Below, piece by piece: positions 1 through 64,000 of a stretch of 64,000 nt of DNA. Origin of the DNA: Candidatus Poribacteria bacterium. Its GTDB lineage: Bacteria; Poribacteria; WGA-4E; WGA-3G. The stretch lies in contig VXMD01000049.1 of the NCBI GenBank assembly GCA_009841255.1, forward strand, positions 62,001 to 126,000, given 5' to 3'. The notes under the pieces were generated by a model. That model saw only the letters and a program-made list of their open reading frames with translations, was not told where the DNA came from and did no database searches. Both the position numbers and the translations under genes were made by a program. Position 1 is the first letter of the stretch. The number at the start of each line of letters is the position of its first letter.

Positions 1-312
1 CTCTATTTCTGAGATGTCAGCGTCTTGTAGCGGTTCGGTGTGTCGATGGTTTCTTCGGAGCCAAGCGATACAGAGGCGATCCGCAATTACATAAAGCCAC
101 CTTGAAAATCGTGCCGGATCTTCCAGAGTTCCCAATTTCTGATAGACTTGCAGGAAGGTTTCCTGCGTAATGTCCTCGGCGATATGGAAATCCCCAATTT
201 TCCGCCATGCGAGTGTGTGAACCCGTTTCTGGTACTTTCTAACCAAACTCGCAAAGGCAGTTTCATCACCGGTGAGGATTCGTTGGATCAACACAGTATC
301 GTCGTTTCTCAT
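1..312 (-). CDS. ECF-type RNA polymerase sigma factor, N-terminal part (cut by window edge)
   Basis: The reading frame starts at an ATG at 312 and runs off the window, leaving 104 codons. It begins M-R-N-D-D-T-V-L-I-Q-R and contains a typical sigma-70 region 2: a helix with TAFASLVRKYQKRV, then the D-I-T-Q-E-T-F core-binding motif and the RFSRWLYVIADRLCIAWLRR segment that melts and reads the -10 element. Region 4 would lie beyond the edge. It sits 100 bases downstream of the ABC exporter gene on the same strand, so the two may share a transcript, although a TATAAT-like box lies in the gap. ECF sigma factors redirect RNA polymerase to a small regulon, usually under an anti-sigma factor; none is visible here. 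Class is confident; regulon is unknown. Confidence 0.9.
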   Translation of the reverse strand, partial: MRNDDTVLIQRILTGDETAFASLVRKYQKRVHTLAWRKIGDFHIAEDITQETFLQVYQKLGTLEDPARFSRWLYVIADRLCIAWLRRNHRHTEPLQDADISEIE

Positions 313-412
313 TAGACATCTCCAATAACGGTTATCTTTATTAAAGGAACTTATACAACATTATACCAGAGGCGTTCTTCTCTTGAAACATCTATTTCTT
401 ATGAGGTTATTG

Positions 413-2182
413 CTATTTTGGAGCCTCGGATGCCGCGAATTGTAAGTGGTACAACCGAGCATAGAGTCTACCCTGAGCCAGCAACTCTTGATGCGTCCCT
501 ATTTCCACAATTTTGCCGTTCTCCATGGCAAGAATCACATCAGCATTTAGCACGGTAGACAACCGGTGTGCGATCACAAAGGAAGTCCTTCCCTTCAGCA
601 ATCGCTCTAAGGCCTCCGTAACGACCCGTTCCGTCTCCGAATCGAGTGCGGAAGTGGCTTCATCTAAAAGGAGAAGTTTCGGATTCCGAATCAGCACACG
701 AGCAATAGCAATCCGTTGTCTTTCGCCGCCGGAGAGCCTGATACCCCGCTCGCCTATCTCCGTGGCGTAGCCATCTGTGAGTTGTGTGATAAATCCGTGG
801 GCGTTTGCGGCTGTAGCGGCGGCAACGATATCCTTCTTGCTTACACTCTCTGGGTGTCGTGCCCCCATTTGGATGTTTTCCTCAATTGAACCCGAGAAGA
901 GATAAGGATCTTGAAACACCGTGCCGATCTGGGAACGCAAGGCACTCAGATTGAGCGTTGCGATATCGTGTTCATCAACACAAATCTGTCCTTGGGTCGG
1001 GGTATAGAGACGCGGAATGAGGTTGAGAATTGTGCTTTTCCCTGCGCCACTGGGTCCCACAAGTGCCGCGATTTGACCCGGCTGCACCTCAAAACTGACG
1101 TTCTGCAGGACTTCCGAGGCTCCGTTATAGCTGAAGTGGACATCCTCAAACCGGACCTGTCCCTGCAAGTCAACAGCCTCAATACCATCAGTGGGTTCCG
1201 TTGGATTTTCGTCGAGGAACATAAAAACCCGTTTTGCCCCCTCGCTGGTTCTGAGGAGTGTTTGGTATTCATTTTGGGCTTGATACAGGGGGACGGTGAG
1301 TAGATTCAAATAACGATTTGCCATCCATAAAAACCCGAGGCTGATGTGTCCATCAAGCACCATTTTTCCACCGATAAAAAAGAAAAGCGGATTGCCCACC
1401 CAAGAAGCAAGACCACCGAGTGCTGTCAATCCTCCGATTAACCTTTGATGGACTTCTGCACGAATGAGGGTTTCTATGGAACGTCGGATGAGTCCCATAT
1501 CTCGCATCTCATGACCGAGAGATTTAATCTCCCGGGACCCCGCAATGCCTTCTTGGAGCCGTGACGAAATACTTTCTCTCTCCTGTAAGACCTGCTTTGA
1601 AGCGTTTTGGACAGGCCTTCGGAAGAGAACTGGGAGACCCACCACAGCGAGGGTAAACGGAATACTAAACAGACCCAACCATGGATTCACCCAGAACACA
1701 ACTGTCAGGGTAATGGCAAATTCAATTCCTGCAAGGATAATCCACCCGCTCGCCAAAATCCCTTCAGCAGCAGATGCCGTATCGGAATCGATGTAAGCCA
1801 TGATCTGTCCTGTTGTGTGGTCATCGTAAAAACGGCACGGTAAGAATCGCAGATGTTGGTAGACCTGTAGTTGCATGTCACGGCGGGTTTGACCTGTGAC
1901 CTTTGCGAAAAAATACGCGAATCCAATCGATGTGAGATAAGTGACGACCGCAATAGCCATCCATGTCCCAACAAGAATTGGCAGAAAATCGGCATCTTTC
2001 TCACCAATGACTCTGTCAAAAAACTGCCCTTCCATCCATGGGAAGACCAGAAAGGTAGCGCGCATACCGCCCTGGAAGAGCATACACAATAGGACTAAGC
2101 TCCAATACGGTTTGAGATAGCCTAACAAACGGACAGCAATTCTGCCACTTCCCAAATTCCCTTTCTTTTTACACGCATTCAA
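413..2182 (-). CDS. ABC exporter, fused membrane and ATPase domains (MsbA/BmrA type)
   Basis: A 589-residue half-transporter. The first ~320 residues carry six predicted membrane helices (ABC_membrane fold). The C-terminal ATPase has Walker A GPSGAGKST, the signature LSGGERQR, Walker B LLLLDEATSALD and the H-loop IAHRLST, all intact. It should work as a homodimer that uses ATP to export a lipid, drug or peptide. The start is a TTG with GGAG eight bases upstream; no in-frame ATG fits better. An ECF-type promoter candidate lies about 75 bases upstream, and an ECF sigma gene follows downstream on the same strand, which suggests control by that sigma factor (inference). The substrate cannot be told from sequence. 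Confidence 0.9.
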   Translation of the reverse strand: MNACKKKGNLGSGRIAVRLLGYLKPYWSLVLLCMLFQGGMRATFLVFPWMEGQFFDRVIGEKDADFLPILVGTWMAIAVVTYLTSIGFAYFFAKVTGQTRRDMQLQVYQHLRFLPCRFYDDHTTGQIMAYIDSDTASAAEGILASGWIILAGIEFAITLTVVFWVNPWLGLFSIPFTLAVVGLPVLFRRPVQNASKQVLQERESISSRLQEGIAGSREIKSLGHEMRDMGLIRRSIETLIRAEVHQRLIGGLTALGGLASWVGNPLFFFIGGKMVLDGHISLGFLWMANRYLNLLTVPLYQAQNEYQTLLRTSEGAKRVFMFLDENPTEPTDGIEAVDLQGQVRFEDVHFSYNGASEVLQNVSFEVQPGQIAALVGPSGAGKSTILNLIPRLYTPTQGQICVDEHDIATLNLSALRSQIGTVFQDPYLFSGSIEENIQMGARHPESVSKKDIVAAATAANAHGFITQLTDGYATEIGERGIRLSGGERQRIAIARVLIRNPKLLLLDEATSALDSETERVVTEALERLLKGRTSFVIAHRLSTVLNADVILAMENGKIVEIGTHQELLAQGRLYARLYHLQFAASEAPK

Positions 2183-2257
2183 CCGCTTATCTCCTCTAAA
2201 CGTTAACTGTTCCTGCTATGGAACCCTTCTAAATCCTGTGTCAAACCCACGTTCACT

Positions 2258-2290
2258 ATAGTGACGCGAACTACGAAAAAAAAGGGTGCA
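2258..2290 (-). promoter_or_regulatory. ECF-type promoter candidate for the ABC exporter
   Basis: Read on the minus strand, a TGCACCCTTTTT block is followed, with its CGTC 24 bases from the first T, by CGTCACTA. The same layout with identical spacing occurs at 4992-5023 upstream of the permease gene. A -35 block of the TGnAAC-TTTTT kind and a -10 CGTC are usual for ECF sigma factors. The exporter start codon lies about 75 bases downstream. Confidence 0.5.
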
Positions 2291-2328
2291 TAATTCTGCA
2301 GAAGATGCAAGAAAGTCCCTAAAAAAGG

Positions 2329-2389
2329 AAAAAAGAGGGCATCCTTTCAGAAACATACCACCGTTCTGAAAGGAAAGTTAATTGCCCTC
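2329..2389 (-). terminator. Rho-independent terminator after the DUF5694 gene
   Basis: Two nested inverted repeats are visible: GAGGGCA (2335-2341) with TGCCCTC (2383-2389), and a perfect ten-base pair CCTTTCAGAA (2343-2352) with TTCTGAAAGG (2364-2373). On the minus strand the outer stem ends directly in a run of T. It would end transcription of the gene at 2457-3257 before the exporter promoter. Confidence 0.7.
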
Positions 2390-2456
2390 ATTTTCTAACT
2401 ACACATATCTTTTAACTAAATTCCGTCCTCACTGAAGAAAAATAAACTGACTTAGG

Positions 2457-3257
2457 TTAAAACATTTCCGCCCCGCCTGTCTCCAAGTATTCCAATGGAC
2501 TTGCTAAGTCATAGACTTCAGAATCTTCCACAATCTGTTTAAGGAATCCTAAATGTCCAGCACCAATGATTAATAAAACACGTTCATTCTCTGATTCCGT
2601 AATTCGCGTGAGGTTGACGAAAATTTTGAGATTCCGGGGATACCAAGCGTGTGCCACCCAATTCGCTCCAGGGTATTCGTCTTGTAGACCGATTCGAGCA
2701 ATCCCTAAGTAGTCGCGGAGGTTTTTGCGTATCCCTTCATCCCGATTGATTCTGATATACATGTCAATCATCGGTTCATATTTCTCACGCACAATCCAAG
2801 TTCTGCCATCTGCGTCCTGCGTGATTTTTCCTTCAGTAGGCGACGGCGAAGACAAAAGGTGTTCCTGATCGTTCGCCTCTGCAAACGCGTCGTAGTCTAT
2901 CAAACGGTCATCAATGTCCTCGCGAACGATCGGATCCCCTCGGAAAGAATCTACACAGTGGACCTTTGGATGTCTCATCTGCTTGGCTAACCGAAATCCG
3001 ATCTGGTCGCTTTCATAGCGTTTGAGTTCATAGGTGCCTTCCAGATAGCCTTGATAACTGGCGTTGATTTCAGCGTCTCGTGAGGAATCTATTTCAAGAG
3101 CAATCTTGGTAGGTTGAAACTTCCCGAGTTGCGCGACCAACTGCTCAATTTCGGCTTGGCGTTTGGGCGTTAGTACATCATCTATTTTTGGATTAACGCC
3201 GTCCCATCCCGGATTTGACAGATGGCTACTGCCAAGAATCATAATCATGGGTTTCAT
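2457..3257 (-). CDS. DUF5694 protein, TraB/Tiki-like (stand-alone copy)
   Basis: A 266-residue protein without signal peptide, one of four DUF5694 domains in this window. It begins M-K-P-M-I-M-I-L-G-S-S-H-L. Conserved points are a GxxH near residue 9-12 (GSSH), a glutamate in KIALEID (residue 55), and a second GxxH near the C terminus in IIGAGHLGFL. This GxxH...E...GxxH pattern is that of the TraB/PrgY/GumN/Tiki superfamily, whose members include metal-dependent proteases and esterases; that assignment is my inference, the DUF5694 label is recognition of the family. The block ANWVAHAWYPRNLKIFVNLTRI is shared by all four copies. It is preceded by GAGG and followed by a strong terminator, so it is probably a single-gene unit. 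Substrate unknown. Confidence 0.8.
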   Translation of the reverse strand: MKPMIMILGSSHLSNPGWDGVNPKIDDVLTPKRQAEIEQLVAQLGKFQPTKIALEIDSSRDAEINASYQGYLEGTYELKRYESDQIGFRLAKQMRHPKVHCVDSFRGDPIVREDIDDRLIDYDAFAEANDQEHLLSSPSPTEGKITQDADGRTWIVREKYEPMIDMYIRINRDEGIRKNLRDYLGIARIGLQDEYPGANWVAHAWYPRNLKIFVNLTRITESENERVLLIIGAGHLGFLKQIVEDSEVYDLASPLEYLETGGAEMF

Positions 3258-3306
3258 CTGTGTGTTTTCCTCTTTAGACTAGAATCCTGTAGACGTTCCA
3301 ATAACC

Positions 3307-3343
3307 TGTGAGAGGGGTTTCTAATCCCGACTTTCTTCTACAG
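3307..3343. repeat. Palindromic dispersed repeat (GTAGG family) upstream of the DUF5694 gene
   Basis: The stretch GAGAGGGGTTTCTAATCCCG matches, on the opposite strand, the element at 48160-48192 (AGGGGTTTCTAACCCCGATT). It can fold on GGGGTT/AATCCC. A second small hairpin, GGCGAG...CTCGCC, follows at 3359-3380. Neither has a T run, so these look like REP-type repeats rather than terminators. Confidence 0.45.
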
Positions 3344-3434
3344 GTGTCCGTTTCTGCTGGCGAGTTTTCCTAACCTCGCCAACCATAATGTATAATTATA
3401 GGCTTTACCATAAATATTTTTGTCGTTCCAAATT

Positions 3435-4736
3435 TTAATCTTTGCGAAGGGCTTCAATCGGGGTAAGCGACGATGCTTTTATGGCGGGATACAGACCAAA
3501 GGAGATGCCGATTATCGCTGAAACGGATACCGAAATCAGTATCCACTGCAAGGAGATAACAGCGGGCCATTCAGGCACAATTTTGACGATGTTGACGGCG
3601 AGCATCGCCATGCCTTCACCCGCGAGAATGCCCAACCCAATGCCGATTGCACCGCCGACACCACACATAACCACCGCCTCTATGAGGAACTGAAGTAGGA
3701 TATCCAGAGATTTTGCACCGTGTGCCTTCCGAAGTCCAATTTCACGAGTGCGTTCGGTGACAGCGACTAACATCATGTTCATAATCCCGATACCGCCGAC
3801 GAGGAGCGAGAATCCGGCGATGCTGCCTAAGGTGATTTTTATGATTTTACTGATTTTCTCTAATTGCGCCATACCGGCGTGCATTTCAAAGATTCTGATG
3901 AAGTCGTCTTGGTTCCTGTGACGTTTCCGAATGACGGTTTTGACTTCTTCAACCGCCTTAGGTACATCCTTGACGGTGTGGGCATAGACGGTAATGTTCG
4001 GAATCCGATCATTGCCGGTGAAACGATCTTGTATAGTAGATATGGGAATGAAGGCGAGGTTGTCGAAACTGACACCGAACCGGAGACTTGTGCCTCGTGG
4101 CACGAATGTTCCAACAACCGTAAAGCGTTCCGTGTAGCGTCTACCCTCTTTTTGTCCCCACCGGTTGTAATAGCCGCTGTTGCGTGCGATTTTAATTTCC
4201 TGTCCCAACGGGGATTTATCACCGAACAAGGCGGTCGCGACCTCACCTCCAAGCACACAGACTTTTGATGCGTTTTTAACGTCCTCATCCGTAATAAAAC
4301 GTCCCTCTTTAACGTCCCAGTCCATTGCAGTGTCATAGGTGGCATCCACGCCGTTCCAGCCTGCACGAACCTCAGAGCCGCCTGAAGCTTGGATGAGCAC
4401 GCCGCCCCAGTTCCAGATTTGTGGTGTGGCTGCACTAACAGTCGGGCATTCCGCCTCGATTGCTAAAACATCTTCATATTTCAAATATTCATTGCTGCGG
4501 ATACGGACCCAGCGATTGTTTACACGCTTGTACGAACTCCGGAACACAAAGAACTGATTTGCGCCACCTAACTTTTGTGCGTCTTGCCGGACAATCGCCT
4601 TGGCACCATCACCAATCGCTATCATCGCTAATACCGAAGCGACTCCGATGATAATGCCGAGCATCGTCAGCAATGAACGCATTTTGTTGCTACGGATCGC
4701 AGAAATTCCGACGGATACCGCCTCAATTATACGCAT
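3435..4736 (-). CDS. ABC transporter permease, MacB/FtsX type
   Basis: A 433-residue protein starting at the ATG at 4736 (GGAG six bases upstream; an in-frame TTG twelve bases earlier is less likely). It has an N-terminal membrane helix (RSLLTMLGIIIGVASVLAMIAIG), a large periplasmic MacB_PCD domain (about residues 45-270), and three C-terminal helices with the FtsX signature LVAVTERTREIGLRKAHGA. Such permeases need a separate ATPase and usually a MacA-like adaptor; neither is near, so it is an orphan here. Related systems export peptides, antibiotics or lipoproteins or act mechanically without transport. Two ECF-type promoter candidates lie upstream in the 444-base gap. Confidence 0.88.
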   Translation of the reverse strand: MRIIEAVSVGISAIRSNKMRSLLTMLGIIIGVASVLAMIAIGDGAKAIVRQDAQKLGGANQFFVFRSSYKRVNNRWVRIRSNEYLKYEDVLAIEAECPTVSAATPQIWNWGGVLIQASGGSEVRAGWNGVDATYDTAMDWDVKEGRFITDEDVKNASKVCVLGGEVATALFGDKSPLGQEIKIARNSGYYNRWGQKEGRRYTERFTVVGTFVPRGTSLRFGVSFDNLAFIPISTIQDRFTGNDRIPNITVYAHTVKDVPKAVEEVKTVIRKRHRNQDDFIRIFEMHAGMAQLEKISKIIKITLGSIAGFSLLVGGIGIMNMMLVAVTERTREIGLRKAHGAKSLDILLQFLIEAVVMCGVGGAIGIGLGILAGEGMAMLAVNIVKIVPEWPAVISLQWILISVSVSAIIGISFGLYPAIKASSLTPIEALRKD

Positions 4737-4875
4737 TTCATTCTCCAAATTATAGTGAAATCTGTGTTTACCGATTCCCGATTAGATTTTTTAGGTGTTG
4801 TATATTAAAAAAAGTGTTCTTTCTTCTCAACTATCATAGATACACTTTAAGCGCGAAAAGATTGTCTTAATTTTA

Positions 4876-4987
4876 TAGGACTTACGCACTGCACAGGTAG
4901 ATGAGGTTTGTAACCGTGTCGATCCCAGAGAGGGAACATCTATGTTGTCCAAAGACAGATGTCTCGGCTTAATTTGTGCAAGTTCTA
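4876..4987. repeat. Possible MITE-like relic
   Basis: The left end TAGGACTTACGCAC is matched at the right end by an imperfect inverted copy, GTGCAAGTTCTA, with two bases missing and one changed. An inner inverted pair ACATCT/AGATGT sits near 4936-4962. About 112 bases long and non-coding. TAGGACTTACGCA-like ends are common on small non-autonomous elements, but no second full copy is in the window. Confidence 0.3.
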
Positions 4988-4991
4988 TTAT

Positions 4992-5023
4992 TAATGACGC
5001 GGTTTAGGGACAAAAAGGGTGCA
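4992..5023 (-). promoter_or_regulatory. ECF-type promoter candidate (TGCACCC class)
   Basis: On the minus strand TGCACCCTTTTT is followed, at the same 24-base offset as in the copy at 2258-2290, by CGTCATTA. It points to the permease gene starting at 4736, giving a leader of about 250 bases. Confidence 0.5.
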
Positions 5024-5066
5024 TTACTTTTTTTGTCTTACGCCGAACTCACGTTTTTTAGTTATC

Positions 5067-5097
5067 GTTACTACAAACGAGTTCCAAAATAGTTGCA
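5067..5097 (-). promoter_or_regulatory. ECF-type promoter candidate shared with the sigma operon
   Basis: This 31-base stretch differs at only two positions from 13901-13931, just upstream of the ECF sigma gene. On the minus strand it opens with TGCAACTATTTTGGAACT and ends in GTAGTAAC. The match outside any gene, in front of two different minus-strand transcription units, suggests one sigma factor reads both. Confidence 0.5.
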
Positions 5098-5192
5098 CGC
5101 TTTTCCATCAAAGCGGAGAGGCTTGGAGTAGGAATCGTAGATGCTATTTTGGAGATTGCTCGGGCTGGGAAAGTGTTATTGAATTGCTGCGG

Positions 5193-6992
5193 CTAAGCGT
5201 ACCAGGATGCCTGGGCATTCCACATTTCGGCGTATAATCCGCCTGTGGCAAGCAGTTTTTCATGTGTGCCGTCTTCAACGAGTCGTCCTTCATCTAAAAC
5301 GAGAATTCTGTCACAGAGACGGGCGACACCAAGCCGATGTGAGATGACAAGGGTGGCACGCGATGCGTCTTTGGTAAGCAATTCGCGGATCATTTCAACT
5401 TCGGCAACCGGGTCGATGGCGGCAGTGGGTTCATCGAACACGACGAATTGGCTCCGTCGGAAAAGTCCACGCGCAACGGCGAGGCGCAGCCATTCCCCAC
5501 CCGACACATCGCGTCCACCGAATTCGTGTCCGAGCCAAGTGTCAAGTTCTTGTGCAAAAGTAGAACCTGCTCTGTCGAGCGTGTGCCGCATGAGGGTGTC
5601 GTCTTGCATGCGGTTCAGGTCAGCAAAACCGACATTATCTCTAACAGGCAGTAGGAACTTCGTGAAGTCCTGAAAGACAGCACTCGTTGTGGGTTTTTCA
5701 GAAGCCGTAGCACCTTGCGAAAACGTGAGTGTTCCGCTATCTGGAGCGTACAAACCGAGCAATATATTTGCGAGTGTTGTCTTTCCTGCGCCATTTTTCC
5801 CGACGAGTGCAACGATTTCGCCGGGGACGATTTTCGCGGTAATCTCCTTGAGCGTCTGCGTCGCTGCGCGTGGATATTGGAACGAGAGATCATTCATGGC
5901 GACTGTTATCTCTCCCACTTCTGTGGCGAGTTGGGGTATCCCTTGTGGTTCCCCCTGACCCTCCTGATGTTTCTCCGTCGTATCAGAAACGCTACGCTCT
6001 TGGGTGGATTGCGTTGTGAACAGCGTCGCAAGGTCGCGTAAGACGCCGCTCTGTTCGGCGAGATTCCCCATAGAGCGTGCCATATATGAGAGAAATCCTT
6101 GTAATCCAGCGGCAGCGGCAATTAAACCGGTGAAGATACCGGCGATTTTTTCAGGGTCTCCATCATGCGCGGTTCGGGCTGCGATGAAAACGATCACACA
6201 ATATCCGAAGACAGAACTGAGGTTGGCGAGTGCGTTCCAAGCGGTTTTCCTTTTAAGTGATCCTATTTCCACCGTAGCGAGCTGACGATACGCGTTTTCC
6301 CACTTTGAAAGCAACCAGCGTTGGAGTGTAAAGAGGCGGACCTCTGGACTGTTGACACGTTCATAGAGTCGAGCCGCCCACGCTGTCTGTGTTCGGTTGG
6401 GACGTGCCGCCGCTCGGTCCTGTTCGAGTTCAAGCCTCGCAATCGGTTTCCTTGTGAAGAGAATGATGGAAGAACTGACAAGCAGAGCAATCATACACCA
6501 TATATTACTACTTATAATATAGACTGCGCCCAAGAGTCCACACACGCTCGCGACACTATGGACATTGTCCAGAACACTCCCAAACCAACTGACAACGCGA
6601 TCACTGAAACCTTGCGTTGCTCGGCTAAGATTATCGTGAAAGTCAGGGTCCAAAAAATGGAGCAGTGGTGTTTGTCCAGCTTGACGCAGAAGATCCTGCT
6701 GGAAATGCAGCACCGCTTTATTGGAGAACCACGTCTGTGTTATACCGTTGAAAAGATCGGTTAATATCTCCAAGGTCATTAGTCCGAGATAAAGCCCCAT
6801 CCATAAAAGGAGGCCCTCAGCGTTTATTAACGCGTTTGTAAATCCGGCGATGATAACCGGCGAAAAACCGTGATTTGCCGCGTTTATTAAACGGAGCAGA
6901 AGGGTAACAGAGAGGGGAAGTGGTGCGATCCGTATAAATTGCCAAATTAAGCGAAGGACTGCGCGTCTCGGTAATGTGTTTGTGTTTCTCAT
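5193..6992 (-). CDS. ABC exporter subunit, membrane plus ATPase (second of a pair)
   Basis: A 599-residue half-transporter with six helices in the first ~320 residues and an ATPase with Walker A GKNGAGKTT, signature SGGEW, Walker B FDEPTAAID and H-loop SHRLG. The ATG at 6992 overlaps the stop of the upstream subunit by one base (TAATG), so I prefer it to a GTG twelve bases earlier. Both subunits have the unusual SGGEW signature and a low-complexity linker before the ATPase, and together probably form a heterodimer. It is the last gene of the sigma/DUF4252/DUF5694 operon. Export of a product of, or a signal to, the DUF5694 proteins is possible but not shown. Confidence 0.88.
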   Translation of the reverse strand: MRNTNTLPRRAVLRLIWQFIRIAPLPLSVTLLLRLINAANHGFSPVIIAGFTNALINAEGLLLWMGLYLGLMTLEILTDLFNGITQTWFSNKAVLHFQQDLLRQAGQTPLLHFLDPDFHDNLSRATQGFSDRVVSWFGSVLDNVHSVASVCGLLGAVYIISSNIWCMIALLVSSSIILFTRKPIARLELEQDRAAARPNRTQTAWAARLYERVNSPEVRLFTLQRWLLSKWENAYRQLATVEIGSLKRKTAWNALANLSSVFGYCVIVFIAARTAHDGDPEKIAGIFTGLIAAAAGLQGFLSYMARSMGNLAEQSGVLRDLATLFTTQSTQERSVSDTTEKHQEGQGEPQGIPQLATEVGEITVAMNDLSFQYPRAATQTLKEITAKIVPGEIVALVGKNGAGKTTLANILLGLYAPDSGTLTFSQGATASEKPTTSAVFQDFTKFLLPVRDNVGFADLNRMQDDTLMRHTLDRAGSTFAQELDTWLGHEFGGRDVSGGEWLRLAVARGLFRRSQFVVFDEPTAAIDPVAEVEMIRELLTKDASRATLVISHRLGVARLCDRILVLDEGRLVEDGTHEKLLATGGLYAEMWNAQASWYA

Positions 6993-8779
6993 TATTGATA
7001 CCACTCACTTTGTGCTGCGAACATTTCGGTGTATTTGCCATCTCGCTGTAGGAGTTCAGTGGGATTTCCGATTTCTACAACGTGTCCATTATCCAAAACA
7101 ACCACACGATCGGCAAGCCGTGTCGGTCCAAGTCGATGAGCGATAAGCAAGGCAGTCTTACCGTCTACCAGTTCAACGAACTGCTGAAAAATTTCCAACT
7201 CAGCGAGCGGATCAAGTGCTGCCGTGGGTTCGTCAAAAATGACGAATTCGCTATCTTCTTTAATCAAACTTCGGGCAATAGCGACGCGTTGCCATTCGCC
7301 ACCGGAGAAATCGACACCCCCGAATTCGGGACCTAAAAACGTGTTTAACGGGAACCTTTCTGATTGTAATCCGACTTGAGTTAGGATTTCCGCAACATGC
7401 GCATCGGAGGCATGTAGGGGCGAGGTCACCTCGTCCCTATTATCCAAAATCAGATTCTCGTGTAGGGTGGTCGGATAGCGTGCCGGCTGCTGAAACACTA
7501 CGGTGCAAGCACGCCGGAGGTCTTCGGATGAGATTGTATCGGTATTGATACCGTCTATTGTGACGTGTCCTGATGTTGGAGAACGCAAGCCTGCTAAGAT
7601 GTGCGCTAACGTTGTTTTCCCGGCACCGTTTTCACCGACTATGGCGAGAATTTCGCCCGGACGAATATGAACATCAACGTCGGAGAGGGCGTTTGTGTCT
7701 GCCCCCGGGTAACGATACGCGACGCTATGCAAGCGGATACCTTCACGCATCGGGTGCGGATAAGGTGTTTGTGTTTCGGGAGCGCCTCCCTCCTCTTCCT
7801 CTTCTAACAAACGGCGAAGGTCTTCTCCGTAGCCCGCATGTTGGACAAAGCCGATGACGAAATACTGCATGGAGTTCATCCCTGCAGTGATATTCCGGAG
7901 TGCCTCTAACACCAAAGCGGCGAGTCCGGCTTCGATCCTTCCCTGTGACAACAACGTAACAAGCAATGCTCCAGCGATGATGGCTACGAAAATAAACACC
8001 TGAAAAATACCTTGAGAGGCATTTTGAAAATCGATACCCAAACGTTCCCGAAGATATTGGGAGAGGATCGTCCGCCAGCGTTGAAGAAGGGTTTCGCCGA
8101 TTCCCCATAAACGGATTTCGGCGGCACTGCGGCGCTCCGTTAGCAGTTGGACGTAGTAATCCGCAAGTCGTTTGTTGCGTGTATTTTCCACCTCAAAGTG
8201 GCGCATTCGGGCTCCCATCCGAATTTCAAACACTCGCAGTAATATTGCCCCACCGATGATAATCAGAGGAATCCAAATTGAAATCAGTCCTAAAACAACG
8301 GCACTGGTGAGTAGCACAGGGGTATATTCAATAAAGTTCAAGCCGTTTTGCATCAATTGGACAACACTGGAATCCCCGCCAGTAACGACGCGATTGATGA
8401 GGTTATGCGATTCCTCGTCATCGAATGCCTCCAATGGCAGTTTGCCTGTCTTTTGCAAGGCATCCCGCTGCAAAGTGAAACCAGCTCTAATGCGGAGTTG
8501 TTCACGCAAAAGCGGGAGGAATGTTGAGATCGCCTGCTCTACCAAAAAGAGGAGACAGAGCGCAGCCAGCCATGGAACAGCACTGCTCATGAGGTCAGCA
8601 TCGACGAGGGTGTTAACGGTCTCTCGGAGCACAAGCAACTGAGCTGCACCGGCACCTGCGTTGATGAGCACAAGGATTATCCACACAGCAGCAATAAAAG
8701 GCGACGCTTTCAACACTTGTGCGAACAACCAGAATAGGTCCCGAAATGAAGGGCGGGTTAATTTTACTTTGTCCCACAT
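6992..8779 (-). CDS. ABC exporter subunit, membrane plus ATPase (first of a pair)
   Basis: A 595-residue half-transporter, starting at the ATG at 8779 (M-W-D-K-V-K-L; GAGG lies thirteen bases upstream). An in-frame TTG at 8815 is the other option. It has six predicted helices, then an acidic linker (EEEEEGGAPETQ) and an ATPase with Walker A GENGAGKTT, signature SGGEWQR, Walker B FDEPTAALD and H-loop AHRLG. Both active sites of the pair appear canonical. It is translationally coupled to the next gene through TAATG and follows the DUF5694 genes with a gap of about 70 bases. Confidence 0.88.
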   Translation of the reverse strand: MWDKVKLTRPSFRDLFWLFAQVLKASPFIAAVWIILVLINAGAGAAQLLVLRETVNTLVDADLMSSAVPWLAALCLLFLVEQAISTFLPLLREQLRIRAGFTLQRDALQKTGKLPLEAFDDEESHNLINRVVTGGDSSVVQLMQNGLNFIEYTPVLLTSAVVLGLISIWIPLIIIGGAILLRVFEIRMGARMRHFEVENTRNKRLADYYVQLLTERRSAAEIRLWGIGETLLQRWRTILSQYLRERLGIDFQNASQGIFQVFIFVAIIAGALLVTLLSQGRIEAGLAALVLEALRNITAGMNSMQYFVIGFVQHAGYGEDLRRLLEEEEEGGAPETQTPYPHPMREGIRLHSVAYRYPGADTNALSDVDVHIRPGEILAIVGENGAGKTTLAHILAGLRSPTSGHVTIDGINTDTISSEDLRRACTVVFQQPARYPTTLHENLILDNRDEVTSPLHASDAHVAEILTQVGLQSERFPLNTFLGPEFGGVDFSGGEWQRVAIARSLIKEDSEFVIFDEPTAALDPLAELEIFQQFVELVDGKTALLIAHRLGPTRLADRVVVLDNGHVVEIGNPTELLQRDGKYTEMFAAQSEWYQ

Positions 8780-8848
8780 GGTTTTCTGTCTACCTCGGTT
8801 AGTCCTAAATTGCAATAGGGTATAGGGCAGGCGTTTCAGCCTTTTATC

Positions 8849-9649
8849 TCATTGCGTTTCTTCCGAACTCAAGTAGTCCAATGGGCTCTCTATGTGATAA
8901 AATTCAGAGTCTCCCGCAATCTGTTTAAGAAATCCCAAGTGTCCAGCACCGATGATTAGCAAAATACGCTCATCTTCTGATTCCGTAATTCGGGTGAGAT
9001 TGACGAAGGTTTTGAGGTTCCTTGGATACCAACTATGGGCAACCCAATTCGCACCAGGATACTGATCTTGCAACCCAATTCGTGCAATCCGTAAGTAGTC
9101 GCGGAGGTTTTTTCGGATCTTTTCATCTTGGTTCATCCGTATATACATGTCGATTATCGGTTCGTATTTCTCAGGCTCAATCCAGATTCTGCCATCTTCA
9201 TCCTGCGTCATTTTTCCAGTAGGTGGCGGACCCAGAAGGTGTTCCTGATCGTTCGCCTCTGCAAACGTGCCCCAATCTATCAAATCATGATCCAGATCCT
9301 CTCGGACGATTGGATCATCGCGAAAATAATCTACACAGTACACCTGTGGATGTCCCATATCTTTCGCCAGTCGGAACCCAATCTGGTGGATTTCATGGGG
9401 TTCAAGTTGAGAATTGCCCTTTAGGTAACCGTTGTATTCCTCCTGAAGCTTGGTCTCCCAACGTTCATCAACTTCAACGGCTATCTTAGTCGGTTTAAAT
9501 TGGGCGAGTTGATCCGCAAGTGCCTGAAGTTCAACTTGCCGTTTAGGAGCACGCACATCATCTATTCTGTAATTGATTCGATCTGCCCCCCAATTTGCCA
9601 AATGTTCGCTTCCAAGAATCATAAGGGTCGGTTTCGTTTGATGTTTCAT
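8849..9649 (-). CDS. DUF5694 protein, TraB/Tiki-like (operon copy 2)
   Basis: A 266-residue relative of the protein at 2457-3257. It keeps all three landmark sites: GSEH at the N terminus, the glutamate in KIAVEVD, and GAGH in IIGAGHLGFL. The ATG at 9649 overlaps the TGA of the upstream gene by one base (TGATG) and has GGAGG ten bases upstream, so translation is coupled. No signal peptide is seen, so it probably stays in the cytoplasm. Function is not known; superfamily membership is inferred from the two GxxH motifs and the glutamate. Confidence 0.8.
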   Translation of the reverse strand: MKHQTKPTLMILGSEHLANWGADRINYRIDDVRAPKRQVELQALADQLAQFKPTKIAVEVDERWETKLQEEYNGYLKGNSQLEPHEIHQIGFRLAKDMGHPQVYCVDYFRDDPIVREDLDHDLIDWGTFAEANDQEHLLGPPPTGKMTQDEDGRIWIEPEKYEPIIDMYIRMNQDEKIRKNLRDYLRIARIGLQDQYPGANWVAHSWYPRNLKTFVNLTRITESEDERILLIIGAGHLGFLKQIAGDSEFYHIESPLDYLSSEETQ

Positions 9650-10458
9650 CAATTAACATCCTCCGTCTTTAGGTATTTCAGTGAGCTTTCGACGATATAA
9701 TCTCCCGAATCTTCAAGAAACTGCTGAACGAGGAAAACATGCCCAGCACCGATAATTAGTAGGATTCGGTCGTCTGCAGATTCGGTGATACGCGTCAAGT
9801 TCACAAAAATTTTGAGGTTTCGAGCATACCAGCTGTGCGCAACCCAATTTGCTCCAGGGTAGTGGTCACCTATGCCAACTCGTGAGATCCGTAGGTATAC
9901 CTGATGATCCGCACGCGTACCTTCAGGATCGTTGTGTCGTATGTACATGTCGATTATTGGTTCGTATTTCACAGGTTCAATCCAGACTCTGCCATCTTCC
10001 TCTTCATGAAATTCCACGTCGGAATCAACATGAAGGTCCTCTATGCTTGGCAAGAAATGTTCTTGATTGTGTTCCTTTGCGAACTTGTCAGGATCGATTA
10101 AATCTGAATCAAAATCATCTGGGAAAAATGGGTCGTGTTCTGGCCAATAATCAACACCGTACAACTTCGAATGTCCCATCTGTTTGGCTAACCGGAAACC
10201 TATTTGATCGCCTTCTCCGCGCTTGAGTTCGTAGGTGTCTGCCAGATAGCCTTGGTAGTTTGCGTTGATCTCAGCGTTTCGTGAAGGGTCTTGTTCAAGA
10301 GCTATCTTGGTGGGCTGAAACGTTTTGAGTTGCGTTACCAACTGTTCGATTTCGCGCTGGCGTTTGGGGGCAAGAACATCATCCATTTTATAATTGATTC
10401 CATCCATTCCCGGATTCGCTAAGTGTCCGCTGCCGAGAATCATGATTGTCGGCTTCAT
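9649..10458 (-). CDS. DUF5694 protein, TraB/Tiki-like (operon copy 1)
   Basis: A 269-residue protein. I place the start at the ATG at 10458 (M-K-P-T-I-M-I-L-G), which has AGGAG upstream and lines up with the start of the copy at 2457-3257. A longer frame begins 35 codons earlier and overlaps the previous stop, but its extra residues match nothing in the sister proteins. GSGH, the KIALEQD glutamate and GAGH are all present, so the predicted active site is complete. It has an acidic insert (about residues 95-145) that is longer than in the other copies. Confidence 0.8.
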   Translation of the reverse strand: MKPTIMILGSGHLANPGMDGINYKMDDVLAPKRQREIEQLVTQLKTFQPTKIALEQDPSRNAEINANYQGYLADTYELKRGEGDQIGFRLAKQMGHSKLYGVDYWPEHDPFFPDDFDSDLIDPDKFAKEHNQEHFLPSIEDLHVDSDVEFHEEEDGRVWIEPVKYEPIIDMYIRHNDPEGTRADHQVYLRISRVGIGDHYPGANWVAHSWYARNLKIFVNLTRITESADDRILLIIGAGHVFLVQQFLEDSGDYIVESSLKYLKTEDVN

Positions 10459-10559
10459 GTGCGTGTTTCTCCTATCTACACTGGAAGCACTATCTTTTCC
10501 TATGTTCCAGCGCGTTCCTGTTTTACATAAACTCAGGCTGTTGCAAACTTGGGGATTTA

Positions 10560-11948
10560 TCAATCGGTTGCTGCTGGATTTAAGTATTGCAGCGGGCTTT
10601 CGACAATGTAGTCTCCCGAATCTTCAAGAAACTGCTGAATCAGGTAGACATGCCCAGCACCAACAATCAGTAGAATGCGATCGTCAGTAGACTCCGTGAT
10701 TCGCGTCAGATTCACAAAATTCTTGAGATTATGCGCATACCACCAATGTGCAACCCAATTCGCACCCGGGTATTGATCTTTGAGTCCAATGCGTGCGGTG
10801 CGCAGATATGGTTGATGGTCGACGTATATCTGTTCAGGCTCATTCATCCGTATGTACATGTCAATCAGAGGTTCATATTCCTGCTGTTCAACCCAGAGTG
10901 TTCCATCCGCACTCCGCCGAACTTTCTGTCCATCTGAGACCATGGTTGGTAGAAGATGCTCCTGATTGTGCATCTCCGCGAACGTGTCGAAGTCCATCAA
11001 GTCGTCATCAATTTTATCAAGGATCGGCTTGTGTTTTGGCCAATGAGCAATACCGTAAAGTTTCGAGTGTCCCATCTGTTTTGCTAATCGAAAGCCGATC
11101 TGGTCCTTATAGTTCCGTGTGAGTTCATAGGTGCCTTCCAGATAACCTTGATAGTTTGCGTTAAGCTCAGCGTCATAACTTTGGTCTGTATAGACGGCTA
11201 TCTTGGTGGGACCAAATGCTTTCAGTTGCGTCACCAACTGTTCCATTTCGCTTTGGCGTTTAGGGGCGAGCACATCATCCATTCTTACATTGAATCTATT
11301 GATTCTCGGATTTGTGAAAAATGTACTACCCAGAATCATGACTGTTGCTTTGTCTCCTATGTCCTCTCTTTTCCATTGCCCTTTCAATTTGTCGCCAAAA
11401 TCGATGTCTACCGCCCCGAAATTGCTGAGATTCCCGAGCAATTCCTCAATGTGTTCTGGTGCAATCTCCCCGACGATGTTGACAAAAGTGGCTTCTCCAG
11501 ACCTTTTCGGGATAATGATAGCGAAAATCCCATAAACCTTCTCTTCGTCAAATAGGAGATTGATCTCTACCGTTTCACTTTTTTCCTCAATCTTGACGAG
11601 GATCTCCCACTCATCTTCTTTGAGCTTTTCCTTGAAATAGTTAACCAATTTCTTCTCATCAATCGTTGCCCGATCATAGGTGCGGACATAGATGCCATCC
11701 AACATCTGGATGAGTTCGACGACTTCGGGTTGATTGCTCACCGATTTGGTGACCAGACTGATGAGTTTTGCGGTTAAGTTGACCTCGACCTTTGCTTCAA
11801 GAGACTCTGGAAAATCGAAGAGGATAAGTCCTTTTCTACCGGTTTTGTCCGATTTTTTCTGTTGCGCGACTGCTGAATGCATCAGTGTTAACGATGCAAC
11901 TAAAAACAGTAGCGTGAACAGTCGTATAAAGTGTTTTTGCAGTTTCAT
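10560..11948 (-). CDS. Secreted fusion: DUF4252 domain plus degenerate DUF5694 domain
   Basis: A 462-residue protein with a clear signal peptide (about residues 1-28, cleavage near A-V-A-Q). Residues ~40-190 form a DUF4252 domain like the neighbouring gene. Residues ~203-455 form a DUF5694 domain. Compared with the three sister copies, the first GxxH has become GSTF and the KIALE glutamate has become tyrosine (KIAVYTD); only the C-terminal GAGH remains. It therefore probably cannot do the chemistry of its paralogues and may bind a ligand or partner outside the membrane. Start ATG at 11948 has GGAG eight bases upstream. Fusion of the two domains also links the two families functionally. Confidence 0.85.
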   Translation of the reverse strand: MKLQKHFIRLFTLLFLVASLTLMHSAVAQQKKSDKTGRKGLILFDFPESLEAKVEVNLTAKLISLVTKSVSNQPEVVELIQMLDGIYVRTYDRATIDEKKLVNYFKEKLKEDEWEILVKIEEKSETVEINLLFDEEKVYGIFAIIIPKRSGEATFVNIVGEIAPEHIEELLGNLSNFGAVDIDFGDKLKGQWKREDIGDKATVMILGSTFFTNPRINRFNVRMDDVLAPKRQSEMEQLVTQLKAFGPTKIAVYTDQSYDAELNANYQGYLEGTYELTRNYKDQIGFRLAKQMGHSKLYGIAHWPKHKPILDKIDDDLMDFDTFAEMHNQEHLLPTMVSDGQKVRRSADGTLWVEQQEYEPLIDMYIRMNEPEQIYVDHQPYLRTARIGLKDQYPGANWVAHWWYAHNLKNFVNLTRITESTDDRILLIVGAGHVYLIQQFLEDSGDYIVESPLQYLNPAATD

Positions 11949-11960
11949 GGGTTCTACTCC

Positions 11961-12653
11961 TTACTTTGAATAGTCGTTTGTTTCAGTTGCTGACCGCGCG
12001 TCGTCATTCTGTTCTTCCGAATTAATCGGCATTTTCAACCACTCAGGCGTGGGACCCTTTATCCAATTGTGAATAGTCTCAGAAATCGCCACCTCAGAAT
12101 TAGATTCGATAAACCTCCCGAATAGAGTTCCGAGTTTCTGAAAGTCAATTTCCCCATAGATGTTCACAAAGCCCGAATTGCCATCATCGGTGAACATAAC
12201 GAAGATACCGTTCACTATGCCCGGTTTTTCCGAGTAGAGCAGGCTGAGATCGAATTTATCCCTGATTTTGACGAGATGCTCCCACTTCTCATTTGCCAAG
12301 ATGCTACGGTAGTGGTCCACAATTCGGTTGAGGTCTCTCATCTCTCCATCGTAAGCCCGGATAGAGGCGCCTTTTAGCATTTCGGTATAAGCCGTATATC
12401 CCGACACATCTACCGATTTATCTCCAGAAAGTTCCGGATGACTTGTGATACCGAAATTGATAAAGAGGTCCAAGAGGCTTTGGTCCAGGTTAATTTCCAC
12501 CTTTGGGACAGGGGCATCCGGCAGATTCATTTCTATCTTACCCCGAACCTTTTCTCCTACGTTGTCGTTCTGGGCATGTCCATTGGTGAAGAAACAGCAA
12601 ACTGCTAAAAAGGCTACACCTGCTAAAAGGGCTGTAAGGGTGGATCTTTTCAT
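11961..12653 (-). CDS. Secreted DUF4252 protein
   Basis: A 230-residue protein with a signal peptide ending near N-G-H-A-Q. The body resembles the DUF4252 half of the next gene: a segment K-V-E-I-N-L-D-Q-S-L-L-D-L, the block IRAYDGEMRDLNRIVDHYRS, and a C-terminal G-F-V-N-I-Y-G-E-I motif. DUF4252 proteins are often encoded next to ECF sigma and anti-sigma genes, as here. The sequence is preceded by AAGGAG. Molecular role unknown; a cell-envelope sensor or effector is plausible from the context. Confidence 0.8.
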   Translation of the reverse strand: MKRSTLTALLAGVAFLAVCCFFTNGHAQNDNVGEKVRGKIEMNLPDAPVPKVEINLDQSLLDLFINFGITSHPELSGDKSVDVSGYTAYTEMLKGASIRAYDGEMRDLNRIVDHYRSILANEKWEHLVKIRDKFDLSLLYSEKPGIVNGIFVMFTDDGNSGFVNIYGEIDFQKLGTLFGRFIESNSEVAISETIHNWIKGPTPEWLKMPINSEEQNDDARSATETNDYSK

Positions 12654-12665
12654 GGTTTTTTCTCC

Positions 12666-13328
12666 TTAATATGAAGGTTGATCCCTTTCTGTATCCAGAG
12701 TCCCCTGCGGTAATTGGTCCAGGCTATCCAGACTCCGGTGAATTGCTGATGAAATATTTATCTTCTGTTTTGATACACGGCGAGAGGCAGTTTCAATCTG
12801 AACAAAGGGACGGCTTGAAACTTCATCAATCCGCACATCCGGAAGTTTTTGGTTAACGACGGTGCCTGTTCGCTCCACCGCGTAATTTAACTTACCGAGG
12901 GCATAAGCCAAGTCACGGGAGGCTTGCTGCACTTTCAGGTGCTGTTGGTACTGATAGGTCCCGAACAAGACGACTCCGATGAGACACGCCAACGCGCCTG
13001 CGCGAGCGAGCGTCAAAGTTAAATCATCCGAGAACGTAAACAGTTGGAATATCCGATGTAACCACTCTGGTCCCTTGTTGGGATGCGCGCGAACGTAAGC
13101 CTCAACGGCGTTGAAGATTTCCGGCGGTGGTTCCGGTTTCGGAAGTTCGTGCAATGCACCACTAATTGTTTGTGCGAAGCGAACTTCATCTTGACACATT
13201 GGGCAGGACGCGATATGTGCCGTTATTGTTGCATGCTGGTCCGTCTCCAATTCATCGGCAAGATATGCCTCTAAATTGTCCTGGACTTCCATGCAAGATG
13301 AATCTTGGTGAAGAGGAAAATCGTTCAT
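12666..13328 (-). CDS. Membrane anti-sigma factor with zinc finger (zf-HC2)
   Basis: A 220-residue protein. The N-terminal part has the anti-sigma zinc-finger pattern H-x3-C-x2-C in TAHIASCPMCQDEV (about residues 37-50). A membrane helix follows at about residues 105-122 (ALACLIGVVLFGTYQY), and the C-terminal ~90 residues would lie outside the membrane. The gene overlaps the sigma gene by four bases (ATGA), the usual arrangement for a sigma and its inhibitor. It should hold the ECF sigma factor inactive until an envelope signal arrives. Confidence 0.88.
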   Translation of the reverse strand: MNDFPLHQDSSCMEVQDNLEAYLADELETDQHATITAHIASCPMCQDEVRFAQTISGALHELPKPEPPPEIFNAVEAYVRAHPNKGPEWLHRIFQLFTFSDDLTLTLARAGALACLIGVVLFGTYQYQQHLKVQQASRDLAYALGKLNYAVERTGTVVNQKLPDVRIDEVSSRPFVQIETASRRVSKQKINISSAIHRSLDSLDQLPQGTLDTERDQPSY

Positions 13329-13870
13329 TCGTCATTCCTCCAATAAGGACGTAGTAACTCCCGCAATCTTTTGCGGGCACGAAACACTGTTGATTTCACG
13401 GTTCCTTCGGGTTGTTCTAAGATCTCTGCAATTTCTTTGAAACTCATGCCGTTCAGTTCCCGCATAATTATTACTGACCGCATCTCTGGCGGCAATTTTT
13501 TAATCGCACATTGGACGGAGTCTTTGAGTTCTTGTTGGATCACAATCTCATCTGGTGATGGATTCGACCGACCAGAATGCGTGTGCATCAAAGTTTCGAG
13601 TTCTGTTTCGGGATCTGTATCGTCTCCGCCTGTTAAATGCACCTGAAATTTGTCTCGTTTTAGCAGATTGAAACAGAGATTCTGCGCACATTTTAGCAAC
13701 CATGAGCGTGCAGTCTTCGGACGCAATTTGTTACGGTGTTTCCACGCCGTGATAAACGTCTCTTGTGTCATATCCTCTGCATCTTCCCGATTTCCGAGTA
13801 GATAGAGGGTGTGTTGATAAACCCGAGCCTTGTGTTCATGGACAAGCTCAAGGAACTTATCTTCTGTCAT
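13325..13870 (-). CDS. ECF-type RNA polymerase sigma factor
   Basis: A complete 181-residue ECF sigma factor. Region 2 (about residues 8-75) contains D-M-T-Q-E-T-F and ARSWLLKCAQNLCFNLLKR; region 4 (about residues 118-175) contains LPPEMRSVIIMRELNGMSFKEIAEIL and the recognition helix EGTVKSTVFRARKRL. It heads the operon and is followed by its anti-sigma factor. A promoter candidate 30-60 bases upstream shares a 31-base element with the region ahead of the permease gene, which suggests positive autoregulation. The Shine-Dalgarno sequence is weak. Confidence 0.92.
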   Translation of the reverse strand: MTEDKFLELVHEHKARVYQHTLYLLGNREDAEDMTQETFITAWKHRNKLRPKTARSWLLKCAQNLCFNLLKRDKFQVHLTGGDDTDPETELETLMHTHSGRSNPSPDEIVIQQELKDSVQCAIKKLPPEMRSVIIMRELNGMSFKEIAEILEQPEGTVKSTVFRARKRLRELLRPYWRNDE

Positions 13871-13900
13871 GTTTCAACTCCGCGCATTTTGAGGTTGCTG

Positions 13901-13931
13901 TTACTACAAACGAGTTGCAAAAAAGTTGCAT
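13901..13931 (-). promoter_or_regulatory. ECF-type promoter candidate of the sigma operon
   Basis: On the minus strand: TGCAACTTTTTTGCAACT, then a short spacer and GTAGTAAC. It differs from 5067-5097 at two of 31 positions. Location 30-60 bases ahead of the sigma start fits an autoregulated ECF promoter. Confidence 0.55.
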
Positions 13932-14256
13932 TTTTTTAATTTTATAGTAAAGCTTAGAATTAAAAATACATTTTAATAATATTGGGAGGCTTCGGTTTCC
14001 GTAGGGGGTTTTTGCTTGGGTGTTTCTTCGTAGGTCTCCTCGCCCGCCAAAGAGGGTCTCATTAATTTTTGGACTTACTATAATATTTTCGGAGGAATTT
14101 AGGCAGGATTGACTGGATGTGGTAGGTGCGATTAAGCAAGTTTAAGTATTAATATTCAAGTTTTGGATCCGCGATTGGAAAGTTGGAAGATTGGAAGGTT
14201 GGAAGATAGAGAACACGGTGTTTCTTCCCCCCTTCCTGCGCTTCCATCCTTCCTCC
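13932..14256. other. Non-coding region with dispersed-repeat fragments
   Basis: No gene is supported. At 14005-14035 there is TTTTTGCTTGGGTGTTTCTTC, a piece of the repeat family seen whole at 54578-54692. At 14173-14210 a run of imperfect GGAAGATT/GGAAGGTT units is followed by a C/T-rich stretch (14221-14270) that can pair with it; a related copy lies at 59281-59370. The region ends at the stop of the dehydrogenase gene. Confidence 0.45.
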
Positions 14257-15261
14257 CTACTCCCATTGGAATACAGTCCCCAACACACGCATCGGTTCAT
14301 CGCGGAGCCACCTATAGATTTGCGGTGCTTCGTCAACAGGCACCCGATGTCGGATTAGGGGTGCAATTTTGACAGAACCCTGACGGAGCAACCGACAGAG
14401 ATTTTCCAGATCGTCGCACGTGAAGTGGCTACACTGAAGGATACTAATCTCTTTATGTTGCCCGACATTAAAGGTGTAATTGACATCGAATCGCCCGGCA
14501 ACTAAGAGCAATCGTCCTCGAACTTTGCAGGCGTGGATCATCGGTGTGACCATGTCTGGAATACCCGCGAAGTCCATGACGGCATCAAAAGAACCCTCTT
14601 GAATTTGGGTATCCCAACCCTCACCACTTGTATTGAGAACCGCCTCCGCTACACCGAGTTGGCGGCTCTGTTCGAGTCGAGATTCCTCAATGTCGCAGAC
14701 CGTGACGCGGGCGCCCATAGCGTTGGCGATCTGCGCCGCAAACATACCGATGCAGCCCTGTCCGACGATAAGGATTTTTTCTCCGATGCGCGGATCAACA
14801 CGCCGGCAGCAATGCATCGCGACACCGGAGATGCCGAAGAGAGCGGCTTCACCTGGGTCAACGTCTTCTGGCAATTTGAATAGGAGTCCATCCTCTGGAA
14901 TCGTGAACCGCTCGACATGACTCACACTCGCATAGATGAGGTCTCCAACCTGAAGTTGGGTTACGTCCGGTCCCGTTTCAATGACTCTGCCGACGTTCTG
15001 GTACCCATCGGTGGTTGGCAATCGGCTATCGGAGGCCGAATAGTTTCCACCGATCAGTTGATTCCGTTCTGTGCCGTTGGTAAGCCCAGTAAAGACTGCT
15101 TGGCACAGCACTTCGTTTCCAGTAGGCGGCATTGGCTCTTTCCAATCGGGGACAACAATTTTCTCGCGCTTTTTATCTGACAATAATTTAACGACAAGTG
15201 CTCTCACAATATTGACCACTGTTCTTAAAAACCTATGTTTTTCTGAAGAAATCCATAGCAT
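14257..15261 (-). CDS. Zinc-type alcohol dehydrogenase-like oxidoreductase (MDR superfamily)
   Basis: A 334-residue medium-chain dehydrogenase. The N-terminal GroES-like half has GLTNGTERNQLIGG and VGDLIYA; the Rossmann half has the dinucleotide motif GQGCIGMFAAQIANAMGA and a V-C-D-I-E-E-S-R strand that ends in an acidic residue, favouring NAD(H). The cysteine and histidine ligands of the catalytic zinc of classical enzymes are not obvious, so zinc dependence is uncertain. The ATG at 15261 has AAGGA ten bases upstream; a GTG at 15207 (M-R-A-L-V-V-K) gives a more typical N terminus. Its start lies directly beside the end of the IS607 element, so the first ~18 residues may derive from that junction. 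Substrate unknown. Confidence 0.8.
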   Translation of the reverse strand: MLWISSEKHRFLRTVVNIVRALVVKLLSDKKREKIVVPDWKEPMPPTGNEVLCQAVFTGLTNGTERNQLIGGNYSASDSRLPTTDGYQNVGRVIETGPDVTQLQVGDLIYASVSHVERFTIPEDGLLFKLPEDVDPGEAALFGISGVAMHCCRRVDPRIGEKILIVGQGCIGMFAAQIANAMGARVTVCDIEESRLEQSRQLGVAEAVLNTSGEGWDTQIQEGSFDAVMDFAGIPDMVTPMIHACKVRGRLLLVAGRFDVNYTFNVGQHKEISILQCSHFTCDDLENLCRLLRQGSVKIAPLIRHRVPVDEAPQIYRWLRDEPMRVLGTVFQWE

Positions 15262-15420
15262 TCTTAAAGGGTCCTTAATCCCCTGTTACGACACTCGTCA
15301 GTGTCTTAGCCTGCCTACACCCAACTCAACCTGCTACGTCGCAGAAGATATAAGCGACTTGCTTGCACCAAGGTTCACGGTGCAAGGACGAACCGTCAAA
15401 GCACGAGCGACAGTCTTAAC
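15262..15420 (-). ncRNA. Candidate omega-RNA (guide RNA scaffold) of the IS607 element
   Basis: TnpB proteins use a guide RNA made from the 3' end of tnpB and the element's right end. Here the sequence after the tnpB stop holds a perfect hairpin, GACACT-GACG-AGTGTC (15290-15305), and a second G/C-rich segment. The boundaries are inferred from the family, not seen directly. Confidence 0.3.
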
Positions 15421-16524
15421 GAATATCCCACGTGCGCCGTTTAAATCCCTATCCATCCGATGACCTTCCGATGACTTGATAACTCTCGACCCACCAAGAT
15501 TCGTGATAAGTTCGCCAGTCCAAGACACCGTTTTGGAAGTATACGCTTCACATACATCTACCACTTGAACACCATATTCTTTCGCTTTTTGTTTCAAGAA
15601 AACTTTGAAACGGTAGTGCGAAAGCGTCAACATCTGCCTAACAGACTTCTTACTCAACTTTCTCCCACCCCGTTTCGTCATCTGTTTCGTCTCAAAAGTG
15701 GGAAGCAAAATGATGTCAAAGTTGGTTACAAGAAAGTGTGCGACCTTCTTGTGAAGTTCATTGATAAGATTACGGATTTTTACCTTTATTTTATTCGCAG
15801 CTTTCCGCAAAGCACGCCGTAGCGGGCGTTTCTCTTGCGTCGCGCGTGAGTAGAGATTATCGCAGTGTTGACACAGTCTTTGAATACGGTTGATACACTG
15901 CATACCTAACCAACCGAAGCGATCTTCAAAAAAAAACGTCATAAAATCACGAACACCGGGGTCAAGTGCTACTATTCTACCGCTTGGTTCTCGCGTCTTT
16001 TTCTTCTCAACGTAAGACACACAGAGAAAATATCTTCCATTTTCCATTATCAGTTGAGAATCCTTGACTTCCGCATCCGTATCTCGTTCTGACACCTTGC
16101 CAGTGCCTTGGGGTTTGGCTGGCAACGGTTCTGGCATCTTCATCTGTCCCAATAATCGCACATAGAAACCGTTTTTCTTCAGGGAATCTGCCCGAAGATA
16201 GAGCGTCTGTCGGGGGTTCTTTCTTGAACGGAACTTAACCTTTTGACGCTCGCCCGTTGTCTTTGCCTTTATCTTCGCATTGCTAACCGCTTGACACGCG
16301 TCCATCACCGCACCCACTTTGATCTGACGCGGTGTCTCTACATGCCATTCGGGGAGTTGGTCAAAAACAATCGGGACAAGCCCTTTGAAGTTCTTGGGGG
16401 TGTCTTTCGCATCTAAGGCAAATACAGATTCATTGTAGACATACCTTGAAGTGCCAAACCACCTATGAAAAATCGCTCTCTGTTTTACCGTGGGAAAGAT
16501 TTCTATCTTTTTTGATTTGGTCAC
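15334..16524 (-). CDS. tnpB: TnpB RNA-guided nuclease (IS607 type, no zinc-ribbon cysteines)
   Basis: I start the protein at the GTG at 16524, giving 396 residues and an N terminus (V-T-K-S-K-K-I-E-I-F-P-T) typical of TnpB; the frame stays open upstream only because it is antisense-free inside tnpA. RuvC landmarks are D188 (VALDPGVRDF), E278 (LLPTFETKQM) and D358/D360 (HRMDRDLNGARG). In most TnpBs two CxxC pairs sit between TSKT and the final DRD; here that part reads TSKTVSWTGELITNLGG and contains no cysteine. The LLPTFETKQM and MLTLSHYRF blocks recall TnpBs of giant viruses and eukaryotic Fanzor proteins. It would cut DNA matching its guide at the donor site. Confidence 0.85.
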   Translation of the reverse strand: MTKSKKIEIFPTVKQRAIFHRWFGTSRYVYNESVFALDAKDTPKNFKGLVPIVFDQLPEWHVETPRQIKVGAVMDACQAVSNAKIKAKTTGERQKVKFRSRKNPRQTLYLRADSLKKNGFYVRLLGQMKMPEPLPAKPQGTGKVSERDTDAEVKDSQLIMENGRYFLCVSYVEKKKTREPSGRIVALDPGVRDFMTFFFEDRFGWLGMQCINRIQRLCQHCDNLYSRATQEKRPLRRALRKAANKIKVKIRNLINELHKKVAHFLVTNFDIILLPTFETKQMTKRGGRKLSKKSVRQMLTLSHYRFKVFLKQKAKEYGVQVVDVCEAYTSKTVSWTGELITNLGGSRVIKSSEGHRMDRDLNGARGIFVKTVARALTVRPCTVNLGASKSLISSAT

Positions 16525-17068
16525 GGTATCGCCGGAGTCCAGGCACTCTACGGGAAAAGACGTGCAGAATTGTGAGGAGATCGGCAGTAAGTTCTTCTTC
16601 GGGGCTATAAATAGTTTCGTCGAGAACCACGACTTCTCCACCGTTTTGCTCGACCAAGAACTGTATGACTTCTCCGCCGAAACGGGCGAGTCGATCCCGA
16701 TGGGCAACAACAATGCGGAGTTTATCGCCTCGCAAGAGGCGTTCCAGTAAGGTTCTAAGCCCTTTTCGCTTGAAGTTGATACCGCTACCATAGTCTTTGA
16801 TGATTTCTGCGTCCGGATAGTGTTTTTGCAAGTAGGCGACTTGGGACGCAAGACCCTCCGCTTGTCCTTTCCCGCTAACTCTGCAATATCCAATGGTAGT
16901 AATATCTGTTCCGGTTTGCTCATCAAGATACCCTTGCACATCATAACGCCTTTGTCCACCCGGCGTTCTAATAGTAGAGATTGTGCCATTCTCTGCTAAT
17001 CGTCGGAGTCTGTCTATAGAAATACCGAGAATCTCCGAGGTTTCTCGTGGTGTTTTATAGTGTTTCAT
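16463..17068 (-). CDS. tnpA: IS607-family serine recombinase TnpA
   Basis: A 201-residue protein starting at the ATG at 17068 (M-K-H-Y-K-T-P-R-E-T). The N-terminal ~50 residues are a MerR-like helix-turn-helix (ETSEILGISIDRLRRLAENG, then RTPGGQRRY). The catalytic domain has the serine in YCRVSGKGQ (about residue 64), R/D positions in VVAHRDRLARFG and the G-x-x-F-K-R-K-G-L core. It should catalyse excision and insertion of the element. A TATAAT box lies immediately upstream of the ATG, so the message could be leaderless; a GTG 24 bases earlier is the other possible start. Confidence 0.88.
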   Translation of the reverse strand: MKHYKTPRETSEILGISIDRLRRLAENGTISTIRTPGGQRRYDVQGYLDEQTGTDITTIGYCRVSGKGQAEGLASQVAYLQKHYPDAEIIKDYGSGINFKRKGLRTLLERLLRGDKLRIVVAHRDRLARFGGEVIQFLVEQNGGEVVVLDETIYSPEEELTADLLTILHVFSRRVPGLRRYRDQIKKDRNLSHGKTESDFS

Positions 17069-17257
17069 ACTATAATTATACCACAAAAACACAGAAAAAC
17101 ACAGAAAAACATAGATAATTAACTATTTAGGAAATGCTCCTTAAAAAAAAAAAATTTAATACAGGATGCGCCCTTTAGACTACCCGAACCCCGTAGATTT
17201 GTCAAGGAATTTCAGAATTTTTGGCTGCCATCGCGCGCGATTTTTGAAAAAATTTTG

Positions 17258-17286
17258 TTGACAGAATGTCGCGTTCTTGATACAAT
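17258..17286 (+). promoter_or_regulatory. Sigma-70 promoter for the aldolase gene
   Basis: TTGACA, a spacer of exactly 17 bases, then TACAAT. It lies about 95 bases before the aldolase start. The 290-base gap 17093-17382 otherwise holds a long A run (17140-17155) and no gene. Confidence 0.75.
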
Positions 17287-17382
17287 TCTTTAAACTTATC
17301 GCACGAAAATAAGTGGGAAGCGATTGTATCTATTTTTCATTTTTTACGTTACTTTAACTCAAGAATTTAAGGAGAATCCGTA

Positions 17383-18261
17383 ATGCCGAAACGCGTTAAT
17401 AAAGCGATTGAATTGTTAGTAGATGACCTACCTGTCTTCTATACCGGCAGCCACACAGGCGCGGAACTGAACTATGACGCGGGCCGCGCGATGGCAGACA
17501 CTTGGGCGGACTATATCAATGTCGGCATGGAGCATGGAAGTTTCGATCTCGCGGGATTGGACAGTTTCATGCGTGGGCTCGCCGATGCCGGGCCCACCAA
17601 TAGCGGACACCAAACCCCGGCTGTTGTTGTTGAATTGCCAGTAGATGGTATCAGTGCAGATGTGATTCGCGCCAACGGTTGGCAGATGCGGCAACTCCTC
17701 GCACGCGGTGTGCACGGTTTGCTGCTTTGCCACGCTGAATCCCCAGAAGCCGTCAAAGCGTTTGTGGAAGCGTGCCGTTACCCGTTCCAGACGATCGGCG
17801 TTGGTACACAATTGGATGTTGGAAGGCGCGGCTCCGCCGGACAAGGTTCCGCTGCACCCATCTGGGGCATTTCCGTTGACAAATACTTGGATGTCGCTGA
17901 TCCATGGCCCCTGAACCCGAACGGTGAACTTTTCTTGGGCCTCAAATTTGAAAACAAACGTGCGTTAGCGAACGTTGAGATCACAGCACAGGTCCCCGGA
18001 ATCGCCTTCGCCGAATGGGGTCCCGGTGACATGAGCATGTCGTTTGGCTACAAAAATGCACCAAACCCACGCCCACAAGAATTGGAAGATGCCCGAAATC
18101 GCGTCTATAATGCGTGCAAAGCTGCGGGTATCGCGTTTTTGGAAAGTACTTCACCCGATACAATTAAGGCGAGCATCGACGCGGGTGTACGCGTCACCGG
18201 TGGTGGCGAAGAAGCCGCACGCATCGGACGGGCGTACGCCGGTAGAACCATGCCTGTCTAA
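17383..18261 (+). CDS. HpcH/HpaI family aldolase (2-oxo-acid aldolase or lyase)
   Basis: A 292-residue member of the HpcH/HpaI aldolase and citrate lyase beta family, TIM-barrel enzymes that split or make C-C bonds next to pyruvate-like 2-oxo acids using a divalent metal. Seen in the sequence: the metal-site region E-L-P-V-D-G, the segment RGVHGLLLCHAES, and the late motif IAFAEWGPGDMSMSFG, where an E-x-G-x-x-D-x-x-x pattern supplies ligands in the family. It has a good sigma-70 promoter and AAGGAG just before the ATG. The next gene encodes an RraA-like aldolase, so the pair may act on the same sugar acid or aromatic breakdown route (inference). Exact substrate is open. Confidence 0.82.
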   Translation: MPKRVNKAIELLVDDLPVFYTGSHTGAELNYDAGRAMADTWADYINVGMEHGSFDLAGLDSFMRGLADAGPTNSGHQTPAVVVELPVDGISADVIRANGWQMRQLLARGVHGLLLCHAESPEAVKAFVEACRYPFQTIGVGTQLDVGRRGSAGQGSAAPIWGISVDKYLDVADPWPLNPNGELFLGLKFENKRALANVEITAQVPGIAFAEWGPGDMSMSFGYKNAPNPRPQELEDARNRVYNACKAAGIAFLESTSPDTIKASIDAGVRVTGGGEEAARIGRAYAGRTMPV

Positions 18262-18289
18262 AACCTATTCCCGATTCAACCAAAATTAT

Positions 18290-18313
18290 AGCCTGCAACA
18301 ACAGTGCAGGCGG
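18290..18313. repeat. Short form of the GCCTGC repeat hairpin
   Basis: AGCCTGCAACAA, three bases, then TGCAGGCGG: the two ends of the longer repeats at 25809, 54578 and 55131, in reverse orientation and with nothing between. It folds on GCCTGC/GCAGGC. Confidence 0.6.
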
Positions 18314-18350
18314 ATATACGTCAACGGACGTTATTAACCTAAGTGAATCC

Positions 18351-18377
18351 ACCGAACCGCAAGGAATAATTAAAATG
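18351..18377 (+). promoter_or_regulatory. Repeated leader element with Shine-Dalgarno and start codon
   Basis: ACCGAACCGCAAGGAATAAT followed by TAAAATG. The AAGGA is the ribosome site and the ATG starts the RraA-like gene. Near-identical stretches precede murF, ddl, ftsW and the selenoprotein candidate. Confidence 0.65.
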
Positions 18378-19109
18378 GCATTAACAGAGCAGGAAATGTT
18401 GGCGGAACTGCGCAAATATGATACGCCTTCAATCACAAACGTGGTTGCCACCTATCCAGGGAGTCCTCATTGCCTTGGACTCTATAACCCATGGACAGAA
18501 AATTGGTATACGGATACAACCATCCGCTGTATGTACCCTGAACTCGGAGCCATTGCAGGTTATGCCGTGACGTGCGTTTACAGCGTACCGGATCCGAACT
18601 ACTCGGAACTTTCTTTTATGGATGTCATCGATGCGATGGGTGCCTCCAAGCAACCGACGATCTTTGCATTTGAGCAGAAATTCCCCCCTGAGCTCGCCAA
18701 TAAGGTCGGTTTAGCAGGGGGCAATATGACAGCGGCGATGAAATCAATCGGCTGTCTGGGGGCAATCTCGAACGGTCCATCACGTGATATTGATGAAATT
18801 CGGCCAATGGAGTTCCAGTATCTGTTAAGCGGCATCACACCCGGGCACGGTGCGATGGCGGTTCAGGCTGTTAACGTCCCCGTCTCAATAGCGGGAATGG
18901 ACGTCGCGCCGGGTGAAATTATCCACATGGACGAGAACGGGGCGTGCAAATTCCCAGGCGACAAGTTGGAGGCGGTCCTGACGAACGTCAAGGCGTTGCT
19001 TGAAGAGGAGGGCGATCGGATTGGAAAACTGCTCTCAGGTCCGAAGACAGCGAAGCAGGTCCGGGCAATTTTCAGCGGACATTCCTACGCCGAAGATGAC
19101 GAGGAATAA
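18375..19109 (+). CDS. RraA/HMG aldolase family protein
   Basis: A 244-residue protein of the RraA fold, which includes 4-hydroxy-4-methyl-2-oxoglutarate/oxaloacetate-splitting aldolases and, in gamma-proteobacteria, the RNase E inhibitor RraA. The family core is seen as K-Y-D-T-P-S-I-T-N-V near the N terminus, A-I-S-N-G-P-S-R-D-I (about residues 132-142) with the R-D pair that binds substrate and metal, and the terminal GEIIHMDENGACKFP segment. It lies 113 bases after the HpcH/HpaI aldolase and probably shares its transcript. An aldolase or decarboxylase role is more likely than RNase control in this setting. The C-terminal 30 residues after the core are charged. Confidence 0.8.
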   Translation: MALTEQEMLAELRKYDTPSITNVVATYPGSPHCLGLYNPWTENWYTDTTIRCMYPELGAIAGYAVTCVYSVPDPNYSELSFMDVIDAMGASKQPTIFAFEQKFPPELANKVGLAGGNMTAAMKSIGCLGAISNGPSRDIDEIRPMEFQYLLSGITPGHGAMAVQAVNVPVSIAGMDVAPGEIIHMDENGACKFPGDKLEAVLTNVKALLEEEGDRIGKLLSGPKTAKQVRAIFSGHSYAEDDEE

Positions 19110-19169
19110 CACACTTTTGCAACTGGCAAACACCTATGCTTTAACGTTGAAACCGACACCAATCTGGAA

Positions 19170-19994
19170 ATGATGAACCAAAAACGCATTGAACGCTGGC
19201 AGGCAGAATTTGAAACAGCAGATGCAGAGACAGTTCGACACATGCTTGCCGAAGCACCAGAACTCGTAAACGTGAAAGTGAATCGGAGATCACCGCTCCT
19301 GAGTGCCAGTATTAAGCTCAATGATCTCGATAAAGTCAAGGCACTCATAGCGGCAGGCGCGGACGTAAACAACAGTGACCTCGGTACGCATTGGCCCAGC
19401 CGGAATTATGAGATTAACCGGTATCTCATCAGTCACGGAACTGCTGTCAATCAACCGTCCTATCTTGGGTTTCATGCCGTCGGCGTCACCACCTTCGATT
19501 CCTTTCTACTCATGATGGAAAACGGGTTGGATCCGAATTTCGCATGGCCCTACAACGGGGAAACCTTACTCCATGTGCAATCCCGCCACGATGACGATAC
19601 GCATCTCGCACAAGCCTATATTTTGATTAAGGCAGGCGCGGACGTCAATGCACAGACACTGAGTGGACTTGATGACGAACCCATCATGGATAACGAGCAT
19701 TTCGTCGAATACGGCAAGGAAACACCGCTACATTTTGCCGCCCGACTGGGCAATCTACGGATGGTTCGGCTATTGTTAGACCACGGTGCCAATCTATCGC
19801 TCAAAACGGTCAGTCGAATGCGTCAGCCGAAACAGTTCACCGAATGGACAGATGACGTCACATCATTGGTCTGGCCCCTACGTGAATTCAAGAGAGTTGT
19901 GTTTCAATCCTACGAAGGAGAGACACCGCTCGACATAGCATTGCGCGCGGGCAATGAGGAAATTGTCAGCACACTCAACCGTTTTAGCATCTGA
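19170..19994 (+). CDS. Ankyrin repeat protein
   Basis: A 274-residue protein with about five ankyrin repeats. Clear ones are SPLLSASIKLNDLDKVKALI, AGADVNNSD, a segment with ALIAAGADVN, then TPLHFAARLGNLRMVRLLLDHGAN and TPLDIALRAGNEEIVSTLN at the C terminus. The repeats form a protein-binding stack; no catalytic domain or signal peptide is present. The start could be either of two adjacent ATGs (19170 or 19173). It follows the RraA-like gene by 60 bases and overlaps no other gene. Partner unknown. Confidence 0.85.
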   Translation: MMNQKRIERWQAEFETADAETVRHMLAEAPELVNVKVNRRSPLLSASIKLNDLDKVKALIAAGADVNNSDLGTHWPSRNYEINRYLISHGTAVNQPSYLGFHAVGVTTFDSFLLMMENGLDPNFAWPYNGETLLHVQSRHDDDTHLAQAYILIKAGADVNAQTLSGLDDEPIMDNEHFVEYGKETPLHFAARLGNLRMVRLLLDHGANLSLKTVSRMRQPKQFTEWTDDVTSLVWPLREFKRVVFQSYEGETPLDIALRAGNEEIVSTLNRFSI

Positions 19995-20016
19995 AGCGAG
20001 ACTTATGGAGGCATGC

Positions 20017-20595
20017 ATGTCATCTGTTGCAGCACACACTTATCTAACGCCTAAAGAATATCTCGCTTTTGAACGCAAGGCAACTACGAAACACGAATAT
20101 CTGAACGGACAGATAGTCGCAATGTCCGGCGCAAGTTTCGCGCATAATTTCCTCACAATGAATGTGGCAAATCAACTCTACAACCAATTAATCGGAGGAG
20201 AGTGTCAAGTCGCCACCAGTGATATGCGGGTGAAGGTTACCGAAATAGATTCCTACTTTTACCCCGATGTTGTCGTTGTTTGCGGTGAACCTATTCCTGA
20301 GGATAATGTCTTTGACACACTCCTCAATCCAACACTCATCGTAGAAGTTCTTTCTCCCTCCACTGAAGTTTACGATAGAGGGGAGAAATTTGAGCATTAT
20401 CAGCAAATTGCTTCCTTAAAAGATTACATTCTCATCTCCCAAGATAAGGTTCACGTTGAACATTATTGTCGTCAAGGGTCCAAGTGGATGCGGAGCGAGT
20501 TTCGGGAACTTGAGGATATCCTATCGCTTCTTTCTATACACTGTGAACTCCGTTTGCAGGATGTTTACAGACGCGTTGAGATCGCTTCGGGTTAA
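20017..20595 (+). CDS. Uma2 family endonuclease-like protein (DUF820)
   Basis: A 192-residue protein. The start at 20017 is set by GGAGG five bases upstream; earlier in-frame ATGs lie at 20005 and 19954, the last inside the ankyrin gene. The family PD-(D/E)xK core is visible: the conserved E-Y-L-N-G-Q-I near residue 30, Y-P-D-V-V-V-V-C near residue 85, then L-I-V-E-V-L-S-P-S-T with R-G-E-K-F-E-H-Y. D and E before and in these strands and the K complete the site. Uma2 proteins are spread in many copies in cyanobacteria and marine bacteria and are nuclease-like, but their job is largely unknown. Confidence 0.85.
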   Translation: MSSVAAHTYLTPKEYLAFERKATTKHEYLNGQIVAMSGASFAHNFLTMNVANQLYNQLIGGECQVATSDMRVKVTEIDSYFYPDVVVVCGEPIPEDNVFDTLLNPTLIVEVLSPSTEVYDRGEKFEHYQQIASLKDYILISQDKVHVEHYCRQGSKWMRSEFRELEDILSLLSIHCELRLQDVYRRVEIASG

Positions 20596-20605
20596 TCCTA
20601 ACAAT

Positions 20606-20634
20606 TTGAAAAAACGTCAAAAATCTTATATAAT
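20606..20634 (+). promoter_or_regulatory. Sigma-70 promoter for tyrS
   Basis: TTGAAA, 17 bases, TATAAT, ending 95 bases before the tyrS start codon. It begins eleven bases after the Uma2 stop. Confidence 0.7.
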
Positions 20635-20728
20635 AATTCGGACGAGAATATTCCAGCAGGAAATCCTTTCCCCAATTTCTGCATTAAAGAATAGAACCAA
20701 GCACACTTAGATCATAACAGGAAAAAAA

Positions 20729-22006
20729 ATGGATAACGTCTTTGAAGCCCTAAATGAACGGGGTTTTGTCAAACAAACTACGAACGCTGAACAGGTCGCG
20801 CGCTTGTTAGGTGAAGAACAGGTCACCTACTACGTCGGCTTTGATTCGACAGCATCGAGTCTGCACGTCGGGAGCCTTGTTCCCATCATGGCGATGGCAC
20901 ATTTGCAACGCGCCGGGCATAAGCCAATTGCAATCATCGGGGGCGGCACGACAATGATTGGTGACCCAACAGACAAGACTGAAATGCGTCCCATGCTGTC
21001 GCAGGAACAAATCTCAACCAACGGCAAAGGTATCCTTGCCCAGCTGCAACGTTACTTAAATCTTGATAATGAAGTAGCAAATAACGAGGGATCCCAGATC
21101 GCATCAAAAACCGGAAGGTTTCTTAACAACGCCGACTGGCTGCTATCTGTAAATTACATCGAATTTCTACGCGATATCGGTAAACACTTTCGGGTGAATG
21201 AGATGATTAAGGCAGAAGGTTATCGACAACGTCTTGAACGTGAATTCGGACTTTCATTCCTCGAATTTAACTATCAACTCCTCCAAGCTTACGACTATTT
21301 ATATCTTTTTCAGAAATACGGGTGCCGTCTCCAACTCGGTGGGGACGATCAGTGGGGCAATATTCTCGCAGGTGTCGATCTCGTCCGTCGCGTCAAAGGC
21401 GAACGGGTTCACGCAGTCACTTTTCCGCTACTCACGACAGCGAGTGGCGCGAAGATGGGAAAAACCGCAGGCGGTGCAGTTTGGCTGGATGCCGAACGCA
21501 CGCCACCGTATGAATTCTATCAATATTGGATTAACGTGGATGACCGCGATGTCTCCCGATTCTTAGCGTATTTCACCTTCCTTCCAATGGATGAGATTCG
21601 ACGACTCGGTCAATTGGAAGATGAAGCCATTCGGGAGGCAAAGCAAGTCCTCGCGTATGAAACCACAGCACTCGCCCACGGAAAGGCAGAGGCAGACAAA
21701 GCGCAAGCCGCATCACGTGCCGCGTTTGGTGGTGGGAACCTTGATGAAGTCGCGATGCCTACTTCGGTTATCGCACCAAAACGACTCGACAGCGGAATTC
21801 CGATCATGGAACTCTTCCATGAAGTCGGATTGGCAAATTCACGTAGCGAAGCACGGCGACTCGTCCAGCAGGGAGGCGCTTACATCAACGAAAAGCAGTA
21901 CCGCGCGATAGATATGGTGGTTGGTACCGACCTACTTGAGGAGAATGCTTTGCTCCTCCGCGCCGGTAAGAAACGTTACCATCGAATTCTTATTAAAGTA
22001 GATTAA
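20729..22006 (+). CDS. tyrS: Tyrosyl-tRNA synthetase
   Basis: A 425-residue class I synthetase that charges tRNA-Tyr in the cytoplasm. The HIGH-type motif is S-L-H-V-G-S-L (about residues 45-51), tyrosine-binding residues appear in Y-V-G-F-D-S-T and in Y-Q-L-L-Q-A-Y-D, and the KMSKS loop reads K-M-G-K-T (about residues 232-236). An S4-like RNA-binding domain closes the protein (SRSEARRLVQQGGAYINEK). Length and order are normal for bacterial TyrRS. It has its own promoter and is followed by a 104-base gap with a small GCGCT/AGCGC hairpin but no clear terminator. Confidence 0.95.
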   Translation: MDNVFEALNERGFVKQTTNAEQVARLLGEEQVTYYVGFDSTASSLHVGSLVPIMAMAHLQRAGHKPIAIIGGGTTMIGDPTDKTEMRPMLSQEQISTNGKGILAQLQRYLNLDNEVANNEGSQIASKTGRFLNNADWLLSVNYIEFLRDIGKHFRVNEMIKAEGYRQRLEREFGLSFLEFNYQLLQAYDYLYLFQKYGCRLQLGGDDQWGNILAGVDLVRRVKGERVHAVTFPLLTTASGAKMGKTAGGAVWLDAERTPPYEFYQYWINVDDRDVSRFLAYFTFLPMDEIRRLGQLEDEAIREAKQVLAYETTALAHGKAEADKAQAASRAAFGGGNLDEVAMPTSVIAPKRLDSGIPIMELFHEVGLANSRSEARRLVQQGGAYINEKQYRAIDMVVGTDLLEENALLLRAGKKRYHRILIKVD

Positions 22007-22110
22007 TTATAACTATAGAAATATTTATAACTGCGCTTTCGAGCGCGTATTATCATAAAAGCGTTATCGATGCACTTCCTGAGAGGCATTGATAACAAAG
22101 GGGAACAAGT

Positions 22111-25100
22111 ATGACGGTTGATAATCCGAACGGGGTTGATGAAGAGGCAACCTCTCCAAAGCATTATAGCGGAGGTAATCGGATGGGACTCACTTTCACA
22201 CCCTATTTTACCAAGCCCGGCGTTCATCCCTACGATTTGTTGGACTGGGAACGCCGTGACGCGGTCATCTACAATGAAAAGGGTGATGTCATTTTCAAAC
22301 AGGAGCAGGTTGAAGTACCGGCAGACTGGACGCAGCTCGCGACAGATATTGCGGCATCGAAATATTTCCGAAAAGCCGGAGTTCCTGATGTAGAATCGGA
22401 GGACAGTGCTCGCCAATTGGTTACCCGTGTGGCGCGCACGCTCCGTCGCGCAGGCGAAGAATTCGGAGGGTATTTTGCGACCCCTGAAGACGCCGAAACG
22501 TTTGAGATGGAATTGACGCATATCCTCGTTACACAACGGGGTGCTTTCAATTCGCCTGTTTGGTTTAATTGCGGCTTGTGGCATGAATATCATATCGAGG
22601 GGGGCGGTGGCAACTACTATTGGGACCGAGACGCACGGGAAGTCAAGGTCACTACCAATGCGTATGAACACCCGCAAAATTCCGCCTGCTTCATTCAAAG
22701 TGTTGACGATTCTCTGGACTCTATGTTGGAGCTCCAGAGAGCCGAAGTGCGCCTCTTTAAATACGGCAGCGGCACAGGCTCCAACTTCAGCAAAGTTCGC
22801 GCGAAGGGTGAACTCCTCTCCGGCGGTGGTGAGAGTTCGGGAGTACTGTCATTCCTCGAAGGCTTTGATCGATGGGCAGGTAGTATCAAATCTGGTGGCA
22901 CGACAAGACGGGCAGCCAAAATGGTTATCCTTGACATGGATCATCCAGAAATTGCTGACTATATCGACTGGAAACTCAGAGAAGAGAATAAAGCGAAAGC
23001 ACTCATCGCCGCAGGATACCCCGCCGATTTCAATGGCGAGGCATACAGCACCGTCAGTGGACAGAACAGCAACAACTCTGTCAGGATCGCAGATGATTTC
23101 ATGAATGCCTACTTACAGGGCGATTCATGGAAAACGACGTACCGGACGAGTGGTGACGTTGCCGATGAATACGATGCCAGAACGCTAATGGAGAAGATCG
23201 CCTATGCCGCTTGGGCATGTGCAGATCCGGGCGTTCAGTTTGACAGCACAATTCAGAAATGGCATACATGCAAAAACACGGGTAGGATTAACGCAAGTAA
23301 CCCCTGCAGTGAATACCTCTTCTTAGACGATTCTGCTTGCAACCTCGCCAGCATTAACCTTGCTAAATTTTTGAAAGATGATAACACCTTTGACATTGAG
23401 GGCTTCCGCGCGACCGTTCGTGTGTTCGCCACCGCGATGGAAATCATCGTAGATCTCTCCTCGTACCCAACCGAAGGTATAGCACAGCGTTCTCATGAAT
23501 ATCGTCCGCTCGGACTCGGTTACGCCAACTTAGGCGCACTCCTGATGCGTTTAGGGATTCCTTACGACAGTGAGCAAGCGTTTGCCTACGCTGGTGCCAT
23601 TACTGCCATCCTGAGTGGTAAAGGGTATCAAACGAGTGCCGAAATTGCGGGGAGTATTGGTCCTTTTGCCGGGTACGCAAAGAATGACGATTCTATGTTA
23701 GACGTTATGCGGCTGCACCGAGATGCCGCCTATAGCATTGATCCGATAGCATGCCCACCCGATCTTTTGGATGCTGCAAAAGTGGATTGGGATGCATGTC
23801 TTGAAAAGGGAGAACGCTGGGGTTATCGGAATTCCCAAATCAGCGTTATCGCGCCAACAGGAACCATCTCTTTCCTGATGGATTGCGATACAACGGGGAT
23901 TGAACCCGAGTTCGCGCTCGTCAAATTCAAGAAGTTGGCAGGCGGCGGGTACATGAAAATTGTCAACCAGAGCGTTCGCGATGCCTTACACAACTTAGAT
24001 TATACACTTCAGCAAACTGAGACTATTATTAAGTATCTCATCGGAACGGGCACTTTTGAAGGCACACCGCACATTAATGCAGATACATTGAAACGGAAAG
24101 GCTTTACACAGGAAGATATCGCTCGTGTTGCGGAGATGTTACCGAGTGCATTCGACCTGAACCTCGCCTTTGCCCCAGGCTTTCTCGGAGAAGAGTGTCT
24201 TGAGCGGTTAGGTATAACCGAAGAGGAAGCGGCAGATCCGAGTTTTGACCTCCTCTCTGCAATTGGATTTAGTGAAGATGAAATTAGTATGGCTGAAGAA
24301 GTCATCTGCGGTACAGGCACGGTTGAGGGCGCGCCACACCTCTCACCGACGCACTACGCCGTTTTCGATTGTGCTGTCCAATGTGGTAAGCACGGAACCC
24401 GTTATATAAACCACATGGGACCGTTGAAAATGATGGCGGCTGTGCAACCCTTTATCTCCGGTGCTATCTCCAAAACCGTCAACGTTCCACATGACGCAAC
24501 GGTAGATGACATCAAAACGTTATACGTGGAAGCGTGGCGACGCGGCGTCAAATGTCTTGCCGTTTATCGCGATGGTAGCAAAGGTAGCCAACCGCTTTCA
24601 ACTCGAAGCCAACAGGATGCGGAGGGTGAAACCGATGAGGCGATTGCAGATGCTCTCACCGAACGTCCAATTAGGAAGCGTCTCTCAGACACGCGTACTT
24701 CTCTTACGCATAAATTTAGCGTTGGGGGGCACGAAGGATATATCCATGTTGGGTTCTACGAAGATGGTAGCCCCGGAGAAGTTTTCCTCCGCATGAGCAA
24801 AGAAGGGACAGCCGTCTCTGGACTGATGGACTCCGTCGCGGTTCTCACCTCTATTGCATTGCAGTACGGTGTGCCGTTAGAGTCACTCGTTAATAAGTTC
24901 AGCCACGTCCGGTTTGAACCGTCAGGCTTTACATCTAATCCCGACATTCCGATGGCGAAGTCGATTATAGATTATGTTTTCCGGTGGCTCGGCACCCAGT
25001 TTCTCACGCAGGAACCACAGGGCGGTTCCAACGTGATTGATATGGAGGCAGAGATGGTGCCTCCCGAGGAACTCCATCCCTATGGGCATGGTAGTAACGG

Positions 25101-25248
25101 TGAAACAGATTCATGGTTGGAGCATGAGAAGCAAATTTCGCTTCAACACGCAGATGCCCCACCGTGCCTTGAATGTGGTTCCCTTATGCTGAGAAGTGGG
25201 GTCTGCTATCGCTGTGCAAATTGTGGCGCAACGAGTGGATGTTCGTAA
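22111..25248 (+). CDS. nrdJ: Adenosylcobalamin-dependent ribonucleotide reductase (class II)
   Basis: A 1045-residue class II enzyme that reduces ribonucleotides to deoxyribonucleotides with a coenzyme B12 radical, so it needs no oxygen. Seen are the first redox cysteine in NSACFIQSVDDS, the nucleotide loop FKYGSGTGSNFS, the NPCSE motif carrying the radical cysteine with E, and the P-T-G-T-I-S segment. The region around residues 630-760 with two similar G-T-G-T-x-E-G-x-P-H motifs is the long insert of the actinobacterial/Chloroflexi-type B12 enzymes. The C terminus has a zinc-binding-like cysteine cluster (CLECG...CYRCANCG) and ends in GCS. No B12 riboswitch or class I partner is seen nearby. 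A terminator follows. Confidence 0.93.
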   Translation: MTVDNPNGVDEEATSPKHYSGGNRMGLTFTPYFTKPGVHPYDLLDWERRDAVIYNEKGDVIFKQEQVEVPADWTQLATDIAASKYFRKAGVPDVESEDSARQLVTRVARTLRRAGEEFGGYFATPEDAETFEMELTHILVTQRGAFNSPVWFNCGLWHEYHIEGGGGNYYWDRDAREVKVTTNAYEHPQNSACFIQSVDDSLDSMLELQRAEVRLFKYGSGTGSNFSKVRAKGELLSGGGESSGVLSFLEGFDRWAGSIKSGGTTRRAAKMVILDMDHPEIADYIDWKLREENKAKALIAAGYPADFNGEAYSTVSGQNSNNSVRIADDFMNAYLQGDSWKTTYRTSGDVADEYDARTLMEKIAYAAWACADPGVQFDSTIQKWHTCKNTGRINASNPCSEYLFLDDSACNLASINLAKFLKDDNTFDIEGFRATVRVFATAMEIIVDLSSYPTEGIAQRSHEYRPLGLGYANLGALLMRLGIPYDSEQAFAYAGAITAILSGKGYQTSAEIAGSIGPFAGYAKNDDSMLDVMRLHRDAAYSIDPIACPPDLLDAAKVDWDACLEKGERWGYRNSQISVIAPTGTISFLMDCDTTGIEPEFALVKFKKLAGGGYMKIVNQSVRDALHNLDYTLQQTETIIKYLIGTGTFEGTPHINADTLKRKGFTQEDIARVAEMLPSAFDLNLAFAPGFLGEECLERLGITEEEAADPSFDLLSAIGFSEDEISMAEEVICGTGTVEGAPHLSPTHYAVFDCAVQCGKHGTRYINHMGPLKMMAAVQPFISGAISKTVNVPHDATVDDIKTLYVEAWRRGVKCLAVYRDGSKGSQPLSTRSQQDAEGETDEAIADALTERPIRKRLSDTRTSLTHKFSVGGHEGYIHVGFYEDGSPGEVFLRMSKEGTAVSGLMDSVAVLTSIALQYGVPLESLVNKFSHVRFEPSGFTSNPDIPMAKSIIDYVFRWLGTQFLTQEPQGGSNVIDMEAEMVPPEELHPYGHGSNGETDSWLEHEKQISLQHADAPPCLECGSLMLRSGVCYRCANCGATSGCS

Positions 25249-25274
25249 TCCCCTGTATTCACAAAACAAATTGT

Positions 25275-25306
25275 AGGCGCGCTTTGAAGGCGCGCCTCCT
25301 TTTTTG
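25275..25306 (+). terminator. Rho-independent terminator after nrdJ
   Basis: AGGCGCGC and GCGCGCCT form an eight-base stem with a seven-base loop, followed by CC and a run of six T. The TGTAGG at its start also fits the palindromic repeat family seen elsewhere in the window. Confidence 0.7.
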
Positions 25307-25336
25307 TCTTTCCAACACAAGCTCGCCCTGATTTTA

Positions 25337-25365
25337 TTGCTTTAAGGTAAAAGATAGGGTATAAT
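25337..25365 (+). promoter_or_regulatory. Promoter of the RNase P RNA gene
   Basis: TTGCTT, 17 bases, TATAAT, with the -10 box ending six bases before the 5' end of the RNA as judged from helix P1. Confidence 0.6.
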
Positions 25366-25370
25366 AGGAA

Positions 25371-25747
25371 GGCTTGAGTTGAGTAGATGGTCGCGTCTCG
25401 AACGAAATCTTACCATCGGGATGAGGAAAGTCCGGACTCCACAGGGCAGGATGCTGGGTAACACCCAGGAGCGGCGACGCTATGGAAAGTGCAACAGAGA
25501 GTAGACTACAACGCCTACTTTTATTTAATAAGTTGGGCGTTGTACAGGTGAAACGGTGCGGTAAAAGCGCACCAGTCCATAAGGTGACTTATGGAGCTTG
25601 GTAAACCCCATCTGGAGCAAGGTAAATGGGGGATATATAGAGGCGTGCCCGCCTTGTCCCCAGGTAACCGCTTGAGGTGGATGGTAACATCCATCCCAGA
25701 TGAATGACCATCACATACAGAATCCGGCTTATTCTCAACTCAAGTCT
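25371..25747 (+). ncRNA. rnpB: RNase P RNA, type A
   Basis: The catalytic RNA that trims tRNA 5' ends. The conserved core is present: GAGGAAAGTCCGGACTCC with the following ACAGGGCAGG near 25423-25452, GGTAAACCCCAT near 25601, and ACAGAATCCGGCTTA near 25717-25731, which pairs with the first block in helix P4. Helix P1 is a perfect pairing of CTTGAGTTGAG (25373-25383) with CTCAACTCAAG (25734-25744), which fixes both ends to within a few bases. Size of about 375 bases is normal. Confidence 0.95.
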
Positions 25748-25808
25748 CTTAACGATTCGCAAGGCGTTAAATCAGGCAACTGGTTTAACAAAGTTCTTTG
25801 CTGACGCA

Positions 25809-25875
25809 CCGCCTGCGTGTTTTTGCTTGGGCGTTTCTGCGTATTTCTGCGCATTTCTGCGTATTGTTGCAGGCT
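25809..25875. repeat. GCCTGC-ended repeat with TTTCTGCG units
   Basis: Starts CCGCCTGCG and ends TTGTTGCAGGCT, ends that pair imperfectly. Inside are TTGCTTGGGCG and three TTTCTGCG-type units. It is one of at least three long copies in the window. Confidence 0.65.
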
Positions 25876-25913
25876 GCCATCATTCAATCCACAAGGGTTT
25901 TGAACTCTTAACG

Positions 25914-27530
25914 TTATAATTCTTTCCCTTCTCTTAACGCTTGGGACTGTGACTCAGACGAAAATCCGCCGCCGCCGGGTGTTTCTATGCGGATGACATC
26001 ACCCTCGCGCGTAGAAACGGATACCTTACCTGCTAATGGATGTGCCTCTCCATCAGAAATTAGCATGTTACGCCCCGGTTTCCCCGGTTCACCGCCTTGC
26101 AAGCCGTAGGGACCTCGTTCTCGCCGTTCTGAAAGGATAGTGACCTCGGCATCTGCAAGAAGTCGTAGCGCCCGAATGACACCTGCACCCCCTTGGAATT
26201 TCCCCGCGCCGCCTGTTCCGCGTCGAATCGCATACGCCGCCACCTGCATCGGATAGTTCGTTTCAATTGCCTCTATGGGCGTGTTCATTGTATTGGTCAT
26301 ATGCGTATGGATAGCATCAATTCCGTCTCGGTTTGGGCGTGCGCCCATCCCGCCTGCAATCGTTTCGTAATACGTAAAGTCCTTCCCGCGTGAAACATCA
26401 TATCCCCCTATTGTGAGGTTATTCATGGTCCCGGAACTCGCAGCAGGAATCTGATCAGGACAGGCTTGCGCCAGTGCCCCGAGCAGAACATCAACAATAC
26501 GCTGCGATGTCTCAACGTTTCCGCCTGCAACTGCTGCCGGAAACTTCGCGTTCACAACGGTTCCCTCTGGTGCAACGACTCGGATCGGTTCCAAACACCC
26601 GGCATTGGCAGGAACATCTGCACCGGCGATACATCGAAAGGCATAAAAAACGGCAGAGAGTGTAATCGCGTAAATGGCGTTAACTGAACCCCGCACCTGC
26701 TGAGCCGTGCCAGTGAAGTCAACCAATGCGGTATCATTTTTGATCTCAATCGCGACCCGTATCTCAATAGGTTCATCAGTGATGCCGTCATTGTCAAGAA
26801 CATCGGCATACATATAGCGTCCGTCCGGAATCTCTTGAAGGCGTGCCCTGACCATCCGACTCGCATACATGCAGAGTTCCTGCATGTATTCCGTAATCTC
26901 TGCCGCGCCATACTTGTCCACCATCTCCCGTAATCGCCGTTCACCGACCCGGTTTGCCGCGAGTTGCGCTTCCATATCGCCACGGCGCTCCTCAGGTGTG
27001 CGGACATTCGCGAGAATGAATTCCCAGAGATCGGTGTCCAATTCTCCACCACGGATGAGTTTAATGGGCGGAATTCGGATCCCTTCCTGAATCACACTCG
27101 TCGCAATTGGCATTGAACCCGGAGTCATCCCCCCCACGTCGGCGTGATGTGCGCGATTTGCGACAAAGAAGACAGGACGGCTTTCTGCTCCGCCCGTCCG
27201 TTCATCTGAGAAGACAGGCGCGACGAGCGTAATATCGGGTAGGTGGGTGCCACCACGATAGGGATCGTTAAGCGCAATCATATCGCCGGACACCATTTCT
27301 GTATGGGCAATAGCCGCGAGCACCGAAAGCGGCATGGAACCGAGATGCACAGGAATATGCGCCGCTTGTGCAACCATTTTACCGGTGTTATCAAACACGG
27401 CACATGAAAAATCGAGCCGTTCCTTGATGTTCGGTGAGAACGCCGTGCGTTGTAGCGTTACGCCCATCTCCTCGGCAACCGAGGTTAACATATTTTTGTA
27501 AAGCTCAAGTTTGATTGGATCTGTGTTCAT
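25914..27530 (-). CDS. Hydantoinase B / N-methylhydantoinase-type subunit
   Basis: A 538-residue HyuB family protein. The sequence carries the family's N-terminal [18 protein letters not shown] block, [12 protein letters not shown] and [11 protein letters not shown], which in related enzymes bind metal, and the C-terminal GGGGFS that commonly ends HyuB proteins. HyuB works with HyuA in ATP-driven ring opening of hydantoins or 5-oxoproline, or as part of acetone/acetophenone carboxylases. No HyuA gene is in the window and the gene is transcribed alone and divergent from the Gfo/Idh gene, so its partner must be elsewhere. Substrate not assignable. Confidence 0.88.
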
Positions 27531-27644
27531 TGTGTGGTCAATCTCTGCGTTGGCTGATAAGTAGCGTCAATACTCAGAAGTTACTTGCATTTTAACACCT
27601 TCTCCTACTAACATGCAAGGAAAGATTCGTCAGGAGGACCCCAG

Positions 27645-28610
27645 ATGGAAAAAGTCAACATTGCGTTAATCGGCGCGGGTGGGATGGCAAACGGTGTCCA
27701 TTATCCGTCGCTCAGAGAGTGTGAAGATGTGAATCTTGTTGGGTTGTGTGATATGGTCCCATCAAAGCTTCAGGCAACAGCGGAACGCTTTGAGATTGAA
27801 CAGACCTTCACCGACTATAGACAGATGCTTGAGAAGACGAGTCCCGATGCGGTGTATATCCTCATGCCGCCGCAACATCTATTTCCGCTCGTCATTCACT
27901 GTCTCTCGCAGCAGCACCACGTTTTTATTGAGAAACCACCTGGTGTTACACTTCACCAAACCAAGGAAATGGCACGCGCCGCAGAGAAAAACGACTGCAA
28001 GTCAATGGTAGGTTTCAACCGTCGCTTTATCCCTCTCCTGCGAGAGGTCAAAACGATCGTTGAAAAGCAAGGTCCAATTATCCAGTGCATGTCAACCTTC
28101 CACAAAAACACACCGAACGCTCTCTACTATGATGGCGTGATAGATGTTTTAACATGTGATGCGATTCACGCTGTGGACGCACTCCGATGGCTCGGCGGTG
28201 GCGAGGTGAAAGCCGTCGCGAGCGACGTCAATAACTTCTATTCCGAGCGCGAAAATAGTTTTAACGCCCTTGTTAAATTTACCAGTGGTGCCTCCGGTTA
28301 TCTGTGTACCAACTGGGCAGTTGGCGGACGTATCCATATATTTGAGATGCACGCGCGTGAGATTTCCGCCTATATCAATCCTGACCCCGGCGGACGCGCG
28401 GTCCTTCACACACCCAACGGCACAACTGAAATTACACCTGAAGAAGCCGCCGGATCCGACGTGACACACAGAACTTACGGATTTTACGGCGAGAGTCGAC
28501 ATTTTGTCGACTGTATTCAGCAGAACCAGCAACCGTTAACCTACTTCGCGGACGCAGTCAAGACGATGGAACTCGTGACGGCTATCTATCAAAATCAAAT
28601 AGATGCTTGA
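27645..28610 (+). CDS. Gfo/Idh/MocA family oxidoreductase
   Basis: A 321-residue NAD(P)-dependent oxidoreductase. The Rossmann motif is IALIGAGGMANGVHYPSL at the N terminus; the E-K-P-P-G-V-T motif (about residues 97-103) holds the family lysine, and the C-terminal half is the alpha/beta dimerisation and substrate domain with D-A-I-H-A-V-D (about residues 173-179) providing the conserved D/H positions. Members oxidise or reduce sugars, inositols and related ring alcohols. AGGAGG lies shortly upstream of the ATG. It is divergent from the hydantoinase gene and 85 bases ahead of the division cluster. Substrate unknown. Confidence 0.85.
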   Translation: MEKVNIALIGAGGMANGVHYPSLRECEDVNLVGLCDMVPSKLQATAERFEIEQTFTDYRQMLEKTSPDAVYILMPPQHLFPLVIHCLSQQHHVFIEKPPGVTLHQTKEMARAAEKNDCKSMVGFNRRFIPLLREVKTIVEKQGPIIQCMSTFHKNTPNALYYDGVIDVLTCDAIHAVDALRWLGGGEVKAVASDVNNFYSERENSFNALVKFTSGASGYLCTNWAVGGRIHIFEMHAREISAYINPDPGGRAVLHTPNGTTEITPEEAAGSDVTHRTYGFYGESRHFVDCIQQNQQPLTYFADAVKTMELVTAIYQNQIDA

Positions 28611-28695
28611 ACAATCAATACGAATCGAAGTTTACGTATCTTCAGGTCTCTTACCTGTTAACTGACAACTGAAAATCAACACCCATAAAATTGGC

Positions 28696-29685
28696 ATGTT
28701 TCTTGCTACAGTTATACTTGTGAACGCTATAGATACACAGCATGTACCAGTTTTATGTGACACAGTCATTGACTTTCTCAGACCAAAACCGGCGGGTGTT
28801 TACGTAGATGGCACCCTCGGATTGGGAGGGCATAGTGCTGCTATTTTAGAGGCTTCCGCACCGAACGGGCGTGTGATCGGAATTGATTTAGATGGTGAGG
28901 CTCTCACAATTGCAAAAGGTAAATTACACGTCTTTGGGGAGCGTTATTCTCTCATTAACGGCAATTTTGCTGAGATGGATGTCCTATTGGAAACCAGACA
29001 CTCGGTTCATGCTGTAGACGGCATCCTGCTTGACTTAGGAGTGTCGTCCTTGCAATTGGACACACCACACCGAGGTTTTAGTTTCAATCACACCGGCCCA
29101 TTAGATATGCGCATGAACGCACAACAGGTGTTAAATAGCGAGCCGGAAGCGACGCTTACAGCTATGCAGGTCGTCAATGACAGTCCAATGGAGGTCCTCA
29201 TTGATATTTTTAAACGGTATGGCGAAGAGCGGTTCGCCAAACGGATTGCCCATCGGATTATTCAGACGAGACGAGAAACACCGATAGCCACAACAACACA
29301 ACTCGCAGAGATTGTCAACCGAGCCGTCCCGGAGAGCAGATCCAAAATTCATCCGGCGACTCGTATATTTCAGGCACTCCGCATTCATATCAACGCCGAA
29401 TTAGAAAATCTCGCGACGGTTTTAGACGTTGCAATACAACTTTTGAAATCGGGCAGTTGTCTGTGCGTAATCACATTTCATTCACTTGAAGATAGAATAG
29501 TCAAGCATCATTTCCAGACATGCGCACGGGCGTGTATCTGTCCACCGAAAACGCCCGTCTGTATTTGTGAACACACCGCGTCTCTGGAAATTCTCACAAA
29601 GCGTCCTATAGTACCAGACACCGTTGAAGTTGAAAATAATCCGCGAGCACGAAGTGCTAAATTACGGGTCGCTCGCAAGTTGTAG
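28696..29685 (+). CDS. rsmH: 16S rRNA (cytosine-1402-N4)-methyltransferase
   Basis: A 329-residue SAM-dependent methyltransferase that modifies C1402 in the decoding centre of 16S rRNA. Characteristic blocks: T-Q-H-V-P-V-L at the N terminus, VDGTLGLGGHS (SAM loop), IGIDLDGEAL, ILLDLGVSSLQLD, RGFSF and LRIHINAELENL. It is the usual first or second gene of division clusters; mraZ, which often precedes it, is absent. The ATG at 28696 has no clear ribosome site and a GTG at 28720 gives a more typical length; a TTGGCA/TATACT pair overlaps the first codons, so the true start may be the later one. Confidence 0.95.
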   Translation: MFLATVILVNAIDTQHVPVLCDTVIDFLRPKPAGVYVDGTLGLGGHSAAILEASAPNGRVIGIDLDGEALTIAKGKLHVFGERYSLINGNFAEMDVLLETRHSVHAVDGILLDLGVSSLQLDTPHRGFSFNHTGPLDMRMNAQQVLNSEPEATLTAMQVVNDSPMEVLIDIFKRYGEERFAKRIAHRIIQTRRETPIATTTQLAEIVNRAVPESRSKIHPATRIFQALRIHINAELENLATVLDVAIQLLKSGSCLCVITFHSLEDRIVKHHFQTCARACICPPKTPVCICEHTASLEILTKRPIVPDTVEVENNPRARSAKLRVARKL

Positions 29686-29859
29686 GGTAAAGTCTCTTTA
29701 TTTTCTGCCCGATAAAAGAAAAATGTATCTTAAATACAATATTCAACGTTTAAAAAAAAGAGTCTTTGCCACCGAATGAACATGCGCGGAAAAGTTGTAA
29801 AAGGGTATAGGATTGAGGCATAGCGTCCGTCTCTCAACTCTACTTAGGCAGTCGAATAA

Positions 29860-30186
29860 ATGCAAACATTACATAACAACCACTCGACACGCATTACGAA
29901 TACAGAAGACCCAAAACCGAAAAAAAGATTTCCGTTAGCGTATATTGTTCTGATACTATCTTTCTGCACTTTTGCCGGTAGCATTTGGTTTTCATCTCAC
30001 GCCAAAAAGGTTGCTTTGCAACGACAACCCACTTACGAGAGACAGAAGCGTCAAGTTCAGGACGAAATTCATCGGCTTGAATTGAAAGAATCAACCTTAA
30101 CGGGGGTACAAAGGATTCGGCAAATCGCGACCGAACTCGGAATGGTGGAACCTACTGAAACCTCACAGGTAGTCTGGGATAAATAG
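29860..30186 (+). CDS. ftsL: FtsL-like cell division protein
   Basis: A 108-residue bitopic membrane protein. A basic N-terminal tail (KPKKRF) precedes one membrane helix (AYIVLILSFCTFAGSIWF, about residues 28-45), and the periplasmic part is a predicted coiled coil (residues ~50-80) ending in RIRQIATELGMVEP, a segment common to FtsL/DivIC proteins. Sequence identity in this family is low; the call rests on size, topology and its place between rsmH and ftsI. FtsL links the FtsQ-FtsB complex to FtsW-FtsI. Confidence 0.85.
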   Translation: MQTLHNNHSTRITNTEDPKPKKRFPLAYIVLILSFCTFAGSIWFSSHAKKVALQRQPTYERQKRQVQDEIHRLELKESTLTGVQRIRQIATELGMVEPTETSQVVWDK

Positions 30187-30264
30187 TTGAGTCTTTTACG
30201 GCTAAGGCACTCGTTTTGCCCTGTTGGAGAATGCTCAGATTTACATTAATTGGATACGGAACAC

Positions 30265-32049
30265 ATGAAAAATAATTCGCATTTATCTATTCGCCGATTG
30301 GTTTTCGTGCTTATTATACTTCAGATAAGTTTTCTGTTATTGATAGGTAAATTGTTCAAAGTTCAGATATCCAACGATGCTGGACGTCAGGGACCCACTG
30401 GACACCCTTGGAACCCGTCGCGCACAGCAGCAATAAAACGCGGCAAAATTTTGGATAGACACGGAAATATTTTAGCCCTGAGCCGTCATAGCCTCTCCGT
30501 TTATGCGGACCCGAAGTATATGAAGACGGATCCAAGTGAAGCTGCCCGCAGACTTGCCCCGGTTTTAGACGTTCCCGAATCTGAATTGCTTACCCAACTT
30601 CGCCGCAAGGATAAGCGGTTCGTATGGCTGAAAAAGGATATGGATTACGAATTGATTGATGAGATTCGAGCAATTGAGAAAGACATCCGCGGCATAAAAC
30701 ATCAGGTCGAACAGCAACGTACCTATCCGAAAGGGAAACTTGCCGCCCAAGTCATCGGACATATAAACGATCAGAATATGGGTGAGGGAATAGAGTATCA
30801 GTACAACAATTACCTTTTAAGTGCGAGACAACGACAAGCGACGCGACGGGCAGAAGTCGCCCGTAATGAACCTATAAACCTGTTAACTCACGGGAATTCT
30901 ACTGACGATTATGGATATAGTGTCGTCTTGACTATTGACGAATATATCCAGCACGTCGCCGAGATGGAATTAGCAGCAGCCTGCCGAAAGTGGAACGCAC
31001 CGCGGGGTACAGCCATCGTCTTGGCATCAAAAACGGCAGAGATATTGGCACTTGCAAGCTACCCGACGTACGATTTGAACAACTACACACGTGGAAGCGA
31101 GCAAGCAAAAAGGAATCTCGGTGTTTGGTTCGCGTATGAACCCGGTTCGATTTTTAAAATCATTCCCTCCTCCGCTGTCCTGAACGAAGGTATTATGAGC
31201 CCTGAGTCAACGGTTTTTTGCGAAAATGGACAGTACCGACTCTCAAGCGATAGAATCATTCGCGACGTATCAGGAAAAGGATGGCTCACCTTAGAACAAG
31301 TCCTCCACAAATCCAGTAATATCGGTATGATTAAAGTTGTGAAGAAATTGGGACATGAGAACCTTAGTACTTACATCGAAAGGTACGGCTTTGGGAAAGC
31401 AACCGGCGTAGACCTGCCTTATGAACACAATGGAAGTCTTTATGCAGTAAAGCATTGGAATATTCATTCTCTTGGTTCCGTCCCCTTTGGACAAGGGATT
31501 ATGGTGACTCCTCTTCAGATGGTGAGTGCGCTAAACGCTATTGCGAACGGTGGAAAACTCCTCCGTCCACATATTACCCGAGAAATTCGGGACAGTAGCG
31601 GAAAGGTGATTGAAAAGAAATACCCCATTGAAGTCCGACAGGTCATCCGCCCGATAGTCGCCAAACAGATGACAGAGATACTTGTCGGTGTGGTTGAAGG
31701 CGGTAGCGGTAGACGGGCACGTGTTGAAGGCTATCGCGTGGCAGGAAAAACAGGAACAGCCCAAAAAGCCGAAAGACATGGTAAAGGCTACGCCGGAAAA
31801 GAGATCATGTCCTTTATGGGGTTCCTACCAGCGGAGAACCCTATGGTATCAATAATCGTCATGCTTGATGAACCGAAGGGGGCACGGTTCAGTGGACAAA
31901 TCGCCGGACCTCTCTTTCAGCAAATCGCTGCTCAGACAATGCAATACCTAAAGCAAACAGAGTTCTTCGGACCCGAACTTCAAAAGTCCTCCCACTTCTC
32001 ACCTGTTGTGACAAAACAATCACCAACGCTGAAAGGAGAGGGGCTGTGA
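30265..32049 (+). CDS. ftsI: Division-specific penicillin-binding protein (FtsI/PBP3)
   Basis: A 594-residue class B transpeptidase that cross-links septal peptidoglycan. One N-terminal helix (FVLIILQISFLLLIGKLF), then a dimerisation domain (~50-210) beginning RGKILDRHGNILA, and the transpeptidase domain with the active-site motif E-P-G-S-I-F-K (catalytic serine), S-S-N, and K-T-G-T. The ATG at 30265 follows GGATACGGAAC; a TTG fifteen bases earlier also is in frame. The last ~20 residues run into the murE start with a GTGA overlap. It partners FtsW, encoded downstream. Confidence 0.93.
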   Translation: MKNNSHLSIRRLVFVLIILQISFLLLIGKLFKVQISNDAGRQGPTGHPWNPSRTAAIKRGKILDRHGNILALSRHSLSVYADPKYMKTDPSEAARRLAPVLDVPESELLTQLRRKDKRFVWLKKDMDYELIDEIRAIEKDIRGIKHQVEQQRTYPKGKLAAQVIGHINDQNMGEGIEYQYNNYLLSARQRQATRRAEVARNEPINLLTHGNSTDDYGYSVVLTIDEYIQHVAEMELAAACRKWNAPRGTAIVLASKTAEILALASYPTYDLNNYTRGSEQAKRNLGVWFAYEPGSIFKIIPSSAVLNEGIMSPESTVFCENGQYRLSSDRIIRDVSGKGWLTLEQVLHKSSNIGMIKVVKKLGHENLSTYIERYGFGKATGVDLPYEHNGSLYAVKHWNIHSLGSVPFGQGIMVTPLQMVSALNAIANGGKLLRPHITREIRDSSGKVIEKKYPIEVRQVIRPIVAKQMTEILVGVVEGGSGRRARVEGYRVAGKTGTAQKAERHGKGYAGKEIMSFMGFLPAENPMVSIIVMLDEPKGARFSGQIAGPLFQQIAAQTMQYLKQTEFFGPELQKSSHFSPVVTKQSPTLKGEGL

Positions 32050-33527
32050 AGTTTCATGAACTGCTCCGCGGGCTTAACATTACCACAAGTTCTGGATCGC
32101 TCGATATTGACATTACCGGTGTTGTCAGTGACAATCGGAACGTCGAACCCGGTAATGCTTTTGTCTGTTATCAAGGCATCAACGTAGATAGTCATGACTT
32201 CATCCCAGATGCCCTTCAAAAAGGAGCAGCAGTTGTCATAGGTGAAAAACCGATAACAACTATAGAAACACAAAGAAAGTTCCCGACCGCCTATGTGCAA
32301 GTTCCCTGCGGGCGCCGAGCATTATCCTTGATCGCTGCCAATTGGTATGGAAGTCCTGCCAAACGCCTTAAACTCGTCGGTATCACAGGCACCAACGGTA
32401 AAACCTCAACGGCACACCTCATACATGCCATATTCAAGGCAAGCGGCCGGAAAACAGCACTCATTGGAACAATTGGCCACCAGCACACGAACGCCCAAGG
32501 CGAAGAGGAAACAGTTCCTGCTTCCCTCACAACCCCCGATGCCTTCGCACTTCATGCTCTCTTCAAACAGTTTACTGAGGACGATATAGCGTCCGTTACG
32601 ATGGAAACCTCCTCCCAAGGGTTAGCGTTGCAGCGACTGGCAGGACTTACCTTCGATACCGCTGTTTTTACCAACTTCACCCAAGACCACCTTGATTACC
32701 ATCAAACGATGGAAGCATATTTAAAGGCGAAACTGATGTTGTTCGAGCAACTCCACAAGGAAGGCGTTGCGATTTTGAACAGTGATTCACCGGTAGTGGC
32801 GCGCATTTCCCATGCCTGCTCTGATTCGCGCCTCGTGACGTACGGACTTAATAAAAAAGCGGATTTACATGCCGAGGATATTAATTTTTCTCATAATCGA
32901 TTGGTGTTTACAGCGGTTACGCCAGACGGACGAATCCCCGTTAAGTTACGACTCCTCGGAGAATACAACCTTTATAACGCCCTCGCTGCTATTGCCGTTG
33001 GGCTCCGTTACGATTGTCCGATCTCAGCAATTCAGGAAGGTCTTGCCACTACTATAGTGCCCGGTCGGTTTGAGCTTATTGATCAAGGACAGGATTTCGC
33101 TGTCATCGTTGACTATGCACATACACCCGATGGCTTAGAAAATGTGTTGACTGCCGCCAAACGCGTTGCTAAACGTAATTTAGTTTGTGTGTTCGGATGC
33201 GGCGGCGATAGGGACAACGGAAAGCGTCCTAAAATGGGAAATATCTCTGCCCAACTTGCGGATTATAGCGTGATCACTTCCGACAATCCGCGGACTGAAG
33301 CCCCTGATGAAATCATCGCGCAAATTGTGTCAAATTTACCACATGACACCAATTATGTATGCATTTCAGAGAGACGGGACGCTATCCACCACGCAATCGC
33401 GACGGCAAAGTCCGGTGATGTTGTTGTCATCGCGGGTAAAGGACATGAGGATTATCAGGAAATTAATGGCAAAAGATTTCCCTTTGATGATAGGGTTGTG
33501 GCTTCAGCTATTTTGGAATCCCTCTAA
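32046..33527 (+). CDS. murE: UDP-MurNAc-L-Ala-D-Glu:meso-diaminopimelate ligase
   Basis: A 493-residue Mur ligase that adds the third stem-peptide residue in the cytoplasm. It has the ATP loop G-I-T-G-T-N-G-K-T-S-T (about residue 110), the E-T-S-S-Q-G motif, the carbamylated-lysine region and H-T-P-D-G in the C-terminal domain. The specificity motif D-N-P-R (in SDNPRTEAP) marks meso-diaminopimelate rather than lysine. It starts with GTG, overlaps the ftsI stop (GTGA) and has AAGGAGAGG upstream. Length is normal. Confidence 0.95.
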   Translation: MKFHELLRGLNITTSSGSLDIDITGVVSDNRNVEPGNAFVCYQGINVDSHDFIPDALQKGAAVVIGEKPITTIETQRKFPTAYVQVPCGRRALSLIAANWYGSPAKRLKLVGITGTNGKTSTAHLIHAIFKASGRKTALIGTIGHQHTNAQGEEETVPASLTTPDAFALHALFKQFTEDDIASVTMETSSQGLALQRLAGLTFDTAVFTNFTQDHLDYHQTMEAYLKAKLMLFEQLHKEGVAILNSDSPVVARISHACSDSRLVTYGLNKKADLHAEDINFSHNRLVFTAVTPDGRIPVKLRLLGEYNLYNALAAIAVGLRYDCPISAIQEGLATTIVPGRFELIDQGQDFAVIVDYAHTPDGLENVLTAAKRVAKRNLVCVFGCGGDRDNGKRPKMGNISAQLADYSVITSDNPRTEAPDEIIAQIVSNLPHDTNYVCISERRDAIHHAIATAKSGDVVVIAGKGHEDYQEINGKRFPFDDRVVASAILESL

Positions 33528-33555
33528 CAGTCCTGTAAACGTGAAATGTTTATAG

Positions 33556-34317
33556 ATGCCAAGCACGGAAATTAACAACCTCAACATCTCATATCAGGTT
33601 GCCGGAGCAGGCGACGTAGTTCTTCTCCTGCACGGTTGGGGTGGAGAAGCAGCAAGTTTTCAACCCGTTTTTGATTGGCTCACACAATTTCACAAAGTTT
33701 ATGCACTTGATTTGCCGGGGTTCGGGAAGAGCCAGATTCCACCCACAGCGTGGAATACCTCCGACTATGCACAGTTTGTTATAGCATTTCTGGAGAGGTT
33801 TTGCATCCCAAAGGCGCACTTCATCGGTCACTCCTTTGGCGGTAGAATTGCGATTATCGTCTCAGCGGAATACCCTGAAAAAGTCGATAAACTTATTCTG
33901 GTCGACAGCGCCGGAATTAAACCGCCTCGAACTGCAAAATATCATCTTCGCGTAGGTTTGGCAAAAATCGGTAAATTGCTCCGTCGATGCGGGAGATATG
34001 GTGTTCTCGTTGCAGACGCGATATCCGCACGTGCCGGCTCCAAAGACTATCAGAACGCCGGAGCCATGCGTGCCACACTCGTCAAAGTCGTGAATCAAGA
34101 TATGCGCCCTCTTTTGCCACAGATCACCGCATCTACACTCCTCATCTGGGGTGAAGACGACAAAGATACACCTATATCTTTCGGACAAATTATGGAAAAA
34201 GAAATACCTGACGCAGGATTAGTTGTCTTAAAAGAAGCGGGGCATTTTTCGTACCTTGATAAATTTCCGCAGTTTTGCCGAATTGTCGCAAGCTTTTTAA
34301 GTTGTGGGGCCCCTTGA
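33556..34317 (+). CDS. Alpha/beta hydrolase inside the cell-wall cluster
   Basis: A 253-residue alpha/beta hydrolase. The nucleophile elbow is G-H-S-F-G-G (serine at about residue 95), the oxyanion strand is LLLHGWGG, and a late D and H follow in L-I-W-G-E-D-D and E-A-G-H-F-S-Y. No signal peptide, so cytoplasmic. It sits between murE and murF with 28 and 54-base gaps, which is unusual for the cluster and suggests a cell-wall-linked ester or thioester substrate, or a chaperone-like or lipid role. The substrate cannot be derived from sequence. Confidence 0.85.
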   Translation: MPSTEINNLNISYQVAGAGDVVLLLHGWGGEAASFQPVFDWLTQFHKVYALDLPGFGKSQIPPTAWNTSDYAQFVIAFLERFCIPKAHFIGHSFGGRIAIIVSAEYPEKVDKLILVDSAGIKPPRTAKYHLRVGLAKIGKLLRRCGRYGVLVADAISARAGSKDYQNAGAMRATLVKVVNQDMRPLLPQITASTLLIWGEDDKDTPISFGQIMEKEIPDAGLVVLKEAGHFSYLDKFPQFCRIVASFLSCGAP

Positions 34318-34348
34318 GCGAAAAACGTCAAAGTACAAACCATGTCGT

Positions 34349-34374
34349 TTAACCGCAAGGAACCTTAAAAAATG
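34349..34374 (+). promoter_or_regulatory. Repeated leader element before murF
   Basis: TTAACCGCAAGGAACCTTAA followed by AAAATG; same core CCGCAAGGAA as at 18351, 36045, 40061 and 55066, with a changed middle. Confidence 0.55.
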
Positions 34375-36018
34375 AACACAGTATTTTTCTACTTCGTGAC
34401 GCTAACCTGTTTAGTAAGGGCTGTTGTCAGGACCACGCGTGGTCTCCATATGCTTCAACTTGATGGCTATAAGACGGATCGATACCTGAAGTGGATGCGT
34501 CAGCACTTGAGGAATTGTTTTGAAATCAAGGAGATCCTCATTATTGGCGGACTTCTCATCCTGACCGCGTTCTTCCCACAATATAACGATACGTGGCTGT
34601 TTCCTGTACTGTGCGTGACTTGGGGTGGGTTCCAAATCTATATGAGCACGCAACGGAAAAAGGTCGAAGCAAAAAAACCGCTCGTTTACACGGCGCGCGC
34701 GAAACGGGTGTTGGGTCTCTCAATCTGTCTTCTCGTCGGTATTGCGACAACACTCGTGCTTATAGCTCAGGCGAGCCTATGGCGAATTGCAATCTTCCTC
34801 TTCAGCGAAGTAACTGTCATTAATCTAACAATTGCTAATCTTCTTCTCTATCCTTTGGAGCGTACCATACACGGAGCGTATCTCCTTTCAGCGAAAAAGC
34901 GAATCAAGACCCTTCAGCCCAAAGTTATCGGAATTACAGGAAGTTACGGCAAGACGAGCACGAAATATATTCTACATCAGATCTTGTCCCAAAAATTTAA
35001 CACGCTCATGACGCCCGACAGTTACAATACACCAATGGGTATCTGCAAGGTCATCCGCGGAGAACTTACCGCCGAACATGAGATATTTATTGTCGAAATG
35101 GGGGCTTATAAACGTGGTGACATCCGAGAATTATGTAACTTAGCATCCCCTCAAATCGGCATTCTCACAGCTGTTGGACCTCAGCACTTAGAACGCTTTA
35201 AAAGTATAGAGAATATTGCCAAAACGAAATATGAGTTGATTGAGTCCCTCCCACCGGGTGGACTGGCAGTTTTCAACTGCGACAACGAAATTTGCGCTGG
35301 ACTTGCCGATAGAAGGGAGCAAGATGGAAATCCAGTCCGTCGGTACGCGACTGAGCCATTTCCTGTCGCCTCGGCTGTTGAGCGTGCTGAGTTAACTGCC
35401 ACGAACATTCAACACACCGACGAAGGACTTGTTTTCACAATACACACATCCGTCGGTATGGAAACCGAAATTCAGACACAACTTTTAGGGAGGCATCACG
35501 TATCCAATATCCTCGCTGCAACGGCAGTTGCAATAGAATGTGGAATGACGCTTGAGGAAATTAGGACAGCAATCGCCACTGTTGAACCGGTACCACACCG
35601 CTTGCAACTGACCGCTAGTGAAGGCAACGTAACCATCATTGATGATAGCTTCAACTCGAACCCTGTCGGCGCGAAGGCGGCTCTTGAAGTTCTCACTGAA
35701 ATCCAAGGTAGGAAAAAAGTGTTAGTGACACCTGGGATGGTAGAACTCGGCGAAAGGGAATACGAAGAAAATAAACGCCTCGGAGAACACGCAGCCGATG
35801 TCTGTGATTTGGTCATTTTAGTGGGACCCAAGCGGACTACCCCGATTTTAGACGGTTTGAAAGCCGTGCAATATCCGAGCCAGCGAATCATTGTCGCACT
35901 TAACTTGGAAGAAGTCAAACAACATTTAGCAACACAGGTCCAAGCCGGTGATGTTGTCCTTTTTGAAAACGACCTCCCTGACAGCTACAATGAGGAACAG
36001 CAATCGGTCATCGGGTGA
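34372..36018 (+). CDS. murF: MurF-type ligase with an N-terminal membrane domain
   Basis: A 548-residue protein. Residues 1-~165 have about five hydrophobic helices (near 3-19, 54-69, 74-91, 112-132, 136-160) in place of the usual UDP-binding N-terminal domain of MurF. From residue 185 the Mur ligase core follows: P-loop G-I-T-G-S-Y-G-K-T-S (187-196), E-M-G-A-Y, and the MurF hallmark D-D-S-F-N-S-N-P-V-G, then a C-terminal domain. It should add D-Ala-D-Ala to the UDP-MurNAc tripeptide, here at the membrane surface. Replacement of the substrate-binding domain leaves open whether it works on the nucleotide or a lipid-linked substrate. It sits between the hydrolase and ddl. Confidence 0.85.
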   Translation: MNTVFFYFVTLTCLVRAVVRTTRGLHMLQLDGYKTDRYLKWMRQHLRNCFEIKEILIIGGLLILTAFFPQYNDTWLFPVLCVTWGGFQIYMSTQRKKVEAKKPLVYTARAKRVLGLSICLLVGIATTLVLIAQASLWRIAIFLFSEVTVINLTIANLLLYPLERTIHGAYLLSAKKRIKTLQPKVIGITGSYGKTSTKYILHQILSQKFNTLMTPDSYNTPMGICKVIRGELTAEHEIFIVEMGAYKRGDIRELCNLASPQIGILTAVGPQHLERFKSIENIAKTKYELIESLPPGGLAVFNCDNEICAGLADRREQDGNPVRRYATEPFPVASAVERAELTATNIQHTDEGLVFTIHTSVGMETEIQTQLLGRHHVSNILAATAVAIECGMTLEEIRTAIATVEPVPHRLQLTASEGNVTIIDDSFNSNPVGAKAALEVLTEIQGRKKVLVTPGMVELGEREYEENKRLGEHAADVCDLVILVGPKRTTPILDGLKAVQYPSQRIIVALNLEEVKQHLATQVQAGDVVLFENDLPDSYNEEQQSVIG

Positions 36019-36044
36019 CAGTCTTTTTAAGTTCAGATGCCCCT

Positions 36045-36071
36045 GACCGAACCGCAAGGAAAAATTAAATG
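36045..36071 (+). promoter_or_regulatory. Repeated leader element before ddl
   Basis: GACCGAACCGCAAGGAAAAA followed by TTAAATG. Best match to the copy at 18351. Confidence 0.6.
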
Positions 36072-37271
36072 TCAAAATACAATGTAGCCCTTATATTCGG
36101 TGGATGTACACCTGAACATGAAGTCTCAATCGTAACTGCACACCAAGTCTGCATCGCTTTACAAGAAAACTATCACGTTATCCCTATTTACGTCACAAAA
36201 AATGGCGAATGGTTAACCGGCGATGCCCTTCGCGATTTGTCCAGCTTTACCGATGGAAATTTGCCACATCCAGCGGACTTCGACAAAGTTAGTGTTGAAT
36301 TTCATCCGAACCCGCAATTTGTGGTTACTTCTAAACATTGGCTGGGTCAGAACCTTCGGAAAAGAACTGTTCTTCCGGTAGATGTTGTCTTCCCATCAAT
36401 ACACGGCATGCATGGCGAAGATGGAACGCTCCAAGGGTTACTTGAGCTTATGAATTTACCTTACGTTGGGGCGCGAGTCGTCGGCTCTGCAGTCGGTATG
36501 GATAAAATTATGATGAAGGCAATTCTCAGCGAAAATGAACTGCCAATACTTCCCTATTTATGCTGGACCCATCATGATTGGGAGACGCGCCGTGCCGAGC
36601 TCCTCAAAAAAGTGGAAACCCGGCTGCCTTACCCACTGTTTGTCAAGCCTGCAATGAGCGGCTCAAGTATCGGGGTCAGCCATGTTAAAAATCAAGATGA
36701 ACTTTGCGCCGCTGCGGAAGTTGCTAGACATTATTCGCGCAGAATCCTCGTCGAAACAGCCGTTGAGAATCCTCTTGAAATCAACTGTGCTGTAATGGGT
36801 ACGGACGATCCAATCGCCTCTGTCTGCGAGCAACCTGTGACGCGGGAAACCGAGTTTCTCAGTTTTGACGATAAATACATTCACCAAAATGGAGAATCTT
36901 CAGGAATGGCAGGTGCGGACAGGAAAATTCCTGCACCCATTTCAGAAGAATTGACGTTACATATACAAAATCTGGCAATACAGGCCTTTCAGGTTTTAGA
37001 TTGCGCCGGTGTAGCACGTATCGATTTCCTCGTAGATGCAAACGAGAACGTTTACGTGAATGAAATCAACACCATTCCCGGTTCATATAGTTACTACTTG
37101 TGGACGCATCAAGGCATTGCGTTTCCGCAACTCGTATCCGAACTCATTGATTTAGCATGGTCGGCACACGCTGAAAAAAATACGCTAACCTATACATATA
37201 CGACGAACCTCCTAAGCCAAGCAGGTGCAAGTTTTGCCAAATTGAAGAAAGGCGATAAGTTAGGTCCTTAA
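36069..37271 (+). CDS. ddl: D-alanine:D-alanine ligase
   Basis: A 400-residue ATP-grasp ligase that makes the D-Ala-D-Ala used by MurF. Seen are F-G-G-C-T-P-E-H-E-V-S at the N terminus, H-G-M-H-G-E-D-G, Y-V-G-A-R-V-V-G-S-A-V-G-M-D-K, the ATP-grasp segment LFVKPAMSGSSIGVSHV and metal ligands in RIDFLVDANENVYVNEIN with P-G. About 30-40 residues longer than common Ddl proteins, with extra length in the middle and at the C terminus. In many genomes ddl sits between murC and ftsQ; here it is next to murF. Confidence 0.93.
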   Translation: MSKYNVALIFGGCTPEHEVSIVTAHQVCIALQENYHVIPIYVTKNGEWLTGDALRDLSSFTDGNLPHPADFDKVSVEFHPNPQFVVTSKHWLGQNLRKRTVLPVDVVFPSIHGMHGEDGTLQGLLELMNLPYVGARVVGSAVGMDKIMMKAILSENELPILPYLCWTHHDWETRRAELLKKVETRLPYPLFVKPAMSGSSIGVSHVKNQDELCAAAEVARHYSRRILVETAVENPLEINCAVMGTDDPIASVCEQPVTRETEFLSFDDKYIHQNGESSGMAGADRKIPAPISEELTLHIQNLAIQAFQVLDCAGVARIDFLVDANENVYVNEINTIPGSYSYYLWTHQGIAFPQLVSELIDLAWSAHAEKNTLTYTYTTNLLSQAGASFAKLKKGDKLGP

Positions 37272-37314
37272 ATCATGGATTCCCTGACTGGGGCGTTTGG
37301 CTATAATTAGAAAT

Positions 37315-38418
37315 ATGTTTTATCATTTCCTATATGAGAATCTCGTTGATATCTTTTCGCCATTCAACATCTTTCGCTATATCAGCATTCGAGCGATTTA
37401 TGCAACGGCAACATCGCTGATTATCGCGCTTGTCTTGGGGCCGTTCATGATAAATCGGCTCAAACAACTTCGGATTGGCGAGCACATACGCGAAGAGGGT
37501 CCAGAAGATCACCAAAGCAAAGCAGGGACGCCAACAATGGGCGGTGTGCTCATTATCGTTTCCGTCCTGATATCGGTAGTGTTCTGGTCGCGTTTGGATC
37601 AACCCTATATTTATTTGATGATTCTAACAACACTCTGGTTCGGTGGACTCGGATTCTTAGATGATTACAGCAAATTGGTAAAACAACAATCCTTAGGACT
37701 TCGAGGTTGGCATAAAATTGGACTTCAAACATTAGGAGCATTAGCAATTGCCGTTTATCTTTATCAGTGGGGTCCTGCACACACTGGAGATCTAACAACA
37801 CGGACATCGTTGGCTCTCCCTTTTTTTAAAGATGTTCACCCAAATTTAGGTATCCTGTTCATACCGTTTGCAACACTGGTCATCGTTGGGGTCTCTAATT
37901 CCGTCAACCTTACGGATGGGATGGATGGATTAGCAATTGGATGTACCCTGTTTGTTGCGGGAACCTTAGGCATCGTCGGGTACATGACGAGCCACAGTGA
38001 GATTGCAGCGTACCTGAACATTTTTCATTTACCAGTGGGCGGAGAAGTCACAACAGTTTTCTGTGCAGCGTTAGTCGGAGCGGGTTTGGGATTTTTATGG
38101 TATAATGGGCATCCTGCCCAAGTCTTTATGGGAGACACTGGATCACTGGCACTCGGTGCGACACTTGGAACGGTGGCAGTGCTTATAAAGCAGGAATTTC
38201 TGCTCCTGATAGTCGGTGCTATTTTCGTTGCTGAAACATTATCGGTCATTATCCAAGTCTGGTCATTCCGTACATTTGGTAAACGTGTCTTCAAGATGTC
38301 TCCGATCCATTATCACTTCCTGCTCTCAGGGTGGGAGGAATCCAAAGTTGTCATCCGATTTTGGATCGTTGGACTCATTTTGGTCTTAATAGCCTTAAGC
38401 ACATTGAAACTTCGGTAA
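37315..38418 (+). CDS. mraY: Phospho-MurNAc-pentapeptide translocase
   Basis: A 367-residue polytopic membrane enzyme that makes lipid I from UDP-MurNAc-pentapeptide and undecaprenyl phosphate. About ten helices; family signatures are K-A-G-T-P-T-M-G-G, L-D-D-Y-S-K (catalytic aspartates), N-L-T-D-G-M-D-G-L-A and the H-P-A-Q-V-F-M-G-D-T-G-S-L-A loop, with H-Y-H-F near the end. The ATG at 37315 gives the typical M-F-Y-H start; a TTG eighteen bases earlier is in frame. A TATAAT lies seven bases before the ATG but lacks a good -35. Confidence 0.95.
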   Translation: MFYHFLYENLVDIFSPFNIFRYISIRAIYATATSLIIALVLGPFMINRLKQLRIGEHIREEGPEDHQSKAGTPTMGGVLIIVSVLISVVFWSRLDQPYIYLMILTTLWFGGLGFLDDYSKLVKQQSLGLRGWHKIGLQTLGALAIAVYLYQWGPAHTGDLTTRTSLALPFFKDVHPNLGILFIPFATLVIVGVSNSVNLTDGMDGLAIGCTLFVAGTLGIVGYMTSHSEIAAYLNIFHLPVGGEVTTVFCAALVGAGLGFLWYNGHPAQVFMGDTGSLALGATLGTVAVLIKQEFLLLIVGAIFVAETLSVIIQVWSFRTFGKRVFKMSPIHYHFLLSGWEESKVVIRFWIVGLILVLIALSTLKLR

Positions 38419-38515
38419 TTTTGGTTTTCAGTTTTCAGTTTGCATCGCAGTGAGATTTATCAGTTAAAGAGGGATACGATTTAATCAAACCTCTTGTATA
38501 ACTGAATACCGATAA
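38419..38515. repeat. TATCAGTTA-type intergenic repeat
   Basis: Contains GGTTTTCAGTTTTCAGTTTG and, further on, TTATCAGTTAAAGAGGGATA and AACTGAATACCGATAACCCC, related to the stretches at 41351-41440 and 49933-50045. Fills the mraY-murD gap. Confidence 0.5.
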
Positions 38516-38526
38516 CCCCTAAAAAA

Positions 38527-40032
38527 ATGCAATTACAAGGAAAGCGGGTTACAGTTTTTGGCTTGAATCGAAGCGGGATCGCTGCGGCGAAGTTACTATA
38601 TTCACAGGGGGCCGTTGTTACGCTTACAGACACGCGGTCTCGTGAAGCACTCTCCGCGGAAATTGATGCGCTCACTGAGTCTTCAGAACCAAGTAAAGCA
38701 GAGACTCCTAATAGCAGGCTTCTGGACACCTGTAATCCGTATCGAACATATTTTAGTGGACACCCTTTGGAATGCATTACAGATGCAGATCTTATAGTGG
38801 TCTCCCCAGGTGTCCCGCTCGATATTCCGATTCTGTGCGCGGCGCGGGCGAGAAACCTCCCAATCCTCGCAGAATTGGAGGTTGCCGCGGACGTATGTCC
38901 GGCACCCATTATCGCCATCACCGGCACGAAAGGTAAATCAACAACGACGCTCCTCACGGCTGCCATACTAAAATCCGGTGGTAGATTTCCAAACGTTCGT
39001 GTTGCTGGTAACATCGGTGTGCCATTGGCAGCAGAGGTTCAAAACCTTACAAGCCGAGATATAGTCGTTGTTGAGGCAAGCAGTTTTCAGCTGGAGAGCA
39101 CTGTGAATTTTCATCCGAAGGTGAGCGTTGTGCTTAATTTATCTCGCGACCACTTGGACAGACACGGAACAATGTCCTCTTATCGCGACGCAAAACAGAA
39201 AATCTCTGACAATCAGACACCCACAGACTGGATCGTCCTCAACGATTCAGATGCATCTATCAAGGACTTCGCAACAGCAACATCGGCGAAAGTGGTCTAT
39301 TTTACTGACAAAGGTGCTCCCAAAAATTCGTCGTTCTCAGGAACATTTAGAGTGGAGTCGGGACTTTTCGCACAGCAGAACGGGATCCGCGAAAAAATAT
39401 GTGACATCGTGGACATTCCACTTCCGGGAGCACACAATGTCCGGAACGTCCTCGCTGCTATTGCTGTAGGACGGATTTTCGGTGTAACAGGAACAGAAAT
39501 CCGAGACGCATTTCAAGGCTTCGATCGGTCGCACCCCGCCTTATCGCATGCCTTTGAACTGGTGCGAGTCTTAGAAGGGGTCCGATTCATAAACGACTCA
39601 AAAGCGACAAACGTGTCGGCAGTCAAAGCCGCTCTTGAATCGTTAGGAAATTCTCAAGTTTTACTAATAATGGGAGGGTATGACAAGGGCAACGATTACA
39701 CACCTTTGCGTGAAATTGTTCAAACTCAGGTTAAAGGGGCAATAATGCTCGGAGAGTATACCCAACAAATTGAAAAGAGTCTCGCCAATACCACAAAAAT
39801 AATGAAAGCAAAAACAATGGCAGAAGCTGTGCAAGTGGCACATAAACACGCGTCATCGGGCGATGTTGTCCTGCTATCGCCTGCAAACGCAAGTTTTGAT
39901 ATGTATTCCGATTACAAAGCAAGAGGCACCGATTTTAAAGAAGCCGTTGACGCGCTCCACCCGAAGCACAGCAATCAAACTCAAGATCAAAGCACAAAGC
40001 CTGCAACAACGGCGCAGGCGACTCGAACATGA
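38527..40032 (+). CDS. murD: UDP-MurNAc-L-alanine:D-glutamate ligase
   Basis: A 501-residue Mur ligase adding D-glutamate. The N-terminal Rossmann-like domain has V-F-G-L-N-R-S-G-I-A-A; the ATP loop is A-I-T-G-T-K-G-K-S-T-T; later N-L-S-R-D-H-L-D-R-H and D-S-K-A-T-N-V-S-A-V mark the MurD subfamily. Length is above the ~450 norm because of an insert near residue 55-75 and a C-terminal tail of about 20 residues rich in T, Q and A. Part of that tail is encoded by a dispersed repeat (39998-40020), so the tail is probably a late addition. ATG has AAGGA upstream. Confidence 0.94.
   Translation: MQLQGKRVTVFGLNRSGIAAAKLLYSQGAVVTLTDTRSREALSAEIDALTESSEPSKAETPNSRLLDTCNPYRTYFSGHPLECITDADLIVVSPGVPLDIPILCAARARNLPILAELEVAADVCPAPIIAITGTKGKSTTTLLTAAILKSGGRFPNVRVAGNIGVPLAAEVQNLTSRDIVVVEASSFQLESTVNFHPKVSVVLNLSRDHLDRHGTMSSYRDAKQKISDNQTPTDWIVLNDSDASIKDFATATSAKVVYFTDKGAPKNSSFSGTFRVESGLFAQQNGIREKICDIVDIPLPGAHNVRNVLAAIAVGRIFGVTGTEIRDAFQGFDRSHPALSHAFELVRVLEGVRFINDSKATNVSAVKAALESLGNSQVLLIMGGYDKGNDYTPLREIVQTQVKGAIMLGEYTQQIEKSLANTTKIMKAKTMAEAVQVAHKHASSGDVVLLSPANASFDMYSDYKARGTDFKEAVDALHPKHSNQTQDQSTKPATTAQATRT
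39998..40020. repeat. Short GCCTGC repeat inside the murD tail
   Basis: AGCCTGCAACAACGG then CGCAGGCG, the same collapsed hairpin as 18290-18313. It encodes K-P-A-T-T-A-Q-A at the end of MurD. Confidence 0.55.
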
Positions 40033-40060
40033 AGAACGTCCCGATACAAACAACTGAGCC

Positions 40061-40087
40061 TTATCCGCAAGGAAAATTAAAAAAATG
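40061..40087 (+). promoter_or_regulatory. Repeated leader element before ftsW
   Basis: TTATCCGCAAGGAAAATTAA followed by AAAAATG; shares CCGCAAGGAA and the A-rich spacer with the other copies. Confidence 0.6.
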
Positions 40088-41350
40088 GTACGCAACTACC
40101 AAAACTCTACCCCTAACAAAAGGAATCGACAATCTGGACCAAAATCTGGGTTCAAATGGACGAACACGCGCGTCTATTCCGTTGTAGAGGAACAGCAGAA
40201 ACAGGTAGTAGAACCACCCCCTCCAGAAAGATTGGGACGAATGGATAAAGGGCTGATCGCGCTTACGCTCTGCCTCATTGCAATAGGCATTCTGATGGTA
40301 TACAGTGCAAGCCATCTCCTGTCTTCAAGACACTATGAGGGCTATAGTTACCGTTATCTACAGATACATATCATTGCGTGTGTCCTGGGTTTAGTCGGTA
40401 TGTTCTTTACCTCTCATCTACCTTACAGATTCTATGCAAGGTTCGCAAACTTTTTCTTACTACTTGCCTTCATAGGATTATTATTGGTTTTCGTCCCCGG
40501 CTTGGGGACAAGTGTTCAAGGGGCAGAAGGGGGTAGATTTAAACGCTGGATCAATATAGGATTGCCTATCAATTTTCAACCTGTGGAATTTGCGAAAATA
40601 GCATTGGTTATACACGTCGCAAATTTTATAAGCCGCAACCCAGAGCGCATTAAGAGTTTTTTCAACGGTGTACTTCCGAACATCCTAATTGTAGGTGCCG
40701 CCTTTGGTCTTGTGTACATCCAACCGGATTTCGGTTCGGCAACTTTACTTGTAGTAACCGCCTGTATCGTGCTATTCGTCGGCGGTATGCGTATATGGCA
40801 CGTGGTAACACTTGGCAGTGTCGGCGGTAGCCTTATCGGTTTTCTTATCATTCGGGATTCATACAAACTAAAGCGGCTCATGGATTATTTGGCAATGCTG
40901 AAATCTCCAGATGCGACGAACTATCAGTTGACACGTTCACTGGACGCCCTCGAAAACGGCGGACTTCTCGGTTTAGGAATCGATAGCAGCCTTCAAAAAA
41001 TATCACGTCTTCCCTATCCACACACAGATTTTATTTTCGCAGTGTTAGGTGAGGAATTCGGGTTTATTGGTGCAGTGACTGTGACATTTATTTTTATGCT
41101 TCTTGTATGGCGAGGGCTTCAGATTGCCCGACACGCCAGAGACCTATTCGCTTCTTTACTCGCCATCGGAATTACAACACTTATCGGCTTACAGGCATTC
41201 ATCAACATCGGTGTTGTAACAGGCTTACTGCCGACAAAAGGGATCACATTGCCCTTTATCAGTTACGGGGGTTCATCAATCGTTTTGAGTCTGGTAAGCG
41301 TTGGGATCCTTTTGAATATATCACGTAGCAGCAATAAAAACGTAGACTAA
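40085..41350 (+). CDS. ftsW: Septal peptidoglycan polymerase FtsW
   Basis: A 421-residue SEDS-family membrane protein that polymerises lipid II at the septum together with FtsI. A ~50-residue basic and proline-rich cytoplasmic tail comes first, then about ten helices. The SEDS signatures are G-G-R-F-K-R-W-I-N-I-G, Q-P-V-E-F-A-K, Q-P-D-F-G-S-A, D-F-I-F-A-V-L-G-E-E-F-G-F-I-G and L-P-F-I-S-Y-G-G-S. The last helix ends in a basic tail. It is preceded by the repeated leader element and followed by a TATCAGTTA-type repeat. Confidence 0.94.
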   Translation: MVRNYQNSTPNKRNRQSGPKSGFKWTNTRVYSVVEEQQKQVVEPPPPERLGRMDKGLIALTLCLIAIGILMVYSASHLLSSRHYEGYSYRYLQIHIIACVLGLVGMFFTSHLPYRFYARFANFFLLLAFIGLLLVFVPGLGTSVQGAEGGRFKRWINIGLPINFQPVEFAKIALVIHVANFISRNPERIKSFFNGVLPNILIVGAAFGLVYIQPDFGSATLLVVTACIVLFVGGMRIWHVVTLGSVGGSLIGFLIIRDSYKLKRLMDYLAMLKSPDATNYQLTRSLDALENGGLLGLGIDSSLQKISRLPYPHTDFIFAVLGEEFGFIGAVTVTFIFMLLVWRGLQIARHARDLFASLLAIGITTLIGLQAFINIGVVTGLLPTKGITLPFISYGGSSIVLSLVSVGILLNISRSSNKNVD

Positions 41351-41440
41351 ATTGGTTATCAGTTATCGGTTGTCAGTTAAAGATGGATTGTTAAACGAAA
41401 CTTCTTCACCGATAACCAAAAGGGTTGCGTAGCAACTCGC
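41351..41440. repeat. TATCAGTTA-type intergenic repeat
   Basis: ATTGGTTATCAGTTATCGGT then TGTCAGTTAAAG, and a reversed ACCGATAACC near 41410. The GGGTTGCGTAGCAACTC stretch at 41423-41439 forms its own hairpin. Confidence 0.55.
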
Positions 41441-41458
41441 ATCGACAACTCTTAAAAC

Positions 41459-42661
41459 ATGACTATCTCTAAGCGTTACGATAGCAATAATTTATCAGAA
41501 ACCGATGACCGTAGCTTATCGGCACTGAAACGGCGTCCGACAAAGAAAAAAATCATTATAGCGGGCGGCGGGACAGGCGGGCATATCTATCCTGCTATTG
41601 GTATCGCCCAGGCACTGCAACGTTTGGATCCCAGTGTAGACGTTGCGTTCATCGGTGGCTCGGACAAGTTAGAATCAACACTTGTTCCACAACATGGATT
41701 CCATTTCTTGCCTATTTCGGTTGCTGGGTTTCCGCGGCGTCTCACCTTACAGTGGTTACCAACCATTTGGAAGGTATTTCATGGAGTTCTCCAGTCATTA
41801 CGATATATGAAGACGCTGAAACCAGACGTTATTATAGGAACGGGAGGATATGTTTCAGGTCCGGTTCTGTTAGCCGGTCTTCTCTGCAAAATTCCGATTG
41901 CTATCCAAGAACAGAACGCTTCCGTTGGCTTAACGAACGGTATATTAGCACGATGGGCGGACGTCGCCTACCTTGCCATGGAATCGGTTCGCGAGAATAA
42001 TTCGTTCCGACGCACCACACGTATAGAGATAACAGGAAATCCCATTCGTCCGGCAATCGCGGCATTTCCGAGATGCGAAGAAACCTATAGAAGGTTCGGG
42101 TTGCACCCAGAGCGGAAAACTATCTTTGTGATGGGTGGAAGCCAAGGTGCCCATGCTATCAATGAAGCGATTGTGGCAGCACTGCCACATTTAGTCGAAT
42201 ATGCCGATCAGATCCAGATAGTTCATCAAACGGGTGCACTGGAAGTAGAAAAGGTTCAAGACGCCTATGATCGGACACTCGCTTTGCAGGAAGGATTTCT
42301 ATACTGTGCCAAACCTTTTTTCGAGACTGTTGAGGAAATCTATAGTATCGCAGACGTTATGGTGTGTCGAGCAGGAGGCATGACTATTGCCGAGGTCACC
42401 GCTTGCGGTATCCCCGCAATTTTCATACCTTTACCCTCGCAAACGGGAAACAATCAAGTATTAAACGCTCAGACTGTTGCAGAAGAAGGCGCGGCTATTG
42501 TCCTTGAACAAGGCACTTTCACAGCAGAAGCATTGGTTAAACACCTAACGAACATGATCCTGGACAAGAATACATACGAACGAATGGTAACCGCAAGTCG
42601 ATCACTCGGCAAACCAGATGCAGGCGATGATATTGCCAAATCGATTTTTTTAACTTTTTAA
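41459..42661 (+). CDS. murG: UDP-GlcNAc:lipid I GlcNAc-transferase
   Basis: A 400-residue GT28 glycosyltransferase that turns lipid I into lipid II at the inner face of the membrane. After a ~30-residue basic N-terminal extension come I-I-A-G-G-G-T-G-G-H-I-Y-P-A-I, G-T-G-G-Y-V-S-G-P, Q-E-Q-N-A-S-V-G-L-T-N, then in the second half G-G-S-Q-G-A-H-A-I-N and C-R-A-G-G-M-T-I-A-E, where UDP-GlcNAc binds. Length is about 40 residues above the norm, mostly the N-terminal part. Confidence 0.95.
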   Translation: MTISKRYDSNNLSETDDRSLSALKRRPTKKKIIIAGGGTGGHIYPAIGIAQALQRLDPSVDVAFIGGSDKLESTLVPQHGFHFLPISVAGFPRRLTLQWLPTIWKVFHGVLQSLRYMKTLKPDVIIGTGGYVSGPVLLAGLLCKIPIAIQEQNASVGLTNGILARWADVAYLAMESVRENNSFRRTTRIEITGNPIRPAIAAFPRCEETYRRFGLHPERKTIFVMGGSQGAHAINEAIVAALPHLVEYADQIQIVHQTGALEVEKVQDAYDRTLALQEGFLYCAKPFFETVEEIYSIADVMVCRAGGMTIAEVTACGIPAIFIPLPSQTGNNQVLNAQTVAEEGAAIVLEQGTFTAEALVKHLTNMILDKNTYERMVTASRSLGKPDAGDDIAKSIFLTF

Positions 42662-42719
42662 TTTTACCTTGCGGAAAAATAACGAGCGTTATAACTATCA
42701 GATGTGTTCCTTAAATCTG

Positions 42720-42815
42720 AAGAAACGCCCAAGCAAAACACACAGGCGATGCCTTAACGAAAACCGTTATGAACCCAATCGCTTGATTTAACGCCTTGCG
42801 AATAATTAAAATATG
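42720..42815. repeat. Repeat fragments and variant leader before murC
   Basis: AAGAAACGCCCAAGCAAAAC (42720-42739) followed by ACACAGGCG is a reversed fragment of the GCTTGGG repeat. TGATTTAACGCCTTGCGAAT (near 42784-42803) occurs reversed at 25751-25770, next to another repeat copy. It is followed by AATTAAAATATG, similar to the spacer and start of the leader element, but the AAGGA ribosome site is not present in the usual form. Confidence 0.45.
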
Positions 42816-44183
42816 TTTGGAAAAACACGACACATCCATATCATCGGCATTGGCGGTGCTGGCTTAAGCGGCATCACTGAGATTCTGCTGGACCTCGGAT
42901 TTCACGTAACAGGCTCAGATATCCAAAAGTCATACACTACGGAACACTTGCGTGAACGGGGAGCAACCATCCATTATGAGCATGCAGCATCACACATACA
43001 GGGTGCCGATGTCGTCGTTATGTCTCCCGCTATTCCACCTGATAATCCAGAACTACTCGCCGCAGAAACACAGAAAATTCCGATTGTCAGAGGCGCGGAG
43101 ATGTTGAATGAAATTACGCGTATGCGCTATAGCGTCGCCGTCAGCGGAACACATGGAAAAACAACTACAACAGCTATGACTGCGACAGTCCTGGCGAGTC
43201 TTGATCCGACAGTCGTTGTAGGCGGGAAACTCATGAATGGCAGCCACGCGCAAAGTGGCGAAGGTGATGTTATGGTAGTCGAAGCAGACGAGGCGTATGG
43301 CTCTATTGAGATGTTTTATCCCACTGTTGCTGTTGTTACGTCAGTTGATGCCGACCACCTGGATTATTACAATAGCGTTGACGAGATTGGTGAAACCTTC
43401 CTTAAATTCATCAATAAGGTCCCATTTTACGGCACCGCAGTCCTCTGCTTAGATGCTGAAAATATTCAGCGGTTTATCCCGCGAATAAAAAAGCGTTATA
43501 TTACGTATGGACTTGAAACGCGAGCGGATCTGATTGCTGAAGGCATTACTGTAGAGGGACCGACCTCTCGTTACCGAGTTCGCAAAAATGGAGACCTATA
43601 TGGCGAAATCCACCTTAAAATGCCGGGCCGCCATAATATTTCTAACTCTTTGGCAGCGATAGCCGTTGGACTTGAACTTGATATCCCGTTCGAGCAAATT
43701 CGAGATCGACTTGAATCCTTCCAAGGGGTTCATCGCCGCTTTGAAATACTCGGTGAAGCTAACAACATCATTGTCGTTGACGATTACGCACATAATCCAG
43801 CGAAGTTGAAAGCTGCTTTGAGCGGTGCACGCGATGGGTATAAACGTCGTATCGTTGCCGTTTTTCAGCCACATCGATATCAACGGGTCAGAGATTTAGC
43901 AGATGAGTTCTCTCGCTCTTTTTATCAAGCAGACGTCCTTATTGTTACCTCAATCTATAGTGCCGGTGAAGCACCTATTGAAAACGTCACAGCTGAAAAA
44001 CTGGCAGAGGCAATACAATCACACGGTCATCGTCATGTCTTCTATGTACCAGACACAGATGAAATTACGGACGTTTTGATGAAAATAACACAGCCAGAAG
44101 ATATTGTCATTACGCTGGGAGCAGGGGACATCAGTAAAGTAGGACATGAATTCTTAAATAGACTCTTAAACGATAGCCAATAA
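42813..44183 (+). CDS. murC: UDP-MurNAc:L-alanine ligase
   Basis: A 456-residue Mur ligase for the first stem-peptide residue. It has H-I-I-G-I-G-G-A-G-L-S-G at the N terminus, the ATP loop V-S-G-T-H-G-K-T-T-T-T, E-A-D-E-A-Y-G-S, the MurC subfamily H-R-R-F-E-I-L and D-D-Y-A-H-N-P. Normal length and full domain set. No murB follows or precedes; the UDP-MurNAc source must be encoded elsewhere. Confidence 0.95.
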   Translation: MFGKTRHIHIIGIGGAGLSGITEILLDLGFHVTGSDIQKSYTTEHLRERGATIHYEHAASHIQGADVVVMSPAIPPDNPELLAAETQKIPIVRGAEMLNEITRMRYSVAVSGTHGKTTTTAMTATVLASLDPTVVVGGKLMNGSHAQSGEGDVMVVEADEAYGSIEMFYPTVAVVTSVDADHLDYYNSVDEIGETFLKFINKVPFYGTAVLCLDAENIQRFIPRIKKRYITYGLETRADLIAEGITVEGPTSRYRVRKNGDLYGEIHLKMPGRHNISNSLAAIAVGLELDIPFEQIRDRLESFQGVHRRFEILGEANNIIVVDDYAHNPAKLKAALSGARDGYKRRIVAVFQPHRYQRVRDLADEFSRSFYQADVLIVTSIYSAGEAPIENVTAEKLAEAIQSHGHRHVFYVPDTDEITDVLMKITQPEDIVITLGAGDISKVGHEFLNRLLNDSQ

Positions 44184-44191
44184 ATACAAAA

Positions 44192-45175
44192 ATGAGCAGA
44201 CTCAATCATTTAAACATTGGTAAAAAGCGTAATGGATATACATGGCAGACTTCAATGCCGGCGCGACGGCTTGGTAAACACCCCAACGCCAGAATATACA
44301 TGTGGCGGCGCATAATTCTCGTTATCGCAGTTCTGGTTACTTTAGCGTTTGCAGGAAATATAGTGCTCAGTTTTTTTGCTGCGGAATACGTTTCACTTGA
44401 ACTTTCAGGGAATATGCACTATACTGATGTACAAATCTACGATGTATTAGGTGAGAAATTAGAAAATATCGTCACAGATTCCGAAAAACACACAGCCGAC
44501 TATCTGAAGGAGAATTTAAGTTACATTAAAGACGCACATGTCGTTAAACATGTAATGAAACGGATACTCACCATTGAAGTCACCGAACGTGAACCTTTTG
44601 CCCTTCTCGGGTTCGGTAATGCTTCGCAAATTTCTCAAGTGCTCATGCCCAGAGCACAAATATTAGGTAGTGAATCACCCACTGTCAGTGCGCGACTCAA
44701 TAGTGATATTTCGTTTTTTCTGGTAGATAGCGAAGGACATGTGTTAAAAAATATAGAGGTTGGAGAAACAAATCCATCAAAACCTGAAGGGAAACCTAAA
44801 GAAATGGTGATACTTCCGGTCGAGAGTAATGAACTACCGAGAATTGGTACTGCCATTCAAAAGAGTGAGGTCAAATTAGGATTAGAAGTTCTAAAGACTG
44901 CCCTACTACAGGAACCAGCACTTGCCGCACAAATACGGATTATCGATGCAAACGATTTTCAAAAAATCAAGCTACAGATTGATGCGTTACCTATACCGGT
45001 ATGGCTTGCTGGAGACGCGATCGAATCAGGACTTCATCACATCGCCCTACTTCTAAAACAACATAAAGCTCGGATCCTTGACCTGATTGATGAGATTCCG
45101 AGTATTAGAAAGCCGTATCTTGACGTAAGGTATCAAGACACACTCTACTTGGGGGGTTACACCAAAAGCAAGTAA
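44192..45175 (+). CDS. ftsQ: FtsQ-like cell division protein with POTRA domain
   Basis: A 327-residue bitopic protein. A basic cytoplasmic tail of ~45 residues leads into one helix (IILVIAVLVTLAFAGNIVLSFFA), then a POTRA-like domain beginning Y-V-S-L-E-L-S-G-N-M-H-Y-T and ending with the R-I-L-T-I-E-V-T-E-R-E-P segment that is typical of FtsQ/DivIB. The rest is a beta domain. Placed between murC and ftsA as in many clusters. Acts as scaffold for FtsB/FtsL at the septum. Confidence 0.88.
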   Translation: MSRLNHLNIGKKRNGYTWQTSMPARRLGKHPNARIYMWRRIILVIAVLVTLAFAGNIVLSFFAAEYVSLELSGNMHYTDVQIYDVLGEKLENIVTDSEKHTADYLKENLSYIKDAHVVKHVMKRILTIEVTEREPFALLGFGNASQISQVLMPRAQILGSESPTVSARLNSDISFFLVDSEGHVLKNIEVGETNPSKPEGKPKEMVILPVESNELPRIGTAIQKSEVKLGLEVLKTALLQEPALAAQIRIIDANDFQKIKLQIDALPIPVWLAGDAIESGLHHIALLLKQHKARILDLIDEIPSIRKPYLDVRYQDTLYLGGYTKSK

Positions 45176-45271
45176 CCCGATCCTTATAGCACCTATAGGA
45201 CCCATAGAATATCGGCTCCGCACCTGCTCATTGCCCTCGATACGTAAGAAGAAGGAGGTGAAAACCTTTAA

Positions 45272-46498
45272 ATGCCAAAACAAAATATTATCGCAGGACT
45301 TGATATCGGTTCAAGCAAAATTTCGGTAGTTGTTGGGAATACCCTGCACGGAGGCACAGAAAAAATAGGAATTATCGGCGTTGGTCACGCAACTTCCGAA
45401 GGACTCCGCAGGGGAGTTGTCGTTGACATCAACCAAACAGCCGAGGCTATCCGTAAAGCCATCTCCAGTGCTGAATTGATGGCAGGGGTGAAAATAGACG
45501 CCGTCTGTGTCGGTATTTCTGGCGAACATGTTATTGGGCAAACGTCACATGGGGTTGTTTCTGTGGCAAACACTGAGATTTCGCAGGACGATGTTGACCG
45601 AGCAATGATAGCGGCAAAGGCAATCTCAATTCCCGCAGACAGGGAAATACTGCATGTCATCCAGCAAAATTTCGTCGTTGATGCCCAGAGTCGTATTAGG
45701 GAACCTATTGGTATGTCAGGAGCACGTCTTGAAGCTTACGCCTACATTATTACAGGTGGCACAACGGCTATTCAGAATTTGCTCAATAGTATCGAAAAGG
45801 CAGGCGTGCCTATAGTTGAAACACTTGTCGCTGCACCGCTCGCAGCAACACAGGCTATCATCTCAAAGGATGAGCGTGACGTCGGCATTGCACTCGTTGA
45901 TATCGGTGATGGAACAACTGAAATTATTGTCTACAAAGAGGATTCTATCGAACATACAGCAGTCATTCCTGTTGGAGGACAGCACGTTACCAACGACATT
46001 GCGCAATACTTAAAAGTCACCCTGCCAGAAGCTGAGGAACTTAAACTTCACCGAGGTTGTGCCTGGACAAAACTGGTTGATCCCAACGACGTTAGATCTA
46101 TTCAAGTCACGAGTGATTCAGCACCGCCACGTTTCATCGACCGGATTGAACTTGCCCAAATTATCGAGTATCGTATGGCTGAAATCTTGGAGGCAATCGG
46201 TGACGAATTAGGGGATATCCAGCTCCCAGGTGGACTCGTGCTCACGGGTGGTACTGCGCTCATGGACGGCCTGCAAGAACTCGCTGAAGCTATGCTCCAG
46301 TTGCGAGTCCAAATCGGATACCCACGTGGCTTGCAAGGCTTGACCGACCGGGTGAACCATCCAATGTACTCGACAGGAATAGGGCTCGCCCTTTACGGTG
46401 AAACTCTGCGGCAGTTAGAACGTGAACACAACACACGTCATGGAGGGAATGCCTTTGGATCTTTCCTGCAACGCGTCAAGGAATGGTTTGGATATTAA
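45272..46498 (+). CDS. ftsA: Cell division ATPase FtsA
   Basis: A 408-residue actin-like protein that ties FtsZ to the membrane. Visible motifs: phosphate-1 A-G-L-D-I-G-S-S-K, the 1C domain with G-V-V-V-D-I, phosphate-2 A-L-V-D-I-G-D-G-T-T-E, and G-L-V-L-T-G-G-T-A adenosine site. The C terminus (FLQRVKEWFGY) is the amphipathic membrane-binding helix expected in FtsA. A very strong GAAGGAGGTG lies upstream of the ATG. Confidence 0.95.
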   Translation: MPKQNIIAGLDIGSSKISVVVGNTLHGGTEKIGIIGVGHATSEGLRRGVVVDINQTAEAIRKAISSAELMAGVKIDAVCVGISGEHVIGQTSHGVVSVANTEISQDDVDRAMIAAKAISIPADREILHVIQQNFVVDAQSRIREPIGMSGARLEAYAYIITGGTTAIQNLLNSIEKAGVPIVETLVAAPLAATQAIISKDERDVGIALVDIGDGTTEIIVYKEDSIEHTAVIPVGGQHVTNDIAQYLKVTLPEAEELKLHRGCAWTKLVDPNDVRSIQVTSDSAPPRFIDRIELAQIIEYRMAEILEAIGDELGDIQLPGGLVLTGGTALMDGLQELAEAMLQLRVQIGYPRGLQGLTDRVNHPMYSTGIGLALYGETLRQLEREHNTRHGGNAFGSFLQRVKEWFGY

Positions 46499-46555
46499 GT
46501 GTCACCTGCACTCTTTAACAGAACGCATCTACTTACGCTAAACTTGCCGTAACGC

Positions 46556-46584
46556 TTGACTTAACTTTGCGAATAGCGTATAAT
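46556..46584 (+). promoter_or_regulatory. Sigma-70 promoter for ftsZ
   Basis: TTGACT, exactly 17 bases, TATAAT, 118 bases before the ftsZ ATG. The leader that follows has two tiny frames: ATG at 46606 (11 codons) and ATG at 46649 (10 codons, just upstream of GGAGG). ftsZ itself has only a weak ribosome site, so leader control is possible. Confidence 0.75.
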
Positions 46585-46702
46585 TTAATGTGAAGAAGCG
46601 AATCCATGAAAGTTATTAAGGAACCTCGGTCTGGAGATTGAGGCTATAATGATAGGAGGAATTAGGTTGCTGTGTCTTTAGTTATAGTAACTGAAATCTA
46701 AG

Positions 46703-47989
46703 ATGATAGAATTTGAACAGGAAGAATTTGAAAGTCTACGCGCTAAAATTAAAGTCATTGGGGTTGGTGGAGCAGGTGGAAACGCTGTCAAACGTATGAT
46801 TGAAGCAGGACTTACCGGTATAGAATTTTATGCCGTCAATACTGACCAACAAGCACTCATGACCTGCCGCGGTGCCACCCAAATCCAGATTGGCGTTAAC
46901 ACCACTGAGGGCTTAGGTTCCGGCGCAAATCCCGATATCGGCAGAAAAGCCGCTGAAGAAGACAGAGAACACCTTCAAACTATCGTAGAGAATGCCAATA
47001 TGGTCTTCATCACCGCAGGCATGGGCGGTGGGACGGGTACCGGTGCTGCCCCACTTATCGCTACACAAGCCAAAGAGCGTGGCGCACTTACGATTGGAGT
47101 CGTGACCCGTCCGTTCAACTTTGAGGGACAACGTCGCGCAGCCGCCGCCGAAGCAGGGCTTGAGGAACTCCGAGAAGCTGCTGACTCCGTAATTGTTGTG
47201 CCAAACCAGCGTCTCATTGATACCATGGACAGGAAACTTCCAATCCGTGAAGCATTTCGGATGGGAGACCAGATTCTTTTACATGGCGTTAAAAGTATAT
47301 CCGACATTGTCACTGAATCCGGTGAAATTAACGTTGATTTTGCCGATGTTGAATCCATCATGCGAAACGCAGGAAGCGCGTTGATGGGCATGGGCCATGC
47401 AACTGGGGACAACCGCGCCCAAATTGCAGCGGAACAGGCGATCAGCTCGCCACTCCTTGAGCAAACGAATATTGCTGGGGCCGTCGGTATGATTGTGAAC
47501 ATTACCGCACCGCCTGATTTCATGATGCACGAACTCGATGACGCTATGGGTGTCATTCAGGATACTGCCCCTGATGCACAAATCATTTTCGGACTTGTTT
47601 ACAAAGATGAATTGGAACTTGGAGATGAAGTCCTTGTAACCGTCATTGCAACAGGGTTTGATAATGCTGCAGGAGAGGCCTACGGCATTGATGATAGAAA
47701 CACATCTGCACGATATGACGACGCAGATACTTATCAAAGGCAGCCACAGACTTTTGAACAGCGTATACCCAGTTCAAGCAGAACGCGAAGAACGCCATCT
47801 GATAACCCCAAGGTTCCGGGGCGGAGGCGGAGGGTGAATGCCGAACCACCTACAGAGGAGGATAACGTACCCCAAAACAATCCGCCCAAACCTACTCGAG
47901 GAAGAGACCAAGGCTCACAGCAGCGTGAAACAGACTGGGAAATTCCCGCTTTCTTACGCGTTCAGAAAAGACGTGGGAACGATAAATAG
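46703..47989 (+). CDS. ftsZ: Cell division GTPase FtsZ
   Basis: A 428-residue tubulin-like GTPase that forms the division ring. It has the N-terminal K-V-I-G-V-G-G-A-G-G-N-A, the tubulin signature G-G-G-T-G-T-G (residues 108-114), and N-Q-R-L-I-D with the T7 loop N-V-D-F-A-D. After residue ~315 comes a charged, disordered linker, then the conserved C-terminal peptide W-E-I-P-A-F-L-R that binds FtsA. Complete and of normal length. It has its own promoter in addition to readthrough from ftsA and is followed by a terminator. Confidence 0.97.
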   Translation: MIEFEQEEFESLRAKIKVIGVGGAGGNAVKRMIEAGLTGIEFYAVNTDQQALMTCRGATQIQIGVNTTEGLGSGANPDIGRKAAEEDREHLQTIVENANMVFITAGMGGGTGTGAAPLIATQAKERGALTIGVVTRPFNFEGQRRAAAAEAGLEELREAADSVIVVPNQRLIDTMDRKLPIREAFRMGDQILLHGVKSISDIVTESGEINVDFADVESIMRNAGSALMGMGHATGDNRAQIAAEQAISSPLLEQTNIAGAVGMIVNITAPPDFMMHELDDAMGVIQDTAPDAQIIFGLVYKDELELGDEVLVTVIATGFDNAAGEAYGIDDRNTSARYDDADTYQRQPQTFEQRIPSSSRTRRTPSDNPKVPGRRRRVNAEPPTEEDNVPQNNPPKPTRGRDQGSQQRETDWEIPAFLRVQKRRGNDK

Positions 47990-48073
47990 GAACTACCTCT
48001 ATAATGACTCCTATCGCTTCTAATTTTTTGAGTGTAACTTCCGATTCCCTGATTGGGATTCCTTAAAAACCAG

Positions 48074-48127
48074 CGCCGCACCGTGTTTCGATAACATAGT
48101 GCGGCGTGTATCGCTTTTTTCATTTTT
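48074..48127 (+). terminator. Terminator at the end of the division cluster
   Basis: CGCCGCAC (48074-48081) pairs with GTGCGGCG (48099-48106), an eight-base stem; T-runs follow at 48115 and 48123. The T-run begins about ten bases after the stem, so it is not a perfect textbook terminator. Confidence 0.6.
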
Positions 48128-48209
48128 TTAGTGTGGACTTTTGCTGACTGACCCACTTCAAGTAAAGGAATCGGGGTTAGAAACCCCTCCTACAAAATCT
48201 GAGGCAACA

Positions 48210-49934
48210 GTGAACCTACATCAACATTATCAACACTTGCGCAGTGAGGAACACGGCGCACATACCAACTTCAGAAAACCTAACAAATTCGCACTTGTCT
48301 ATCCGAGTACGTATGCCCTCGGTATGTCAAGCCTCGGTGTTCAGGTGATGTATGCAACGCTCAACAGTCGAGTGGACACCGCTTGCGAACGTGTTTTTAT
48401 TCCTGAGCCTGATTACCTCCGGAAACTTGCCTCTCAGAGAAAGGCTCTTTTCTCGTTTGAAACGCAGACGCCTCTGAATCAATTTGACATCATCGGGTTT
48501 TCAGTCTCTTTTGAATCAGATTATGTGAATATTCCTCGCACGTTAGCATTGGCGAACATACCCTCCCTTGCTGATGAGCGAACCGAATGGGATCCGCTCA
48601 TCATTGCTGGTGGCATTAATATCTCCTACAATCCAGAACCGATTGCCGATTTTGTTGATGTCTTTGTCATCGGAGAAGCCGAACTTGTCATTCACCAACT
48701 GATGGCACATTTCAATGAGTGGAAGAGATCCGGCACACCGAAGAGCGAATTGCTTGAAACGCTCGCCACTGTTCCAGGGCTTTACGTGCCACATTTTTAC
48801 GATGTAACCTATCGCGACGATGGTACGATTGATGCCGTCTCCCCAAAACCGGGCATATCGCCTCAGATTCGCGCAGGAGCCGTTCCAAAACTTGATGATG
48901 TCGAAACTTGCACGCACATCCACACACCCAATACTGAATTCGAAAACGCACATCTCATTGAAATTGTACGCGGATGCGGTAGGCAGTGTCGCTTCTGCGT
49001 CGCAGACTATGCCCGTCGATGGCCGAGACATCGCTCCGTAGGGAGTACGCTCGCGCTTGCCGAACGCGCACGTGGCATTACAGATAGAATCGGACTTGTC
49101 GGAGCTTCTATCTCTGACCATCCACACATCGACGAAATTGCGACAGGCCTCGTCGACCGTGGATTTCGCATCTCCTGTGCCTCTCTCCGCGCCGAAACTG
49201 TCCGCGCACCTCTGCTTGACGCACTCGCAGACAGTGAACAAGGAACCATCACTATTGCGCCAGAAGTTGCAACCGAAGAACTCCAAAAGGTTGTCAATAA
49301 AGCCATCCCCCGTGAACGCCTCTACTATATTTTCGAGGAAGCATTAAAACGTGATATTCTCAACCTTCGCCTATACTTCCTCATTGGTGTCCCACATGAA
49401 ACACCAGCAGACGTGGAAGCCATTGTTGATATGGCAAAGGAGATGCGAACGATCCTTCTCCCTCATGCGAAGAGAACGGGAAAAATCGCGCGCATTAGTT
49501 TCACGATTTCACCCATGGTGCCAAAACCGCATACGCCTTTCCAGTGGGTAGCGATGGAACCTCCGAAAACCATCTCCCGAAAACTCGATTTTCTCAAACG
49601 CGAAATTAACCAACTTGGCAGTATAAAAGTCGGTTCCGCAAGTGCTAGACTCGCACACCAAGAAGCCGTCTTTGCCCGCGGCGATCGGCGACTTGGAAAA
49701 GTCATCCTTGACCTCGCACGCGGTGTCTCATGGAACCAAGCTTTCCGTAATCATGAATTAGTCCCACATTTTTATGCGACACGTCAACGTCCACTGCATG
49801 AGGTCAACCCGTGGGATCATCTTGATCTCAACGTTAAACCGCAATTTCTACAACTTGAGTTCCACAAACACGAAAAAGGGTTCACGACCAGCGAATGCGA
49901 CACGGCTGTTTGTAAGAAGTGTGGTGCTTGCTAA
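48210..49934 (+). CDS. B12-binding-domain radical SAM protein
   Basis: A 574-residue protein. The GTG at 48210 with GAGG upstream is the best start; the frame is open from a TTG at 48141 through a palindromic repeat, which I do not think is coding. The first ~190 residues are like the B12-binding fold of such proteins (A-L-V-Y-P-S-T-Y-A-L-G-M-S-S-L-G). The radical SAM cluster motif is C-G-R-Q-C-R-F-C (C-x3-C-x2-C). The C terminus has an extra cysteine set (C-D-T-A-V-C-K-K-C-G-A-C). It resembles the uncharacterised TIGR03960-type group, in which the neighbour can be a TIGR03936 protein (tRNA modification suspected); no such neighbour is here. Reaction unknown. Confidence 0.82.
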   Translation: MNLHQHYQHLRSEEHGAHTNFRKPNKFALVYPSTYALGMSSLGVQVMYATLNSRVDTACERVFIPEPDYLRKLASQRKALFSFETQTPLNQFDIIGFSVSFESDYVNIPRTLALANIPSLADERTEWDPLIIAGGINISYNPEPIADFVDVFVIGEAELVIHQLMAHFNEWKRSGTPKSELLETLATVPGLYVPHFYDVTYRDDGTIDAVSPKPGISPQIRAGAVPKLDDVETCTHIHTPNTEFENAHLIEIVRGCGRQCRFCVADYARRWPRHRSVGSTLALAERARGITDRIGLVGASISDHPHIDEIATGLVDRGFRISCASLRAETVRAPLLDALADSEQGTITIAPEVATEELQKVVNKAIPRERLYYIFEEALKRDILNLRLYFLIGVPHETPADVEAIVDMAKEMRTILLPHAKRTGKIARISFTISPMVPKPHTPFQWVAMEPPKTISRKLDFLKREINQLGSIKVGSASARLAHQEAVFARGDRRLGKVILDLARGVSWNQAFRNHELVPHFYATRQRPLHEVNPWDHLDLNVKPQFLQLEFHKHEKGFTTSECDTAVCKKCGAC

Positions 49935-50045
49935 TTGGTTATCAGTTAACAGTCGTCAGTTAAGAGGTGAATCCGTTGAACCAGCGTGTTTTGTAACTGA
50001 TAACCGAAAGGAAATCTGCATAGCAGATTTCCGAACTGATAACCA
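49933..50045. repeat. TATCAGTTA-type intergenic repeat
   Basis: ATTGGTTATCAGTTAACAGT then CGTCAGTTAAG, followed by TTGTAACTGATAACCG and a hairpin GAAATCTGCATAGCAGATTTC (50011-50031), then AACTGATAACC. It fills the gap before the LamG gene and can fold on itself end to end. Confidence 0.6.
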
Positions 50046-50064
50046 TAAAAAGGAGAAATTCACA

Positions 50065-50841
50065 GTGCTCAAATTCGGACAATTTATAGGTGGACTCGTC
50101 GCAATGTGCATTTTGTTCACCGTTTCGACACCTTTACATGCCGGGTTAGATGACAAATCTCTCGTTTTATATCTCCCTTTTGACGAAGGAAAGGGAGGGA
50201 AAGCCGCCGATGGCTCCATATATGGTCATGATGGTGAATTTGTTCAAAATCCCACATGGGTAGATGGACAGTTCGGCAAAGCATTGGAATTCGATGGGAC
50301 CAAGGGAGAACATGTTATCGTTCCCATCAACGACACTTTACAGCTACGAGAACAATTTTCTGTCGCTTTTTGGGTGAAACGCGGGAAAGCCCAAATTCGG
50401 GACTGGAATTACATGGTGGCAGCCGGCTCATTGAAATGGGCAACAATTTTTAAGAATGGTGGCAGTATGACCTACTTCTGGTCGACCTCTGGTGGCACAT
50501 GGGCACAGAAGGCGGTCAGCAAGGACATTCAACCCGAAGATTGGGTGCACATGGTAGTCACACATGATACTAAATCAAAAGTGGTCATCTATAATGATGG
50601 CAAAGAAGCCGGTGGTGGAGCGAAACCGCCACCTGTCGATGAAATTGACGGTTCTATTATGGTCGGTGCCCGCCACCCCGGTCAAGAATTTTTCACAGGT
50701 ATCATTGACGAGGTGTTTCTTTTTAACCGGATCATCACCGAAGCAGAAATCAGCGAAATTATGGATGGCGAATTTCTGCCCGTAGAACCCGCAGAGAAAC
50801 TCGCGACGACCTGGGGTAGCATTAAGGCGGATCGCGATTAG
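50065..50841 (+). CDS. Secreted LamG-domain protein with TTWGxIK tail
   Basis: A 258-residue protein. The GTG at 50065 has AAGGAG nine bases upstream; the frame is open further back but that part is repeat sequence. Residues 1-~27 are a signal peptide (GGLVAMCILFTVSTPLHAG). The rest is one LamG/concanavalin-like jelly roll: V-L-Y-L-P-F-D-E-G, F-D-G, F-S-V-A-F-W-V-K, W-V-H-M-V-V-T-H, I-D-E-V-F-L-F-N-R. It ends V-E-P-A-E-K-L-A-T-T-W-G-S-I-K-A-D-R-D, a tail shared with other secreted proteins here. LamG domains bind sugars or proteins; a surface adhesin or glycan-binding role is plausible. Confidence 0.85.
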   Translation: MLKFGQFIGGLVAMCILFTVSTPLHAGLDDKSLVLYLPFDEGKGGKAADGSIYGHDGEFVQNPTWVDGQFGKALEFDGTKGEHVIVPINDTLQLREQFSVAFWVKRGKAQIRDWNYMVAAGSLKWATIFKNGGSMTYFWSTSGGTWAQKAVSKDIQPEDWVHMVVTHDTKSKVVIYNDGKEAGGGAKPPPVDEIDGSIMVGARHPGQEFFTGIIDEVFLFNRIITEAEISEIMDGEFLPVEPAEKLATTWGSIKADRD

Positions 50842-50854
50842 AAATACGCTTGAC

Positions 50855-50878
50855 AAGGGCGGTGCCAACACCGCCCTT
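50855..50878. repeat. Palindromic repeat between LamG and TPR genes
   Basis: AAGGGCGGTG and CACCGCCCTT form a ten-base stem with a CCAA loop. No T-run, so it is more likely a REP-type repeat than a terminator. Confidence 0.6.
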
Positions 50879-50896
50879 ACATCAGAGAAAAAGCGT

Positions 50897-52063
50897 ATGC
50901 TAAAATATTTCACCATATTCATCCTCGTAGGGGCTGGGTTCCCCAGCCCGACTTTTATAAATATCGCTTTATCCGATTCTTCACGCGTTGAAAAGCATTA
51001 TAAAGATGCCACTACCTATCATGATCTCGGTGAATTTGAGCGCGCTATCACCGAATACAAGAAAGTCATTGCGCTCAACCCAAATTCCCCTCTTATTTAC
51101 AACAGACTCGGTGTCGCATATTCCGAACTGAAGCAATACGATGCCGCACTTGATGCGTATCGAAGAGCCCTTGCCTTGTCTCCTATGACGGCTGAACCGC
51201 ACTATAACATGGGGCTGGTTTACCTCAAGCAGGGTGATCTCCCACATGCCCTTGAGGCGTTTAAACGCGCCATTGCTATTGACACTGAGTGGGGGGATGC
51301 CTACACAGGACTCGGCGAAGTCTACTTGAAGCAGGGTGATTTCGGACGTGCCGATCGCGCCTATAAACACGCCATACGCCTCAATTCAAACGCAAATCCG
51401 AGTGCTATCTTAGGATTAGGGAAGGTCTATGCAAGGCAGAAACGCTGGGAGGACGCAATCATCGCCTTTAGGGAAGTAATTGAAATCCAAGTGGATAACA
51501 CTGACGCACATTATCAACTCGCCCAAATTTATATTAAACGTGGCGAAAAGAAAAAAGCCGCTTCAGTAATGGCGGTCTTCAAAGTTCTCCGTCAAACAGA
51601 CCCACTCCTCAAAGAAGCAGAGATATGGGTGAAAAGACATCCCGAGGACGCAAGAGGCTATAACAATCTTGGTATCGTTTATCTCGCACGTCGTCGTTCT
51701 GAGGACGCAATTGCGAGCTACAAACATGCCATTTCCCTTGCCCCTGATTTAGCCACTGCCCACTACAACTTAGGACACGCCTACCATAAGCAAGGAACGA
51801 TGAACCGCGCTATCACAGCTTATCAACAAGCACTCACCCTCGACACGAATCTCGCAATTGCGCATAACAACATCGCTGTCTGCTACATAGAATTAGGGAT
51901 AGATTTGAACCAGGCACTCTCCCATGCCCGAACCGCTGTCCGTCTTGTCCCAACTGAGCCGAACTATTGGGATACGCTTGCGCAAGTTTGCACCATTCTT
52001 GAATTGAAAAATGAAGCGCAACAGGCACGTGAAAAAGAGGAAAGATATTCCGAAAAAGAATGA
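50897..52063 (+). CDS. Tetratricopeptide repeat protein, probably exported
   Basis: A 388-residue protein with eight to nine TPR units, for example the run A-T-T-Y-H-D-L-G-E-F-E-R-A-I, then P-H-Y-N-M-G-L-V-Y-L-K-Q-G-D and A-H-Y-N-L-G-H-A-Y-H-K-Q-G-T. The first ~27 residues look like a signal sequence; within it, V-G-A-G-F-P-S-P is encoded by a palindromic repeat (50927-50949) of a kind seen elsewhere in non-coding DNA. The stop overlaps the next start by four bases (ATGA), so the two proteins are made together and may form a complex. No catalytic domain. Confidence 0.85.
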   Translation: MLKYFTIFILVGAGFPSPTFINIALSDSSRVEKHYKDATTYHDLGEFERAITEYKKVIALNPNSPLIYNRLGVAYSELKQYDAALDAYRRALALSPMTAEPHYNMGLVYLKQGDLPHALEAFKRAIAIDTEWGDAYTGLGEVYLKQGDFGRADRAYKHAIRLNSNANPSAILGLGKVYARQKRWEDAIIAFREVIEIQVDNTDAHYQLAQIYIKRGEKKKAASVMAVFKVLRQTDPLLKEAEIWVKRHPEDARGYNNLGIVYLARRRSEDAIASYKHAISLAPDLATAHYNLGHAYHKQGTMNRAITAYQQALTLDTNLAIAHNNIAVCYIELGIDLNQALSHARTAVRLVPTEPNYWDTLAQVCTILELKNEAQQAREKEERYSEKE

Positions 52064-53754
52064 GATACTTCTGCTACATCGTCCTCTTCTTCCTTCCGAG
52101 CATGTCCACTCCCGCAGCGGTTCAATTCGTTGACGCGACCGCTGCTGCAGGAATCACATTTCGGCATGTCGATGGCAGAACCGGTGAGAAGTACCTCCTC
52201 GAAACGCTCGGCTCTGGTGCCGTCTTTTTCGACTTTGACGTTGATGGGGCATTGGATCTCTATATAGTGAACGCTACATACATCCCCCCACCAGCCAGCG
52301 AAAAACTGTCTCAGACGCTAGTCCCACGAAACGTCCTCTACCGAAACAACGGCAACGGCACCTTTACTGATATTACAGACAGCGCAGGCGTTGGAGATAC
52401 CGGCTATGGCGTTGGATGTGCAGCCGCCGATATTAATAATGACGGCTACCCTGAAATTTATGTAACGAACTACGGACGCAACCGCCTCTACTACAACAAC
52501 GGTGATGGCACCTTTACTGACGTCACACAAAAAGCAGGCGTCGGTGATGAACGTTGGGGAACAAGCTGTGCCTTTCTGGATTACGATTTAGATGGGGACG
52601 TTGACCTATACGTCGTCAACTACATGAAATTCTCCGTCGCGGAAAACGAATGGTGGGAAACGCAGGGTATCAGAACATATTGCAGCCCGACAGATCAGAT
52701 CGCTGGTAGCCACTTTGTAAGCGAGCCTGATATCCTCTATCGCAACAACGGCGACGGAACCTTTACAGATGTTACCGAAACTGTGGGGATCTCACATCGT
52801 GCCCTCGGTCTCGCTGCCGCAGTTGGAGATTACGACAATGATGGTTACCCAGACTTACACATCGCTAACGATATGGAAGCGGACCTCTTCTACCACAACA
52901 ACGGCGATGGCACTTTTACCGAGACCGCTGACTTCACCGGGACAGGATACGATGAAAACGGTTTCCCAGGAAGTGGTATGGGAAACGCATTCGGCGATTA
53001 CAATAACGATGGTTACCTTGACCTTATTGTTAGTAACGCTTCTGGACTGCCCGCACTGCTCTATCGAAATGAAAACGCTGCGTTTTTTACCGATGTTTCT
53101 TTTATTTTAGGTATTGGAGCCGTAACACTCCCGTATTTCAAATGGGCAGTCGAATTCTTAGATTACAACAACGATGGTCTCCTTGACCTCTTCGTCGCGA
53201 ACGGACACCTTCAAGAGAACATCTCGCTCTTTTCAGAGAGTACTTATCCACAGATGGATTTGATTTTTCGTAACGTGCGTAGGCAGGACGGCACACACCA
53301 TTTTATGGATGCATCTACCGAGGTTGGATTGGCAGCACTTCCCAAAAAAGTTAGCCGGGCTGCGGCATTCGGGGACTATGACAATGACGGAGATATTGAT
53401 ATTTTTCTCAACAATTCCAATCAACCCGCAATGCTTCTCCGAAACGAGGGCGGTAACAGCAATCACTGGTTGACAATCCAACCCATCGGGACCCGAAGCA
53501 ATACGTCCGGTATTGGCACAAAAATAGTTGTGAAAGCGGGGAATTTGTCTCTTTCCAAAGAGGTACGGAGCGGTGCGAGTTACCTCTCACAAAGCGATCT
53601 CCGGGTTCATTTTGGATTGGGAAAGAATCTCGCAGTCGTCGATACCCTTGAAATCCACTGGCAGAGCGGACTCAGCGAGCAGTTTTCTAACGTGAAATCC
53701 GACCAAATTCTCCGTATTAAAGAAGGACAGGGAATTATACATACCGAGGAATGA
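52060..53754 (+). CDS. CRTAC1-like secreted protein with FG-GAP/VCBS and ASPIC/UnbV domains
   Basis: A 564-residue protein with a short signal peptide (about residues 1-18). It holds about seven VCBS/FG-GAP repeats with the calcium-loop pattern D-x-N-N-D-G-Y-P/L-D, for example AADINNDGYPE and FGDYNNDGYLD, forming a beta-propeller, then a C-terminal ASPIC/UnbV domain (G-V-R-S-G-A-S-Y-L-S-Q-S, W-Q-S-G). Such proteins are common in sponge-associated and marine bacteria and may bind host surfaces or calcium. It is translationally coupled to the TPR gene. Confidence 0.9.
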   Translation: MRYFCYIVLFFLPSMSTPAAVQFVDATAAAGITFRHVDGRTGEKYLLETLGSGAVFFDFDVDGALDLYIVNATYIPPPASEKLSQTLVPRNVLYRNNGNGTFTDITDSAGVGDTGYGVGCAAADINNDGYPEIYVTNYGRNRLYYNNGDGTFTDVTQKAGVGDERWGTSCAFLDYDLDGDVDLYVVNYMKFSVAENEWWETQGIRTYCSPTDQIAGSHFVSEPDILYRNNGDGTFTDVTETVGISHRALGLAAAVGDYDNDGYPDLHIANDMEADLFYHNNGDGTFTETADFTGTGYDENGFPGSGMGNAFGDYNNDGYLDLIVSNASGLPALLYRNENAAFFTDVSFILGIGAVTLPYFKWAVEFLDYNNDGLLDLFVANGHLQENISLFSESTYPQMDLIFRNVRRQDGTHHFMDASTEVGLAALPKKVSRAAAFGDYDNDGDIDIFLNNSNQPAMLLRNEGGNSNHWLTIQPIGTRSNTSGIGTKIVVKAGNLSLSKEVRSGASYLSQSDLRVHFGLGKNLAVVDTLEIHWQSGLSEQFSNVKSDQILRIKEGQGIIHTEE

Positions 53755-53764
53755 GCGGATTATC

Positions 53765-54556
53765 CTACGTATCGCTATCAGGTATCTCTGGCCAATTATG
53801 CTCCGGTGAATATTCTAAGTCCTTTGCTGCCTGTTTCCACGCGAAACGGGAATCCGCACGACCAGCGACAGCATTATAAGAACCATACCGGACTGTTTCT
53901 GTTTCGATCGCACGGGCAACACATTGCGCAACATCCCTCGGATCCACATAAACGAACCAAGGATCTGTCACAACGTCAGGGGCTGTCGGACCGGGATTCT
54001 GGCCGTCTCCATCTATAACACCCGGGCGGACATGGATCACGTTCAATCCATGCGCTTGATGATACGCCGCACCGATCTGCTCACCGAGATACTTTGCCAA
54101 TGCATAGTAAAGATCCCCCGTACCGAACTGGAAATCATCGTCTACCTTGTAAGGCAATTCGGCACTTGGAGCAGGAGGACACGCCGAAATACTTGAGATG
54201 TTCACCAACTTCTGAACACCCTGCCTTACGCACGCTTCCGCGACGTTCCATGTGCCTTTTACCATAACATCCGCAAACAGCGAGGCTGGTTTATCAGATC
54301 GTCCCCGCACCAAAGCGACAAGATGAACGACAGCATCTTGATCTGCACACGCCGCCTCGATTTCGGCGGCATCCGTCACATCTGCCTTAATAAAAGTCGT
54401 GCCTGCAATAGCGCGATCCAGCTCAACAATATCCGTTAGCGTCAGTTCATACTCGCCACGCAACCGATCAATGATAAATTGCGCCAGATACCCATTCGCA
54501 CCGGTAATCAAAATTTTTTTAATTTTCCTTGCGGTTTGGTCAGGTGAATTCAGCAT
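53765..54556 (-). CDS. NAD-dependent epimerase/dehydratase (extended SDR)
   Basis: A 263-residue short-chain dehydrogenase-like enzyme. The dinucleotide motif is I-T-G-A-N-G-Y-L-A-Q-F and the active-site pair is Y-x3-K in DLYYALAKYLGEQ, with S-S-I-S upstream. It should act on a nucleotide sugar or a related ketone. The ATG at 54556 has GAGG about 14 bases upstream. Inside the first 14 codons lies a copy of the repeated leader element in which the ATG position reads ATT, so translation may start there instead (residue 15, I-L-I-T-G). Confidence 0.82.
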   Translation of the reverse strand: MLNSPDQTARKIKKILITGANGYLAQFIIDRLRGEYELTLTDIVELDRAIAGTTFIKADVTDAAEIEAACADQDAVVHLVALVRGRSDKPASLFADVMVKGTWNVAEACVRQGVQKLVNISSISACPPAPSAELPYKVDDDFQFGTGDLYYALAKYLGEQIGAAYHQAHGLNVIHVRPGVIDGDGQNPGPTAPDVVTDPWFVYVDPRDVAQCVARAIETETVRYGSYNAVAGRADSRFAWKQAAKDLEYSPEHNWPEIPDSDT

Positions 54557-54577
54557 TTGAAGGACTTCCTCGTATAT

Positions 54578-54692
54578 CCGCCTGCGTGTTTTGCTTGGGG
54601 TCTTTGCTTGGGGTCTTTGCTTGGGGTCTTTGCTTGGGTGTTTCTGCGTGTTTCTGCGTATTTCTGCGTATTACTGCGTATTGTTGCAGGCT
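54578..54692. repeat. Long GCCTGC-ended repeat with tandem TTGCTTGGGGTCT units
   Basis: Starts CCGCCTGCG and ends TTGTTGCAGGCT. Inside are three copies of TTGCTTGGGGTCT followed by TTGCTTGGGTG, and four TTTCTGCGTA-type units. It is the longest copy in the window and shows unit expansion. Confidence 0.75.
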
Positions 54693-54723
54693 ACAATCAC
54701 GAAAAAACACGCCGCTACGCGCT

Positions 54724-55068
54724 TTAGCGTACAGGCGGCACCACTTGCTCATAGAGCGCGTTGTTAAATCCGACAAAGAAACTACCTCCACTTCGCAGTG
54801 TAGGCGCACGCAGACTACCGCTCCGTCCCATCACCACTTTTAGGATTGCTTCCTGTGTGTCTTCGGTCGGCACAAAGGTTTCCACGCGCCTCCCTTTCGC
54901 AACAACGATTCGCTCGGCACTCCCCATTAACTCCCATACCGCTGTTGCATCCATTCGCTCTTTTCGGGCATCCGTCCGACGCTCTGGCTGTAATTCGTGT
55001 TCGTCAAGAAACTCTTGAACTTTTTTACAGGAGTTTCAGCTATTCCGAAAATAAATCCAATCTATCAT
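54724..55068 (-). CDS. ArsC-like thioredoxin-fold protein, probable selenoprotein (in-frame TGA at codon 11)
   Basis: From the ATG at 55068 the frame reads M-I-D-W-I-Y-F-R-N-S, then TGA (55038-55036), then N-S-C-K-K-V-Q-E-F-L-D and on to a TAA at 54724: 114 residues if the TGA is read. The start is fixed by a repeated leader element with AAGGA. Downstream the protein matches ArsC-like proteins: ERIVVAKGRRVETF, then VVMGRSGSLRAPTLRSG and F-V-G-F-N. In relatives the N-terminal motif is C-x-x-C-K-K, so TGA sits exactly on the first cysteine, giving U-N-S-C. A small hairpin follows the TGA. I read this as selenocysteine; the alternative is a pseudogene, but the rest of the frame is open and conserved. 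Genes ending in TGA elsewhere in the window rule out general TGA reassignment. No sel genes are in the window. Confidence 0.8.
54999..55020 (-). promoter_or_regulatory. Candidate bacterial SECIS hairpin
   Basis: On the minus strand, CAAG-AGTTT-CTTG forms a four-base stem extended by an outer GTTC/GAAC pairing. The loop begins 22 bases after the TGA and has G as its second base, both within the usual limits for bacterial SECIS. The fold is short and AU-rich, so it is only a candidate. Confidence 0.4.
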
Positions 55069-55096
55069 TTTTTAATTATTCCTTGCGGTTCGGTGA
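55066..55096 (-). promoter_or_regulatory. Repeated leader element before the selenoprotein candidate
   Basis: Minus strand: CACCGAACCGCAAGGAATAA followed by TTAAAAAATG. Nearly the same as the copy at 18351, in front of the RraA-like gene, and it sets the start of the ArsC-like frame upstream of the TGA. Confidence 0.65.
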
Positions 55097-55130
55097 GGGC
55101 ATTGGGTAGGTAGTGTTCCTTCCCGTAAAC

Positions 55131-55226
55131 CCGCCTGCGTGTTTTTGCGAACGCTGAAATCCAATGCGAAGAGAGTCTTTGCTTGGGGTGTTTTTGCTTG
55201 GGTATTTCTGCGTATTGTTGCAGGCT
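55131..55226. repeat. Long GCCTGC-ended repeat
   Basis: Begins CCGCCTGCG and ends TTGTTGCAGGCT, with GCTTGGGGTG and GCTTGGGTATTTCTGCGTA inside, plus a unique 35-base stretch not found in the copy at 54578. Confidence 0.65.
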
Positions 55227-55230
55227 ACAA

Positions 55231-56238
55231 TTACAGATCCTCAACGTTCATGAATCTGCCGGTGTCACGGCTTTGGACCGCGGCATCAATGAGGGCGAGC
55301 GTCTCAATCGCATCGGTGAATGGCGATCGAATTAGCGTCCTGTCCCCTGTTTCAATGGCGCGCAACCATGCTCCCGATTTATCCAACCCCAGACTGTTTT
55401 CAGGGACCCCGGGTTCATCGACAACTTCACCGTTAAGGTATCCACGGATAGCGTTATCCGTCATATGTGCTTGTAGTCGCAAATGCGGTCCAACGACTTC
55501 AACCTCAAAACTAAATCCCTCGGTGCCACAATGATTCATGTGTGTTCCGAAAACACCGTTATCCAATTGATAAGTCATTTGAATAGCGTTTTCTGCATCG
55601 AATTCGGTGCGTTCCAATGCCATATTCTTGACGGCGAGTGCGTGCGCTTGCACCGGTTTCGGATTTCCCATCACAAAACGTGCACAATCCAACACATGCA
55701 CCGCCTGTTCGGGCAAGGGACCCCCACTTATCTCATATTGTAGAAACCAAGGCGACATCCGGAAACTGAGGTAATAATTAACGGTACACACCGTCCGAAC
55801 GAGATGCACCGTTTCCGAAACGATTAAGGCTTTTAACCGCTCATAGAGCGGATGGTAGCGGAGTTGAAACCCAACAGCCGCGATGATATCCGCTTCCTCA
55901 ATGCATGCGAGGCACTTTCTGCCTTCAGCCATGTTCAAAGCAGGCGGTTTTTCAACCATCACAGGAATACCGCGCTCACATGCCATCTGGATCGGTTCAA
56001 GACGGATAGGAGGGGGTGTCGTGATAACCACCCCGTCCATGTCCACATCGAAAAAGGAATCCAACGCCGTAGTTGCAAGTGCGGATTCGGCATGTGCTGC
56101 GAGTTCGCGCGCTGCCTCAAGCCTTACATCATGGACTGCGACAACACGTGCACCGTAATTGGTTATCGCACCCTGATGGTGCCTGCCCATATTACCCGCA
56201 CCAATGATGCCTATTGCTAACGGTTTTTGAGGGTTCAT
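55231..56238 (-). CDS. Gfo/Idh/MocA family oxidoreductase
   Basis: A 335-residue NAD(P)-dependent enzyme. The ATG at 56238 overlaps the stop of a short upstream frame by four bases (ATGA), which favours it over a GTG at 56259. Motifs are I-G-I-I-G-A-G-N-M-G-R-H-H (Rossmann), V-E-K-P-P-A-L-N with the family lysine, and C-A-R-F-V-M plus H-V-L-D-C in the substrate half. The N-terminal part is normal; C-terminal domain is full length. It likely acts on a sugar or inositol. Head-on to nothing nearby; downstream lies a long repeat. Confidence 0.85.
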   Translation of the reverse strand: MNPQKPLAIGIIGAGNMGRHHQGAITNYGARVVAVHDVRLEAARELAAHAESALATTALDSFFDVDMDGVVITTPPPIRLEPIQMACERGIPVMVEKPPALNMAEGRKCLACIEEADIIAAVGFQLRYHPLYERLKALIVSETVHLVRTVCTVNYYLSFRMSPWFLQYEISGGPLPEQAVHVLDCARFVMGNPKPVQAHALAVKNMALERTEFDAENAIQMTYQLDNGVFGTHMNHCGTEGFSFEVEVVGPHLRLQAHMTDNAIRGYLNGEVVDEPGVPENSLGLDKSGAWLRAIETGDRTLIRSPFTDAIETLALIDAAVQSRDTGRFMNVEDL

Positions 56239-56339
56239 TGTATTTTGAGATTTCCCCACGTTACCGCGAGTTTCCCTTTCGGTTCAACTGGAGTCGGATC
56301 AAAGTCAGGTGTAGAGTCGTTCTCATTTTTTGTAGGCAC
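56235..56339 (-). pseudogene. Detached C-terminal tail of a secreted protein
   Basis: A 34-residue frame from a GTG at 56339 reads ...D-P-T-P-V-E-P-K-G-K-L-A-V-T-W-G-N-L-K-I-Q and stops at TGA. This is the same tail as in the LamG and discoidin proteins but without a body. A palindromic repeat cuts it off at its 5' side. It looks like the remains of a deleted or duplicated gene; a tiny coding frame cannot be excluded. Confidence 0.55.
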
Positions 56340-56370
56340 GATTTATCCGTTTCTATAAAACCGTGCCTAC
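56332..56370. repeat. Palindromic dispersed repeat (GTAGGCACG)
   Basis: GTAGGCACG (56332-56340) and CGTGCCTAC (56362-56370) form a nine-base stem with a 21-base loop. It separates the discoidin gene from the tail fragment. Confidence 0.6.
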
Positions 56371-56381
56371 GGTTAACAGGA

Positions 56382-57095
56382 TTACTCTGTCTTAATCTCA
56401 CCCCACGTTGTAGTAGCCTTTCCGGACGGCTCAACATCCATTGGATCTTTGCCACCGTAAATTTCGATTTCATCAACGCGAGCACCACCATTGGTGCGAA
56501 TATGAAGGCGTAACCATCGTGCCTCTACATCTTTGAAGGTAAACTCAGTGGTTTCACTAATTGGATCGCCCTTGTGCGTATAAACCTTCGTCCATGTATT
56601 CGCATCGGAGTTTGGATCCGCTTTGGAGGTCGCGACAAGGATATCAAAGTCAGCCGTTGTCCTGTCAAGAAAACCCTGCGAATGATCACTACCAAAGTAG
56701 ATACGGTTTACATTCGCAACATCCCCTATATCGATCTGTGCCCAACCGGGTATCGCTCCGATGATCCAGCTCCGGCAGTTGTTGTAAAAACCGTCATTGA
56801 GATATTCAACACAGTGTCTGCGCGGACACCACCCCTCAAGCTGCGAAGAGGCTTCCGGTTTCGCATCTTTGAGGAGTGCCAAGTTGGGTTCTTTGTCCCG
56901 AACCGTTGGCACAAATTCAGGTCCCGGCTTGCCGCCGGCATCACATTCATCCGTTGCTGCTTTTTTGTCCTGCTCCTTAAACTCGTAACGTCCAAACTTT
57001 TCAGGACCCTTAGCTTCGTCATGGACAGCGAAGACAGCAAACGTGCTTATTAGCATCACTGCCATCACCAGCCACCAATATTTCGTCCATCTCAT
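56382..57095 (-). CDS. Secreted discoidin-like (F5/8 type C) protein with TTWGxIK tail
   Basis: A 237-residue protein starting at the ATG at 57095 (GGAGG eight bases upstream; an upstream ATG adds an unlikely 22 residues). A signal peptide covers residues 1-~25. A cysteine-bearing region and then an F5/8 type C-like domain follow (A-Q-I-D-I-G-D-V-A-N-V-N-R-I-Y-F-G, then F-D-I-L-V-A-T-S, W-T-K-V-Y, and A-R-W-L-R-L-H-I-R-T-N-G-G-A-R-V-D-E-I-E-I-Y-G), a carbohydrate-binding jelly roll. The tail D-V-E-P-S-G-K-A-T-T-T-W-G-E-I-K-T-E matches the LamG proteins. Probably surface or secreted glycan-binding. Confidence 0.8.
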   Translation of the reverse strand: MRWTKYWWLVMAVMLISTFAVFAVHDEAKGPEKFGRYEFKEQDKKAATDECDAGGKPGPEFVPTVRDKEPNLALLKDAKPEASSQLEGWCPRRHCVEYLNDGFYNNCRSWIIGAIPGWAQIDIGDVANVNRIYFGSDHSQGFLDRTTADFDILVATSKADPNSDANTWTKVYTHKGDPISETTEFTFKDVEARWLRLHIRTNGGARVDEIEIYGGKDPMDVEPSGKATTTWGEIKTE

Positions 57096-57258
57096 TACAG
57101 ATTCCTCCATTTTTGAGGTAGTCTTTACCATCATATTAGCACAAATGAAAAATTGTTTCAAGGAGACAGTTATTTGGTGTCTCTGAAAACCCTTGACTTT
57201 TTTTTCGGCGGGTGCTATCCTAAAATTGTATTAACCGTTTAGAAATTTTCAATTTTTG

Positions 57259-57287
57259 TTGACACCTGTAAAAATGTCGCTTATAAT
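57259..57287 (+). promoter_or_regulatory. Sigma-70 promoter for the second LamG gene
   Basis: A perfect TTGACA, 17 bases, TATAAT, ending 22 bases before the TTG start codon of the LamG gene. Confidence 0.85.
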
Positions 57288-57308
57288 TTGACCTTAGGAG
57301 ATCTAAAC

Positions 57309-58058
57309 TTGAAACAACGTACTATTTTCTGGTGCCTCTCTCTCATTTTGATAAGTGTTTCAACAGTTTGCGCGGGACAAGAGTTGGTCCTGCACCTTTC
57401 CTTTGATGCGTTAGACGGAAAGGTTGCAAAGGACAGCTCGGAATTTGGTAACGATGCAACCTTCAAAGGTTCGCCAAAACTCATTGACGGTGTTTTTGGA
57501 AAAGCATTGGAGTTTGACGGAAAAACCTCTGGACAAATTCCTGACCATTCAAGCCTTGATATAGTGGACGCACTCACTATCGAATTCTGGGCGCTTGTCA
57601 AGGGTGGCGAGGCAATCCAGAGTGGTGTTGAAAAAGGTGTGGCTTGGGTCTCCGGTCTATATAACCTCGCCGCTCTGTACAACGGCGGAACAATCCTTCA
57701 ATTCTTTGATTTACCCGATGCATGTAACGACGAGAACATCGGTCCGAGTATTCAGGATGGCGAGTGGCATTTTCTCGCAGGAACGTGGGATGGAAAAACA
57801 ATTCTGCTCTACATCGACGGCGAACTGGAAGCAGAAATGGCATGTAAAGGTGAACTAAAGCCGAACAACGATCCACTCTTTATCGGCGCACGCGGTGGAA
57901 GTGGACGCTTTCTCACGGGTGCCTTAGATGAAATCAAAATGTACAACTATGCCTTAACCAAGGCGGAGTTGCTCAAGGATATGGAAGAGCCTACCACGCT
58001 GCCTGTTGATACACAGGACAAATTGACAACCGTTTGGGCACGTCTCAAAACGAACTAA
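57309..58058 (+). CDS. Secreted LamG-domain protein with tail
   Basis: A 249-residue protein. The TTG at 57309 has GGAG eight bases upstream, and the promoter fits only this start. The signal peptide ends near V-C-A-G. The LamG fold shows L-H-L-S-F-D-A-L-D-G, A-L-E-F-D-G-K-T-S-G, T-I-E-F-W-A-L-V, W-H-F-L-A-G-T-W-D and L-D-E-I-K-M-Y-N-Y. The tail D-K-L-T-T-V-W-A-R-L-K-T-N is a looser copy of the TTWGxIK tail. It precedes two cyclophilin-like genes with the same direction. Confidence 0.85.
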   Translation: MKQRTIFWCLSLILISVSTVCAGQELVLHLSFDALDGKVAKDSSEFGNDATFKGSPKLIDGVFGKALEFDGKTSGQIPDHSSLDIVDALTIEFWALVKGGEAIQSGVEKGVAWVSGLYNLAALYNGGTILQFFDLPDACNDENIGPSIQDGEWHFLAGTWDGKTILLYIDGELEAEMACKGELKPNNDPLFIGARGGSGRFLTGALDEIKMYNYALTKAELLKDMEEPTTLPVDTQDKLTTVWARLKTN

Positions 58059-58081
58059 CCCTGACAAACAAAGGAGGTTTG

Positions 58082-58687
58082 ATGAAAGCGACACGCTATT
58101 TTTTGGCACAATTTACAAGCCAAAACGTGCTTTATAAAAGTCCGACGCTTTTCCTTTTATTGCTAACCCTAATCGGTTGCGCGCTCCCCTTCAGCCAGAA
58201 CCTAACCCCTGAAGAACAGGTCGCAGTCGTCACAACCGACAAAGGTATACTCGTGCTTGAGTTCTACCCTGATGCTGCCCCTGTGGCAGTGGATAATTTC
58301 ATCAAGTTAATTAACCAGAAGTTTTACGACGGCTTAACATTTCATCGGAAAGTTGATACACGCGGCTTGAATATTATTCAGGGCGGGTGTCCAAAAGGTG
58401 ATGGAACAGGTGGTCCCGGGTGGACGATTGCCGACGAGTACACAAATCCGAATCAACGTCCACATGTTAGAGGTACATTGGCAATGGCTCGGACCTCCGA
58501 GCCGAACTCATCCGGGAGCCAATTCTATATCTGCTTGAAACCCCAACCCCATCTTGACGGAGACTACACTACTTTCGGTGGTGTAATTCAAGGGATGGAT
58601 ATCGTCGATCAGTTATCGATGGGCGATGTCATGACAAAAATCCGATTGGAGGCGAAGTCAAAATATGTTAAGGCAACAGCAGAATAA
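58082..58687 (+). CDS. Peptidyl-prolyl cis-trans isomerase, cyclophilin type, probable lipoprotein
   Basis: A 201-residue protein starting at the ATG at 58082 (GGAGG four bases upstream). The N-terminal hydrophobic stretch ends in L-T-L-I-G-C, a lipobox-like motif, although the preceding part is long. The cyclophilin domain has F-H-R (in LTFHRKVD), I-I-Q-G-G-C-P-K-G-D-G, M-A-R-T, S-G-S-Q-F-Y-I-C and F-G-G-V-I-Q-G-M-D-I-V-D, so the catalytic arginine, glutamine and phenylalanine are present. It folds or isomerises prolines in envelope proteins. It overlaps the next gene by 23 bases. Confidence 0.88.
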   Translation: MKATRYFLAQFTSQNVLYKSPTLFLLLLTLIGCALPFSQNLTPEEQVAVVTTDKGILVLEFYPDAAPVAVDNFIKLINQKFYDGLTFHRKVDTRGLNIIQGGCPKGDGTGGPGWTIADEYTNPNQRPHVRGTLAMARTSEPNSSGSQFYICLKPQPHLDGDYTTFGGVIQGMDIVDQLSMGDVMTKIRLEAKSKYVKATAE

Positions 58688-59279
58688 GCAACATCGGCAA
58701 CTCGCATCCGCAGCACTCTTCGTTTTAGCGACATTTTTCGCTACCTTCGTGCTGAGTTGCGCACAAGAAGATCAGGCGGCACCTGTCCCACGAGCGCGTC
58801 GCGCCGGCACAGGCACTGCAACAACCCCAGCGAAACCTCAGATTGACCCAGCAACGGTGGTCGCTGTTATCGAAACCGCAAAAGGTACCATCGAATTTGA
58901 ATTTCTCGCAGCCGAAGCACCAGAAACTTCTAAGAATTTCATCAAAAACGCGCGGGTGATGTATTACAAGGGTGAGAAGTTTAATCGCGCAGAAGAACTG
59001 CTCATCCAAGCAGGTTCAAAGCTTGCTGCTGGAGATACACTCCCCATTGAGAACGGTTCGCAAGAGATGTCGCGCGGCGTTGTCGCTATGGCGAAAGAGG
59101 AAGGCGCGAGCGTTTCGTATGCATCCGAATTCTTTATCTGTCGAGGGGACGCCATCCTCGATAGCGATTACACCATTTTCGGAAGCATTATCAGCGGAAT
59201 GGATGTGGTTGACACCATCGTTGTCGACGACGTCATTACGAACATCACCATCCGAGACAAGGAAATGTCCGCTGAGTAA
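58665..59279 (+). CDS. Degenerate cyclophilin-like lipoprotein
   Basis: A 204-residue protein. A signal sequence ends in F-V-L-S-C-A, a lipobox with cysteine at residue 32. A ~30-residue linker leads into a cyclophilin-like fold (VIETAKGTIEFEF, A-P-E-T-S-K-N-F-I). Compared with its neighbour, F-H-R has become F-N-R, the Q-G-G loop has become shorter, and S-Q-F is S-E-F. Proline isomerase activity is therefore doubtful; it may bind or have another role. It starts inside the previous gene and is probably translated from the same message. Confidence 0.75.
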   Translation: MLRQQQNKQHRQLASAALFVLATFFATFVLSCAQEDQAAPVPRARRAGTGTATTPAKPQIDPATVVAVIETAKGTIEFEFLAAEAPETSKNFIKNARVMYYKGEKFNRAEELLIQAGSKLAAGDTLPIENGSQEMSRGVVAMAKEEGASVSYASEFFICRGDAILDSDYTIFGSIISGMDVVDTIVVDDVITNITIRDKEMSAE

Positions 59280-59422
59280 AGGAATGGCAGAAAACAGGAA
59301 GCGTGGAAGAATCGAAAGAATCCTTGACAGGAAGCACATACCCTTCCACCCTTCCAACTTTCCACCAATGCGGCCTTTAGAACACTTTAAAATTACAATC
59401 GTTTAATAACATGGAGGTATGT

Positions 59423-59794
59423 ATGGCATTAACAGTTATCCGCACGGCTCGCCCAAGTCCGGTTTGGCAGGAAAGCTACGTGCGCGTTGAAAAAGGGCAA
59501 CGACTCATTATTGATGCGGAAGGCGCCTGGTCTCCGGATTTGCAAAACCGGATCGGATGGTGCGGAGCAGACGGTGTTCCCAAAACACCGGGTTCCAGCG
59601 ATTATCTGCTTCCCGGCACAAATATCGGCGCACTCATCGCCCAGATCGGAGATGTCGTCTTCGCTGTCGGTTCACGCTATGACAACCCCGCGCCCGCCGA
59701 TGGTGTTATTTTCCTCGCAATGAACGAAAGCCCAAACAACAATAACCAAGCCGGGAGTTTACTCGCACAAATCATCATCTTTGATGACGAATAG
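59423..59794 (+). CDS. LecA/PA-IL-like lectin domain protein
   Basis: A 123-residue protein starting at the ATG at 59423 (GGAGG five bases upstream; an ATG twelve bases earlier lies before the site). It has the pattern of the galactose-binding LecA-like fold: W-C-G-A-D-G-V, Y-L-L-P-G-T-N-I-G-A-L-I-A, and G-V-I-F-L-A-M-N-E-S with N-N-Q-A-G. In LecA a calcium ion and sugar are bound by N/D residues in that last part. No signal peptide, as in LecA itself. Likely a small cytoplasmic or released lectin; sugar preference unknown. Confidence 0.8.
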   Translation: MALTVIRTARPSPVWQESYVRVEKGQRLIIDAEGAWSPDLQNRIGWCGADGVPKTPGSSDYLLPGTNIGALIAQIGDVVFAVGSRYDNPAPADGVIFLAMNESPNNNNQAGSLLAQIIIFDDE

Positions 59795-59855
59795 AGAAAT
59801 TTTTCCTACAAATACATACTGCCTATATCGGGCGAATCGGAATCAGGAGCAATAT

Positions 59856-60221
59856 ATGGAAGAAACGACGGTTCAGGAGGAAGCACAACAACTTCCCTCT
59901 GTCGATTTTATTAGTTATCTTGCCAACCTTGTAGAAACGGGACGGCTCTACTTAGAGGGTATTCCTAACCCTGAAACGGACGAAGTAGTTACAAACTTCC
60001 CGCTCGTGAAACATATTATTGATACGATTGAGATGCTCGAAGAAAAAACGAAGGGAAATCTCACCGCCCCAGAAGCCAACTTCTTGGCAAATACGCTCTA
60101 TGAACTCAGAATGGGGTACGTCCGCGCCATCAATAGACAAGAAACGGCTACACAGGCAGAAACACCCGCTGAGGAAACCGAAGAAGAGGTCTCCGCTGAA
60201 AACGCCGAAGATTCGCCTTAA
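59856..60221 (+). CDS. DUF1844 protein
   Basis: A 121-residue protein with start at 59856 (GGAG six bases upstream). The DUF1844 core is seen as V-D-F-I-S-Y-L-A-N-L-V-E-T-G-R-L-Y-L, G-I-P-N-P-E-T-D-E-V, L-V-K-H-I-I-D-T-I-E-M-L-E-E-K-T-K-G-N-L-T and L-Y-E-L-R-M-G-Y. The last 20 residues are very acidic. DUF1844 proteins are found across many phyla but have no known function. It follows the lectin gene by 61 bases. Confidence 0.85.
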   Translation: MEETTVQEEAQQLPSVDFISYLANLVETGRLYLEGIPNPETDEVVTNFPLVKHIIDTIEMLEEKTKGNLTAPEANFLANTLYELRMGYVRAINRQETATQAETPAEETEEEVSAENAEDSP

Positions 60222-60342
60222 TTAAAGATGCAGCAATCATTGAGACAAACGATCCACACATAATCCCCAACACTGTCTATTTTCATGAATTGTTTGCCGT
60301 AAATCGGGTTAACTTCTGTTAAACCCGCGAGGAGAATCAATT

Positions 60343-61398
60343 ATGGAATTTTACCACGGCACAACCTTAAGCAGTGCAAGAGGGATCGTTGAAAACGGGT
60401 TCCGTCCACGTGGTGGAGCCGTCTGGTTCACAAATAATCGGGATTATGCTAAAAATCGTGCTGAACAAAAGGCGCGACGGAAAAATGGTCGTCCACTTGT
60501 AATCAAAACCGAATTGGATGCCGACAAACTTCGGACGCTTCTCGGTCCCGGCAAACTTCACATACGGGGCGGCATTATAGCCGTCAACGAACACTTGCCC
60601 GTTGAACTCTTACAGTCCAACCTCTTTGAGTGGCTCGCGTGTCCAGTAGCACTCTCAAAATGGATTAACCGCCAATTGGGACTTTACGCCCACAACGGCG
60701 TGAGTCAAAATCACTGGGGGGTTGTGCGGTTGGCACATTGGATGAACAACCGAATGCAATCGGGAACCGGAAACCGCATCGACCGGCAAGAGTTTTTTAT
60801 AAAAGGCGAACAATGGCTGCCTTCGTTCTTTGATAGAATTGCGTTTAGCCCAGAAGCATTACTCATTCAGCACTTACAGAATGACACGATTGAAATTAAC
60901 CTGCTGTACCCGAATACACAGCAAGAACCCGTTCAGACGGTAAAAGGTGATGTACATTACACCAAAGCAATAACCGACATTTCTGATCAGAATCCGAAAC
61001 GACGCGTACGTGGGCTTCAATCTCTCGAAAAAATCGGAACTGAGGACTTATTTGATTGGTGTGTCCTGCACCTTGAAGATGAATCGGTGGATGTAGTATG
61101 CAACGCTCTGCGAATTATGCAACGCTGTGATGACGGATACATCGCTCCTATCCTAGAGCATGCCGAATCAAAAAATAAACGCATCCGGGCAAGTGCGCTC
61201 GCAGCCCTCGCAAAGCATGCTTCTGATGATGCCGAACGTTGGTTTGAGCGCGGGCTTAAAGATTCCGAGGCGTGTGTCCGCATGGAAGTCGCAAGATTTT
61301 TATCAATGCTTGATAGAACTGAGCATCGAGACCTTTTCGACATCGCACGGCACGATCCGAACCCTGCTGTCAAACGCAGTGCTAAAAAGCAGCATTAG
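60343..61398 (+). CDS. ADP-ribosyltransferase-like N-terminal domain with C-terminal HEAT repeats
   Basis: A 351-residue protein. Residues 1-~80 begin F-Y-H-G-T-T-L-S-S-A-R-G-I-V-E-N-G-F and continue with A-V-W-F-T-N-N-R-D-Y-A, a pattern like the H-G-T and Y/S strands of ART or RNA 2'-phosphotransferase folds; a clear catalytic glutamate is not evident. A middle domain (~95-200) I cannot place follows. Residues ~210-350 are four or five HEAT-like helical repeats, e.g. R-R-V-R-G-L-Q-S-L-E-K-I-G and K-R-I-R-A-S-A-L-A-A-L-A. The HEAT part may bring a target to the enzyme domain. No signal peptide. Function unproven. Confidence 0.6.
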   Translation: MEFYHGTTLSSARGIVENGFRPRGGAVWFTNNRDYAKNRAEQKARRKNGRPLVIKTELDADKLRTLLGPGKLHIRGGIIAVNEHLPVELLQSNLFEWLACPVALSKWINRQLGLYAHNGVSQNHWGVVRLAHWMNNRMQSGTGNRIDRQEFFIKGEQWLPSFFDRIAFSPEALLIQHLQNDTIEINLLYPNTQQEPVQTVKGDVHYTKAITDISDQNPKRRVRGLQSLEKIGTEDLFDWCVLHLEDESVDVVCNALRIMQRCDDGYIAPILEHAESKNKRIRASALAALAKHASDDAERWFERGLKDSEACVRMEVARFLSMLDRTEHRDLFDIARHDPNPAVKRSAKKQH

Positions 61399-61419
61399 AT
61401 TTGAGATAAAAAGTGGAGA

Positions 61420-62439
61420 ATGAATTATCAACGCAAGATCATCATTGCCCTAACGCTGCTTATCAGTTTGCTTGGGGCAGGGACCGTCGGCTACCTACTT
61501 CTCGAAAGAAATAATCCCGAAGGGGAGTGGCAACTTCTCGATGCCCTCTACATGACCGTCATCACCCTAACGACAGTCGGTTACGAGAACATGGGAATGA
61601 GTGACGCTGGACGCATCTTCACCCTGTTTCTGCTCATGGGCGGCTTTGGCGTCTTCACCTATAGTGTCACAATCGCCACCGCATTCCTAATTGAAGGACA
61701 ACTACAAAGTTTTTTCCGACAGCAAAAAATGATTCGAACCGTTGATAAATTATCAAACCATTACATTATCTGTGGACTCGGTGATACCGGCGTACATGTG
61801 CTTGACGAGATGCTAAAGGCAGAAGTCGATTTCGTCGGTATCGAATTCGAGGAAGATCGACTCATCTATCTCTCTGACACACGAGACTTTCTATACCTCC
61901 AAGGTGACGCAACCGATGACGAATTGCTCATACGGGCAGGGATCGAACGTGCCAAAGGGCTCGTCACATGCCTCAGCCGCGACCAAGATAATCTGTTTGT
62001 CGTAATCTCCGCAAGAAAAATCAATCCACGGTTAAGGATAGCCTCTAAAGCCGTTGAAGATAACTCCCCCGGAAAACTCATCACCGCAGGTGCCGATGAA
62101 GTCGTCCTACCCGACCACATCGGCGGACTCCGCCTCGCATCCGGCATCCTCCAACCCCAACTCGTCGGGTTCTTGGAAAATATCACCCAAAATCAAGACG
62201 GGGCTCGGTTCACTGAATCCATTATTCAAGAAGGCTCCGCTCTGGACGGCATCTTACTCAAAGCCGCCAGCATCCCCGAACAAACTGGGTTAGTTGTTAT
62301 CGCAATCCATGATAACGATGGGACATTCCTCTATAATCCCCCGGGAGATAAGAAAATTGGTGCCGGAGACGCTTTATTGGTAATCGCCAATCAGAAGCAG
62401 TTACAAACATTGCACAAACTTACCGGAGATTCAAGTTAG
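61420..62439 (+). CDS. Two-helix K+ channel with TrkA-N (RCK) domain
   Basis: A 339-residue protein. Two membrane helices (residues ~7-27 and ~64-88) flank a pore with the K+ filter T-V-G-Y-E. Then a cytoplasmic TrkA-N/RCK domain with the nucleotide motif I-I-C-G-L-G-D-T-G-V-H-V and D-A-T-D-D, and a TrkA-C domain. The short leader has no strong ribosome site. It would pass K+ and be gated by NAD or related ligands. It lies 22 bases after the HEAT protein and may share its message. Confidence 0.9.
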   Translation: MNYQRKIIIALTLLISLLGAGTVGYLLLERNNPEGEWQLLDALYMTVITLTTVGYENMGMSDAGRIFTLFLLMGGFGVFTYSVTIATAFLIEGQLQSFFRQQKMIRTVDKLSNHYIICGLGDTGVHVLDEMLKAEVDFVGIEFEEDRLIYLSDTRDFLYLQGDATDDELLIRAGIERAKGLVTCLSRDQDNLFVVISARKINPRLRIASKAVEDNSPGKLITAGADEVVLPDHIGGLRLASGILQPQLVGFLENITQNQDGARFTESIIQEGSALDGILLKAASIPEQTGLVVIAIHDNDGTFLYNPPGDKKIGAGDALLVIANQKQLQTLHKLTGDSS

Positions 62440-62449
62440 TGGAAAAGCG

Positions 62450-62479
62450 TTGACTTGCTATCTTGCGCTGTGATACAAT
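62450..62479 (+). promoter_or_regulatory. Sigma-70 promoter for the ComM/YifB gene
   Basis: TTGACT, 18 bases, TACAAT, directly after the channel stop and 111 bases before the next start. Confidence 0.6.
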
Positions 62480-62590
62480 AGTGTCAGAACTGATTGGGCG
62501 CGGTTGAATATCGTCCTTGTAAAACACACGCATAAAACGCAATATCGCGATACATTCTTAGACGATTGTAAATTGGAAGGAAACACATAT

Positions 62591-64000
62591 ATGCTCGCGA
62601 CAGTCCTCAGCAGTGCAATGCTCGGAATTGACGCCTATATCGTGAAAGTTGAGGTAGATGTTGCCGGTGGAATGCCGTCTTTCAATACTGTCGGGTTACC
62701 GGATAACGCCATCAAGGAGAGCCGGGATCGGGTTACCACAGCCATTAAGAACTCCGGTTTCTACTTCCCACCCACCCGAATCACGGCAAATTTAGCCCCC
62801 GCGGATATCCGAAAAGCAGGTTCGGCATTTGACCTCCCCATCGCAATCGGTGTCATGGCAGCCACTAATCAAGTAGATCTTACAAGACTTGAAAATGCCA
62901 TAATTTTGGGCGAACTCGCACTCGACGGCAGCATTCGCGGTATACAAGGTGGACTCCCTATCGCTATTTCGGCAAAAGAGAACGGTATCCAAGATATTAT
63001 CTTGCCGGCTGAAAACGCAAAAGAGGCAGCGATTGTGGAAGGTGTGAACGTCTATCCAGTCGCAAGCCTATCAGAAACCGCAGCATTCCTCAATTCGGAG
63101 AAAGAGATTACACCCGAACCACACACGCGCAACACTGACGGACACCCTGGGCATTCTGAAGCGCATCTTGACCTGCTCGATGTGAAAGGACAGGAACACG
63201 TTAAGCGCGCCATCGAAGTCGCCGCTGCAGGTGGGCATAACCTCATCATGATTGGTCCCCCCGGTTCCGGAAAAACCATGATCGCAAAGCGAATTCCGTC
63301 GATTCTGCCGAAACTATCCATGGAGGAATCCTTAGAAACAACAAAAATCCAAAGTATTATCGGCATTTTGCCGAGCGACACACCTTTGGTCGTGAAGCGC
63401 CCATACCGTTCACCACACCATACAATTTCAGACGCAGGTTTAATCGGCGGTGGAAGAGTACCGCGTCCCGGTGAAGTGAGCTTGGCACACAACGGTGTGC
63501 TGTTTTTAGATGAACTCCCCGAATTTCGTCGAAATGTTCTTGAAGTCATGCGGCAACCCCTCGAAGATCGGCAGGTGACCATCTCCCGCGCATCCGCGTC
63601 CCTCACCTATCCCGCGAACTTCATGCTCGTCGCCGCCATGAACCCTTGCCCGTGCGGGTTTTTCAGCGACCCCACCCGAGATTGTAAGTGTTCACCCAAT
63701 CAGATACAAAACTACGTCTCCCGTATCTCTGGACCGCTCTTAGATAGAATCGATATTCAAGTTGAGGTACCAGCCGTGAAATACGCAGAACTCGCGAACG
63801 AGACAACCGGTGAACCTTCGGCACACGTTCAAGAACGGGTTGAAAGGGCACGCCAAATCCAACAACAACGTTTCGCAGACACGGTCATACACGCCAATGC
63901 AAATATGGAATCTAAGCAGATACGAGAATATTGCCAAATTGATTCCCAAGCACAGGAGCTCCTCCGGGTCGCCATTAACCAATTAGGGTTGAGCGCACGT
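62591..64000 (+). CDS. comM: ComM/YifB family AAA+ ATPase (cut by window edge)
   Basis: 470 codons are present and the protein continues beyond the window. The N-terminal ~170 residues are the Lon-like fold with V-G-L-P-D-N-A-I-K-E-S. The Mg-chelatase-like AAA+ domain has Walker A M-I-G-P-P-G-S-G-K-T, R-S-P-H-H-T-I-S, Walker B L-F-L-D-E-L-P-E-F, sensor region A-A-M-N-P-C-P-C-G and the D-R-I-D arginine. ComM promotes branch migration in natural transformation in some bacteria; in others the role is unknown. It has its own promoter and GGAAGGA before the ATG. Confidence 0.93.
   Translation, partial: MLATVLSSAMLGIDAYIVKVEVDVAGGMPSFNTVGLPDNAIKESRDRVTTAIKNSGFYFPPTRITANLAPADIRKAGSAFDLPIAIGVMAATNQVDLTRLENAIILGELALDGSIRGIQGGLPIAISAKENGIQDIILPAENAKEAAIVEGVNVYPVASLSETAAFLNSEKEITPEPHTRNTDGHPGHSEAHLDLLDVKGQEHVKRAIEVAAAGGHNLIMIGPPGSGKTMIAKRIPSILPKLSMEESLETTKIQSIIGILPSDTPLVVKRPYRSPHHTISDAGLIGGGRVPRPGEVSLAHNGVLFLDELPEFRRNVLEVMRQPLEDRQVTISRASASLTYPANFMLVAAMNPCPCGFFSDPTRDCKCSPNQIQNYVSRISGPLLDRIDIQVEVPAVKYAELANETTGEPSAHVQERVERARQIQQQRFADTVIHANANMESKQIREYCQIDSQAQELLRVAINQLGLSAR

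Follow-up and report, generated by a model that had tools for sequence, protein, structure and literature searches.

A very probable U-x-x-C selenoprotein of the ArsC/Spx superfamily in Candidatus Poribacteria

A reading frame of 114 codons on the minus strand of the window (the whole 64-kb stretch of DNA that was analyzed, from a sponge-associated Candidatus Poribacteria bacterium) carries a TGA at codon 11. Does this codon end translation, or is it read as an amino acid, and as which one? It appears from comparative sequence evidence that the gene is almost certainly a genuine selenoprotein gene whose UGA is read as selenocysteine (Sec). The parts of the locus are as follows.

54724..55068, minus strand: predicted selenoprotein gene of 114 codons in which UGA encodes Sec (U11); predicted product with an ArsC/Spx-like thioredoxin fold
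55036..55038, minus strand: in-frame TGA, predicted Sec codon 11 and first position of U-N-S-C; the codon is TGA throughout the Poribacteria copies and TGC in one homologue from a Planctomycete
55027..55029, minus strand: TGT codon of Cys14, which presumably acts as the resolving Cys of U-x-x-C; invariant in the cross-relative alignment, Ser in one Chloroflexi homologue (L131)
54999..55020, minus strand: putative SECIS hairpin region GTTCAAGAGTTTCTTGACGAAC, supported by covariation and by the lack of synonymous change in codons +7 to +11
55017-55013 with 55009-55005, minus strand: core stem of the putative SECIS, with the apical loop GTT at 55012-55010
54799..54828, minus strand: GRSGSLRAPT motif, residues 81-90, a family signature that corresponds to the LRRP stretch of Spx
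55080..55084, minus strand: AAGGA ribosome-binding site inside the leader repeat ACCGCAAGGAAAATTAAAAA (55070-55089)
54724..54954, minus strand: truncated 76-aa ORF of the ordinary ORF list, without the active site

The reading frame and the conservation of its TGA

Read from 55068 to 54724, the frame begins with ATG, has its single TGA at codon 11, ends with TAA and is otherwise open, just as a preliminary description of this DNA had proposed. The predicted product has 114 residues (MIDWIYFRNSUNSCKKVQEFLDEHELQPERRTDARKERMDATAVWELMGSAERIVVAKGRRVETFVPTEDTQEAILKVVMGRSGSLRAPTLRSGGSFFVGFNNALYEQVVPPVR), and its beginning, M-I-D-W-I-Y-F-R-N-S-U-N-S-C-K-K, contains the U-N-S-C-K-K motif in the form described there. 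The leader-borne AAGGA site of that description was also found, 11 nt 5' of the ATG (55084-55080) and within ACCGCAAGGAAAATTAAAAA. The plain ORF list gives the 76-aa ORF with its start at 54954 as the sole product of the locus, which bears out the expectation that a plain gene caller would lose the active site; all points of the preliminary description that could be checked on the frame proved correct. In other words, ordinary annotation begins this gene downstream of its active site. Judged by eye, no other open frame with one TGA in the 64-kb window was comparable to it.

The short ORF is what a standard ORF caller yields, and it would be the only product if the TGA were a true stop; the longer frame would then be a pseudogene or the result of a sequencing error. 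This reading is very improbable. Among 60 close relatives surveyed, 48 bear the gene, and all 48 have exactly one TGA within it; when these copies were read base by base, the TGA was always at the same U-x-x-C position. Phylum-wide, the gene was found in 71 of 85 Poribacteria genomes, and exactly one TGA was present in 71/71, which are independent assemblies. Further evidence against a stop comes from selection. In 36 same-genus genes, pN/pS was 0.17 in the segment preceding the TGA and 0.18 between the TGA and the internal Met; for the remainder of the gene it was 0.20. Purifying selection thus acts on both sides of the TGA, and because the three values are alike, the protein appears to be constrained as one unit across it. 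Moreover, the invariant residues W4, R8 and C14 lie upstream of the start of the short ORF.

The related loci in named genomes are mostly from 'Candidatus Poribacteria' MAGs. Further homologues occur in Desulfobacterota, Anaerolineales and other Chloroflexi, Calditrichota and Planctomycetes, and most homologues in other phyla likewise have exactly one TGA inside the gene. The scan of named genomes used two patterns. One of them, GRSG[NS]LRAPT, excludes the Sec site, so forms with Cys that carry this motif were detectable. Across phyla, the motif-mapped loci had TGA in 78 of 79 cases and TGC in one, a Planctomycetaceae genome. This genome is without a selB over the family cut-off, and its tRNA-Sec is marginal (49.7 bits vs 61-75 for clear ones). 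The check by homologue alignment that the preliminary description had suggested gave the same picture: among the homologues read, the site is occupied by Sec or, once, by Cys, and by no other residue. No Cys form of the gene was found among the 71 gene-bearing Poribacteria genomes. That Sec is so strictly retained there suggests that Cys is no equal substitute, and the Poribacteria-wide fixation of the Sec gene is the mildly new part of the finding. A homologue in a Chloroflexi MAG (L131, 2796-3122) has U-K-T-S, with the Sec kept and the resolving Cys changed to Ser; the second Cys can therefore be lost while Sec stays.

A conserved hairpin behind the UGA

Is the UGA followed by a hairpin that could serve as a SECIS? 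The hairpin that is supported by evolution spans 55017-55005. It has a stem of 5-6 bp (CAAGA/UCUUG) and a GUU loop (55012-55010). The hairpin region starts about 15 nt and its loop 23 nt 3' of the UGA. Over codons +7 to +11, counted from the TGA, the 48 genes have a synonymous codon identity of 1.00 (0.18-0.57 expected), and pS is 0.26 in the first 12 codons vs 0.55-0.58 beyond. The stem extends past a bulged A by GUG/CAC in most same-genus genes and by GCG/CGC in other genera, which is a compensatory change. In 25 diverse sequences, 96.8% of the core cells are paired and both sides have changed in three of the five core pairs; the covariation score of the core hairpin was matched by none of 500 shuffles. 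In 69 of 74 distinct sequences, G is the first base of the apical loop (GTT, GGT or GGC). Judged from synonymous constraint and compensatory changes, the conserved hairpin seems to behave as a bacterial SECIS should.

A published bSECIS model places the loop 16-37 nt after the UGA, with a G in the first two loop positions, and sets -7.5 kcal/mol as the upper limit of the minimum free energy; not all bSECIS elements conform to it (PMC13188914). The distance and the loop-initial G of the window's hairpin lie within it. The window's own core hairpin alone, at -4.2 kcal/mol, does not reach the energy value of the model, and the hairpins of some relatives have -7.6 to -11.3 kcal/mol. A 48-nt stretch folds at -8.1 kcal/mol with a pairing different from that of the conserved hairpin. 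The preliminary description had located a hairpin with a G in its loop in the range 55036-54990. The conserved, covarying hairpin lies inside this range; the minimum-energy fold of the single sequence there is another pairing, which is poorly conserved. This strongest local fold (GAAACUC/GAGUUUC), which begins within the UGA, was rejected as the SECIS: 81 of 500 shuffles reached covariation as high, and the fold is broken in many relatives.

Selenocysteine machinery of the genome

The sel genes for which the preliminary description had advised a search are all present in the window's genome. The tRNA-Sec (78.1 bits, anticodon UCA) adjoins a complete selB of 646 aa, and selA and selD were detected with 595.8 and 361 bits, respectively. 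The SelD of this genome (L043, 1399-2442) itself has an in-frame TGA, within VKCAGUASKL, and is a second selenoprotein of the genome, independent of the one at 54724-55068. TGA is otherwise an ordinary stop, as it terminates 11 of 43 long open frames in the window.

These observations bear on a further reading of the codon. UGA-to-Trp recoding exists in other bacteria. That the UGA is read here as Trp or another non-Sec amino acid, by a changed code or by Sec-free programmed readthrough, is even less credible than a true stop, given the use of TGA as a stop, the Cys at this site in the sole sense-codon homologue and in the CxxC of Spx relatives, the identity of the UGA-reading tRNA as tRNA-Sec, and the TGA at the active-site position of SelD. 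Pseudogene, Trp code change and short ORF were each rejected on TGA conservation, pN/pS and the stop usage of TGA.

Two selB copies are present in the window's genome (contig C50, L063, 3466-5406 and 7325-8701), one of which is complete. The second copy shares the first part and then has a different C-terminus, and a duplicated signal-peptidase-like gene lies beside each copy. The pair may have arisen by recent duplication or may be an artefact of assembly. In four Poribacteria drafts that carry the TGA gene (G025, G030, G033 and G034), no tRNA-Sec scored over the cut-off, and neither tRNA-Sec nor selB over the cut-off was found in an Anaerolineales draft with the TGA gene (G088). The missing tRNA-Sec in these drafts is probably due to MAG incompleteness.

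Family, fold and likely function

The protein belongs to a family that is already on record. Its match to NCBIfam NF041106, 'ArsC family (seleno)protein', scores 123.3 bits vs a cut-off of 85 and covers positions 1-107 of the 107 in the model; the same model matches 27/27 members of a cross-phylum alignment. The family with UxxC is listed in the table of a 2026 review as 'Arsenate reductase-like protein, UxxC' (PMC13188914), and under the same name, within COG1393, in a 2022 review (PMC9312934). The window's protein agrees with this family (ArsC_rel_Se_1) in the full-length match over the cut-off, in the Sec of U-x-x-C and in length. Nothing in its sequence sets it apart from the family; Poribacteria are not named in PMC13188914.

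ArsC-like selenoproteins had indeed been described before, as the preliminary description stated, both as NF041106 and in a report of 2006 (PMC1794560). The latter covers ArsC-like and distant ArsC selenoproteins of Deltaproteobacteria, a group in which NF041106 homologues occur too; the likeness of these genes to the window's protein is at the ArsC-like level, not one of proven NF041106 members. The ArsC 1 selenoproteins of the Global Ocean Sampling likewise belong to the ArsC superfamily and have Sec at the first position, but their motif is UxxS and they match Pfam ArsC proper (PMC2398784). Spx of Bacillus and other ArsC/Spx-fold proteins share with the window's protein the thioredoxin fold, a CxxC-type motif near the N-terminus and a G-LR-P stretch. 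They differ from it in having Cys instead of Sec, and the identity to them is low (15-24%). The literature search on Poribacteria selenoproteins yielded no paper, and selenocysteine is mentioned together with Poribacteria in passing only. SelA and SelB co-occur in most sponge symbiont bins and are missing from most related reference genomes (PMC5649159); the gene described here provides a concrete Sec-dependent protein for sponge symbionts.

What might the protein do? An AlphaFold2 model built with the family alignment has a pLDDT of 91.7 and a pTM of 0.84; it replaced a poor single-sequence fold model (pLDDT 64), which was dropped. The solved folds nearest to it are Spx, then ArsC-related proteins and glutaredoxins. 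W4, R8, U11, C14, G59 and the GR-G-LRAPT stretch are invariant (the alignment displays U as C). Matches to glutaredoxin models are weak and under their cut-offs. The motif and the modeled fold point to a small selenol/thiol oxidoreductase with a U-x-x-C redox pair, which we consider the probable function. Ribosomes would read the UGA at 55036-55038 as selenocysteine via tRNA-Sec, SelB and the SECIS hairpin; the product, 114 residues long and with a thioredoxin fold, belongs to the ArsC/Spx superfamily. The Sec11 selenolate would attack an oxidized substrate, and Cys14 would resolve the resulting intermediate by forming an internal Se-S bond. The protein would then be recycled by a cellular thiol system and could thus act as a small reductase or redox carrier.

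Could the substrate be arsenate? The ArsC-family label of NF041106 suggests an ArsC-like arsenate reductase, as does a weak match to Pfam ArsC that is best in distant members. For the window's protein, this match (PF03960) has 13.9 bits and remains under the gathering cut-off of 24. The structures of proven-type arsenate reductases are far down the list headed by Spx, and the gene neighbors look by sequence like a Gfo/Idh-type oxidoreductase and an epimerase, not ars genes. Arsenate as the natural substrate is possible but less likely, and an arsenate reductase is an unlikely identity for the protein. The term 'ArsC-like' of the preliminary description fits as a label for the family, but among solved structures the closest relatives are of the Spx type. 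The oxidoreductase- and epimerase-like flanks are kept only within the Poribacteria family. Neighbors differ in other families and phyla, and the comparison of neighborhoods across these groups gave no functional clue.

By analogy with Spx, the protein might instead be a redox sensor that binds RNA polymerase, with Sec replacing the first Cys of the Spx switch. Spx gives the best sequence and fold matches (E 2e-6; 8e-5), and there is a weak match to the Spx/MgsR model TIGR01617. This match, with 20.4 bits, is far under the cut-off of 75.05, and the TM-scores are no more than 0.52-0.58, which makes such a sensor doubtful compared with the small oxidoreductase favored above. A wider scenario, in which Poribacteria keep Sec across their main order, the protein helps to justify the upkeep of the Sec machinery in sponge symbionts, and it may be a redox sensor of the Spx kind and no enzyme, is likewise improbable as a whole.

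The leader-like repeat ACCGCAAGGAAAATTAAAAA, 20 bases long, occurs in the window at 18356, 34352, 36051 and 40064 on the plus strand and at 54516 and 55070 on the minus strand, that is, in six copies at up to 3 mismatches vs 0.01 expected. The copies hold AAGGA; the one at 55070 ends just before the selenoprotein start codon, and the one at 54516 lies where the epimerase-like ORF begins. The selenoprotein gene of relatives is preceded by this leader or by a plain GGAGG-type site, a pattern that might be expected of a dispersed element supplying a ribosome-binding site. Repeated intergenic tracts, e.g., GTAGCCTGCAACAATACGCAG and CCAAGCAAAGACC, lie to either side of the gene (54580-54700 and 55120-55230 of the window). 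A class A bacterial RNase P RNA (304 bits) lies at 25375-25746 on the plus strand of the window.
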